This document shows, one piece after another, positions 1-38,412 of a stretch of 38,412 nucleotides of DNA. Both the position numbers and the translations under genes were made by a program. The DNA is taken from the NCBI GenBank assembly GCA_024280215.1, contig JAJRQO010000016.1:1-38412 (forward strand), read 5' to 3'. Within the stretch, counting starts at the first letter, position 1, and each line of letters opens with the position of its first letter. The notes below the pieces were generated by a model. That model was not told the DNA's origin. It worked only from the letters and a program-made list of their open reading frames with translations, and did not search any database. This DNA is from Candidatus Zixiibacteriota bacterium. GTDB taxonomy: Bacteria > Zixibacteria > MSB-5A5 > GN15 > FEB-12.

Positions 1-1752
1 ATCTATCGTAATTATACTACTGAAATGTCCTTGTGCATCGGTAACTCCGTTGGTCACATCGGCAGCACCATCTGTGACAGTTAAAGTAATATCAATATTA
101 GGTTCCCAATGTGGATTTCCCTGACTGTCATAGTAGCCGGCGTCAAGACCAAGCACATTAGCTCCACCAACAGTAATTGTATTGGCAAAATCAACCTGTA
201 AAGCGAGTTCAGACACAATTGTTACAGTATCAATATTACTCGTATATAAATCATTACCAAAAGCTCCACCCGCATATCCTAAAGACTGTATTACAGGATG
301 TATCCAAGTATTTGGTCCCGGCGGTTGGGTTCGCATTTGCAAACCTATTTTTCCAAGAGAGTCTTTTGCTAATCCGTTAAAACTCCCACTGATATACCCG
401 ATCTTACTCAAATCAGGAATCATTAAATCAATAAGCTGGGGATTCTCAACTCTCACCGAATCCCAGGTTATATGTGGAAAATTTATATCTAATTGTGTAG
501 GAAAATTATAATTCGTACTCAAAACATTATTGATAACTCCCAGCCACCATACTGTTATATCCTGAATAATCTGGTCAAAATTTCTCAATCGCTGAATAAG
601 GTTACGTGGAATTCCGATATTTCGTATCCAGTCTGCTAACTGCATACCCCCCACTACCTGCATAACAATGTCCATCGGTGTAATATAAGGTGGATTATTC
701 TCGGCACTGATATATACAACTGCTTCGGTTGTATCACCGGTATTAATTTGATGATTCATAAAATCTAAATTAAAATTTGTTATCTTAGACGGAAAAGCGG
801 CAACGATTATTTTGTTAATAATAAAGTCAAGTTCAGAAACAATGTAACTGACAATAAACTCAAAAAAACTAACCGCCGGCACTGCGATACTGGCTGCCCC
901 GATTACTGCCGATGCGAGCTGCCAATCGACTGCTGTATTCCCAACAACCATTGTTCCAAAATCGTTGATAAATGCCTGAAGTTGCATTCTGGCAGCCAAA
1001 CCTTCATCAGTTAATGGGGAAGCAAGAGATATCTTAATTTTGGCAGCTTTAATTGTTGCTGCGGCTACTTGTAAAGTATCTGACCAAGCAGAGAAAAAGT
1101 CGGCATATCCCGATGATACCAATAACGCCGAAAATATCTCCTTATGCATCGAATCTCCAGGTACAAGCGTAGAGTTGCCGTTGAGAATATTTGATAAAGA
1201 ATTTTCACCCGTATATAATATTTCATCTAAGGCATCATAAGTCGCAAGCATTACTGTATCTGTGATACCCATTGATAAGGCAATACTTTGTATAGCATCA
1301 GCACCTGCCATTAAATCAGCAATTAATGTATCAGCAGAACCCGAAGCATGAGCTAAAGAATCTATTGTTATAATGTCAATAAGGCTGTCTACTGGTTTAT
1401 CAAGTCGAAAAAGTGTCACATTTACAGGAGTTGATGGTGTTGTCACCCAAACGGCATTACTATCTTCAAAAATAAGAGGAATTATTGTATGCATAACAGC
1501 ACTGCTGTCACATAAAAGAGGAACTATATTTCCTCCTATTGCAAGAGACCAGACTGTATCTTCATCAGTAGGCAGCTCTAAGTTTGATATTTCGATAATA
1601 GTTCCAGGAGCACCTGAAGACGGGTTAAAACTTACGTTGTCAAGCATCTCTGCATACGAAGTATCAACAACAGATTCTATCGGATTATCTTTGCTACACG
1701 ATAAGCAGAAAACAAATATCAAAACTACTGTGATTTTCAGATAGATTTTCAT
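1..1752 (-). CDS. Large lipoprotein with IPT/TIG-like domain, C-terminus beyond window
   Basis: An uninterrupted minus-strand frame of 584 codons begins at an ATG and runs off the left edge, so the C-terminus is missing. I checked the frame codon by codon and found no stop. The N-terminus (MKIYLKIT, a hydrophobic stretch, then LSC followed by Ser) is a lipoprotein signal peptide with the lipobox Cys near residue 19, so the protein should be membrane-anchored and exported. Residues about 42-110 (NPSSGAPGT, AIGG, then a PSTPVNV-like strand) resemble an IPT/TIG Ig-like domain. The last visible part (TLTVTDG, then TDAQGHFSS) resembles the end of a bacterial Ig-like domain. The middle is not recognised. 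The ribosome binding site AGAGG lies inside the end of the preceding small gene, only 1 bp away, so the two are probably co-transcribed. Function unknown; surface adhesion or glycan binding is only a guess. Confidence 0.8.
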   Translation of the reverse strand, partial: MKIYLKITVVLIFVFCLSCSKDNPIESVVDTSYAEMLDNVSFNPSSGAPGTIIEISNLELPTDEDTVWSLAIGGNIVPLLCDSSAVMHTIIPLIFEDSNAVWVTTPSTPVNVTLFRLDKPVDSLIDIITIDSLAHASGSADTLIADLMAGADAIQSIALSMGITDTVMLATYDALDEILYTGENSLSNILNGNSTLVPGDSMHKEIFSALLVSSGYADFFSAWSDTLQVAAATIKAAKIKISLASPLTDEGLAARMQLQAFINDFGTMVVGNTAVDWQLASAVIGAASIAVPAVSFFEFIVSYIVSELDFIINKIIVAAFPSKITNFNLDFMNHQINTGDTTEAVVYISAENNPPYITPMDIVMQVVGGMQLADWIRNIGIPRNLIQRLRNFDQIIQDITVWWLGVINNVLSTNYNFPTQLDINFPHITWDSVRVENPQLIDLMIPDLSKIGYISGSFNGLAKDSLGKIGLQMRTQPPGPNTWIHPVIQSLGYAGGAFGNDLYTSNIDTVTIVSELALQVDFANTITVGGANVLGLDAGYYDSQGNPHWEPNIDITLTVTDGAADVTNGVTDAQGHFSSIITID

Positions 1753-1753
1753 C

Positions 1754-1948
1754 CTAAACCTCTTTACTTTCAGGCTGTTTTTTTTCAATCTCCAAATCCA
1801 GCCAATCTCTAAATTCTCTTAAGTTTTTGAACTTTATTTCTTTATTTCTCTCAAAACTGACTGCCTTACCCGCCCAGTCAGAGTCCTGTTTTGCCATGTG
1901 AAGAATGAACTTCAACGGCTTACCGTATATTTTTTTTTCGTTTTTCAT
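1754..1948 (-). CDS. Small protein, unknown function
   Basis: A 64-residue protein starting at ATG 1948. An upstream TTG at 1987 would add 13 residues but has no ribosome binding site. It stops one base before the start of the lipoprotein gene, so the two form an operon. The pattern FILHMAKQDSDWAGKAV, then FKNLREFRDWLD, resembles small bacterial proteins of the 'SWQG...FRS..EL' type: a short beta-hairpin with a conserved Trp followed by an amphipathic helix. Their role is not known. There is no signal peptide or membrane segment, so it is probably cytoplasmic. The similarity was judged by eye. Confidence 0.55.
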   Translation of the reverse strand: MKNEKKIYGKPLKFILHMAKQDSDWAGKAVSFERNKEIKFKNLREFRDWLDLEIEKKQPESKEV

Positions 1949-2070
1949 ACATTTAATATATTCTTCGAAGTGACAGCAGAGTGACAAAAAGAGATGAAAT
2001 TAGATATTTTTACTATTATTTTTGTTTTTTTTTATTATTTTTAATTAAATTTCTATAAAAGGAAGGAAAA

Positions 2071-5000
2071 TTGCGGATATTACAATCAAAATTACAAGTA
2101 CCTACTTGTTCTAAATATTTGATTCACCGTACAAGACTATTAGATTCTATCAATTTCAGATCACCTAATAATCTCTACATACTCAAGGCTCCTGCTGGAT
2201 TTGGGAAAACCACATTTGCAGCACAATTATATGCATACCTCCCTACTAACCATTTCAAAACATGGATAACGGTTGATGAAAACGAACAGGATACTGAAAG
2301 ATTATTACATTATATAGTAACAGGTTTGTTTAATTCATCACATGAATTGAGTGATAATATAAAATTGGAAGAGTTATTATCAAACAGCTCATCTATTGTA
2401 GAAAGAACTGACGACCTCTGTTTTCTTTTTCAGGAAAAAAATAAAAATATACACTGGTTGTTTTTAGATAATTGGGAATCTGCTGACAATAACAAAAATG
2501 GAAAGATTATTAATCAGCTCATACAGCACACAAATCAGAAATTGAAAATTGTTATGACATCAAGAATAAATCCATCGTTTAACATCTCTCGTTTACAAGA
2601 AAAAGAACTGATTAAAATACTTTCTCAAAAAGATCTAAGATTTTCCTTTACAGAATTTATGGAATCTTTAACTATACGGAAACTGAATTTTGAGAAACAA
2701 GAGCTCGAACAACTTTGGAAATTATCTAAAGGGTGGTGTATTAACACAGCCTTTATTGACGAATCTTCTAAACAGAAAAAGTTCTCTTTACTCGATACTT
2801 CAAAAGATTATTTTAATTTTAAGTTGTCTGAAAATTATATACTTGAAGAATTTATTAGTAACCTTGATATAACTTTTATCAAACGGCTGATAAAATCTTC
2901 TTTTTCAAAAATTATTACACCAGAAATTTTATCAATTCTCTTTGATTCAGAAAAAGAAACAAAGGACTTTTTGAAACAGTTAAAACTATCATCAATTCCT
3001 TATAGTGAATATCGTACAAACGAATTTACATATCATCCGATATTTCAAAATGCCTTATCTAAAATTGCCCAAGATAAACTTGATAAAACAGAAATACATT
3101 CCATCAATAATAAACTGAATACTTATTATATTTCAAAAGAAATGTATTTGGATGCACTTGAAAAAGTATCTATGTTGGACTGTGAAGTATCTCTATTGGA
3201 ATTTATTGACACCCACTGGCTACAGCTTATTGAACAGGGTGGTTTAAAGGTTATCAAAAATTTACTTATTAAAATCTCTAAAAACAATAGCACACATCGG
3301 CTCTATATAAAATTGTACGCAAATGTTTTATCCCAAATAAACGATAATTCTACTTTAGTAAAGTTTCTTTCTAATAAAATAGAGCCTTCCTTGTTTGAAA
3401 AAAGTGATGTTCTGTTGAGTTCTCTTTGGGTCAAATATTATTGGGCTATTTTACATTCTACAAATAGTCCCTCATATAAAGAAGTTCTTGCTTCATGGGA
3501 AAAAATTGAAAAAATTAAAGGTCCTTTTCAGGAACGTGATAAAATTGGTGTCGAAATTACGTTGAGCTGTGCCGCTTACACAGAGCTTAACTTTGATAAA
3601 GCAAAATTTCATATAAATAAATCTATTAAATATATAGGTGATAGCTCTTTTGTATATAAAATAAATCAGTTAGATAATCTTGCTATATTTGATTTTTATA
3701 CTGGTAACATAGAAAAAGCTCTACAAATCTATAGAGATAACCTTGAAAAGAGTAAAAGAAAAAAAGTATTCCACGGGATGTCAAATCGATTACTTCAAAT
3801 TGCATGGATACTTATTTCATCGGGTGAAATAAAAAAAGGTTTGGATACAATTAACGAAGCAGAACAGATATTATTTAAGCATGAATCTTTTGATATTCAA
3901 GCGAAAATGTTTGCTGAGCATTATAAAGGTATTTCTTATTTTTATTTGGGTTATTTTGAACTGGCGATGAAAAAGCTCCGAAATTCTTTGCAATTTGCCA
4001 AAAAGTATAATGAAGAAGAAATTGTGTACACTAATATTTATATTGATTATTTTGAACTATTAAGCGGAAGCCGGAAAACACTTTTATCTAAAGATGAGAT
4101 TCATTCTATAGAAAAATACTCGCAATCAAACTTACTATATCTGGTATATGAAAGCTATATAGGATTTTTAAATAAAAAGAAAAAAAAGTGTTTAGATAAC
4201 GCAAATCAACTCATGGCAATTTGTATAAAATCTAAACTATCCGCATGGCAAGCATTAGCCAGTTTTTTATTGGCACTCCACGCTGAACTTTCCAATGATT
4301 ACTCTCTATCAAGTAACTTTTACTTAGAGGGCTTGTCAATTTTACAAAAACACAAAATACGTTCTTATCCTATGTATAATAATATAATAACAGAAAGGCT
4401 GGTCATACATGCTATTAAGAATGGAAAAACGCAATTTATAAATAAAATTATAGGTTCTGACTATTCTTTTGAGTTTTCGACTGAGATTGAAAATCTTGTA
4501 AAAAGGATAAAGTTTAGTACTAAAAACCTTGAGCAACTATTTTCAATTGCATCGGCAAATACTGTTAGAGGATTAGTGCCGATTGCTGATAGATACGTAA
4601 CCTCAAATCAAAAAACATTAAAAGTAAGTGCGAAAAATTATCTCAACATAATTTCAAGTATCCCCCTACCTCCGCTTAATATAAATATGTTTGGTGCTTT
4701 TTATGTTCTTTCTGATAACCGTCAAATTAAATTCAAAAGGAAAAAATCTAAACAACTCCTACAAATTCTAACTTTGAAATACCCATTACCTGTAAACGAA
4801 GAAGAATTGATTGAACTACTTTGGCCAAATTCAGAATTCAAAAAAGGAAAAACATCACTTAGGACTGCTATTAAAGACCTTAGAAAATATCTTGATCCAC
4901 ACCATCTTACAAGAAAAGATTCATATATTTTAAATAGACAATCACAATATCAACTTAACCTTCCGGATGATTCTTCTATAGATATTGTTAGTTTTAAAAA

Positions 5001-5418
5001 TTTGTCATATAAAATATTGAGTACTCAAAATAGTTATTCTGATAAAACTTGTATTGAACATTGTTTTAAGTGTGTACAACTCTACGATAATCGTTTATTG
5101 ACTGAAGATTTGAATAGTATGTTTGCTATTGAAGAACGAGAATTCTTTCATTTAACATATCAGAAAATAGTTTTAAAATTTTCAGAGTCCTTAATTCATG
5201 AGAATAGATTTGAAGAAGCGGTTATATATTTAGAAAAAGCGTTAACATACGACCACCTTTGGAGAGAAGGTACCGAAAAACTCATTAAAACTTATGTTCT
5301 GCTAAACAAAACGATAAATGCCTACAAAGTTTTTAACAATTACAAAGACTTATTATACAATAACTTAGGTATTAAGCCAGACGACGAGCTTACGAAGTTA
5401 GTTAGTAATATACTATAA
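2071..5418 (+). CDS. STAND ATPase transcriptional regulator with C-terminal SARP/BTAD module
   Basis: A cytoplasmic regulator of 1115 residues starting at TTG, with GGAAGG four bases upstream. The N-terminus is MalT-like: Walker A APAGFGKTT (residues 40-48), Walker B WLFLDN (129-134), then a sensor-like MTSR. Residues about 340-860 are helical, TPR-like repeats expected to bind a ligand or partner. From about residue 871 (INMFGAFYVL, then KSKQLLQILTLKYP and ELIELLWP) there is an OmpR/SARP winged helix, followed by a bacterial transcriptional activation domain to the C-terminus. MalT itself carries a LuxR helix-turn-helix, so this is the BTAD-type arrangement. The gene is rich in A/T and in Ile/Lys/Asn/Ser codons compared with its neighbours, which may reflect transfer. 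It diverges from the lipoprotein operon, a plausible but unproven target. Confidence 0.88.
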   Translation: MRILQSKLQVPTCSKYLIHRTRLLDSINFRSPNNLYILKAPAGFGKTTFAAQLYAYLPTNHFKTWITVDENEQDTERLLHYIVTGLFNSSHELSDNIKLEELLSNSSSIVERTDDLCFLFQEKNKNIHWLFLDNWESADNNKNGKIINQLIQHTNQKLKIVMTSRINPSFNISRLQEKELIKILSQKDLRFSFTEFMESLTIRKLNFEKQELEQLWKLSKGWCINTAFIDESSKQKKFSLLDTSKDYFNFKLSENYILEEFISNLDITFIKRLIKSSFSKIITPEILSILFDSEKETKDFLKQLKLSSIPYSEYRTNEFTYHPIFQNALSKIAQDKLDKTEIHSINNKLNTYYISKEMYLDALEKVSMLDCEVSLLEFIDTHWLQLIEQGGLKVIKNLLIKISKNNSTHRLYIKLYANVLSQINDNSTLVKFLSNKIEPSLFEKSDVLLSSLWVKYYWAILHSTNSPSYKEVLASWEKIEKIKGPFQERDKIGVEITLSCAAYTELNFDKAKFHINKSIKYIGDSSFVYKINQLDNLAIFDFYTGNIEKALQIYRDNLEKSKRKKVFHGMSNRLLQIAWILISSGEIKKGLDTINEAEQILFKHESFDIQAKMFAEHYKGISYFYLGYFELAMKKLRNSLQFAKKYNEEEIVYTNIYIDYFELLSGSRKTLLSKDEIHSIEKYSQSNLLYLVYESYIGFLNKKKKKCLDNANQLMAICIKSKLSAWQALASFLLALHAELSNDYSLSSNFYLEGLSILQKHKIRSYPMYNNIITERLVIHAIKNGKTQFINKIIGSDYSFEFSTEIENLVKRIKFSTKNLEQLFSIASANTVRGLVPIADRYVTSNQKTLKVSAKNYLNIISSIPLPPLNINMFGAFYVLSDNRQIKFKRKKSKQLLQILTLKYPLPVNEEELIELLWPNSEFKKGKTSLRTAIKDLRKYLDPHHLTRKDSYILNRQSQYQLNLPDDSSIDIVSFKNLSYKILSTQNSYSDKTCIEHCFKCVQLYDNRLLTEDLNSMFAIEEREFFHLTYQKIVLKFSESLIHENRFEEAVIYLEKALTYDHLWREGTEKLIKTYVLLNKTINAYKVFNNYKDLLYNNLGIKPDDELTKLVSNIL

Positions 5419-5627
5419 AATGTCTTAAAATTAAATTGCATATATTTTCTGTGAATATTAAAAAAGGAATTAATTGCTCTGAACGATAGTTGATTCGACA
5501 GTCATCTACCTCTGAGAGATAATAGTTTTTTATTATTTTTATTATTTTTTGAAAATTTATGTATCGAAACTGTCCCCGAAAGAATAAATCAAAACCGCAG
5601 ACGCTGTCTATCATTGCGTTAAAATAA

Positions 5628-5701
5628 TAGCGGCGCAGGGACTTGAACCCCGGACACTCGGATTATGATTCCGATGCTCTAACCAGCTGAGCTACGCCGC
5701 C
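5628..5701 (-). tRNA. tRNA with CAT anticodon (elongator Met or Ile2)
   Basis: A 74-nt cloverleaf: acceptor GGCGGCG/CGCCGCT (the first pair is a G-U wobble), D arm GCTC/GAGC, anticodon stem TCGGA/TCCGA with loop ATCATAA (anticodon CAT), and a T arm with loop TTCAAGT. The discriminator is A and CCA is not encoded. The anticodon stem lacks the GGG/CCC pairs of an initiator tRNA, so it is elongator tRNA-Met or the lysidine-modified tRNA-Ile2; I cannot separate these by eye. A promoter lies 18 bp upstream. Confidence 0.93.
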
Positions 5702-5718
5702 ATATTATAAGAATTTTC

Positions 5719-5746
5719 AATGTAGGAAATATTTCACTTCTGTCAA
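5719..5746 (-). promoter_or_regulatory. Sigma-70-type promoter for the CAT tRNA
   Basis: Reading the minus strand, a perfect -35 TTGACA (5746-5741) and a -10 TACATT (5724-5719) are separated by 16 bp. The start point would fall about 10 bp before the tRNA. Confidence 0.6.
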
Positions 5747-5803
5747 GTAAATTGTAACATACTCTTTAAAGCGAATTTTAGAAAACAATGACTATTGAAT
5801 AAG

Positions 5804-5836
5804 AAAAGGAGTTCCCCCTCACTGGGAACTCCTTTT
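5804..5836. terminator. Symmetric hairpin, possible bidirectional terminator
   Basis: A perfect 13-bp inverted repeat (AAAAGGAGTTCCC / GGGAACTCCTTTT) with a 7-base loop. The A and T ends give a T-run in both directions. It lies in the 443-bp gene-free stretch 5702-6144. Apart from this hairpin, the tRNA promoter and the terminator at 6090-6122, I see nothing recognisable in that stretch. Confidence 0.6.
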
Positions 5837-6089
5837 ACCCCCATCTCTAAAACACCCTTACCGTGCTATAAAATTTCTATATAAGTAACAAACTTCACCT
5901 TACTTTATAACAGAATCCATGCCAAACTAATACAATCTCTACTTAATAACCACTTAACCTGTTGTTCAAATTAGGTTTACATATCAAATTCTCTAAACAA
6001 TGATCCTGGACTAAATCCTCCTAATTCGCATTTATTGCGTAGAAATTAAGCCAAACCTGTCAAACAAAAGAGCTATCTCATTGAAAGAC

Positions 6090-6122
6090 AAAAAAATAAC
6101 CGCCCGCAACCAATGCGGACGG
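6090..6122 (-). terminator. Rho-independent terminator of the dihydrolipoamide dehydrogenase gene
   Basis: On the minus strand, CCGTCCGCA, loop TTGGT, TGCGGGCGG (9 bp with one G-U pair) is followed by TTATTTTTTT. It lies 22 bp past the stop codon. Confidence 0.85.
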
Positions 6123-6144
6123 CTTATATCTTAAAAAGCAGAAT

Positions 6145-7539
6145 CTACTTCTTTTTTGGTTGATGCACACACATTTTATGTACATCGTGTGCTGCTTCCA
6201 TCACAGATTCAGAAATCACAGGATGTCCAAAAATTATTGCCCCTAATTGCTTTGCAGTCAAACCTTGGTTGATGGCAACAACCGCAGAATGAATCACCTC
6301 AGTTGCATGCACTCCCACCACATGCACCCCTAACACTTTATCAGTCTTTTTATCAGCTATAACTTTGACTTCACCAGCAACTTCATTTTCCGCATGGGCT
6401 TTACCCAACGCACGAAGTGGAAATTTACCGATGACAAGCTGATGTTTCTCCGATGCGACCGCTTCAGTCATCCCAACAGATGCAACCTCAGGATGTGTAA
6501 ATATCACCGATGGAACCCCTAAGTAATTTTTCTTTACTTTTTCACCCATCGCATTGTCAACGGCAACAGTACCATCATGAGTTGCGGTATACGCCAGAAG
6601 AATCTCACCACGAACATCACCAATCGCAAATATATTTTTAATGTTCGTACGCATATCATCAGATGTCTTAATCGAACCATTTTGATTCATCTTCACACCA
6701 ACATCTTCAAGACCAATCTCCTCAGTATTAAATGAACGCCCAATAGAGACAAGCACTTGATTAACCTCGACAGTTTTACCACCTGAGATATGAGCCATCA
6801 CTCCATCTGATGACGGAACCAGTTTTTCTACTTTAGTCTTCGTATGTAATTTTATCTTCATTTTTTTAAGCTCACGCTCAAAAAGTTTAGATGAATCGAT
6901 ATCTTCCATCGGTAAAGCATGGTCAAGCATTTCAACCATTGTTACCTCGACATCTAACATTGATAACATCAATGCCCACTCACACCCAATAACACCAGCA
7001 CCGATTATGAGAATTGATTTTGGCAAATTTTCTAAGTTCAACAGATGATCAGAAGTCAATATCCGTTTCCCATCAATTGGAAATGCTGGAATCGATGCTG
7101 CCCGTGAGCCTGTTGCAATAATGATATTATCAGTCTTTAGTTTCGTCTCTTTGCCATCTTCATCTGTAACGGTCACTTCATTTTTACTCGTTATTTTTCC
7201 AGAACCAATAAGATGATCAACACCATGAGATTTAAACAGACCGCCAATACCACCAACAAGTCCATTCACTATTTTATCTTTTCGCTCAAGCATAACATTC
7301 CAGTCATACATCGGAGGAGTCGAAAGATTTATCCCAAATGACGCCGCATGTTTCATCTTGTTATATTGTTCCGCCGATGCGATAAGTGCTTTTGAAGGGA
7401 TACACCCTTTATTAAGACATACTCCACCCAATTTGTCCATCTCGACAACTGCTACTTTAGCACCTTTTAATGCCGCCCGAATCCCCGCTGTATAACCTCC
7501 AGGACCGCCACCTATGATAACTATATTATATTTAGCTAT
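6145..7539 (-). CDS. lpd: Dihydrolipoamide dehydrogenase (E3), apparent ATA start
   Basis: Flavoprotein that reoxidises dihydrolipoyl groups of 2-oxoacid dehydrogenase or glycine cleavage complexes, passing electrons to NAD. The FAD-binding GGGPGG is at residues 10-15 and the redox disulfide in GGVCLNKGCIPSKAL. The NAD-binding fold is at IIGAGVIGCEWA, and the C-terminal catalytic pair in GHPVISE (His, Glu). The first ATG in frame (7440) would cut off the FAD-binding fold. Thirty-three codons upstream in the same frame encode it intact, starting at ATA 7539 with AAGGAG six bases before it and a stop four codons above. From there the protein is 464 residues, the usual length. No ATG, GTG or TTG exists in that stretch, so the start is ATA (ATC 7542 is a poorer alternative) or the assembly has a base error. 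No E1 or E2 gene is nearby. A terminator follows. Confidence 0.92.
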   Translation of the reverse strand: MAKYNIVIIGGGPGGYTAGIRAALKGAKVAVVEMDKLGGVCLNKGCIPSKALIASAEQYNKMKHAASFGINLSTPPMYDWNVMLERKDKIVNGLVGGIGGLFKSHGVDHLIGSGKITSKNEVTVTDEDGKETKLKTDNIIIATGSRAASIPAFPIDGKRILTSDHLLNLENLPKSILIIGAGVIGCEWALMLSMLDVEVTMVEMLDHALPMEDIDSSKLFERELKKMKIKLHTKTKVEKLVPSSDGVMAHISGGKTVEVNQVLVSIGRSFNTEEIGLEDVGVKMNQNGSIKTSDDMRTNIKNIFAIGDVRGEILLAYTATHDGTVAVDNAMGEKVKKNYLGVPSVIFTHPEVASVGMTEAVASEKHQLVIGKFPLRALGKAHAENEVAGEVKVIADKKTDKVLGVHVVGVHATEVIHSAVVAINQGLTAKQLGAIIFGHPVISESVMEAAHDVHKMCVHQPKKK

Positions 7540-7694
7540 GATACACTCCTTTTAAACAAATTCAAATTTACGTTCTAATGTATACTTAAATACGAAATAT
7601 GGCAAGAAAATGATAAAAAAAACAGCTCAATATAAGGTCTATCTTACATAGTTTAAAAATAGCTAAAAACCTGCTAAAATCAGTAAAACAGCAC

Positions 7695-7722
7695 TTGACT
7701 TTTTACGGAAATTTAGTATTAT
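7695..7722 (+). promoter_or_regulatory. Sigma-70-type promoter of the polyamine operon
   Basis: The -35 TTGACT (7695-7700) and -10 TATTAT (7717-7722) are separated by 16 bp, about 68 bp before the regulator's start codon. The -10 overlaps the first of three TTTAGTA/TACTAAA sites. Confidence 0.65.
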
Positions 7723-7761
7723 AGTCCGCTTTTACTAAACTTACATGTACACTATACTAAA
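7712..7761 (+). promoter_or_regulatory. Candidate operator: three TTTAGTA/TACTAAA half-sites
   Basis: TTTAGTA at 7712-7718 is followed by its reverse complement TACTAAA at 7733-7739 and again at 7755-7761; the last two are each part of TACTAAACTT. The sites are 21 and 22 bp apart, about two helical turns, so all three face the same side of the DNA. The first overlaps the promoter -10. The likely reader is the XRE-cupin protein encoded immediately downstream, acting as an autorepressor. Confidence 0.5.
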
Positions 7762-7789
7762 CTTTTGGAATTGAGATTTGTTGTAAAGA

Positions 7790-8338
7790 ATGAATATTGA
7801 TATTGGAAAAAAGATAAAATCACTCAGGCTCACCTCTGATCTAACTCAAGAAGAGCTCGCTAATAGAGCAAAGTTAACCAAAGGCTTTATTTCACAAGTC
7901 GAAAATCAGAACTTTGAAACTTCGATTTCATTGGAGTCACTTTCTGACATTCTCGATGCTTTGGGTATATCTCTATCAGAATTTTTCAAAGCAACTGAAG
8001 AACCTCAAGTAGTGTTTTCAAAAAATGATAAGATTAGTGTTGATAACAGAGGCGCATCCTGTTTTGAGTTATTAGTGCCAGGTTCAACTAACAATGTCAT
8101 GGACCCAATCTATGTTGAACTTCTTGCAGGAGAAAAACTTGAGAAAACTAACCCTCACCCAGGTGAACAATTTGGCTATGTTTTAAAAGGAACCATCACC
8201 CTTATAAAAAATGAAATTGAATACTCTGTTTCAAAAAATAGTTGTTTTTATTTTGCCTCTGATAAAAAGCATCAGATTCTAAATAACAGTAATAAACCCG
8301 CAACATTTTTATGGGTTGTTACACCTCCACAAATGTAG
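7790..8338 (+). CDS. XRE-family regulator with C-terminal cupin (PuuR-like)
   Basis: A 182-residue DNA-binding protein. Residues 6-60 are a lambda-type helix-turn-helix (LTQEELANRAKLTKGFISQVE). Residues about 110-180 form a small-molecule-binding cupin (NPHPGEQFGYVLKGTI, then a second HQILN strand motif). Proteins of this architecture, such as PuuR, repress polyamine or amino-acid genes and are released by a ligand in the cupin. It is the first gene of a plus-strand operon with speD, an ornithine decarboxylase and speE, so control of polyamine synthesis is the natural inference. The three repeated TACTAAA sites over its own promoter suggest autoregulation. The ligand is unknown. Confidence 0.85.
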   Translation: MNIDIGKKIKSLRLTSDLTQEELANRAKLTKGFISQVENQNFETSISLESLSDILDALGISLSEFFKATEEPQVVFSKNDKISVDNRGASCFELLVPGSTNNVMDPIYVELLAGEKLEKTNPHPGEQFGYVLKGTITLIKNEIEYSVSKNSCFYFASDKKHQILNNSNKPATFLWVVTPPQM

Positions 8339-8379
8339 ATAATTTTTATCTTTATAGATATTGAAAGTGAGAATATAGT

Positions 8380-8778
8380 ATGAAAATTTTAGGAAGACAT
8401 TTAATTGTTGAATATGCCGATTGCGACTGCATTCTGCTCAACGACATTGATTTTCTCGAGCAACAGATGAATGAATCGGTTCGAGTATCAGGAGCGACAA
8501 TTGTCAGCTCAAAATTCCACAGATATAACCCACAGGGTGTCTCTGGAGTAATCGTCATTGCCGAGTCCCATCTCTCGATTCACACATGGCCAGAATATGG
8601 CTATGCAGCCGTTGATTTTTTCACCTGTGGCGAAGAAGTCGACCCATATAAAGCGTTTGAGTATATGAAAAAAATGCTGAAATCTCAAAATGCGACCGTC
8701 AAAGAACTCAACCGTGGTATTCCATCAGACCGAGATGAAGTCATAGCACACAAACCATCAGCGACTCAGTCTATATAG
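8380..8778 (+). CDS. speD: S-adenosylmethionine decarboxylase proenzyme
   Basis: Makes decarboxylated S-adenosylmethionine, the aminopropyl donor for spermidine. It is a 132-residue class-1b (Thermotoga/Bacillus-type) proenzyme. It self-cleaves between Glu62 and Ser63 in AESHLSIHTWPE, and Ser63 becomes the pyruvoyl cofactor. His68 and Cys83 (FFTCGE), the processing and catalytic residues in the Thermotoga enzyme, are at exactly the same positions here. The length matches the family. It lies 41 bp after the regulator and 8 bp before the decarboxylase, so it should be co-transcribed with both. Confidence 0.95.
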   Translation: MKILGRHLIVEYADCDCILLNDIDFLEQQMNESVRVSGATIVSSKFHRYNPQGVSGVIVIAESHLSIHTWPEYGYAAVDFFTCGEEVDPYKAFEYMKKMLKSQNATVKELNRGIPSDRDEVIAHKPSATQSI

Positions 8779-8786
8779 GAGAGCAT

Positions 8787-9953
8787 ATGACTCATTCAGT
8801 TACATTCTCAGAAATTGAAAAAAAAGCGCTCAAACGTGGAATTAATTTCGAACAGATTAAAGAGCTCTTTCATAAAAAAGAACACACCACCCCGACCCTT
8901 ATTCTTTCAAGAAGTGAAATCAGACGGAACTACGATGCCTTGGTCGCTGCTCTCCCTCGTGTGAAAATTCATTACGCCGTCAAACCAAATGCTCATGATG
9001 CGATTATCAACGAAGTATACAATCGTGGTGGTAACTTTGATGTCTGCTCAGCTGGTGAAATTAACAAAGTGCTACAAACTGGAATCGACCCAAAAACGCT
9101 GGTACATTCTCATCCAATAAAATCAATCCCTGAATTTGATTTTGCTGTAAACAATGATATTGAAACGTTTGTTATTGACAACATCGACGAAATTGAAAAA
9201 CTCAAACGGTACACCAAGAAGCTCAAGCTGCTCATTCGTTTTCGAATCAATACAAATTCTACAGCAGTTGTGAACTTACAATATAAATTTGGTTGTCAGA
9301 CCGACGATGTCTTAGCTCTTGCTGAAAAGATCAAAGAGACAGGACATGAATTTTATGGTCTTTGTTTTCATATCGGATCTCAATGCACCTACTCAGAGAA
9401 CTATGTCAAAGCTATCGAAGCAGCCCACGAACTAGTCAAACAACTTGACGCCAACCAATTTGACACGCGATTGTTGGATATCGGTGGTGGCTTCCCTGTT
9501 GAATATACCGAACCGATTTTACCTATCGATGAATTTTGTAAACCAATCGCAGATGCACTCGACAAACATATCCGTCCAGGAATCGAAATTGTTTCAGAAC
9601 CTGGTCGTTTTATCGCCGCCTCGCCGACAACCCTTATCTGTTCTATCATTGGTAAAGCTCAGCGTGATGGCAAAATGTGGTACTACTTAGACGATGGTCT
9701 CTACTCGACATTCTCAGGCATCCTCTATGACCAATGCCAGTACCCTGTTGTCAGTAACGTAACAGGCGAACACAAACTTTCGGTTCTTGCTGGACCGACC
9801 TGCGATTCATTTGACGTCATGTATGACGGACTGATGATTCCCGAACACAAAATTGGCGACAAGCTTATGTTCACATCGACTGGTGCTTATTGTGAGGTAT
9901 CAGGTTCAAACTTTAACTCTCTACGTCGACCAGACTATCTTGTCATAGATTAG
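8787..9953 (+). CDS. Ornithine decarboxylase (fold-type III, PLP-dependent)
   Basis: Decarboxylates ornithine to putrescine using pyridoxal phosphate; some family members also accept lysine. Visible motifs: PLP lysine K66 in HYAVKPN, the alanine-racemase-like barrel with HIGSQC, the phosphate loop GGGFPVEY, EPGRF, and the partner-subunit catalytic Cys339 in GPTCDSFD, a signature of ornithine/lysine decarboxylases. The C-terminal GAYCEVSGSNFN corresponds to the eukaryotic-type GAYT...FNGF motif. The 388-residue length is normal. AGGAG is correctly spaced before ATG. Its position between speD and speE indicates putrescine supply for spermidine synthesis. Ornithine against lysine preference cannot be settled by eye. 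The conventional name would be speC, but that symbol belongs to an unrelated fold-I enzyme. Confidence 0.9.
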   Translation: MTHSVTFSEIEKKALKRGINFEQIKELFHKKEHTTPTLILSRSEIRRNYDALVAALPRVKIHYAVKPNAHDAIINEVYNRGGNFDVCSAGEINKVLQTGIDPKTLVHSHPIKSIPEFDFAVNNDIETFVIDNIDEIEKLKRYTKKLKLLIRFRINTNSTAVVNLQYKFGCQTDDVLALAEKIKETGHEFYGLCFHIGSQCTYSENYVKAIEAAHELVKQLDANQFDTRLLDIGGGFPVEYTEPILPIDEFCKPIADALDKHIRPGIEIVSEPGRFIAASPTTLICSIIGKAQRDGKMWYYLDDGLYSTFSGILYDQCQYPVVSNVTGEHKLSVLAGPTCDSFDVMYDGLMIPEHKIGDKLMFTSTGAYCEVSGSNFNSLRRPDYLVID

Positions 9954-9962
9954 GAAACAAAA

Positions 9963-10853
9963 ATGCAAAACGAAAACAAAAAAGATTATATCACCGAAGA
10001 TGGCATGGCTGACCTTTGGAATGTCTGGTACTCAGAACTACATGATGGTCTCTCTGGTTTAACAATAAAAATTGACCGACTTATTGAGTCGACACAATCT
10101 GAATTTCAACGTATCGATGTCATCGACACCAAAGACTTCGGCAAGATGCTTGTCCTCTACGGTTCCCTCATGGTCTGTGACAACGACAACAACGCCTATA
10201 ACGAAATGATTGCTCACGTCCCACTATTTTCTCATCCTGCACCAAAACAAGTGCTCATCATCGGTGGTGGCGATTGTGGTGCTTTGACTGAAGTACTTAA
10301 ACATCCCCAAGTTGAACAATGCACTATGTGCGAAATCGACAAAGAAGTCGTCGAGGTGTCCAAACGACATTTCCCATATCTTACAGCAGGTTTAGATGAT
10401 TCTCGAGCAAATCTTTTGTTTGCCGATGGAAAAAAGTTTATCGAAGAAACTAAAGAAAAGTTTGACGTCATTATCTTAGACCTCTCAGACCCAATCGGAC
10501 CTGCGGCGGATCTTTTTCAAAAAGAGTTCCATCAAAAAGTTTCTGATTGTCTGGGTGATGACGGTATCATGGTTGCTCAAACTGAGTCACCATTTTATAA
10601 TAAAAGCACAGTCAGTTCATTATTTGAAAATCTCTCTGATATTTTTCCAATCTGTAAAATGTATACCTGCTTTATGCCAATCTATCCATCATCGTATTGG
10701 TCATTTGGCTTCTGTTCTAAAAAACAGGACCCGCTTAAAGATTTTGACCAAGAACGGTATGATGAATTAAAACTGGTGACAAAGTACTACAACAATGATA
10801 TGCATTATGGTTCCTTTGCCCTTCCACAATTTGTGAAAGAATTACTTCCATAG
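9963..10853 (+). CDS. speE: Spermidine synthase (polyamine aminopropyltransferase)
   Basis: Transfers the aminopropyl group from decarboxylated AdoMet to putrescine, giving spermidine and methylthioadenosine. The Rossmann methyltransferase-like fold shows YNEMIAHVPLFSHP, the nucleotide loop IGGGDCG (residues 100-106), the acidic residue in CEIDKEVVE, and the catalytic Asp173 in DLSDPIGPA. The usual loop is GGGDGG, so Cys105 replaces a Gly normally seen there. The length (296) is normal with a slight N-terminal extension. It starts 9 bp after the decarboxylase and ends the polyamine operon proper. Product specificity (spermidine or another triamine) is inferred from the operon. Confidence 0.92.
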   Translation: MQNENKKDYITEDGMADLWNVWYSELHDGLSGLTIKIDRLIESTQSEFQRIDVIDTKDFGKMLVLYGSLMVCDNDNNAYNEMIAHVPLFSHPAPKQVLIIGGGDCGALTEVLKHPQVEQCTMCEIDKEVVEVSKRHFPYLTAGLDDSRANLLFADGKKFIEETKEKFDVIILDLSDPIGPAADLFQKEFHQKVSDCLGDDGIMVAQTESPFYNKSTVSSLFENLSDIFPICKMYTCFMPIYPSSYWSFGFCSKKQDPLKDFDQERYDELKLVTKYYNNDMHYGSFALPQFVKELLP

Positions 10854-10860
10854 TATAGCT

Positions 10861-10941
10861 TTCTTTCAAGCCCCTTCGACTCCGCTCAGGGTGACTTGAA
10901 AGAAGTAACCCAATTAATCGTCATACTGAGCGGAGTCGAAG
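10861..10941. repeat. Nested inverted repeats downstream of speE
   Basis: A perfect 16-bp inverted repeat, CTTCGACTCCGCTCAG at 10874-10889 and its complement at 10926-10941, is interleaved with a second 10-bp inverted repeat, TTCTTTCAAG at 10861-10870 and CTTGAAAGAA at 10895-10904. The word CTTCGACTCCGCTCAG occurs as a dispersed intergenic repeat in many bacterial genomes. In the speE transcript the two structures exclude each other. Confidence 0.7.
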
Positions 10942-10983
10942 TATTGCTCAGTAACATAAACTATACTAACGAAGAGCATAATT

Positions 10984-11679
10984 ATGAAACCAATTTTAAT
11001 CATACAAAACTGTGCCATTGAATCGGGTGGAACGATTCTCGATTACTTCAATCAGAAGGCTATATCTTATCAAGTTTTTCATTCTCACACCAATGCTGAG
11101 TTTCCTGATGTCGAAAATTTTGAAGCGGTGATTTGTCTTGGATGTCCGCACTCGGTTGCTACAAATATGGAACATGCATATTTACGATCACTTTACTCCT
11201 ATGTCACTAATATTGTTCGTGAGAACAAACCGTATCTTGGGATTTGTTTTGGTTCTCAAATACTTGCCAAAGTTTTAGGAGCATCGGTTGCTCCTAACAA
11301 AGTCAAAGAAATCGGGACTTATAAAATGACTCTTACCCAAGATGGCAAACAGGATGCACTCTTTGACGGCATTTCGGAAAAGTTCTTTGCTTTTCATTGG
11401 CATGGCGACACATTTCAGATTCCATTTGGAGCGATACATTTGGCAACATCAGAAGATTGCAAAAACCAAGCATTCAGAAAAAACAGAGCATACGGGATTC
11501 AATTTCATTTTGAAGCTGACATCAACGAAGTGCCAAAGTGGTGCGATGCTTATGCTGAGGAACTTGCGAAGTTTGGAAAAACAAAAGATGAGATTATATC
11601 GTCATATCAAGAGAAGTTTGAATCTGTCAAGGCTGATAATTTTCAGTTGCTTGAAAATTTTCTTAAGACAATAAGATAA
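10984..11679 (+). CDS. Class-I glutamine amidotransferase (GMP synthase-like domain)
   Basis: A 231-residue stand-alone glutaminase-fold protein. The catalytic triad is complete: nucleophile Cys88 in GICFGSQ, and His175 and Glu177 in GIQFHFEAD. Such proteins hydrolyse glutamine or a gamma-glutamyl compound, and the family includes PuuD, which cleaves gamma-glutamyl-GABA in putrescine breakdown. The polyamine genes upstream make a gamma-glutamyl-polyamine substrate conceivable, but PuuA, PuuB and PuuC are not present here and the motifs are closer to GMP synthase-type amidotransferases. The 130-bp repeat-containing gap to speE makes co-transcription uncertain. The C-terminal 40 residues are helical and not diagnostic. 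Confidence 0.85.
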   Translation: MKPILIIQNCAIESGGTILDYFNQKAISYQVFHSHTNAEFPDVENFEAVICLGCPHSVATNMEHAYLRSLYSYVTNIVRENKPYLGICFGSQILAKVLGASVAPNKVKEIGTYKMTLTQDGKQDALFDGISEKFFAFHWHGDTFQIPFGAIHLATSEDCKNQAFRKNRAYGIQFHFEADINEVPKWCDAYAEELAKFGKTKDEIISSYQEKFESVKADNFQLLENFLKTIR

Positions 11680-11693
11680 CACACTAGCACTGA

Positions 11694-11734
11694 GTCACCC
11701 TGAACACCCTGCAGAGTGTGAGCTTGTCGAAGGG
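11694..11734. repeat. Dispersed intergenic repeat interrupted by an 18-nt hairpin insert
   Basis: The outer parts CCCTGA (11698-11703) and GCTTGTCGAAGGG (11722-11734) make up the common dispersed word CCCTGAGCTTGTCGAAGGG. Eighteen bases, 11704-11721, containing ACAC...GTGT, sit in its middle. Confidence 0.5.
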
Positions 11735-11758
11735 TCAGCACTTTCTTACCCTCTCAGC

Positions 11759-11782
11759 GGAACAGGCGAGCCTGTTCCCTAC
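11759..11782 (-). repeat. GTAG-footed hairpin, element 1
   Basis: GGAACAGG / CCTGTTCC, a perfect 8-bp stem with a CGAG loop, directly followed by CTAC. On the minus strand it reads GTAG plus hairpin, the arrangement of REP elements recognised by RAYT transposases. Confidence 0.55.
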
Positions 11783-11805
11783 AAAAGCAACATTCCCCAA
11801 TGTCA

Positions 11806-11823
11806 TCCCAGCGAAGGCTGGGA
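11806..11823. repeat. Short palindromic dispersed repeat
   Basis: TCCCAGC, loop GAAG, GCTGGGA, within GTCATCCCAGC...GGGAACCAGTC, a widespread intergenic repeat word. The 547-bp gene-free stretch 11680-12226 holds only these repeats and AT-rich DNA; I see no gene in it. Confidence 0.5.
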
Positions 11824-12083
11824 ACCAGTCCTTTCTACTTTTTCCTTGTAAACTTATCATCCTATTTCAGTTACAGCAAAATTGGTTTGTTTCGGTCATT
11901 AACGTGAATTTATTTTTATCTCTTCTTCCACATAGATTTTTTTTGTATAAATTTGAAAATGCTTAATTGATGTTTTGTCATACATATACTTTCGTTTAAA
12001 AAGGTTGCTCATGAATGTTGGAGAAGTTTGGATTTGTGGTAGATGTGTAGAAATTGTGTAAATAATGTAAAGAGTGAATAGAA

Positions 12084-12106
12084 ACACACCCCAAGGTGTG
12101 TGCTAC
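12084..12106 (-). repeat. GTAG-footed hairpin, element 2
   Basis: ACACACC / GGTGTGT (7 bp, loop CCAA), then G and CTAC at 12103-12106. On the minus strand it reads GTAG, C, hairpin. Confidence 0.5.
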
Positions 12107-12192
12107 CCGATTATAAAAAGGTTCGTCATGTATGATGGAGATTTATGTAATTAATAAGGATGTGTAGAGATTTTGAAATGAATGAAAAGAGA

Positions 12193-12216
12193 GGCAGACG
12201 GGGGCGTCTGCCACCC
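12193..12216 (-). repeat. GTGG-footed hairpin, element 3
   Basis: GGCAGACG / CGTCTGCC (8 bp, loop GGGG), followed by ACCCAC. On the minus strand the foot reads GTGGGT, one base off the GTAG of its relatives. The same stem word GGCAGAC/GTCTGCC recurs between clpP and clpX. Confidence 0.5.
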
Positions 12217-12226
12217 ACAATAACTA

Positions 12227-12454
12227 TTAGTCGTTTTCAAATTCAATGATAGGGATAGAATCACCAAAATCATATCCTACTTGCACCATAGTATCTACTG
12301 TACCTAAATCATTGGATATTCTGACTATTGCTCTAGGCTGTATTTTTTTATAAAATTTAGGTGGTGTACCTTTGAAAATGGTAATTTCTGAATTTCCTCG
12401 ATTTGTAACAACAGCAACTTTTCCCTTAGGTATTGGTTTACTTATAGCTGGCAT
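12227..12454 (-). CDS. Small protein, unknown function
   Basis: A 75-residue protein I do not recognise. An excellent ribosome binding site (AAGGAG, six bases before ATG) and its place 22 bp behind the zinc-ribbon gene support it as real and co-transcribed with that gene. The sequence is rich in Val, Ile, Pro and Gly with alternating polar residues (KGKVAVVTNRG, EITIFKGTPP), suggesting a small beta-sheet or SH3-like fold. There is no signal peptide, membrane segment or Cys. Partner and role are unknown. Confidence 0.65.
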   Translation of the reverse strand: MPAISKPIPKGKVAVVTNRGNSEITIFKGTPPKFYKKIQPRAIVRISNDLGTVDTMVQVGYDFGDSIPIIEFEND

Positions 12455-12476
12455 ACTATACTCCTTCTATTTAAAT

Positions 12477-12911
12477 TTACGATTTTCTAGTATTTTCTTC
12501 TATTGCTAACAAGACTAAAGAGAGTTCAGCAATTCCAAGATTGATAATTAAAAACAAACTTCCAGCAACTATGTTGATAATACCACTTCGGAATTCTAAC
12601 ATTATAAAATCTACTACCCCTATAATTATAAGGCATGCAAATACAATCCAAGATACAATTTTAATTACTCTTGAAAAATTTTTAACTGCTGGAAATTTTT
12701 CGTTCTCGATGAAAAAAGATTCTGGAGTAGGCTTTATTTTATCTTCTTGTGTTAATTTCAAGTGTTCATTAGGCTCTTCATTAGTTTTTTCAGCACTATT
12801 AGGGATTGACGGTTCTGCTGAGCAATAAGGACACTTAACTGAGACATTTCTTTCTTCACTTTTGCTGATTATCTCATTCTCACATACAGGGCATGAAAAT
12901 TTTAATGGCAT
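12477..12911 (-). CDS. Zinc-ribbon membrane protein, unknown function
   Basis: A 144-residue protein whose N-terminus is a zinc ribbon (CPVC at residues 8-11, CPYC at about 27-30). A polar, Glu/Lys-rich linker follows, then two hydrophobic segments (about 84-106 and 113-135) that should span the inner membrane, leaving the ribbon in the cytoplasm. AGGAGG lies five bases before ATG, and a clear promoter lies about 40 bp upstream. It is first in a two-gene operon with the 75-residue protein. Zinc-ribbon plus two-helix proteins are common and mostly uncharacterised, so I assign no function. Confidence 0.75.
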   Translation of the reverse strand: MPLKFSCPVCENEIISKSEERNVSVKCPYCSAEPSIPNSAEKTNEEPNEHLKLTQEDKIKPTPESFFIENEKFPAVKNFSRVIKIVSWIVFACLIIIGVVDFIMLEFRSGIINIVAGSLFLIINLGIAELSLVLLAIEENTRKS

Positions 12912-12947
12912 TATTAACCTCCTGTCTTTATTTGAATTTACTAATTC

Positions 12948-12976
12948 AAAATATAGAAATCAGAGTCCGTTGTCAA
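12948..12976 (-). promoter_or_regulatory. Sigma-70-type promoter of the zinc-ribbon operon
   Basis: On the minus strand, TTGACA (12976-12971), 17 bp, TATTTT (12953-12948). The leader to the ATG at 12911 is about 30 nt. Confidence 0.65.
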
Positions 12977-12989
12977 TTATAAAGATGAG

Positions 12990-13080
12990 ATTGCCACGTC
13001 TCGTTCTTCCGCCTAAGCGGATTCTCTCGACTCGCAATGACTGCTGTAAAGTTAGGGCTGGATCCCGTGTCAAGCACGGG
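12990..13080. repeat. Two dispersed palindromic repeats
   Basis: ATTGC...GCAAT (about 12990-13038) encloses CCGC-ctaa-GCGG. CCCGTG-TCAAG-CACGGG (13064-13080) follows, in the common context GGATCCCGTGTCAAGCACGG. Together with elements 4-6 they fill the 367-bp gene-free stretch 12912-13278; apart from these repeats and the promoter I see nothing else there. Confidence 0.5.
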
Positions 13081-13120
13081 AAGGGGTTGTGGAGGAATTT
13101 AGTTTAGTAGGAAACATATT

Positions 13121-13165
13121 GTCGGGTTCTGCATTCGCAAGCGAATGTTTGGAACATCGACCTAC
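13121..13165 (-). repeat. GTAG-footed hairpin, element 4
   Basis: GTCGGGTTC (13121-13129) pairs imperfectly with GGAACATCGAC (13151-13161), enclosing a second small hairpin CATTCGC-aa-GCGAATG. CTAC follows at 13162-13165, giving GTAG plus GTCGATGTTCC on the minus strand. Confidence 0.5.
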
Positions 13166-13192
13166 GGGTTAGAATCAGTATGCACGTAAAAA

Positions 13193-13221
13193 GGCGGAAC
13201 TACTAAAGAGTTCCGCCCTAC
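13193..13221 (-). repeat. GTAG-footed hairpin, element 5
   Basis: GGCGGAACT / AGTTCCGCC, a perfect 9-bp stem with a 7-base loop, directly followed by CTAC (13218-13221) and then AATTT. Confidence 0.6.
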
Positions 13222-13249
13222 AATTTCATATAAGTATTAAATCAGCATT

Positions 13250-13276
13250 GTCGAAACCACAGGGGTTTCGACCTAC
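13250..13276 (-). repeat. GTAG-footed hairpin, element 6
   Basis: GTCGAAACC / GGTTTCGAC, a perfect 9-bp stem with a 5-base loop, directly followed by CTAC (13273-13276). It lies 3 bp past the clpX stop codon. Confidence 0.6.
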
Positions 13277-13278
13277 TA

Positions 13279-14550
13279 CTATGCGGATTTTTTGGCGTTG
13301 GATTTGGTTATGATTTTTGGAGCTTTGCCATCATTGATAGTCTCGGCTGTGATAATCACTTCGACAATCTCATGTTTTGACGGAACGTCATACATAACAT
13401 CCAGCATCGCTTTTTCAAAAATCGAACGCAAGGCTCTCGCCCCAGTTTTTCGTTCAACCGCAATCGTAACAGCTGCTTTGAGGGCATCTTTTTCAAATCG
13501 AAGTTTGACACCATCCATATCAAAAAGTTTTTGATACTGTTTGGTCAGCGCATTTCTTGGTTCGGTGAGAATCGACAAAAGAGTTGCTTCATCCAAAGAA
13601 GTCAAGGCAGCAACAACAGGGATACGTCCGACAAGTTCTGGAATAAGTCCATAGTTCATCAAATCGCCAGGTTGAGCATTTTTGAAAATTTCATCAGATT
13701 TCTCATCGACGTATTTTTTATCTCCCGCAAAACCGATATCATTTTTACCAATACGACGTGAGATAATTTTTTCTATCCCATCAAATGCACCACCACAGAT
13801 AAACAAAATATTTGAAGTATCAATATGCACAAATGATTGTTCAGGATGTTTCCGTCCACCCTTTGGAGGGATATTTGCGATTGTTCCTTCAAGAATTTTA
13901 AGTAGTCCTTGCTGGACACCCTCTCCAGAGACATCACGAGTTATCGAAGCGTTACCATCTTTGCGGGAAATTTTATCAATTTCATCAATGTAGATAATAC
14001 CGCGTTGTGTTTTTTCAACTGAAAAGTCAGATGCTTGATACAGGCGTACTAAAATATTTTCGACATCCTCACCAACATAACCCGCTTCAGTCAACACCGT
14101 AGCATCGGCGATAGTAAATGGAACTTTCAAAAACTTGGCAAGCGAGCGAGCAATAAGAGTTTTACCTGTACCAGTTGGCCCAAGTAATAGGATATTCGCT
14201 TTTTCAAGTTCGACTTCATCTGTCTCACCATCTTTTAGAATCTGTGGGATTTTTGAATTGATACGTTTGTAATGATTATACACCGCAACTGCGACAGTAC
14301 GTTTTGCTTCTTCTTGTCCAATGACATAGTTGTCGAGATAGTTTTTTATTTCAGCGGGAGTCGGAAGTTCTGTGATTTCATCTTGTCTTGCTATATCGGG
14401 AGAGTTTTGAGTCAGGTCATGACAGATTTCGACACATTCGTCGCAGATAAAAGATTCATGTCCAGAGAACAATCTGCGAACTTGTCCTGATGGTTTTCCG
14501 CAGAAAGAACAGTGTTGTGGAATTTCCGGTTTACCAGTTTTTTTTGACAT
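13279..14550 (-). CDS. clpX: ClpX, ATP-dependent unfoldase of the ClpXP protease
   Basis: An AAA+ hexamer that recognises tagged proteins, unfolds them and feeds them to ClpP. The N-terminal C4 zinc-binding domain uses Cys14, Cys17, Cys36 and Cys39. Walker A GPTGTGKT is at 124-131, the pore loop GYVG at 157-160 and Walker B IIYIDE at 185-190. The substrate-gripping RKH loop (GGRKHPEQ) and the ClpP-docking IGF tripeptide (NDIGFAG) are both present. The length of 423 is typical. It follows clpP on the same strand after a 106-bp gap containing a hairpin that may lower clpX expression relative to clpP. Confidence 0.98.
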
Positions 14551-14613
14551 CTCTGAGTCCTATCAATCCTATTTATTTTGGCAGACAATGTTATCTACCA
14601 GTAAATCATTTAA

Positions 14614-14637
14614 AAGGCAGACTTCAATGTCTGCCTT
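14614..14637 (-). terminator. Intercistronic hairpin between clpP and clpX
   Basis: On the minus strand, AAGGCAGAC, a 6-base loop, GTCTGCCTT then TTAAAT: a 9-bp stem with a short T-run. It is probably a leaky terminator or an mRNA-stabilising structure after clpP. Confidence 0.5.
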
Positions 14638-14656
14638 ATATACTTAATTAAAAAAA

Positions 14657-15265
14657 CTACGCTTTTTTATCAAATACTTTGTCAATCAAACCATATTCTT
14701 TGGCTTCATCGGCTGACATAAAAAAGTTACGGTCAGTATCTTTTTCAATTTTCTCAAGAGGTTGACCAGTGTGAGCTACGAGCAAATTATTGAGACGAGT
14801 TTTCGTTTTCTGAAATTCTTCGGTCATAATAGCGATATCAGAAATTTGTCCCTGAGTACCAGCAAGCGGTTGGTGAATCATAATTCGAGCATGTGGTAAT
14901 GACGCTCTTTTACCATTGGTACCAGCCATAAGCAAAAAGGCACCCATCGATGCTGCCATGCCCATACAAGTTGTGGCGACATCTGGCTTAATCATTTGCA
15001 TTGTATCATAAATAGCCATACCAGCAGTTACAGAACCACCAGGGGAATTGATATAAATTGAAACATCTTTTTCTGGGTCTTCCGCTTCTAAAAAGAGAAG
15101 CTGGGCAACCACTAAATTTGCAATATTATCATCGATTCCTGTCCCTATAAAAATAATTCGATCTTTTAAAAGTCTGGAATAAATATCATAAGATCGTTCG
15201 CCACGGCCAGTTTGTTCAACGACCATTGGTACTAAGAAATTGTTTTCAAAATTAAAGTCATTCAT
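14657..15265 (-). CDS. clpP: ClpP protease subunit, catalytic Asp replaced by Asn
   Basis: The serine peptidase that forms the double-heptamer chamber of ClpXP. Ser106 in GMAASMGAF and His131 in IMIHQPL are present. The third triad position is usually the second Asp of DTDRD; here the sequence is [10 protein letters not shown], so residue 180 is Asn. Listeria ClpP1 is a known case of an Asn in this position, with low activity unless paired with another ClpP. Otherwise the protein (202 residues, [14 protein letters not shown], Ile/Ser-rich handle) looks ordinary. It lies between tig and clpX in the classic order. A second clpP is not in this window. Calling it inactive would be premature. Confidence 0.97.
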
Positions 15266-15333
15266 CGATTAGTCTTATCCTTTACTTTTATAACGTCCTG
15301 TTATTGTTCAATTTACTTACAATTAGTATCGGC

Positions 15334-16587
15334 TTAATTTATTTTTGCCTTACTAACAATATAGTCAATGACTTTCTCTTCCAAGATTGATTCTCTGAAA
15401 TCAGCTATTTGACCAGATTTTTGGATTGATTCGATAGCTTGTTCTGGAGTGATATTATAATTTTGAGCAAATTTGGCAATCAACTTTTGAGTATCTTGCT
15501 CATTTACTTCAATCTTTTCCTGTTCAGCAAGTTTGTGCATAAGCATATTCCAACGAATAGTTGAGACACCGACAGGTTGATAATTTTTTTTAATTTCAGC
15601 TTCATCAATTTTTTGATCTTTATATTTCTTTTTAATATCTTCAACAACGTTGTTAAGATAATCTTCAACAAGAGCTTTTGGTACAGGCACTTCATTTTTC
15701 TTATTGATATGATCAATAATCAATGATTTGCGTTCTCTATTTTTTTCATCTTCTTTTTGGTATTTGATATTTTCACGTACTTTGAGTTTGAGCTCAAGCA
15801 TTGTTTCGCCTTGCCCAGTTTTTTTGGCAAAACCATCGTTGAGTTCATCTAAAAGACGTTCTTTTACTTGCTTGACTGTACATTTGTATTTTAGCTCTGC
15901 CCCAGCAAATTTTTCGTCTTGGTAATCGTCAGCATATTTAACCGAGATTTCTTTTTCGTCCCCTTTTTTAAGTCCAGGGAGTTCATCTTGAAATTCCTGA
16001 ATAGTCATTTTATTACTGAGGTCAACTTCGGAATTTTCAAATTTTTCTTGTGGAATAACATTCTTTTTATCTTCAAGTTTTTCGATGTCTAAGATGACAA
16101 CATCATCTTTTGTAATGGCACGGTCAACATCACGCATCTCGGAGAAATTCTTTTGCATCATCTCTACGACACCATTGACATCTTCGTCTGTCACTTCTGA
16201 TTTTGTATCAGGTAATTCTAAACCTTCAACATCTACTTTGTCAATTTCAGGAAAAACTTCAACAGTTGCGATATAGACAAGTTCCCCTTTGTCGTTATAG
16301 TCCATTGATGTGACACTTGGATATGAAGCAACCTTGAGATCATTTTGTTGAATTGCTTGAGGGTATGTTTCTTTGAGGATATCTTCGGCAGCTTCGAATT
16401 TGACTTTTTCGCCAAAAGTCTGCACAATCATATCCATCGGTACTTTGCCCTTGCGGAAACCTTTTAGTTCTGTCTCACGTTGTAATTCGGCTAATTTTCT
16501 ATCAACTATTTTGTTGACGGTTTCGGCTGGAACTTCTACGGTCATTTCTTTGAGAAGTTCTTCTTTTTCTTTAATTTCTACTTTCAC
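15334..16587 (-). CDS. tig: Trigger factor, ribosome-associated chaperone
   Basis: Binds the ribosomal exit tunnel and shields nascent chains. The ribosome-docking signature GFRKGKVP is at residues 43-50. A FKBP-like middle domain (about 150-245) is followed by a long charged helical C-terminal chaperone domain. The length of 417 is close to the usual 430. It is the first protein gene of the minus-strand set tRNA-Leu, tig, clpP, clpX, with a 68-bp gap to clpP. A strong promoter upstream of the tRNA may transcribe the whole set, which would couple tRNA-Leu and chaperone expression. Confidence 0.96.
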   Translation of the reverse strand: MKVEIKEKEELLKEMTVEVPAETVNKIVDRKLAELQRETELKGFRKGKVPMDMIVQTFGEKVKFEAAEDILKETYPQAIQQNDLKVASYPSVTSMDYNDKGELVYIATVEVFPEIDKVDVEGLELPDTKSEVTDEDVNGVVEMMQKNFSEMRDVDRAITKDDVVILDIEKLEDKKNVIPQEKFENSEVDLSNKMTIQEFQDELPGLKKGDEKEISVKYADDYQDEKFAGAELKYKCTVKQVKERLLDELNDGFAKKTGQGETMLELKLKVRENIKYQKEDEKNRERKSLIIDHINKKNEVPVPKALVEDYLNNVVEDIKKKYKDQKIDEAEIKKNYQPVGVSTIRWNMLMHKLAEQEKIEVNEQDTQKLIAKFAQNYNITPEQAIESIQKSGQIADFRESILEEKVIDYIVSKAKIN

Positions 16588-16659
16588 TTCAAACTCCAGA
16601 TTTATTTAGGAAGCACATCGAATACCTGAATGGTACACAGTTGATCATTTATAAAAAAA

Positions 16660-16741
16660 TACGAAAGGGGGGACTTGAACCCCCACGCCTTGCGGCACTA
16701 GATCCTAAATCTAGCGTGTATACCAATTTCACCACTCTCGC
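16660..16741 (-). tRNA. tRNA-Leu (anticodon TAG)
   Basis: A type-II cloverleaf of 82 nt: acceptor GCGAGAG/CTTTCGT with two G-U pairs, anticodon stem CTAGA/TCTAG with loop TTTAGGA (anticodon TAG, codon CUA family), variable arm TGCCGCAAGGCG, and T stem GGGGG/CCCCC with loop TTCAAGT. The discriminator is A and CCA is not encoded. It lies 72 bp upstream of tig on the same strand. Confidence 0.95.
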
Positions 16742-16754
16742 ATTACAGCCCGAC

Positions 16755-16783
16755 AATATAGGCAGTTTATTATAGCATGTCAA
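16755..16783 (-). promoter_or_regulatory. Strong sigma-70-type promoter for tRNA-Leu and probably tig
   Basis: On the minus strand, consensus TTGACA (16783-16778), 17 bp, TATATT (16760-16755). The expected start point is about 7 bp before the tRNA. There is no clear terminator between the tRNA and tig. Confidence 0.75.
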
Positions 16784-16875
16784 GATAAGGATGTAAGAGT
16801 TTTGTGTAGTTTTTTTGATTTTAGAAAGTTGTCAAATTTAAGCTATTTTTGGGAACAATCGCAATTTTTATACTG

Positions 16876-16905
16876 TTGAAGAAAGTAATAGAATTCTGTT
16901 ATAAA
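16876..16905 (+). promoter_or_regulatory. Sigma-70-type promoter of the DinB-like gene
   Basis: TTGAAG (16876-16881), 18 bp, TATAAA (16900-16905). The ATG follows 22 bp after the -10, so the leader is very short. Confidence 0.55.
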
Positions 16906-16927
16906 ATTTGACAAAACTGGAGTGAGC

Positions 16928-17410
16928 ATGGAACAAGCTAAAAAAGTCATTATTGAGACTTTTAACACTAATAATTACCTTATTACAAAAGCCCTTGAAG
17001 ATGTTTCTGATGAGAACTTTTTTAAACGTCCGAACGAGACCACCAATCCAATACATTTTTTGCTGGGGCATTTGACCCACTATCGCTACCAAATTGCTAA
17101 AATATTTGGTCATAAAGAAGAATTTCAACACTCAAAATTATATGCTATGGGTGAAAAAATTGGTAAAAACTCACAATATCCATCTGCTGATGAGCTCAAA
17201 GCGGAATGGCAAAAAATTACTGATGCGATGAAAACATATTTGGAAAATGCTGATACAGAAATCTTGTCAAAAGAGACTCCCAAAAAACATCCGATTGGTG
17301 AACAAAATGTGATTGGGACACTTCAGTTTTTGTTTTTCCACGAAGCGTATCATCTCGGGCAGATTTGTATTGTTCGAAGATTTCATGGTTATGAAGGCAT
17401 TATCGGCTAA
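16928..17410 (+). CDS. DinB/YfiT-like four-helix metal-binding protein
   Basis: A 160-residue protein of the DinB superfamily: four-helix bundles that bind a divalent metal with three His and include thiol transferases and damage-induced proteins of unknown role. The expected ligands are His48 (GHLTHYR), His138 and His142 (FFHEAYHLGQI). The start is ATG 16928, with GGAG five bases upstream; a GTG six bases earlier overlaps that binding site and is unlikely. It is monocistronic, with its own promoter and a strong terminator. The true substrate is unknown, and the name DinB here does not mean DNA polymerase IV. Confidence 0.85.
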   Translation: MEQAKKVIIETFNTNNYLITKALEDVSDENFFKRPNETTNPIHFLLGHLTHYRYQIAKIFGHKEEFQHSKLYAMGEKIGKNSQYPSADELKAEWQKITDAMKTYLENADTEILSKETPKKHPIGEQNVIGTLQFLFFHEAYHLGQICIVRRFHGYEGIIG

Positions 17411-17442
17411 AAAACAAACCTCCTCCCCTTATTTATATATGA

Positions 17443-17469
17443 GGGCTTCAGAGATGAAGCCCTTTTTTT
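17443..17469 (+). terminator. Rho-independent terminator of the DinB-like gene
   Basis: GGGCTTCA, loop GAGA, TGAAGCCC followed by seven T. The T-run overlaps the stop codon of the convergent tetR gene. Confidence 0.9.
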
Positions 17470-18127
17470 ATGCTCGGATGCCGTCGAATAAAAATGTTAT
17501 CAGATATTCTTCGGTATCTTTGAGTGGCATTCGTTTCTCGGTATATTGTCTACGCAAAAGCCCTTCAATAATAAGCGACACTAAATAACCAGTCAATTCC
17601 ACCTCTACATCACCACGTATCTCTCCTGTTTTGACACCACGCTCGATAATTTCATTTACATAAGATTTGAAATGCCTCGCTAAATCAATACCCTCGATAA
17701 CAACGGTTGAGTGGTTCATCGATGAACTGACATAGAGGAAAAACCGTTCTTCATCATGAAAGAGTCGAGAGTTTAACACCAGTGCTTGGTAGAGATACAA
17801 GAGCCTGTCTTTTGCCATGACCGAGGTTTCGAGTTTTCTTATTTCTGCAACCCATTTAACCAAAAAATCATCAAAGATTAGAATAACAAATTCAAAAAGA
17901 TGTGATTTTGATGGAAAGTATTGAAAAAATGAGCCTTTGGAAATCGATGATTTATCGCAGACCATGTCAACCGATAAGCCATCGTAGCCATACTCAGCAA
18001 ACAGAGAAACAGCGGTCTGGTATATCCGATTTTTCTTTTCAGATGTAAGCCGTCTGAAAGTATCGAAAATGACTTTTCGTTCGACCAGTTCGGCTATGAT
18101 ATTTTCATCTAAGAGTAAGTTTCTCAT
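17468..18127 (-). CDS. TetR-family transcriptional regulator
   Basis: A 219-residue regulator. After about 27 extra N-terminal residues comes a TetR helix-turn-helix (KKNRIYQTAVSLFAEYGYDGLSVDMVC, then SISKGSFFQYFPSKSHLF). The helical C-terminal ligand and dimer domain is not diagnostic. It is divergent from ino1. The 356-bp intergenic region contains a palindrome, ATGACT-ATTC-AGTCAT, of the TetR operator type, at the predicted start point of a minus-strand promoter for this gene. Autoregulation is therefore likely, and an effect on ino1 possible. The ligand is unknown. The long leader includes the 140-bp palindromic repeat. Confidence 0.88.
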   Translation of the reverse strand: MRNLLLDENIIAELVERKVIFDTFRRLTSEKKNRIYQTAVSLFAEYGYDGLSVDMVCDKSSISKGSFFQYFPSKSHLFEFVILIFDDFLVKWVAEIRKLETSVMAKDRLLYLYQALVLNSRLFHDEERFFLYVSSSMNHSTVVIEGIDLARHFKSYVNEIIERGVKTGEIRGDVEVELTGYLVSLIIEGLLRRQYTEKRMPLKDTEEYLITFLFDGIRA

Positions 18128-18142
18128 ATTTTCTTTCTTTTT

Positions 18143-18282
18143 GTCGGGTTCCGATTCTAAAATTATAATTGCGAGAAACCCGATAATGTATTTCTAAAAC
18201 GCACAATTCAGCAATATCAAAGAGTTGTCGGGTTTCTCGATTTTGAAATCTAACGATTTCATACCAACGGAACCCGACCTAC
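18143..18282. repeat. 140-bp BIME-like palindromic element (includes GTAG element 7)
   Basis: The outer arms GTCGGGTTCCG (18143-18153) and CGGAACCCGAC (18268-18278) are perfect complements. The inner arms CGAGAAACCCGA (18172-18183) and TCGGGTTTCTCG (18228-18239) are also perfect complements. CTAC follows the right outer arm at 18279-18282. Each half also pairs within itself (GTCGGGTT with AACCCGA), as in paired REP elements. Confidence 0.7.
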
Positions 18283-18349
18283 AATGCCACACACCCCTTA
18301 ATTCCCTCTTTTTAGAGGGAGAACAAAGCATAAGAATATTTTTCCTATG

Positions 18350-18365
18350 ATGACTATTCAGTCAT
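18350..18365. promoter_or_regulatory. Candidate TetR operator
   Basis: A perfect palindrome, ATGACT-ATTC-AGTCAT (16 bp), on the expected start point of the tetR promoter and about 38 bp upstream of the ino1 -35. Confidence 0.55.
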
Positions 18366-18367
18366 AT

Positions 18368-18395
18368 AATATATACTATTTATCTAAATATGCAA
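18368..18395 (-). promoter_or_regulatory. Candidate tetR promoter
   Basis: On the minus strand, TTGCAT (18395-18390), 16 bp, TATATT (18373-18368), immediately followed by the palindromic operator. Confidence 0.45.
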
Positions 18396-18402
18396 TTAGA
18401 AT

Positions 18403-18431
18403 TTGACACAGACTAAAGGCTGATTTATGTT
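18403..18431 (+). promoter_or_regulatory. Sigma-70-type promoter of ino1
   Basis: Consensus TTGACA (18403-18408), 17 bp, TATGTT (18426-18431). Its -10 covers the ATG at 18427, which rules that codon out as the start and supports ATG 18484. Confidence 0.65.
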
Positions 18432-18483
18432 ATTTAGTGAATGTAAGATAACAACTGTTTATTATAAATTGAAAGGATTTACA

Positions 18484-19680
18484 ATGGGTAAAATTAGAGT
18501 TGGTATTATCGGCGTTGGTAACTGTGCTTCTTCTTTAGTACAGGGCGTTGAGTACTACAAAAAAGTTAGAGATGATGAAACTGTCCCGGGGTTAATGCAT
18601 GTAAACTTAGGCGGATACCATATCAAAGATATCGAGTTTTCTTGTGCGATTGACGTTGATAAAAACAAAGTTGGAAAAGATTTATCTGATGCGATTTACA
18701 CAAAACCTAACAACACCGTGAAGTTTTGTAAAGTTCCAAAGTCGGGTGTTAAAGTGCAACGCGGTATGACACACGATGGCTTAGGTTTTTATCTTTCACA
18801 AATCATAGACAAAGCTCCAGGCGATACTGTTGATATTGTGAAACTTTTAAAATCTACAAAAACTGATGTGGTCATCAACTACTTACCTGTTGGATCTGAA
18901 GAAGCTACAAAATGGTATGTCGAACAGATTTTAGAAGCTGGTTGTGGGTTTGTAAACTGTATCCCTGTCTTTATTGCCAAAGAACCATACTGGCAAAAAC
19001 GTTTCAAAGAAAAAGGTCTTCCAATTATTGGTGATGATATTAAATCACAAGTTGGTGCTACAATTGCTCACCGTGTCATGACCCGTTTGTTTATCGACCG
19101 TGGTGTAAAATTAGAACGTACATCCCAGCTTAATGTTGGTGGTAACACCGATTTCTTAAACATGCTCGAACGCTCCCGTTTGGAATCTAAAAAGATTTCT
19201 AAAACTTCTGCGGTTACATCGATGCTTGACTACGACATAGGCAAAAAGAATATCCATATCGGACCTTCTGATTATGTTGAATGGTTAGATGATCGCAAAT
19301 GGGCATATATCCGTATGGAAGGTCGCACCTTTGGTGATGTTCCTTTGAATATTGAAATGAAAATGGAAGTTTGGGATTCTCCAAACTCAGCAGGTGTGGT
19401 TATTGATGCCCTTCGTTGTATCAAACTTGCGATGGACAACAATATTTCTGGTCCATTGATTGAACCATCATCATATTTCAAAAAATCACCACCAGTTCAG
19501 ATTCCTGATGATGAAGCTCGTCGTTTAACTGAAGAGTTTATCACTAAAAATGGCTGGAAACAAAACACAACCAAAAAAGCAGTGAAAAAAACAGCTAAAA
19601 AGAACGTTAAAAAAGCTCCTGCTAAGAAAAAAGTCGCTAAAAAAACTGCAAAAAAACGAGTAGTTAAGAAGAAAAAGTAG
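18484..19680 (+). CDS. ino1: Inositol-3-phosphate synthase with lysine-rich C-terminal tail
   Basis: NAD-dependent conversion of glucose 6-phosphate to inositol phosphate, the first step of inositol synthesis. The NAD-binding loop [12 protein letters not shown] is near residues 7-18. Also visible are [45 protein letters not shown] and an active-site Lys-rich segment in [15 protein letters not shown], as in archaeal and actinobacterial Ino1. I start it at ATG 18484 with AAAGGA upstream; an ATG at 18427 lies in the promoter. The enzyme core ends near residue 360. The last 38 residues contain 19 Lys and 1 Arg in [10 protein letters not shown]-like repeats, resembling histone H1 or AlgP tails, which Ino1 proteins normally lack. 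The frame is open through the tail, but the A-runs could cause sequencing slips. Confidence 0.93.
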
Positions 19681-19710
19681 TTTTTTAAAATATAGTGTTT
19701 CCGTATTATT

Positions 19711-19744
19711 AAACCGATGATAATGAATATCATCGGTTTTTTTA
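19711..19744 (+). terminator. Rho-independent terminator after ino1
   Basis: AAACCGATGATA, loop ATGAA, TATCATCGGTTT (12 bp) running into a T-run to 19743. It contains the upstream in-frame ATG of tmk, which is therefore not the start. Confidence 0.9.
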
Positions 19745-19755
19745 TTAGGGACAAC

Positions 19756-20385
19756 ATGACAAAAAGTAAGCAAAAACCGCTATTTATTACATTTGAAGGT
19801 ATTGATGGTTGTGGTAAAAGTACTCAAGCTGTAATGGTGTACAAATTATTGCAATCACAAGGCTATAAAGTTAAACTTCTCAGAGAACCAGGCTCAACCG
19901 CTGTCTCTGAGAAAATTCGAGATATTCTTTTAGATAAAAACTCTAAGATATCAGACATTACCGAACTTCTTTTATATGAAGCTGCCCGTTCTGAAATCAC
20001 CGCACAGGAAATTCAACCTGCATTAAAAAGTGGAACAATAGTGCTGTGTGACCGTTTTTATGATAGTACAACCGCCTATCAGGGGTATGGACGGAAACTC
20101 GATATCCGTATGGTAAAGTCGCTGCATAAAGTAGCCGCTTTAGGAATCGTGCCTGACTTGACATTAGTGTTTGACGTTGATATTCCGACGGCATTTTCAC
20201 GTCGTGGCAAAAACCTCGACAGGTTGGAATCGCAATCAAAAGCATTTTTTATTCGTGTTCGGGCTGGATTTATGGAAATCGCTCGTAAAGAACGAAGACG
20301 GGTCAAACGGATCGATGCAGCTCAACCAATCGATAAAGTTTTTGATGATGTAAAGAAACAGCTTTCTAAAAAATTAAAAATATGA
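19756..20385 (+). CDS. tmk: Thymidylate kinase
   Basis: Phosphorylates dTMP to dTDP for DNA synthesis. The P-loop is FEGIDGCGKST, the DR motif is CDRFYDST, and the LID region is RRGKNLDRLESQ. I start it at ATG 19756 (210 residues, family-typical); an earlier ATG at 19717 lies in the ino1 terminator. The final ATGA overlaps the start of the S41 protease gene, which indicates translational coupling in a six-gene operon running to 26179. Confidence 0.95.
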   Translation: MTKSKQKPLFITFEGIDGCGKSTQAVMVYKLLQSQGYKVKLLREPGSTAVSEKIRDILLDKNSKISDITELLLYEAARSEITAQEIQPALKSGTIVLCDRFYDSTTAYQGYGRKLDIRMVKSLHKVAALGIVPDLTLVFDVDIPTAFSRRGKNLDRLESQSKAFFIRVRAGFMEIARKERRRVKRIDAAQPIDKVFDDVKKQLSKKLKI

Positions 20386-21959
20386 ACGACTCATCTGGAT
20401 TTAACCGAAAATCATTTTTTCTCGCTATCCTATTCTCGCTGATTCTGCTTTTGTCTGCGGGAATGATTTCTATTTATATTTTAGCTGATAAAAGTATTAA
20501 AGAAATCCAAATTCTTTCTAATGTTTTCGAAGCGATTGATAAAAATTATCATGAAGAAGTTGATTGGGATGTTTTGGTTTCAAATGCCCGAGATGCGATG
20601 TTTTCAAATTTAGACAGATACTCAAGTTATTACCAACATCAGCAGTTTGAACAGCTTGATGAAGAGATGACTGGTAGTTACACTGGAATTGGCATTTCAG
20701 TGCTTTCGCATGAGCAAGGGTTACTGGTTATGTCAGTTCGTGAAAATGGTCCCGCATATGAAGTGGGGCTTTTGACTGGTGATATTATTATCAAAGCTGA
20801 TTCTACCGAATTAACGAATCTGAACACAACACACTCATCTATTCTTTTGAGAGGTAAAGAAAACACATCCGTTGAGATAGAAGTCTTCCGACCATCTTCA
20901 AATGAGACATTTTCACTCTCAATAACTCGCAAAAAGATAGATTTTGTACATATTCCATTTGCTGGCTACACAAAAGATTCTCTCGTATATATTCGCTTAT
21001 TAGATTTTGATTTTGGAGCCACTGCAGATTTAGAAGCGGCCTTGGATTCATTAGTTTTACAATCAGATAGAAAACCAAAAGGTGTTATTTTAGATTTACA
21101 AGGGAACCCTGGCGGACTTTTTTCTGAAGCTCGAGAAACAGCCAATCTCTTTTTGGATGAAGGGGTCATGATAGTTGCCACTGATGGACGCTCCACTTGG
21201 AAAGATGTAGCCTATTATTCTACTGATAAAGATATTATTGCTGGTTTACCTCTTGCGATTTTAGTTGATCAAGGTTCTGCCTCTTCATCGGAGATTGTTT
21301 CGGGAGCATTGCAAACTGCAGGACGAGCTATTTTGGTCGGTGATACGACCTTTGGTAAAGGCTTAGTACAAGGGTTTGTGCAATTTCCAAATGGAGATGG
21401 GGTCAAGTTGACTATTTCTCGTTATTACTTTGCTGACTCTACTTATTTAAATGATTTTGATTCGACGCTCAATGAAATCGGCCATGGCTTAGTACCTGAT
21501 TATTTTTTCAAAAAAAACAGATACAATTATTTCACCCGAGAGATAGAAAATAGTTTTCTACTCAGTAAATTTGCCGCTATTCATCAGGATGCACTAATAA
21601 ATGATTATTCGGATAATAAGTTGGTTGATAATTGGGTAGAACAATTTCATTCGTATGTAACCTCACAAGAGACTGAAATTTTTTCTTACCGTACTGAGCT
21701 TGCTCGACTCTTAACAGAAATTACTGTAAAAGAAAAACTCTCCAATCAGACAAAAAAGGCAACTGATGAACTTTTGCAAAAGTCTAAAAGTTTTGATAAA
21801 AACAATTTCAAAAGTAATGCCCAATATATAAAAAATAGATTGATTCAAATAGCCACTCAAAGAAAATCAGGTGAATACCAGATGTATAACGATGTTCTTT
21901 TACACACAAGAAAAGAAATCGGTTTTGCCTCACAACTATTATTGGAGACAAAACTTTGA
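20382..21959 (+). CDS. S41 carboxy-terminal processing protease
   Basis: A membrane-anchored periplasmic serine protease of the CtpA/Prc family that trims or degrades envelope proteins. One N-terminal signal-anchor helix (about 11-34) is followed by a PDZ domain (about 95-175, GSYTGIGISV to RGKENTSVEIEVFRP) and the peptidase core. The Ser/Lys dyad is Ser301 in GSASSSE and Lys326 in TTFGKG, spaced by 25 residues as in E. coli Prc. A C-terminal charged helical region of about 150 residues follows. It overlaps tmk by 4 bp and the transporter gene by 4 bp. Confidence 0.93.
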   Translation: MNDSSGFNRKSFFLAILFSLILLLSAGMISIYILADKSIKEIQILSNVFEAIDKNYHEEVDWDVLVSNARDAMFSNLDRYSSYYQHQQFEQLDEEMTGSYTGIGISVLSHEQGLLVMSVRENGPAYEVGLLTGDIIIKADSTELTNLNTTHSSILLRGKENTSVEIEVFRPSSNETFSLSITRKKIDFVHIPFAGYTKDSLVYIRLLDFDFGATADLEAALDSLVLQSDRKPKGVILDLQGNPGGLFSEARETANLFLDEGVMIVATDGRSTWKDVAYYSTDKDIIAGLPLAILVDQGSASSSEIVSGALQTAGRAILVGDTTFGKGLVQGFVQFPNGDGVKLTISRYYFADSTYLNDFDSTLNEIGHGLVPDYFFKKNRYNYFTREIENSFLLSKFAAIHQDALINDYSDNKLVDNWVEQFHSYVTSQETEIFSYRTELARLLTEITVKEKLSNQTKKATDELLQKSKSFDKNNFKSNAQYIKNRLIQIATQRKSGEYQMYNDVLLHTRKEIGFASQLLLETKL

Positions 21960-22720
21960 TTCCTCCAATGTTTATATATGTGCTTTGTGGACTGACTGCG
22001 GGAATGCTTGGGGGTTATCTCGGCTTGGGGGGTGGTATAATCATGGTACCATTTCTTACTATTGCTGCTGGCTTGGATATTAAAGTTGCAGTGCCTGTTT
22101 CGGTGACGGCAACGGTGGTCACATCAATTGCATCATCAAATGAATACCTCAAAAAAGGGATGGTCGATTTAGAACTGTCAATAATTTTAGCACTCTTTAT
22201 GGTCATTGGAACAATTACTGGCTCATCACTCTCACCATATATCCCAAGCGAATATATTCAAATGGTCTTAACAATTGTCGTACTATATACTGCTGTTTCA
22301 CTATTGAAAAGCAAAAACAATGTATCTAAACAAATTGTTGATAGAAACAAAAATATCATGCTGGCAGCAATCATTGCTATATTTACTGGAGTTCTTTCGG
22401 GATTGGTAGGTATTGGTGGCGGTGTAATTATTGTACCTGTTTTGTATCTGTTAATTGGGCTTCCACTGTCAACTTCACGGGGAACCTCATCGCTGATGAT
22501 TGGTTTCTCTGCTTCGGCGGCATCGATTGTTTATTTTCTTAATGACCAAATTGATTTTCAGATTGTAACTGGTGTAATAATTGGTATTATTATTGATGGA
22601 AAACTTGGCGGAAAACTTGGAGCTATTGCTAAACCAAAAATTGTAAAAATAATTTTCTTTATAGTTCTTGTTTATGTTGCGATTAAATTGGCTTATAAAC
22701 CATTAATGGACATTTTATGA
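21956..22720 (+). CDS. TauE/SafE (TSUP) family membrane transporter
   Basis: A 254-residue integral membrane protein with two related halves, each beginning with a Gly-rich motif: GYLGLGGGIIMVPFL and GLVGIGGGVIIVPVLYL. That is the hallmark of TSUP anion exporters (sulfite, sulfoacetate and relatives). About eight hydrophobic segments are visible. It starts at TTG overlapping the protease stop codon, with GGAG nine bases upstream; ATG 21968 would lack a binding site. The next gene, a small membrane protein, overlaps by 4 bp. The substrate is unknown. Confidence 0.88.
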   Translation: MIPPMFIYVLCGLTAGMLGGYLGLGGGIIMVPFLTIAAGLDIKVAVPVSVTATVVTSIASSNEYLKKGMVDLELSIILALFMVIGTITGSSLSPYIPSEYIQMVLTIVVLYTAVSLLKSKNNVSKQIVDRNKNIMLAAIIAIFTGVLSGLVGIGGGVIIVPVLYLLIGLPLSTSRGTSSLMIGFSASAASIVYFLNDQIDFQIVTGVIIGIIIDGKLGGKLGAIAKPKIVKIIFFIVLVYVAIKLAYKPLMDIL

Positions 22721-23001
22721 ATGAACCTGCAATAGATTCTACATTACTCATAAAACTACAAACATATAGCTGGTATTTTCTGCTTATTTATTTTATAGTT
22801 GCGGTTTGCCTTTATATCGTTGGAATTCAACTACCTGTAAACCTTGGCATGATAGGAGTATTGATTGTTTTAGGACTCACATTGATTAAATTGATTTTAA
22901 TTGCTGAACAGTTTCGAAAAATAAAACAGATAAGAATTACATATATCGCATATGGACTGCTTTTAATAGTTAGTATAACAATATTACTTAGGTTACTATA
23001 A
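22717..23001 (+). CDS. Small three-helix membrane protein (possibly DUF1634-like)
   Basis: A 94-residue protein with three hydrophobic segments (about 18-36, 43-63 and 74-93) and a basic loop between the second and third (EQFRKIKQIR). It is coupled by ATGA to the TSUP gene. DUF1634 proteins, short three-helix proteins that usually sit next to TSUP transporters, share this pattern and context. The match is by layout more than sequence, so the call is tentative. It may be an accessory subunit of the transporter. Confidence 0.65.
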   Translation: MNEPAIDSTLLIKLQTYSWYFLLIYFIVAVCLYIVGIQLPVNLGMIGVLIVLGLTLIKLILIAEQFRKIKQIRITYIAYGLLLIVSITILLRLL

Positions 23002-23654
23002 TGAAAACAGCAATATTTTCAGATTTTGATGGTACGATCTCTTTAAAAGATGTCGGTTATTCTCTTTTCCATTTTTTCTCAGATGGTAAAAATGATGCTC
23101 TTCTCCCTGCTTGGAAATCAGGTGAGATGTCAACCCGTGATTGTCTCTTGGCAGAAGCAGAGATGGTCAATGCGACCCCAGAAGAGATTTATGCCTTCAT
23201 TGATAAAATTGGTATAGATATGGCATTCCCAAAACTCTTAACAATTTGCCAAGAAAAATCTATTCCATTAAAAATCCTCTCGGATGGATTAGATGTCTAT
23301 ATCAAATATCTTTTGGAAAAAGAGGGGCTTGGTGGTCTTGATTTTTTAGCTAATCATGCTGAGCTTGTCAACAATACTATTGAGATTTCATTTCAACATA
23401 CCAATAAAGAATGTAAAAGCTGTGGCATCTGTAAAGGTGAGATACTACGTGAATTTCGAGAGAACCATGACGAACCATATCAGATAGTTTTTATCGGAGA
23501 TGGCTATTCCGATGTTTGTGCTGCCAAAGAAGCTGATATTTTATTTGCTAAAAAAGATTTAAAAGAATATTGTACTAATAACGATATTAAATTTATTCCT
23601 TATGATAATTTTAATGAAATCATAACTGAATTAAAACAAAGAGATATTATATAA
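23001..23654 (+). CDS. HAD-superfamily phosphatase, MtnX/SerB-like
   Basis: A 217-residue HAD-IB phosphatase. Motif I is FSDFDGT (nucleophile Asp8, general acid Asp10), motif II is in KILSDG, and motif IV is IGDGYSD (166-171). The triple-Cys segment CKSCGICKGE (Cys138, 141, 144) is typical of the MtnX group (methionine-salvage phosphatase) and its relatives. No methionine-salvage partner is nearby, although SpeE in this genome makes methylthioadenosine. It overlaps the preceding stop codon (TAATG). GmhB, the heptose phosphatase, is a different HAD type. The substrate is unproven. Confidence 0.82.
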   Translation: MKTAIFSDFDGTISLKDVGYSLFHFFSDGKNDALLPAWKSGEMSTRDCLLAEAEMVNATPEEIYAFIDKIGIDMAFPKLLTICQEKSIPLKILSDGLDVYIKYLLEKEGLGGLDFLANHAELVNNTIEISFQHTNKECKSCGICKGEILREFRENHDEPYQIVFIGDGYSDVCAAKEADILFAKKDLKEYCTNNDIKFIPYDNFNEIITELKQRDII

Positions 23655-23686
23655 CAACCAGAGCTTATTAAAGAAAATAGGAACCG

Positions 23687-26179
23687 ATGAAAGCAATTAT
23701 AATGGCAGGTGGGTTTGGAACCAGACTCAGACCTTTGACAATCAATACTCCTAAACCTATGGTACCAATTGGCAATCTTCCGATTATGGAACATGTTGTG
23801 TCATTACTTGCAAAACATAATATCACCGAAATCACTTCACTACTTTATTTTCAAGCTGATAAAATCAAAGATTATTTCAAGGATGGTTCCAAATTTGGTG
23901 TCACTATGAACTACGCCATCCCCGACGATGACTACGGAACTGCTGGAGCGGTGAAATATGCTGTTGGTGATACTGATGAACCTGTCCTCATCATTTCTGG
24001 TGATTTAATTACAGACTTTAATCTCTCGAAAGCACTCGCATGGCACAAAGATAAAAAATCTGAAGCAACCTTACTTCTCACTCGTGTCGAAAATCCAATT
24101 GCGTATGGAATTGTTATTACAGATGACTCTGGAAAAATAGATCGCTTCTTAGAAAAACCTACTTGGGGTGAAGCATTTTCAGACACAATTAATACAGGCA
24201 TTTATATCTTGGAACCTTCTGCTTTAAAACTTATTCCACCTAAAACTAATTTTGATTTCTCACAAGACCTCTTCCCGACAATGCTCAAAAATAATATGGG
24301 GCTGTATGGCAACATCACAAACGGTTATTGGAAAGATATAGGTAATGTTGATGAGTATCACAATGTACATCATGATCTTTTTGAAAAAAAGCTTTCATTA
24401 GAATTAAAAACAGACTCTTCAAAAATGGAAATCAACGCTGGTAAAAATGTACAAGTTGGTAAAAATGTTAAATTTTCGGGGACTATAGTTTTAGGAAACT
24501 ATGTTCAAATTGGTGATGATGCTATCTTACATAATTGTGTTATTGGAAGTCGTTCAAAAATTGATACCGCAGTTGAGATTCGTAATTCAGTGCTTTGGTC
24601 TGATAATGTGATTGGTAGTAACTCTCAGTTTAACTCGGTTTTGATTGGAAGAAATTCTCTCATAGGTTCCAATGTACAACTTATGGATAAAGTTATTATC
24701 TCAGATGAATGTGAAATTGGCAATGGTGCCACTGTGAAGGCAAATTGTAAAGTCTGGCCTGGGAAAATTGTTGAGGATGGAGCTATTGTTTCGACTTCAA
24801 TGGTTTGGGGCGAAAAATGGAACCGTGAGCTTTTTACGGACGCTAAAATAACAGGACTTGCCCTCACTGAAATCACGCCCGAAATGGCAGTCAATATCGG
24901 TGCTGCCTTTGGTGCCTATCTTCCAGAGAATAGCGAAGTTATCACCAGCCGAGATGCCTCGGATACCTCTCGCTTACTTAAACGAGGTCTTATTGCAGGA
25001 CTTCTGGCTGCGGGTACAAATGTCTCAGATATTGAAACTCTGCCTGTACCAATAGTACGATACTGTTTACATACAGGTAATTATTCCGCAGGAATTTATA
25101 TCAGACACAACCCTGAGGATTACCGATTGATTGATATGATATTTTTTGATGGTAACGGTGTTGATCTTCCAACGGCAGCATCAAAAAAAATCGAACGAAT
25201 GTATTTTGGTGAGGATTTTGAACGAGCCTCACTTGACAACATAGGTCATTTAGAAAATCCTACTTTTCCAATTGAAAATTATCGCAAAACATTTTTACAA
25301 AACATTGACATTGAAATGATTCGCAAAGCAGGATTCAAAATTGTCGTAGATCATTCCAATGGTTCCTCTTCGCAAATTTTCCCAACTCTCTTTTCACAAT
25401 TTGGTATTTCGGCGATTGAGTTAAATGGTAGTTTAAACCCTCGGAAATTCTCTGCTTCTGCTCTTGAAAATGCTCAGGCAATCGTACAACTTTCTACAAT
25501 TGTAAAATCTCTTCATGCCGATATTGGGTTTATATTAAACCCTGCTGCGGAAAAACTAACTGTTGTGGATGAGACTGGCAACCCAATAGATTCTCAACTT
25601 CTTCTTTTGATAGTTACCGATTTATTTTTACAAACTCATGATTGTAAAAAAATTGCCGTTCCAGTTGGCTCATCTATGGGTATTGAAGAACTCGCTTCTC
25701 AATATAAAGTAGAAGTTGTCAGAATTGCGGGAGACCATTATTCTATGATGTCAACTTTCAAAGAGAACGACGTTCAGTTCGTTGGAGGTACACGTGGGGG
25801 CTTTATCTTTTCTGGATTTCAAACTGGGACAGATGCGATGTTTGCTGTTGTGAAGATTCTTGAAATGATGGCTCAATCAAAAACTCGTTTCTCTGAATTA
25901 CGTGAAAAATACACTCACCTACATCGCAAAACACTATCGGTTCCATGTCCATGGGCTAAAAAAGGAACTGTTATGCGACAGCTAATTAAAAATTCTGAAA
26001 ATGAAAAACGGGTGCTAATTGACGGCGTAAAAGTATTCCACGATGATGGCTGGGTACTTGTCACCCCTGATAGACAAACTGCTTCTTTTAATGTTTTAGC
26101 AGAATCAAAGAATCTAATAAAAGCTCAATCTCTCTTAGAGAAATACAGTAATGCAGTCGAAAGATACCAAAATAATTAA
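23687..26179 (+). CDS. Sugar-1-phosphate nucleotidyltransferase fused to degenerate phosphomannomutase-like domain
   Basis: An 830-residue fusion. Residues 1-235 are a nucleotidyltransferase (MAGGFGTRLRPLT, then PKPMVP) that would make a GDP- or NDP-sugar, probably GDP-mannose. Residues about 245-375 are left-handed beta-helix hexapeptide repeats. Residues about 385-830 have the phosphohexomutase fold, but every signature is altered. The catalytic TASHNP is YIRHNP (Arg473 in place of the phosphoserine), the metal loop DGDADR is NPAAEK (618-623), and the sugar loop GGExSGH is GGTRGG (700-705). The mutase domain should therefore not catalyse phosphoryl transfer and may be regulatory or structural. 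Similar fusions exist in cyanobacteria and actinobacteria. It is the last gene of the tmk operon. Confidence 0.9.
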   Translation: MKAIIMAGGFGTRLRPLTINTPKPMVPIGNLPIMEHVVSLLAKHNITEITSLLYFQADKIKDYFKDGSKFGVTMNYAIPDDDYGTAGAVKYAVGDTDEPVLIISGDLITDFNLSKALAWHKDKKSEATLLLTRVENPIAYGIVITDDSGKIDRFLEKPTWGEAFSDTINTGIYILEPSALKLIPPKTNFDFSQDLFPTMLKNNMGLYGNITNGYWKDIGNVDEYHNVHHDLFEKKLSLELKTDSSKMEINAGKNVQVGKNVKFSGTIVLGNYVQIGDDAILHNCVIGSRSKIDTAVEIRNSVLWSDNVIGSNSQFNSVLIGRNSLIGSNVQLMDKVIISDECEIGNGATVKANCKVWPGKIVEDGAIVSTSMVWGEKWNRELFTDAKITGLALTEITPEMAVNIGAAFGAYLPENSEVITSRDASDTSRLLKRGLIAGLLAAGTNVSDIETLPVPIVRYCLHTGNYSAGIYIRHNPEDYRLIDMIFFDGNGVDLPTAASKKIERMYFGEDFERASLDNIGHLENPTFPIENYRKTFLQNIDIEMIRKAGFKIVVDHSNGSSSQIFPTLFSQFGISAIELNGSLNPRKFSASALENAQAIVQLSTIVKSLHADIGFILNPAAEKLTVVDETGNPIDSQLLLLIVTDLFLQTHDCKKIAVPVGSSMGIEELASQYKVEVVRIAGDHYSMMSTFKENDVQFVGGTRGGFIFSGFQTGTDAMFAVVKILEMMAQSKTRFSELREKYTHLHRKTLSVPCPWAKKGTVMRQLIKNSENEKRVLIDGVKVFHDDGWVLVTPDRQTASFNVLAESKNLIKAQSLLEKYSNAVERYQNN

Positions 26180-26525
26180 GACTAATATCATCTTTTTTTG
26201 TTAAGATTTCGTACAATTTGATACAAGCCCAACTCCCTTACGTCCCTAATGAGCACTAACTAAAATATTATATAATTTTTAACGACTTTAGTAGATGCCT
26301 ATTCAATTTTTATTCTAACATTAAAATTGTTAATTCTTTTCTCTTTCAAGAATAACTAATCTTTGCCGATTATTTAATTAAATAAAAGAACTTAGTAAAA
26401 GTTAATGAAAATAATAAAGAGATGTCAACAACATGGTTTGTTTCATCTTTTTAATTAGCCAAGAAAATATTTAAGACTCGTTAACTAAGGACAGTTTAAT
26501 ATAATGGAAAGAAGAGATACATAAT
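26180..26525. other. Gene-free AT-rich interval upstream of the chemoreceptor
   Basis: This 346-bp stretch contains no convincing open frame, hairpin terminator or repeat. TATAAT at 26500-26505, 20 bp before the chemoreceptor ATG, could be its -10, but there is no matching -35. No sigma-28 or sigma-54 consensus is visible. Confidence 0.4.
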
Positions 26526-28559
26526 ATGAAAAGTTACAAAGATTTTAAAATTGGAACAAAATTGTATACCGGATTTGGGGTTGTACTTTTACTATTAGTG
26601 ATAGTAGCTTATATGTCAAACAGTAATCTTAGTAATACGACAACGAGCTTTAAAAACTTAATTGAAGACGATTTATTTGCAAAGAGTTGTAATGCCAATA
26701 TCAAAAGTTTTATGTTACAAGCACGGAGATCTGAAAAGGACTTTCTTTTACGCAAAGAACTCAAGTACAAAGAAAAAGTTGAGGAAGCTATTAATAACCT
26801 TAATGCTGAAACTCAAGTATTACTTGCTGTAGAACAAGAAGCAGATAATAAAATGGGGATTGATGATGCTAACTCAATATTTAAATATGCAGATATTTAT
26901 TTGTTAAATTTTAAAAAGTTAGTAAAAGCATGGAAAATAAAAGGACTTGACCAAAATTCAGGTTTACAAGGTAAATTCAGAAAAGCTGCTCACGAATTAG
27001 CAAAAATTATTGAAAGTACAAATACATTGCAACTTCAGGTAAATCTTTTAACAATAAGAAAACATGAAAAAGATTATCTTATGCGAAAAGATGAAAAATA
27101 TATTACTAAGAATATAAATGAAATTGCAACATTGAAGTTAAACACTACGACAAGCAAACTAACTGGTAATGATAAAAAAGCTATAAAAATTGCTGCTGAA
27201 ACATACGAAAGAGATTTTTTGGCACTTATAGAGCAAGATAAAATTATAGTAGCAGAAACAGAAAATATGCGAGACGCTATACACAATTTAGAGCCAATTA
27301 TCGAAAAAGGATACAAACGTGCATCAAATAAAGCAGTTGCTAAGACAACAACTACAATTAACACTGCATATAGTCAAGCACGAAATCCTATCATACTATC
27401 AATATTAGCTCTGATTTTTGGTTCATTTATTGCATTCTATGTTGCACATATTATTTCAAAACCAATTAAAAAGATTTCCTCCATTGCTGATGATATCGCA
27501 TTGGGTAATATCAATCATGATATTGATATTAAAAGTAACGATGAAATTGGCATGCTCGCCAATTCTTTTAGAATGATGATTGCATACATGAAAGAGTTAG
27601 CACAAGTTGCTGATTCGATTGCTCATAATGATTTATCTGTTACTTTCACACCAAAGTCAGAACATGATACTTTAGGGCAATCGTTTAAGACAATGTTAAA
27701 AAGCTTGAGTGCTGTAATCCAACAAATTAACAATAGTTCGACTCAAGTAGCCTCAGCAGCAACAGAAATCTCATCATCATCTGACCAAGTTGCCCAAAAT
27801 GCTTCAAATCAAGAGATGCAGATTTCGCAAATCACCACTGCTATTGAAGAGATGGCAGCAACTATCGTTGAGACATCACAAAATGCAAGTGAGGCAACCA
27901 ATGGCGCACAAACAGCATCTGATACAGCTGGTGAAGGTGGTCAAATAGTTGGTGAAACAATTGAAGGCATGAATCGTATCGCTTCAGTTGTTCAAGAGTC
28001 CGCGAAAAACATTCATCAGTTAGCGGAATCTGCGAAACAGATAGGTGAAATTATTTCTGTTATTGATGATATCGCCGACCAGACAAATCTTCTTGCTTTG
28101 AATGCTGCTATCGAAGCTGCCCGTGCTGGTGAACAAGGTCGTGGGTTCGCTGTAGTTGCTGATGAAGTTCGGAAACTTGCTGAACGTACGGGGAAAGCAA
28201 CGGGTGAAATCACTAAAATGATTAAAGGAATTCAAACTGGAACTGAAGATGCTGTAAAATCTATGGATCAAGGAAGTATAGAAGTTAACAGCGGAAGAGA
28301 ACTTGTAGATAAAGCTGGCGATAGTTTATCGCATGTTATGCAAAATTCTCAGGAAGTTATGAATATGATTTTGCAAATAGCAACGGCAACTGAAGAACAA
28401 TCTGCGGCGGCTGAAGAAATTTCTAAAAATATTGAAATGGTGTCTACGGCGACTCGTGAGTCAGCAACTGGTGCCGAACAGTCATCAGCAGCAGCAGTTC
28501 AGCTTAGCCAGAATGCAGAAGAACTACAAAATATTGTTGGTAAATTTAAATTAAATTAA
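26526..28559 (+). CDS. Methyl-accepting chemotaxis protein with HBM-like sensor
   Basis: A 677-residue transmembrane chemoreceptor. One N-terminal helix (about 14-33) and a second at about 288-309 enclose a long helical periplasmic sensor. Two internally similar segments ([19 protein letters not shown] and [17 protein letters not shown]) are typical of the helical-bimodular (HBM) domain, which binds small organic acids in characterised members. HAMP follows (about 310-362), then the signalling domain with the invariant CheA/CheW-binding hairpin tip ([19 protein letters not shown], near 511-545). There is no C-terminal NWETF-type pentapeptide. No che genes are nearby, so it is an orphan receptor here. 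The ligand is unknown. Confidence 0.95.
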
Positions 28560-28587
28560 CCAATCAGATAAACCCTAATATTAATGG

Positions 28588-28623
28588 ACAGGTAGGAAAA
28601 CTTTATCTCCTACCTGTTTTTTT
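28588..28623 (+). terminator. Rho-independent terminator after the chemoreceptor gene
   Basis: ACAGGTAGGA, a 10-base loop, TCCTACCTGT followed by a T-run. It abuts the convergent glycosyltransferase stop codon. Confidence 0.9.
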
Positions 28624-29746
28624 ATATTAATCTATCGAAACATTTTTCTAATGCATCACATTGAACTTTGTGTGAGTATTTTTGCTGAGCATCGACAAAA
28701 GCTTGTTTGGCAAGTCGCTCTTTAAGTTCATGATTTAGAAGCAATTTTTCAATTGCCGCTGCGATTTCATCCGAATTTCCTGATTGATAAAGCAACCCGT
28801 TCTTTTCATGCTCAATAATTTCTTTGGTGCCACCATCGTTTGAACCAAGGACTGCGAGTCGTGACGCCATTGCTTCGATTGTTACCATCCCAAATGTTTC
28901 CGAACCAGTTGTTAGACAAAAAATATCTAATGATTTAAAAGCAACCTCAACATTATCTAAATGAGAACGAAAATGAACGTGCTGTTGCAAATTAAAATTC
29001 TCTATCATATCTTCAAGTCTCTTTTTATAGACAATTTCTTCATTTTTAGTACTATCCCCCACAAGTAAGACATGAATTTCAATACCTTTTTGAATTAGTT
29101 TACTGGCAGCTTCAATCAACAGATGTTGGCATTTCTTAGGGTCAAGCCGTCCAACAAAACCTACGATATATTTATCTTCAGGAAGCTTTAATGATTGTCG
29201 TGCCTCTGATTTTGTCAATGTACATTTTGTAAACTTATCTAATTCAATACCAAACGGTATAACTTCAATTTTCTCCTTTGGAATTGACGTTGTCCGCAAA
29301 ATTTGCTTCGAAAACATTTCAAGTGGCGTAATCCAACAATCAAGTTGTTTGTAAATATACCTATGAAAAAAATCATTTTTTGAGCCACCAAGATGCATAT
29401 GCTGCATATAAAGTAATGAAAAAGAACTACTGTTCAACTGTTTAATCAAACTCAGCATCGGAAAATTTTTATTTATATGAAACAATACCAGCCCTACATT
29501 TTCTCTATCAAACGAGGATGCTAATCGTTTTACTTTTAATAAATCTTTAAACTTTGAAACATACTCAAGTTGTCTTCTTTCGATACCGTATGATTTTGCC
29601 TCCAACGCTAATTCATAACCAGCATCACAATAAAGAATAATATCAATCCCTCGTTTTTTTAACCAAATAGAAAGTCGTAAAACATTCATTTCCAAACCAC
29701 CCCATGATTTTGAAGGACAAATAAATGCAATTTTTCGATTTGCCAT
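28622..29746 (-). CDS. GT4-family glycosyltransferase
   Basis: A 374-residue GT-B glycosyltransferase that retains anomeric configuration and uses a nucleotide sugar. The N-terminal acceptor half opens with the Gly-rich loop KSWGGLEMN. The C-terminal half shows IVGFVGRLDPKKCQHLLIEA and the nucleotide-sugar motif ETFGMVTIEAMA, the E-x7-E signature of GT4. It is probably cytoplasmic at the inner membrane. It is the last gene of the minus-strand cluster with gmhA and the O-antigen ligase-like protein, so it likely builds a surface polysaccharide. Donor and acceptor cannot be told. Confidence 0.92.
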   Translation of the reverse strand: MANRKIAFICPSKSWGGLEMNVLRLSIWLKKRGIDIILYCDAGYELALEAKSYGIERRQLEYVSKFKDLLKVKRLASSFDRENVGLVLFHINKNFPMLSLIKQLNSSSFSLLYMQHMHLGGSKNDFFHRYIYKQLDCWITPLEMFSKQILRTTSIPKEKIEVIPFGIELDKFTKCTLTKSEARQSLKLPEDKYIVGFVGRLDPKKCQHLLIEAASKLIQKGIEIHVLLVGDSTKNEEIVYKKRLEDMIENFNLQQHVHFRSHLDNVEVAFKSLDIFCLTTGSETFGMVTIEAMASRLAVLGSNDGGTKEIIEHEKNGLLYQSGNSDEIAAAIEKLLLNHELKERLAKQAFVDAQQKYSHKVQCDALEKCFDRLI

Positions 29747-29794
29747 AAAGAAATTATCTTATATTTAAAGAGGAAGAATCAAAGAAAAAATAAA

Positions 29795-30043
29795 TTAGTC
29801 AGTAATATCTGAATTTTGTGACTGCTTTTCGACCACGTCATCTTTGAGCATCAAGGAAATTGGGATAAGTACCATATAGCCTATAACCAATAAGACAGGT
29901 GCCAGCGTATCGCTTCCTTGACTAAGAGTATAAAATCCAATAAGAATAACAAGTAATGCTACCCCGAAAGAGATATAGTTTTTCTTTCCGTAAGGCCAAT
30001 TTACTTCTTCATGTTGCTCAGCTGTACTTTTTTTGATTGCCAT
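29795..30043 (-). CDS. Small two-helix membrane protein (DUF3098-like)
   Basis: An 82-residue protein with a polar N-terminus, then NWPYGKKNYISFGVALLVIL leading into a first hydrophobic segment (about 27-44), and a second (about 48-68, APVLLVIGYMVLIPISL). The pattern of (F/Y)GKKNY, first helix, short loop with TLAP, second helix matches DUF3098, common in Bacteroidetes and relatives. Function unknown. It lies between the ligase-like and GT4 genes on the same strand, probably co-transcribed. Confidence 0.7.
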   Translation of the reverse strand: MAIKKSTAEQHEEVNWPYGKKNYISFGVALLVILIGFYTLSQGSDTLAPVLLVIGYMVLIPISLMLKDDVVEKQSQNSDITD

Positions 30044-30105
30044 AATGAACTCATTTAAAAGATTTTTTCTCTCTTTGTCAAGTTGTTTTACAACTTCACC
30101 AGATA

Positions 30106-31335
30106 TTAGTTCCGAACTTTATTCTCTTTGGTCACAAAGGGAAAAAGCCCAAAAGCAAAAATAAGCATCAACATTTGTCTCACCTCTTCATCGGCAAATG
30201 TCGCTTCAGTCAATGATGAGATAAAAAAGGCTACCGCACCTAATAAACCAGCTAAAAAGAAATTTTTATATTTGATAAGTTGCTCATTTTTCTTCCATGC
30301 TTTAAATGTTGTTTGAAAGAAATAGCCCCACATCAAACTAAAAAAAAGAAATCCTGGTAGACCAGCAATCGCAGCAATATTAAGAAAATCATTATGAGCA
30401 TGTACATGTATTCGATGTCCTGTCATGTTTTCTTCAAACTGTGAATAAAAATTCCCCTGTCCGACACCAAATACGGGGTTATCTTTTAGCATTTTGAAAG
30501 CATTGTCCCAAATATACATTCGACTTGCTTCATTTTCTATGTTTGTTTCTTTCTCAATTTTATCGGTTACTCGCTCCCTGATTGTCGGGTTAAAGTAAAA
30601 CAAAAATGCAATAACACTTAACGAACCCACGACAAGTAGTAATTTTTTACTTCGCATCGAGATAAATATAAGAATAATAATCGTTCCAACGATTGCCAGT
30701 ATTGGTCCATAGCTATATGAAAAGAGTGTCACAATAATAGCAAGAATAACATCTATCGTCAGCAAAGTTTTCATCAATGGTTTTAGCTCTTTCCAACTTG
30801 CAACAAGATAGCCCAAGATAAACATCGATACAGTCGCAAAGTAATTTCCAAAAGTCAGACGATGAGGGAAAAACCCTTTTACCCTATAACCACTATCGAA
30901 AGCTTCTATCGCTGGGGATTTAAACCAATGTACACCTGTAAAATGTTGTATAATTCCATAGAGAGAGATAATTCCTATCGCTATTGCAAAATAAATAAAT
31001 ATTTTTTTACGAAAGGATTCTTTCTTCAAAACAAACACACCAATCGGAATCGCAAAAAATAACCATTCTTCTTTTAAAATAAAAAGAGAGTCAGTTGGAG
31101 TCTTACCAAAAAGTGAGGCAAGTACCATCCATAGAAAATACATCCCTATAGAGATATAGAAAATTTTGAGATTACCACTAAACGGATTTTCTTTTTTTAG
31201 AAACATTATGATAAGAAACAATAATAAAGAGACGCCAAGCGAGAGTTGAGCTATCGCAATAGAAAATGTAGAGCTAATGGCAAATAAAGCATAAAAGAAA
31301 AAGAGAAAATCAGATAAAATCCGAACATAAATCAT
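30106..31335 (-). CDS. O-antigen ligase/polymerase-like membrane protein
   Basis: A 409-residue protein with about ten to twelve membrane segments and one larger periplasmic loop. After that loop comes the family motif VHAHNDFLNIAAIAGLPGF (compare 'H-S-H-N-x-F-L' of Wzy_C ligases). GVGQGNFYSQF before it is also typical. Such enzymes attach or polymerise undecaprenyl-linked glycans at the outer face of the inner membrane. WaaL, Wzy and glycoprotein ligases cannot be separated by eye. The start directly abuts the gmhA stop codon. Confidence 0.88.
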   Translation of the reverse strand: MIYVRILSDFLFFFYALFAISSTFSIAIAQLSLGVSLLLFLIIMFLKKENPFSGNLKIFYISIGMYFLWMVLASLFGKTPTDSLFILKEEWLFFAIPIGVFVLKKESFRKKIFIYFAIAIGIISLYGIIQHFTGVHWFKSPAIEAFDSGYRVKGFFPHRLTFGNYFATVSMFILGYLVASWKELKPLMKTLLTIDVILAIIVTLFSYSYGPILAIVGTIIILIFISMRSKKLLLVVGSLSVIAFLFYFNPTIRERVTDKIEKETNIENEASRMYIWDNAFKMLKDNPVFGVGQGNFYSQFEENMTGHRIHVHAHNDFLNIAAIAGLPGFLFFSLMWGYFFQTTFKAWKKNEQLIKYKNFFLAGLLGAVAFFISSLTEATFADEEVRQMLMLIFAFGLFPFVTKENKVRN

Positions 31336-31923
31336 CTACACTAAATCGCTTTCCACCAGACCAACTAAAAGATGAATTATAAATATATGTTCTTCCTGAA
31401 TTCGTTGTGTTGATGGGTGAGGAATCACAATCGCTCTATCAACAAGCTTTGCTAATTTCCCACCAGTTCCACCTAAGAGCCCAACTGAAATCATCCCTTG
31501 TTCTTTTGCAACTTGAACCGCTTTAATAATATTTGTAGAGTTCCCAGAGGTAGACATAACAAACAACATATCCCCTTTGTTGCCGAGTCCTTCAACCTGC
31601 CGTGAAAAAATCCGATCATAACCGTAGTCATTGGCAGCAGCAGTCATAACAGCAGGGTCAACACATAATGCAATCGCTGGAAGAGATTGTCTGTTTTTAT
31701 CAGAAGATAAGCGTACTATCATTTCGCCAGCAAAATGCGATGCATCGGCAGCCGAGCCACCATTACCAGTAATCAAAATTTTACCACCTGAACCAATTAC
31801 CGCAGACATGACTGCGGCGGTGTCCAAAATTATTTGTCCGAGTTCAGCCGTAACCGCTTTACGTAAAATAGCACACTTGTTACCAAGCTCTATTATATAG
31901 TTTAGTTTTTCATCATTGTTCAT
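31336..31923 (-). CDS. gmhA: Phosphoheptose isomerase (sedoheptulose 7-phosphate isomerase)
   Basis: Converts sedoheptulose 7-phosphate to glycero-manno-heptose 7-phosphate, the first step of heptose synthesis for lipopolysaccharide or other glycans. SIS-domain signatures: ILITGNGGSAADASHFAGEM and MSTSGNSTNI, with the C-terminal EEHIFIIH helix supplying catalytic residues. The length of 195 is normal. It overlaps the GGGP synthase gene by 4 bp (ATGA) and directly abuts the ligase-like gene. GmhB, HldE and HldD are not in this window. Confidence 0.92.
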   Translation of the reverse strand: MNNDEKLNYIIELGNKCAILRKAVTAELGQIILDTAAVMSAVIGSGGKILITGNGGSAADASHFAGEMIVRLSSDKNRQSLPAIALCVDPAVMTAAANDYGYDRIFSRQVEGLGNKGDMLFVMSTSGNSTNIIKAVQVAKEQGMISVGLLGGTGGKLAKLVDRAIVIPHPSTQRIQEEHIFIIHLLVGLVESDLV

Positions 31924-32687
31924 GCGAGTATCGATTCCTTTGGATGGACTGCTTGAGTTAATTCATTAAGATAATTAAAATCATGTTCTGTTTCTAAGTT
32001 GTTTCCGACAACAACAAATGACGCCCCCGCATCTATACGGTCGGCACATTCCTGTGGAGTTTTGAGTCCGCCACCTGTAATAATTGGAATATTTACATAC
32101 GATGAAACCGCACGAATCATTTCACATGGTACCGCTTGTGATGCTCCCGAGCCAGCTTCAAGATAGGCGAGTTTCATTCCCATATACTCCGCCGCTAAAG
32201 CATGAGCACAGGCGATGTCATATTTGTCTCGTGGGATTGGATTTGTATTTGAAATATACTGCACCGAAGTTGTTGCACCTGAGTCAACCAACATATAGCC
32301 TGTTGGGATTGGTTCTATACCACACCGTTTGACAACTGGAGCTCCTTTGACCTGTTCATCAATAAGATAGGTTGCATTGCGACCAGATATCAGCGATGAA
32401 AACAAAATCGCATCCGCATGCGGAGTAATCTGAGCAAATGATCCAGGGAAAATAATTACAGGTACATCTGATTTTGATTTTATCTCTTTGACAACCTCAG
32501 AAAAATTTGTGTTGAGCATAAATGAAGTGCCTACCAACAACGCATCAACACCGTTCTCTTTAGCGGACTCCGCTAAGGCGAGATAATTGTTCGACTCAGT
32601 TTTATCAGGGTCGATTAAAACTAAAAAACCTCCACCCCGTTTTTCTTTAACACTTAACAAATATTCATAAACTGATTTTGTATGCAT
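31920..32687 (-). CDS. Geranylgeranylglyceryl-phosphate synthase-like prenyltransferase (group II)
   Basis: A 255-residue TIM-barrel prenyltransferase of the GGGPS/PcrB family, which joins a prenyl diphosphate to sn-glycerol 1-phosphate by an ether bond, the first committed step of archaeal membrane lipids. Visible: FLVLIDPDKT (Mg-binding Asp26), VGTSFML, IIFPGS, LAYLEAGSGASQAVP, IITGGGLKT and VVVGNNLE (phosphate loop). The longer, group-II form is known in some archaea and in FCB bacteria. It lies between alaS and gmhA in a minus-strand operon. Chain length and acceptor in this organism are unknown. Glycerol-1-phosphate dehydrogenase and the second prenyltransferase are not seen here. Confidence 0.88.
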   Translation of the reverse strand: MHTKSVYEYLLSVKEKRGGGFLVLIDPDKTESNNYLALAESAKENGVDALLVGTSFMLNTNFSEVVKEIKSKSDVPVIIFPGSFAQITPHADAILFSSLISGRNATYLIDEQVKGAPVVKRCGIEPIPTGYMLVDSGATTSVQYISNTNPIPRDKYDIACAHALAAEYMGMKLAYLEAGSGASQAVPCEMIRAVSSYVNIPIITGGGLKTPQECADRIDAGASFVVVGNNLETEHDFNYLNELTQAVHPKESILA

Positions 32688-32701
32688 GCTTTCCCCTACT
32701 T

Positions 32702-35302
32702 CTATTTGATAAATGATTGAGCCATCTCAAAGAGCTTCGATGGGTCAGTATCATTTTCAACAGAGCCTTGTGCAAAGTTTGGTTTACCACCACCTCGTCC
32801 TCCAAATTTTGAAAGAAGTTCCTTAGTGATTTTTCCAATATGAATTTGTTTATCTACTGCCGCCGATGATGCCGCAGCGATATATGTCATTTTTCCACCG
32901 ACAAGGCCTAAACCAATAGCAAAGACTGGTGTTGCCATCTCTTTTTTAGAATCTATCCATGCTGTCATAATATCTCGGTCGGTCTCATCAAAGTAATGCG
33001 TCGAAAATGTTATCTCACCAACAACCGTATCAGTCCCCACTGAGCTTCCGCCACCTGAGAACATATCGGCTTTAACTTTTTTAAGTTCTTTTTGCAATAA
33101 GATATTTTGTTCTTTTAATTGTTCAACACCAGCCAATGAATCTGCTTCAGGACGATTGACAATAGTAGCAACCTGTTTGCGGAATGACTTGGCATCCATC
33201 ATATATGAAAGAGCTTCAGTTCCTGTGATTGCTTCAATACGTCTAACACCTGAGGCGATACCAGTCTCGAGGGTGATAAAAAATGAACCGATTTGTGAAA
33301 TGTTTTCAACATGAGTTCCGCCGCAAAGTTCTTTAGAGAAGTCTCCGATAGTAACTACTCGTACATCGTTAGAGTATTTTTCACCAAAGAGTGCCATCGC
33401 ACCTGTTGCTTTCGCCTGTTCCAAATTCATTACTTCAGTTGCAACAGTAACAGATTTCAGAATTTCATTATTTACAATTGTTTCGACTTTTCGAATTTCA
33501 TCATCGGTCATTGGTTGATGATGTGAAAAGTCAAACCGCATTCTATCTGCTCCGACATAGGAACCCGACTGTTTAATATGCGGTCCTAAGACAGAACGTA
33601 ATGCAGCTTGAGTAAGATGAGTAACAGTATGGTTTCGTTGAATCGCCATACGTCGTTCAGCATTCACTTCAGTGCTAATTATAGTACCATCCTGCAGATT
33701 TGAGATATCACCTTTTTCGACAATACATTCATGCACAATCATACCTTTGTAGGCATGTAGATTTTTTACGGTGAGGGATACGTCGCTTGTATAAAGCGTT
33801 CCAATATCAGAAATTTGTCCGCCTGACTCAATATAGAACGGAGACTTATCTAAGATGACCGCTTCAATATTTTTATCATCACCAATTTGCAACACTTTCA
33901 AAATTTTTGATTCTGATGTATAACCGTCTCGTAAAAATTCAGTCGGAGGAAAGTCGAGATTTTCTTTATCTAAAATCGAATCTATCTTTTGGATAGCAGA
34001 ATCAAATTTACCACCTGCACGAGATTTTTCCTGTTGGTCAACCATCGCTTTGTCAAAGCCTTCTTTGTCAAGCGTCATTCCTTTTTCAGTTGCCATGATT
34101 TCAGTTAAATCATAAGGAAAACCATAAGTGTCATACAGTTTAAAGACTTCATCACCTGGGATAACTTTTGATTTTTGATCAGATGCAATCCGTTCAAAGA
34201 GTACCAACCCTTTGTCTAACGTTCTGTCAAAAGATTCTTCTTCCTGACGAACAACATTTGCAACATGCGATTCTTTTTCTCTAATTTCTGGATAGGCTTC
34301 GCCCATCTCATTGACAAGAGTCGGAATCAGTTTATGAATAAACGGTTCATCGGCACCAAGTAGACGTCCATGACGGACAGCACGACGTAAAATCCGTCTA
34401 AGGACATAGCCTTGACCTTCATTGGAGATTCCAGCACCATCGGTGATAGCAAATGTTAAGGCACGCAAATGGTCGGCGACCACATGAAACGATGGTTTCA
34501 AGTCACCTTCATATTTTGATTTTGTAATTTCGGAAATCGCTTCGATGAGATGTTGGAAGAGGTCGATGTTGTAATTTGTGTCACCACCTTGCATCAAAGC
34601 AGCGAGACGTTCAAGCCCAGCTCCCGTATCAACCGATGGGTTTGGCAGGTCAATGACTCCGTCAGGAGTTTGGTCGTACTGCATGAAGACAAGGTTCCAA
34701 ATTTCTACAAAACGGTCAGTCTCTCCATTAACAACATGTTCGCCACCAACTCCATATTTTTCGCCACGGTCAAAATGAATTTCGGAGCAAGGTCCACACG
34801 GACCAAGGTTTCCCATTGTCCAGTAGTTATCTTTTTTACCAAACCGAAGGATACGGCCATCTTTGAGTTCAGGAGCAATTTTGCCCCATAGTTCAAACGC
34901 TTCATCATCGGTTTCATACACTGACGCATATAATTTATCTTTAGGAAGTTTGAGCTCTTTGGTTATCCATTCCCATGCGTAGTATATTGCTTCTTCTTTG
35001 AAGTAATCACCAAAAGAAAAGTTACCAAGCATCTCAAAAAATGTATGGTGACGTGCGGTGAATCCGACATTATCTAAATCATTATGTTTCCCACCAGCAC
35101 GGATACACTTTTGTGCGGTAGTAGCTCGTTTGGTGTCGAGTTTCGTTTTGCCAGTGAAGACATCTTTGAACTGATTCATCCCAGCATTGGTAAACAAAAT
35201 TGTCGGGTCATCAAATGGAATTACTGGTGATGATGGCATCTCTTTATGACCATTCTTTTTGAAATAGTCTAAGAACGATCTTCGTATATCTTGAGTTTTA
35301 AT
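32702..35302 (-). CDS. alaS: Alanyl-tRNA synthetase, apparent ATT start
   Basis: Charges tRNA-Ala. Catalytic motifs: FTNAGMNQFKDVF and ARHHTFFEMLGNFSFGDYF. The editing domain has the zinc-binding HTVTHL and CGGTHV. The C-terminal C-Ala domain ends with GGRGGGKPNFAQG. The first in-frame ATG (35239) would remove the start of the catalytic domain. Twenty-one codons before it encode the family N-terminus, KTQDIRRSFLDYFKKNGHKE, beginning at ATT 35302, with an in-frame TAG two codons above and AGAGG upstream. ATT overlaps the recX stop as ATTAA, so translation is probably coupled. Full length is 866 residues. Either ATT is a genuine rare start, as in infC, or there is a base error. Confidence 0.95.
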   Translation of the reverse strand: MKTQDIRRSFLDYFKKNGHKEMPSSPVIPFDDPTILFTNAGMNQFKDVFTGKTKLDTKRATTAQKCIRAGGKHNDLDNVGFTARHHTFFEMLGNFSFGDYFKEEAIYYAWEWITKELKLPKDKLYASVYETDDEAFELWGKIAPELKDGRILRFGKKDNYWTMGNLGPCGPCSEIHFDRGEKYGVGGEHVVNGETDRFVEIWNLVFMQYDQTPDGVIDLPNPSVDTGAGLERLAALMQGGDTNYNIDLFQHLIEAISEITKSKYEGDLKPSFHVVADHLRALTFAITDGAGISNEGQGYVLRRILRRAVRHGRLLGADEPFIHKLIPTLVNEMGEAYPEIREKESHVANVVRQEEESFDRTLDKGLVLFERIASDQKSKVIPGDEVFKLYDTYGFPYDLTEIMATEKGMTLDKEGFDKAMVDQQEKSRAGGKFDSAIQKIDSILDKENLDFPPTEFLRDGYTSESKILKVLQIGDDKNIEAVILDKSPFYIESGGQISDIGTLYTSDVSLTVKNLHAYKGMIVHECIVEKGDISNLQDGTIISTEVNAERRMAIQRNHTVTHLTQAALRSVLGPHIKQSGSYVGADRMRFDFSHHQPMTDDEIRKVETIVNNEILKSVTVATEVMNLEQAKATGAMALFGEKYSNDVRVVTIGDFSKELCGGTHVENISQIGSFFITLETGIASGVRRIEAITGTEALSYMMDAKSFRKQVATIVNRPEADSLAGVEQLKEQNILLQKELKKVKADMFSGGGSSVGTDTVVGEITFSTHYFDETDRDIMTAWIDSKKEMATPVFAIGLGLVGGKMTYIAAASSAAVDKQIHIGKITKELLSKFGGRGGGKPNFAQGSVENDTDPSKLFEMAQSFIK

Positions 35303-35951
35303 TGTCTAATTCCTCTTGTTTCTTGTTGTACAACTCTTCAAATGCATCTTTTGCCTCGCCAAATGAAAACCCACGACGAGCAAGATAATTATACGACTTA
35401 TTACGAGCATCTTCAAGTGCTAATTGGTCATACATATGCCACTTTTTCTCAAGAGCGTCCATTGCAAGAGTTTGAATATCTGACGATTCAAAAACCAAAT
35501 TCGCAATACGGTCGCCTATATCTCGTGGAATCAGTTTAGTTTGTAAGTATGCCATCAAAAATGGTTTCCCACATGGTTTTCTGGCTACCAATTTTTCAGC
35601 AAGCTTATATGCATACTTCTCATCATCTATATAGCCAAGCTTTTGACATTTTGAAAGAGTTTGAGAGATTGTTTCATCAGGGAACCGTTTTTTCTGCAGT
35701 TTAATTTTCAGTTCGCCAGTCGAATGATCTCGCATTGCTAAATATTGCTTTGCTTTGTTAAACGTCTCATAGAGGGCTGCCTCAAACTCGATAATTTCAA
35801 ATTGCGATTCTGTCAACACGATTGACTCTACCAGTTGATGGGTAATGAGAAGTTCAATAGGGATATTATACACTTGTGAATTTGAAAGTGACAACTTTGC
35901 TTTGGTCTCAAACCGCTGAATAGAAATTATCTTTATCTGATTAGTACGCAT
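35298..35951 (-). CDS. recX: RecX regulatory protein
   Basis: A cytoplasmic modulator that caps RecA filaments. The 217-residue protein has an N-terminal extension of about 70 residues and then three RecX three-helix repeats: KAKQYLAMRDHSTGELKIKLQ..FPDETISQTLSKCQ, LGYIDDEKYAYKLAEKLVA, and the C-terminal RNKSYNYLARRGFSFGEAKDAFEEL. recA is not in this window; in many bacteria recX lies beside recA and alaS. It is the first gene of the minus-strand run, and its stop codon overlaps the ATT start of alaS. Confidence 0.85.
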   Translation of the reverse strand: MRTNQIKIISIQRFETKAKLSLSNSQVYNIPIELLITHQLVESIVLTESQFEIIEFEAALYETFNKAKQYLAMRDHSTGELKIKLQKKRFPDETISQTLSKCQKLGYIDDEKYAYKLAEKLVARKPCGKPFLMAYLQTKLIPRDIGDRIANLVFESSDIQTLAMDALEKKWHMYDQLALEDARNKSYNYLARRGFSFGEAKDAFEELYNKKQEELDN

Positions 35952-36041
35952 CTATATTACCCTAAATAGGTCGTCAATTAATAATTTAATAACAATCATT
36001 CAAATTTGTTAAACTTTCTCATAAAAAACAAGTAATCTATG

Positions 36042-36070
36042 TTGACAGGAATTGAATTATATAGTATTGT
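36042..36070 (+). promoter_or_regulatory. Sigma-70-type promoter of the DUF4388 operon
   Basis: Consensus TTGACA (36042-36047), 17 bp, TATTGT (36065-36070). The leader to ATG 36206 would be about 130 nt. The -10 lies inside the 11-bp inverted repeat. Confidence 0.65.
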
Positions 36071-36090
36071 TGTAGAGATAACAATACTAT
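36061..36090. promoter_or_regulatory. Perfect 11-bp inverted repeat over the promoter (candidate operator)
   Basis: ATAGTATTGTT (36061-36071) and AACAATACTAT (36080-36090) are exact complements with an 8-base spacer. The repeat covers the -10 and the expected start point, the place for a dimeric repressor. No regulator gene for it is adjacent. Confidence 0.6.
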
Positions 36091-36205
36091 GCAACCTGTT
36101 ATAAACTAAGCGGTTTTCAGTTTATTAAATTTTTACATCCTCTAACTTGTTTATGAGTATAACATAACGGGAAACGAATTAAAAGATTAAATTTCTGGAG
36201 TGACA

Positions 36206-37081
36206 ATGGATTTAGGACTTCAAGGCAATATTGAAAAATTTACGTTACCTGAGATACTACAATTGATAGCATCTGGTCGAAAATCTGGTACGCTGGGGGT
36301 GCAACAAGACGACTCTATAATTATGGTCTACTTTGACAAAGGTGATATTATCTACGGATACGGACCTCGTCAGACCTATCATCTTGGACAGCTTCTCAAA
36401 GATAAAAAAATAATCTCCGAGACTCAGCTTGAACAAGCGATTACTATTCAGGCTAAAAATCAAAATTCTAAACGTTTAGGTGAAATTTTAATTTCCAAAA
36501 AATTTATCGACCGTTCTGATTTGGAAAAAGTTGTCATCGAGCAAATCGAAGAATTGCTTTACTCCCTACTCACATGGAAAACTGGCTCGTTTAAATTTTA
36601 TGAAGATCAATTTCCAACTGAAGAAGAAATAAAAATTAAAATCTCTGTTGAAAATGTTATCCTTGAAGGTCTTCGCAGACTCGATGAAGCCAACATGGTT
36701 AAAGAAACTTTTCAATCCCTTGATGATGTTTTTGTTATTTCCGCTTCACAAGGAGGACGGACTCGTGATGTTGCTCTTGAAGCTAAAGAGTGGAATATCA
36801 TGGCGTTGGTCGATGGTTATCGCTCTATCCGTGAAGTTTGTAAAGCCTCTACCCTCGACGATAACGATGCGATTAAAAAACTTGCTCAACTCAAACTTGC
36901 GGGTATTATAACCAAAACCGTTCGCAAAGAAATCCCTATGACGTCCGAGACAAAATCTGCTGATGGCATCGAAACTATGGTTAATCGATTAGCTAATCTA
37001 TTTGAAGATTATCTTACTGAAAAAAGTCGCAATAGAATGACTGGTGATGTTGTAACTAAAACTACAATGGAGCAAAAGTGA
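36206..37081 (+). CDS. DUF4388 (PATAN-type) domain protein
   Basis: A 291-residue cytoplasmic protein. The N-terminal domain (about 1-100, LQGNIEKFTLPEILQLIASGRKSGTL, then YFDKGDIIYG) is DUF4388/PATAN, found in proteins of surface motility, pilus control and two-component signalling. A middle helical part (LGQLLKDKKIISETQLEQAI) resembles the N-terminal domain of type-II secretion/pilus ATPases (GspE_N/MshEN). The C-terminal part looks like a winged helix (DGYRSIREVCKASTLDD). I start at ATG 36206 with GGAG five bases upstream; GTG 36200 overlaps that site. First of four overlapping genes, it may act as a signalling adaptor. Confidence 0.8.
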   Translation: MDLGLQGNIEKFTLPEILQLIASGRKSGTLGVQQDDSIIMVYFDKGDIIYGYGPRQTYHLGQLLKDKKIISETQLEQAITIQAKNQNSKRLGEILISKKFIDRSDLEKVVIEQIEELLYSLLTWKTGSFKFYEDQFPTEEEIKIKISVENVILEGLRRLDEANMVKETFQSLDDVFVISASQGGRTRDVALEAKEWNIMALVDGYRSIREVCKASTLDDNDAIKKLAQLKLAGIITKTVRKEIPMTSETKSADGIETMVNRLANLFEDYLTEKSRNRMTGDVVTKTTMEQK

Positions 37082-37761
37082 GCCAGACAGCATCTTTACA
37101 ATCATTAGAATCGCTGCTTGAAACATTTTTGGATCGAGTAGTTTTTCTAAAAGAAAAAAAACTAAACGTCTTAGATGGTATCAACCGTCTCGATGATATT
37201 GGATTGCTTGCGACCAAAGGTGAAGATGTCACCGATGATATCGGAAGCTGGTTTGCTATTCATAATAAATGGTTGACCGACCGTACTCTCAAAGATGCCG
37301 AGCTTAACCGAATCACAGGAATGCTCTCGAAAATCAAGAGAGAAATTAGAATCGATGCGGATTCTTCGATGGCAGACCAGAAAATTTCATCTGAAATTGA
37401 TCGTTGGAACAATAAAAAAGAACAAACAAAGCCTATTTTAAAATTACGGAGACGCCCAGAGATTGCTCAAACACCTTCCTCTCCATTAGAACTTGATCCA
37501 CCAACCGCCGACACTATCTCATTGTTTGTCAAGCGGTTATCAAGAATGACGGCTCTGTTTATGGATTATTCCAACCAGAAAAATCATATTTTATCGGTTC
37601 TTGAAAACCTTTTAAGAAAAGCTTCATCAGAAACAGATAAAGATGCCTTGATTTTGTCGGCTTTTATCATATATTATCTCAAACAAAATGGCTATAAGGT
37701 TGAGCCTTTTGTGAAAAAATTAAAAGAAGCAGAAACTCTTTATAAGAAAGGTATGTTTTAA
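37078..37761 (+). CDS. Helical protein, unknown function
   Basis: A 227-residue protein I do not recognise. It starts at GTG overlapping the previous stop (GTGA), with GGAG upstream. Residues about 1-110 are charged, heptad-like helices (LESLLETFLDRVVFLKEKKLN). A Pro/Arg-rich linker lies near 118-140, and a second helical domain at about 145-227. There is no signal peptide, membrane segment or catalytic-looking motif. Overlaps on both sides imply that it works with the DUF4388 protein and the small TPR-like protein. Confidence 0.7.
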   Translation: MSQTASLQSLESLLETFLDRVVFLKEKKLNVLDGINRLDDIGLLATKGEDVTDDIGSWFAIHNKWLTDRTLKDAELNRITGMLSKIKREIRIDADSSMADQKISSEIDRWNNKKEQTKPILKLRRRPEIAQTPSSPLELDPPTADTISLFVKRLSRMTALFMDYSNQKNHILSVLENLLRKASSETDKDALILSAFIIYYLKQNGYKVEPFVKKLKEAETLYKKGMF

Positions 37762-37991
37762 TGCTAACTGTTGGTGAAAAAGCATACTGTGCCGCATTGC
37801 TGGCTTTAAAAAATAAAGAGTACGCCAATGCTTTAGATAGTTTTGAAAAAGCAGCTCCCTATTTTTCTACCAATAAGGAGTTTACCTTGTATTACGAAAC
37901 AACTCGATTACTTGTCGAAGTTAAACGTAATCTTGGAACGCTTGAGATAGACGAAAAATTAGAAATCGAGGAGATATTTACACATGGCTAA
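37761..37991 (+). CDS. Small TPR-like protein, unknown function
   Basis: A 76-residue protein starting at TAATG, coupled to the previous gene. Residues 5-50 look like one tetratricopeptide helix pair (AYCAALLALKNKEYANALDSFEKAAPYF) followed by another helix. This is too short for a full TPR superhelix, so it probably packs against a partner from the same operon. It overlaps the zinc-ribbon-like gene by 8 bp. Confidence 0.65.
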   Translation: MLTVGEKAYCAALLALKNKEYANALDSFEKAAPYFSTNKEFTLYYETTRLLVEVKRNLGTLEIDEKLEIEEIFTHG

Positions 37992-38172
37992 GAAACAAGC
38001 CTTCTCAGACAAAGCGAACAAAAAAGTTCATACAATCACTTGCCCAACATGTCAAACGAACTATCAGTTCATTAAATTTGTTGGTGCTAAAAAAGGTGAA
38101 AAAGGTGCTTGGAAATTTCGCAACGAAAATATCGGCGTCTGCAAATGTAACACAGCTGAAATCTACGGCTAA
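37984..38172 (+). CDS. Small zinc-ribbon-like protein, unknown function
   Basis: A 62-residue basic protein with CPTC (residues 20-23) and CKC near residues 53-55 separated by a basic stretch, a plausible degenerate zinc ribbon. Its start overlaps the TPR-like gene by 8 bp with GAGG upstream, and a strong terminator follows. It is the fourth and last gene of the DUF4388 operon. Similar short Cys-pair proteins often bind RNA or ribosomes, but nothing here proves it. Confidence 0.65.
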   Translation: MAKKQAFSDKANKKVHTITCPTCQTNYQFIKFVGAKKGEKGAWKFRNENIGVCKCNTAEIYG

Positions 38173-38196
38173 ACAAAGTTACATAACAAATTCTAA

Positions 38197-38227
38197 AACC
38201 CGTTCGCCCAAGCGAATGGGTTTTTTT
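38197..38227 (+). terminator. Rho-independent terminator of the DUF4388 operon
   Basis: AACCCGTTCGC, loop CCAA, GCGAATGGGTT (11 bp with one G-U pair) followed by a T-run. Confidence 0.9.
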
Positions 38228-38314
38228 GTGACTAATTACGGGTGACAGACATCCACATTTGCTAAACTCCAATAATACTAAAACTCGTACCTTGCGTGGT
38301 ACGAACATTTCACT

Positions 38315-38406
38315 TCGACTCTATTCGACTATTCTCGACTCACCTTAGTCGAGTTTTCATACCTCTATCTCTTTAAATAATAATGAGTTAAGGTTTCACC
38401 TCGACT
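38315..38406. repeat. Helically phased TCGACT repeats
   Basis: TCGACT at 38315, 38325 and 38335, exactly 10 bp apart. An inverted copy AGTCGA lies at 38347-38352 and a further direct copy at 38401-38406. A separate small palindrome, TCGTACC-ttgcgt-GGTACGA, lies just upstream (38285-38304). The region after the terminator runs to the window edge without a gene. Confidence 0.5.
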
Positions 38407-38412
38407 CTAACC

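Follow-up and report, generated by a model that had tools for sequence, protein, structure and literature searches.

The alaS locus

The window, by which we mean the whole stretch of 38,412 nucleotides that was analysed, belongs to a Candidatus Zixiibacteriota genome of 3.03 Mb in 42 contigs. On its minus strand it carries recX followed by alaS, the gene for alanine--tRNA ligase (AlaRS), and, elsewhere, lpd, the gene for dihydrolipoyl dehydrogenase. The features considered here are collected in Table 1.

Table 1. Features at the start of alaS and of lpd in the window.
Feature	Position	Strand	Basis
recX, gene upstream of alaS	35298..35951	-	RecX models, Pfam RecX_HTH1/HTH3
Shine-Dalgarno AAGAGG of alaS, within the 3' end of recX, 9 nt before ATT	35312..35317	-	Motif kept in AUH loci
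In-frame TAG, two codons above the alaS ATT	35306..35308	-	DNA read
ATT start codon of alaS (AUU in mRNA)	35300..35302	-	DNA read; homologous codon in relatives
ATTAA, 5-nt overlap of alaS start and recX stop (TAA, 35300-35298, T shared)	35298..35302	-	DNA read; same geometry in relatives
First in-frame ATG of alaS, codon 22	35237..35239	-	DNA read; position not kept in relatives
alaS, alanine--tRNA ligase, 866 aa counted from ATT	32702..35302	-	TIGR00344, PF01411, PF07973, PF02272
Shine-Dalgarno AAGGAG of lpd, 6 nt before ATA	7546..7551	-	DNA read; GGAG-type Shine-Dalgarno in most relatives
lpd, dihydrolipoyl dehydrogenase, start ATA 7539-7537	6145..7539	-	TIGR01350, 463 bits; DNA read

Codon 1 of AlaRS in the window is ATT (35302-35300, minus strand). 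Read in the alaS frame, the minus strand runs AAC AAG AGG AAT TAG ACA ATT AAA ACT CAA GAT ATA CGA AGA TCG TTC TTA GAC across this site. The protein read from the ATT matches TIGR00344 over its whole length (899 bits), and it is colinear with the solved AlaRS 9jc7 from residue 4 of both proteins onward, so that the ATT stands at the Met1 position of AlaRS. The in-frame TAG two codons above it excludes any start farther upstream in the window. Exactly 21 codons (35302-35240) separate the ATT from the first in-frame ATG, and a start at that ATG would remove the first conserved helix. The preliminary description of this DNA had reported the 21 AlaRS-like codons, the TAG above them and the overlap of the ATT with the recX TAA as ATTAA, and on rereading the DNA all of these statements are correct.

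Codon 1 of alaS in related genomes

The order to which the window genome belongs consists of mostly uncultured bacteria. The 80 genomes available for it, most of them fragmented drafts that are apparently metagenome-derived, fall into four families, coded f1 to f4. Codons AUU, AUC and AUA are abbreviated AUH below, and ATG, GTG and TTG are abbreviated NTG. For 59 alaS 5' ends from f1, f2 and f4, the codon was read at the AlaRS start position.

Codon 1 is AUH in 55 of these 59 loci, with ATT in 45, ATC in nine and ATA in one. Of the remaining four, one is unresolved (L124) and three have ATG (in G001, in G016 and in one of two copies in G066). All three ATG loci belong to f1, and their existence indicates that AUH is dispensable. 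The AlaRS N-terminus differs in f3, where the start is seemingly an upstream ATG. In 20 outgroup genomes, which represent 13 further families of the class, exactly this codon is ATG (18 genomes) or TTG (two). The control set comprised 80 distant bacterial AlaRS sequences (48% identity or less), in 78 of which an NTG stands no more than five codons from the site.

An ATG at this position in relatives had been named beforehand as an observation that would tell against an ATT start. Inside the order, however, AUH outnumbers ATG by 55 loci to three, and only beyond the clade that has AUH does ATG prevail. The ATT start first proposed from one genome is thus borne out by the same codon class in relatives of three families, as against ATG or TTG in every outgroup.

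In a protein tree from which residue 1 was left out, f3 is sister to f1+f2+f4. Taken with the ATG or TTG of the outgroups, this placement indicates that the AUH start is derived, and that it was gained once and kept. In the simplest history, ATG would have been replaced once at the base of f1+f2+f4, with three later, scattered reversions to ATG.

Two individual loci deserve comment. G066 holds two alaS copies (L319 and L320), of which the one adjacent to recX has ATT, is broken up and contains a run of N, while the second is full-length, has ATG and is located near pgk, followed by a pcrB-like gene; the pair may reflect either a duplication or a mixed assembly. The alaS of G003 (L002) has an in-frame TAA at codon 406, where the window has GAA, and this is probably a sequence error of that assembly.

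AUH starts of lpd and infC

The preliminary description had also placed a second near-cognate start on lpd and had likened the alaS ATT to the start of infC, the gene for initiation factor IF3. Both points are upheld by the related genomes. In the window, lpd begins with ATA behind AAGGAG, with a TAA just above the ATA. Across 30 lpd loci the start is ATA in 14 and ATC in 12, which amounts to 26 of the 27 readable loci of f1 and f2, and it is canonical in f3 and in five outgroups. As far as lpd is present, the AUH starts of lpd and alaS appear to share the same phylogenetic limits.

An AUH start on infC is already known in other bacteria. The infC of this order is itself uniform in this respect, with ATA in 28 and ATC in two of 30 loci, behind a Shine-Dalgarno sequence of the GGAGG type. 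In the window genome (L153, on G000:C40 at about 142,790; IF3 from 1495, plus strand), infC has ATA with AGGAGG five bases upstream.

The Shine-Dalgarno motif and the overlap with recX

The sole strong conservation upstream of alaS is the motif A-A-x-G-A-G-G, separated from the start by nine bases. Of the 55 AUH loci, 47 have GAGG (36 loci) or AAGG (11 loci) precisely at -13 to -10, so that a strong Shine-Dalgarno sequence is paired with a weak codon, as is typical of conserved AUH-start genes. The conservation is position-specific over 37 genera, and no corresponding motif was found upstream of alaS in the ATG outgroups. We found no RNA structure hiding the alaS start, the z-scores of 0.9 to 2.5 pointing towards less structure.

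The gene upstream is recX in nearly all f1, f2 and f4 loci. In most of them its stop overlaps or abuts the alaS start and the Shine-Dalgarno motif is inside recX, which is the arrangement of a termination-reinitiation pair. In 33 of the 54 AUH loci in which recX is visible, the final T of ATT doubles as the initial base of the recX stop (ATTAA or ATTAG, +5). Because stop codons begin with T, this overlap of exactly five nucleotides is impossible for an NTG start, and it is missing from the three ATG loci, of which one has a recX ending at -6, another has a recX ending at +4 (as ATGA) and the third lacks recX.

These overlaps favor an explanation in which AUU is a by-product of gene packing, retained because an ATG would destroy the recX stop, with the codon itself having no regulatory role. 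The other 21 AUH loci fit this poorly. Their recX ends elsewhere (-215 to +14, mostly -15 to +14), but they keep ATT (12), ATC (8) or ATA (1), and no upstream gene overlaps the AUH starts of lpd. We regard packing as an unlikely explanation of the AUH codon, though one with a real chance of being right.

The overlap does bear on which AUH codon is used. ATT accounts for 45 of the 55 AUH codons, where 17.5 would be expected from the Ile usage of the same genes, but the excess over ATC and ATA is partly forced, since the overlapping recX stop needs the T. We had considered the raw ATT excess as decisive evidence and dropped it once the recX stop was found to account for part of it. As to the earlier suggestion that the ATT couples AlaRS synthesis to recX translation, the geometry of the overlap and of the Shine-Dalgarno motif allows such coupling, but the 21 loci without the overlap mean that coupling is not the entire reason for AUH.

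Start selection across the genome

Two near-cognate starts in one window had raised the possibility that start selection is relaxed throughout the lineage, in which case alaS, lpd and infC would be random examples. We surveyed 1.64 Mb (54% of the genome), containing 1,211 gene-like open reading frames with an upstream stop. Apart from a few unconfirmed cases, a coding N-terminus ahead of any NTG was seen only in infC, lpd and alaS. Since genes with a chance upstream NTG escape this survey, the count is a minimum, which the true number may exceed perhaps twofold.

It had also been recommended that IF3 be inspected for changes in residues needed for start discrimination. We found no such change: the protein aligns along its length with solved E. 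coli-like and Thermus-like chains and keeps the DYGK..YE and FRGREMAH motifs, and by sequence it looks competent to discriminate starts. One initiator-type tRNA was found, and it is standard (CAU anticodon, GGG:CCC stem); the other tRNAs found include no odd initiator. A special initiator tRNA for AUH was also considered, and none was found among the tRNAs examined.

What speaks for relaxed selection is that at least three genes have a conserved AUH start and that there are genus-level candidates for more, namely a YeiH-like exporter and a permease. About three firm cases in 1,211 reading frames are few, however, and the same genes hold AUH over an order with no drift back to ATG. With so few candidates in the surveyed 54% of the genome and with an IF3 and initiator tRNA that look normal, we conclude that start selection is not generally relaxed; as an account of alaS the idea is disfavored, and we consider it very improbable.

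The two candidates differ in standing. For the YeiH-like membrane protein (L392/L393; G000:C42:117124-118131, minus strand, and G003), two species of the genus offer no NTG start, and the f3 relative has ATG at the corresponding site. It is possibly a further AUH-start gene, at genus level only. The permease (L273:16454-17515, minus strand) was rejected as a fourth AUH gene, relatives outside the genus having TTG, GTG or ATG at or near the site.

Other features of the genome were noted in passing. A DUF1573-like secreted protein (L380; G000:C34, about 76,412-77,149, plus strand) has an in-frame TGA in '...KVVPG*GCTKAP...', at a point where Cys might be expected, and a tRNA-Sec match above the gathering score occurs at G000:C40:40198-40290; the protein is possibly a selenoprotein. 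In L276 (G000:C36; 1370-3301, plus strand), a reading frame whose signal-peptide region contains a (TTTC)n tetranucleotide repeat looks like a phase-variable gene.

Other possible starts for alaS

We also considered that alaS might begin upstream of the AUH codon, at an NTG in some genomes and at the ACN preceding ATT in others, leaving the Ile internal. In 17 of the 55 AUH loci an NTG does occur within six codons upstream in an open frame, five of these being ATG two or three codons away, so that canonical initiation is possible in principle in those genomes, and codon -1 is often ACN in the relatives. Against this, 27 of the 55 loci, representing 19 genera and including the window, have no ATG, GTG or TTG anywhere from the upstream stop down to the site. 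The outgroups, moreover, have their Met (or TTG) at exactly the AUU codon, the stretch upstream is not conserved as protein, and ACN matches the CAU anticodon worse than AUU does. An upstream start is, in our estimation, slightly less credible still than relaxed selection. Downstream, the next NTG varies from codon +10 to +41 among the relatives and cannot be a common start. That the ATT is a sequencing or assembly error, as the mostly draft state of the assemblies and the stray in-frame TAA of L002 might lead one to suppose, is refuted by the agreement in codon class among 55 separate loci.

A proposed mechanism

Considering together the codon, its conservation and derived origin, the Shine-Dalgarno motif, the overlap with recX and the finding that infC and lpd also have AUH starts, we think it probable that alaS is translated from a near-cognate AUU, AUC or AUA codon, and that its translation is throttled at initiation, sensitive to IF3 and partly coupled to termination on recX. 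The ordinary fMet initiator tRNA would read the AUU by near-cognate pairing, with the A-A-x-G-A-G-G motif inside the end of recX, nine bases upstream, placing the ribosome on it. In the many genera that have it, AUUAA would let ribosomes finishing recX re-initiate on alaS. The Shine-Dalgarno sequence and the terminating ribosome would thus compensate for the weak codon.

Such a start suggests that AlaRS production is deliberately held back at the beginning of translation. We expect this restraint, and a response to IF3, because IF3 destabilizes initiation complexes on non-NUG codons; this action would keep AlaRS output low. If IF3 activity per 30S subunit were to fall, AlaRS would rise, together with the products of infC and lpd.

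Comparison with known near-cognate starts

Several characterized genes show parts of this arrangement. According to PMC13009471, S. aureus infC, cvfC1 and ccpN combine a weak start with a strong Shine-Dalgarno sequence, and effects have been measured for cvfC1 (AUU) and ccpN (AUA). The conserved AUH codon and strong Shine-Dalgarno of cvfC1 and ccpN (S. aureus/B. subtilis) resemble those of alaS, and their yield was measured as lower than that from AUG. Unlike alaS, an essential housekeeping enzyme gene, these are regulator or small-protein genes of the Firmicutes, and the passages of PMC13009471 that were consulted describe no stop/start overlap for them. E. coli pcnB shares the AUU with alaS, although in another gene and lineage, and there the codon limits expression (Binns and Masters 2002, as cited in PMC13009471).

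The infC genes of E. coli and Streptomyces, as cited in PMC5472188, share with alaS an AUH start, a strong Shine-Dalgarno sequence, a codon class that IF3 discriminates against and wide conservation. In that source infC is autoregulated, whereas the product of alaS is AlaRS, so any effect of IF3 would be in trans, and the alaS start overlaps an upstream stop. Streptomyces sigR has a non-canonical start conserved genus-wide and a strong Shine-Dalgarno, as alaS does, and its GTC start has been shown to be repressed by IF3; its codons are GTC or GTT, however, not AUH, and it controls a sigma:anti-sigma ratio (PMC5472188).

In gene pairs coupled through ATGA, as in recX-alaS, stop and start share bases on the same strand and the Shine-Dalgarno lies in the upstream gene (PMC2174442). 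The difference is that ATTAA is a five-nucleotide overlap, feasible only with a non-NTG start, and for overlaps of more than 4 bp the matching of start and stop has been treated as excluded (PMC2174442). An excess of IF3 inhibits re-initiation, and less so when a Shine-Dalgarno sequence is present (PMC2268962).

Implications

To our knowledge, bacteria offer very few documented non-NTG start codons. Such starts are not predicted by standard gene finders, so the class has probably been under-counted, and a wrongly annotated N-terminus is likely for alaS of this order. The open literature that we searched, which does not cover most subscription papers, describes no non-canonical start for alaS. 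Judged by its sequence, alaS would join the small known class of conserved AUH-start genes, as the first aminoacyl-tRNA synthetase that we have found there. The AUUAA overlap is also a stop-start geometry that is forbidden to standard start codons.

More tentatively, the ancestor of f1+f2+f4 may have placed alaS and lpd in a regulon governed by initiation fidelity, in which AlaRS, Lpd and IF3 would vary with free IF3, ribosome supply would set tRNA charging and central carbon flux, and AUUAA would add tight coupling to recX. We offer this as a possibility that we do not favor at present. With AUH starts that seem to share the same phylogenetic limits, alaS and lpd would provide a natural test of IF3 discrimination as a regulatory input beyond infC.
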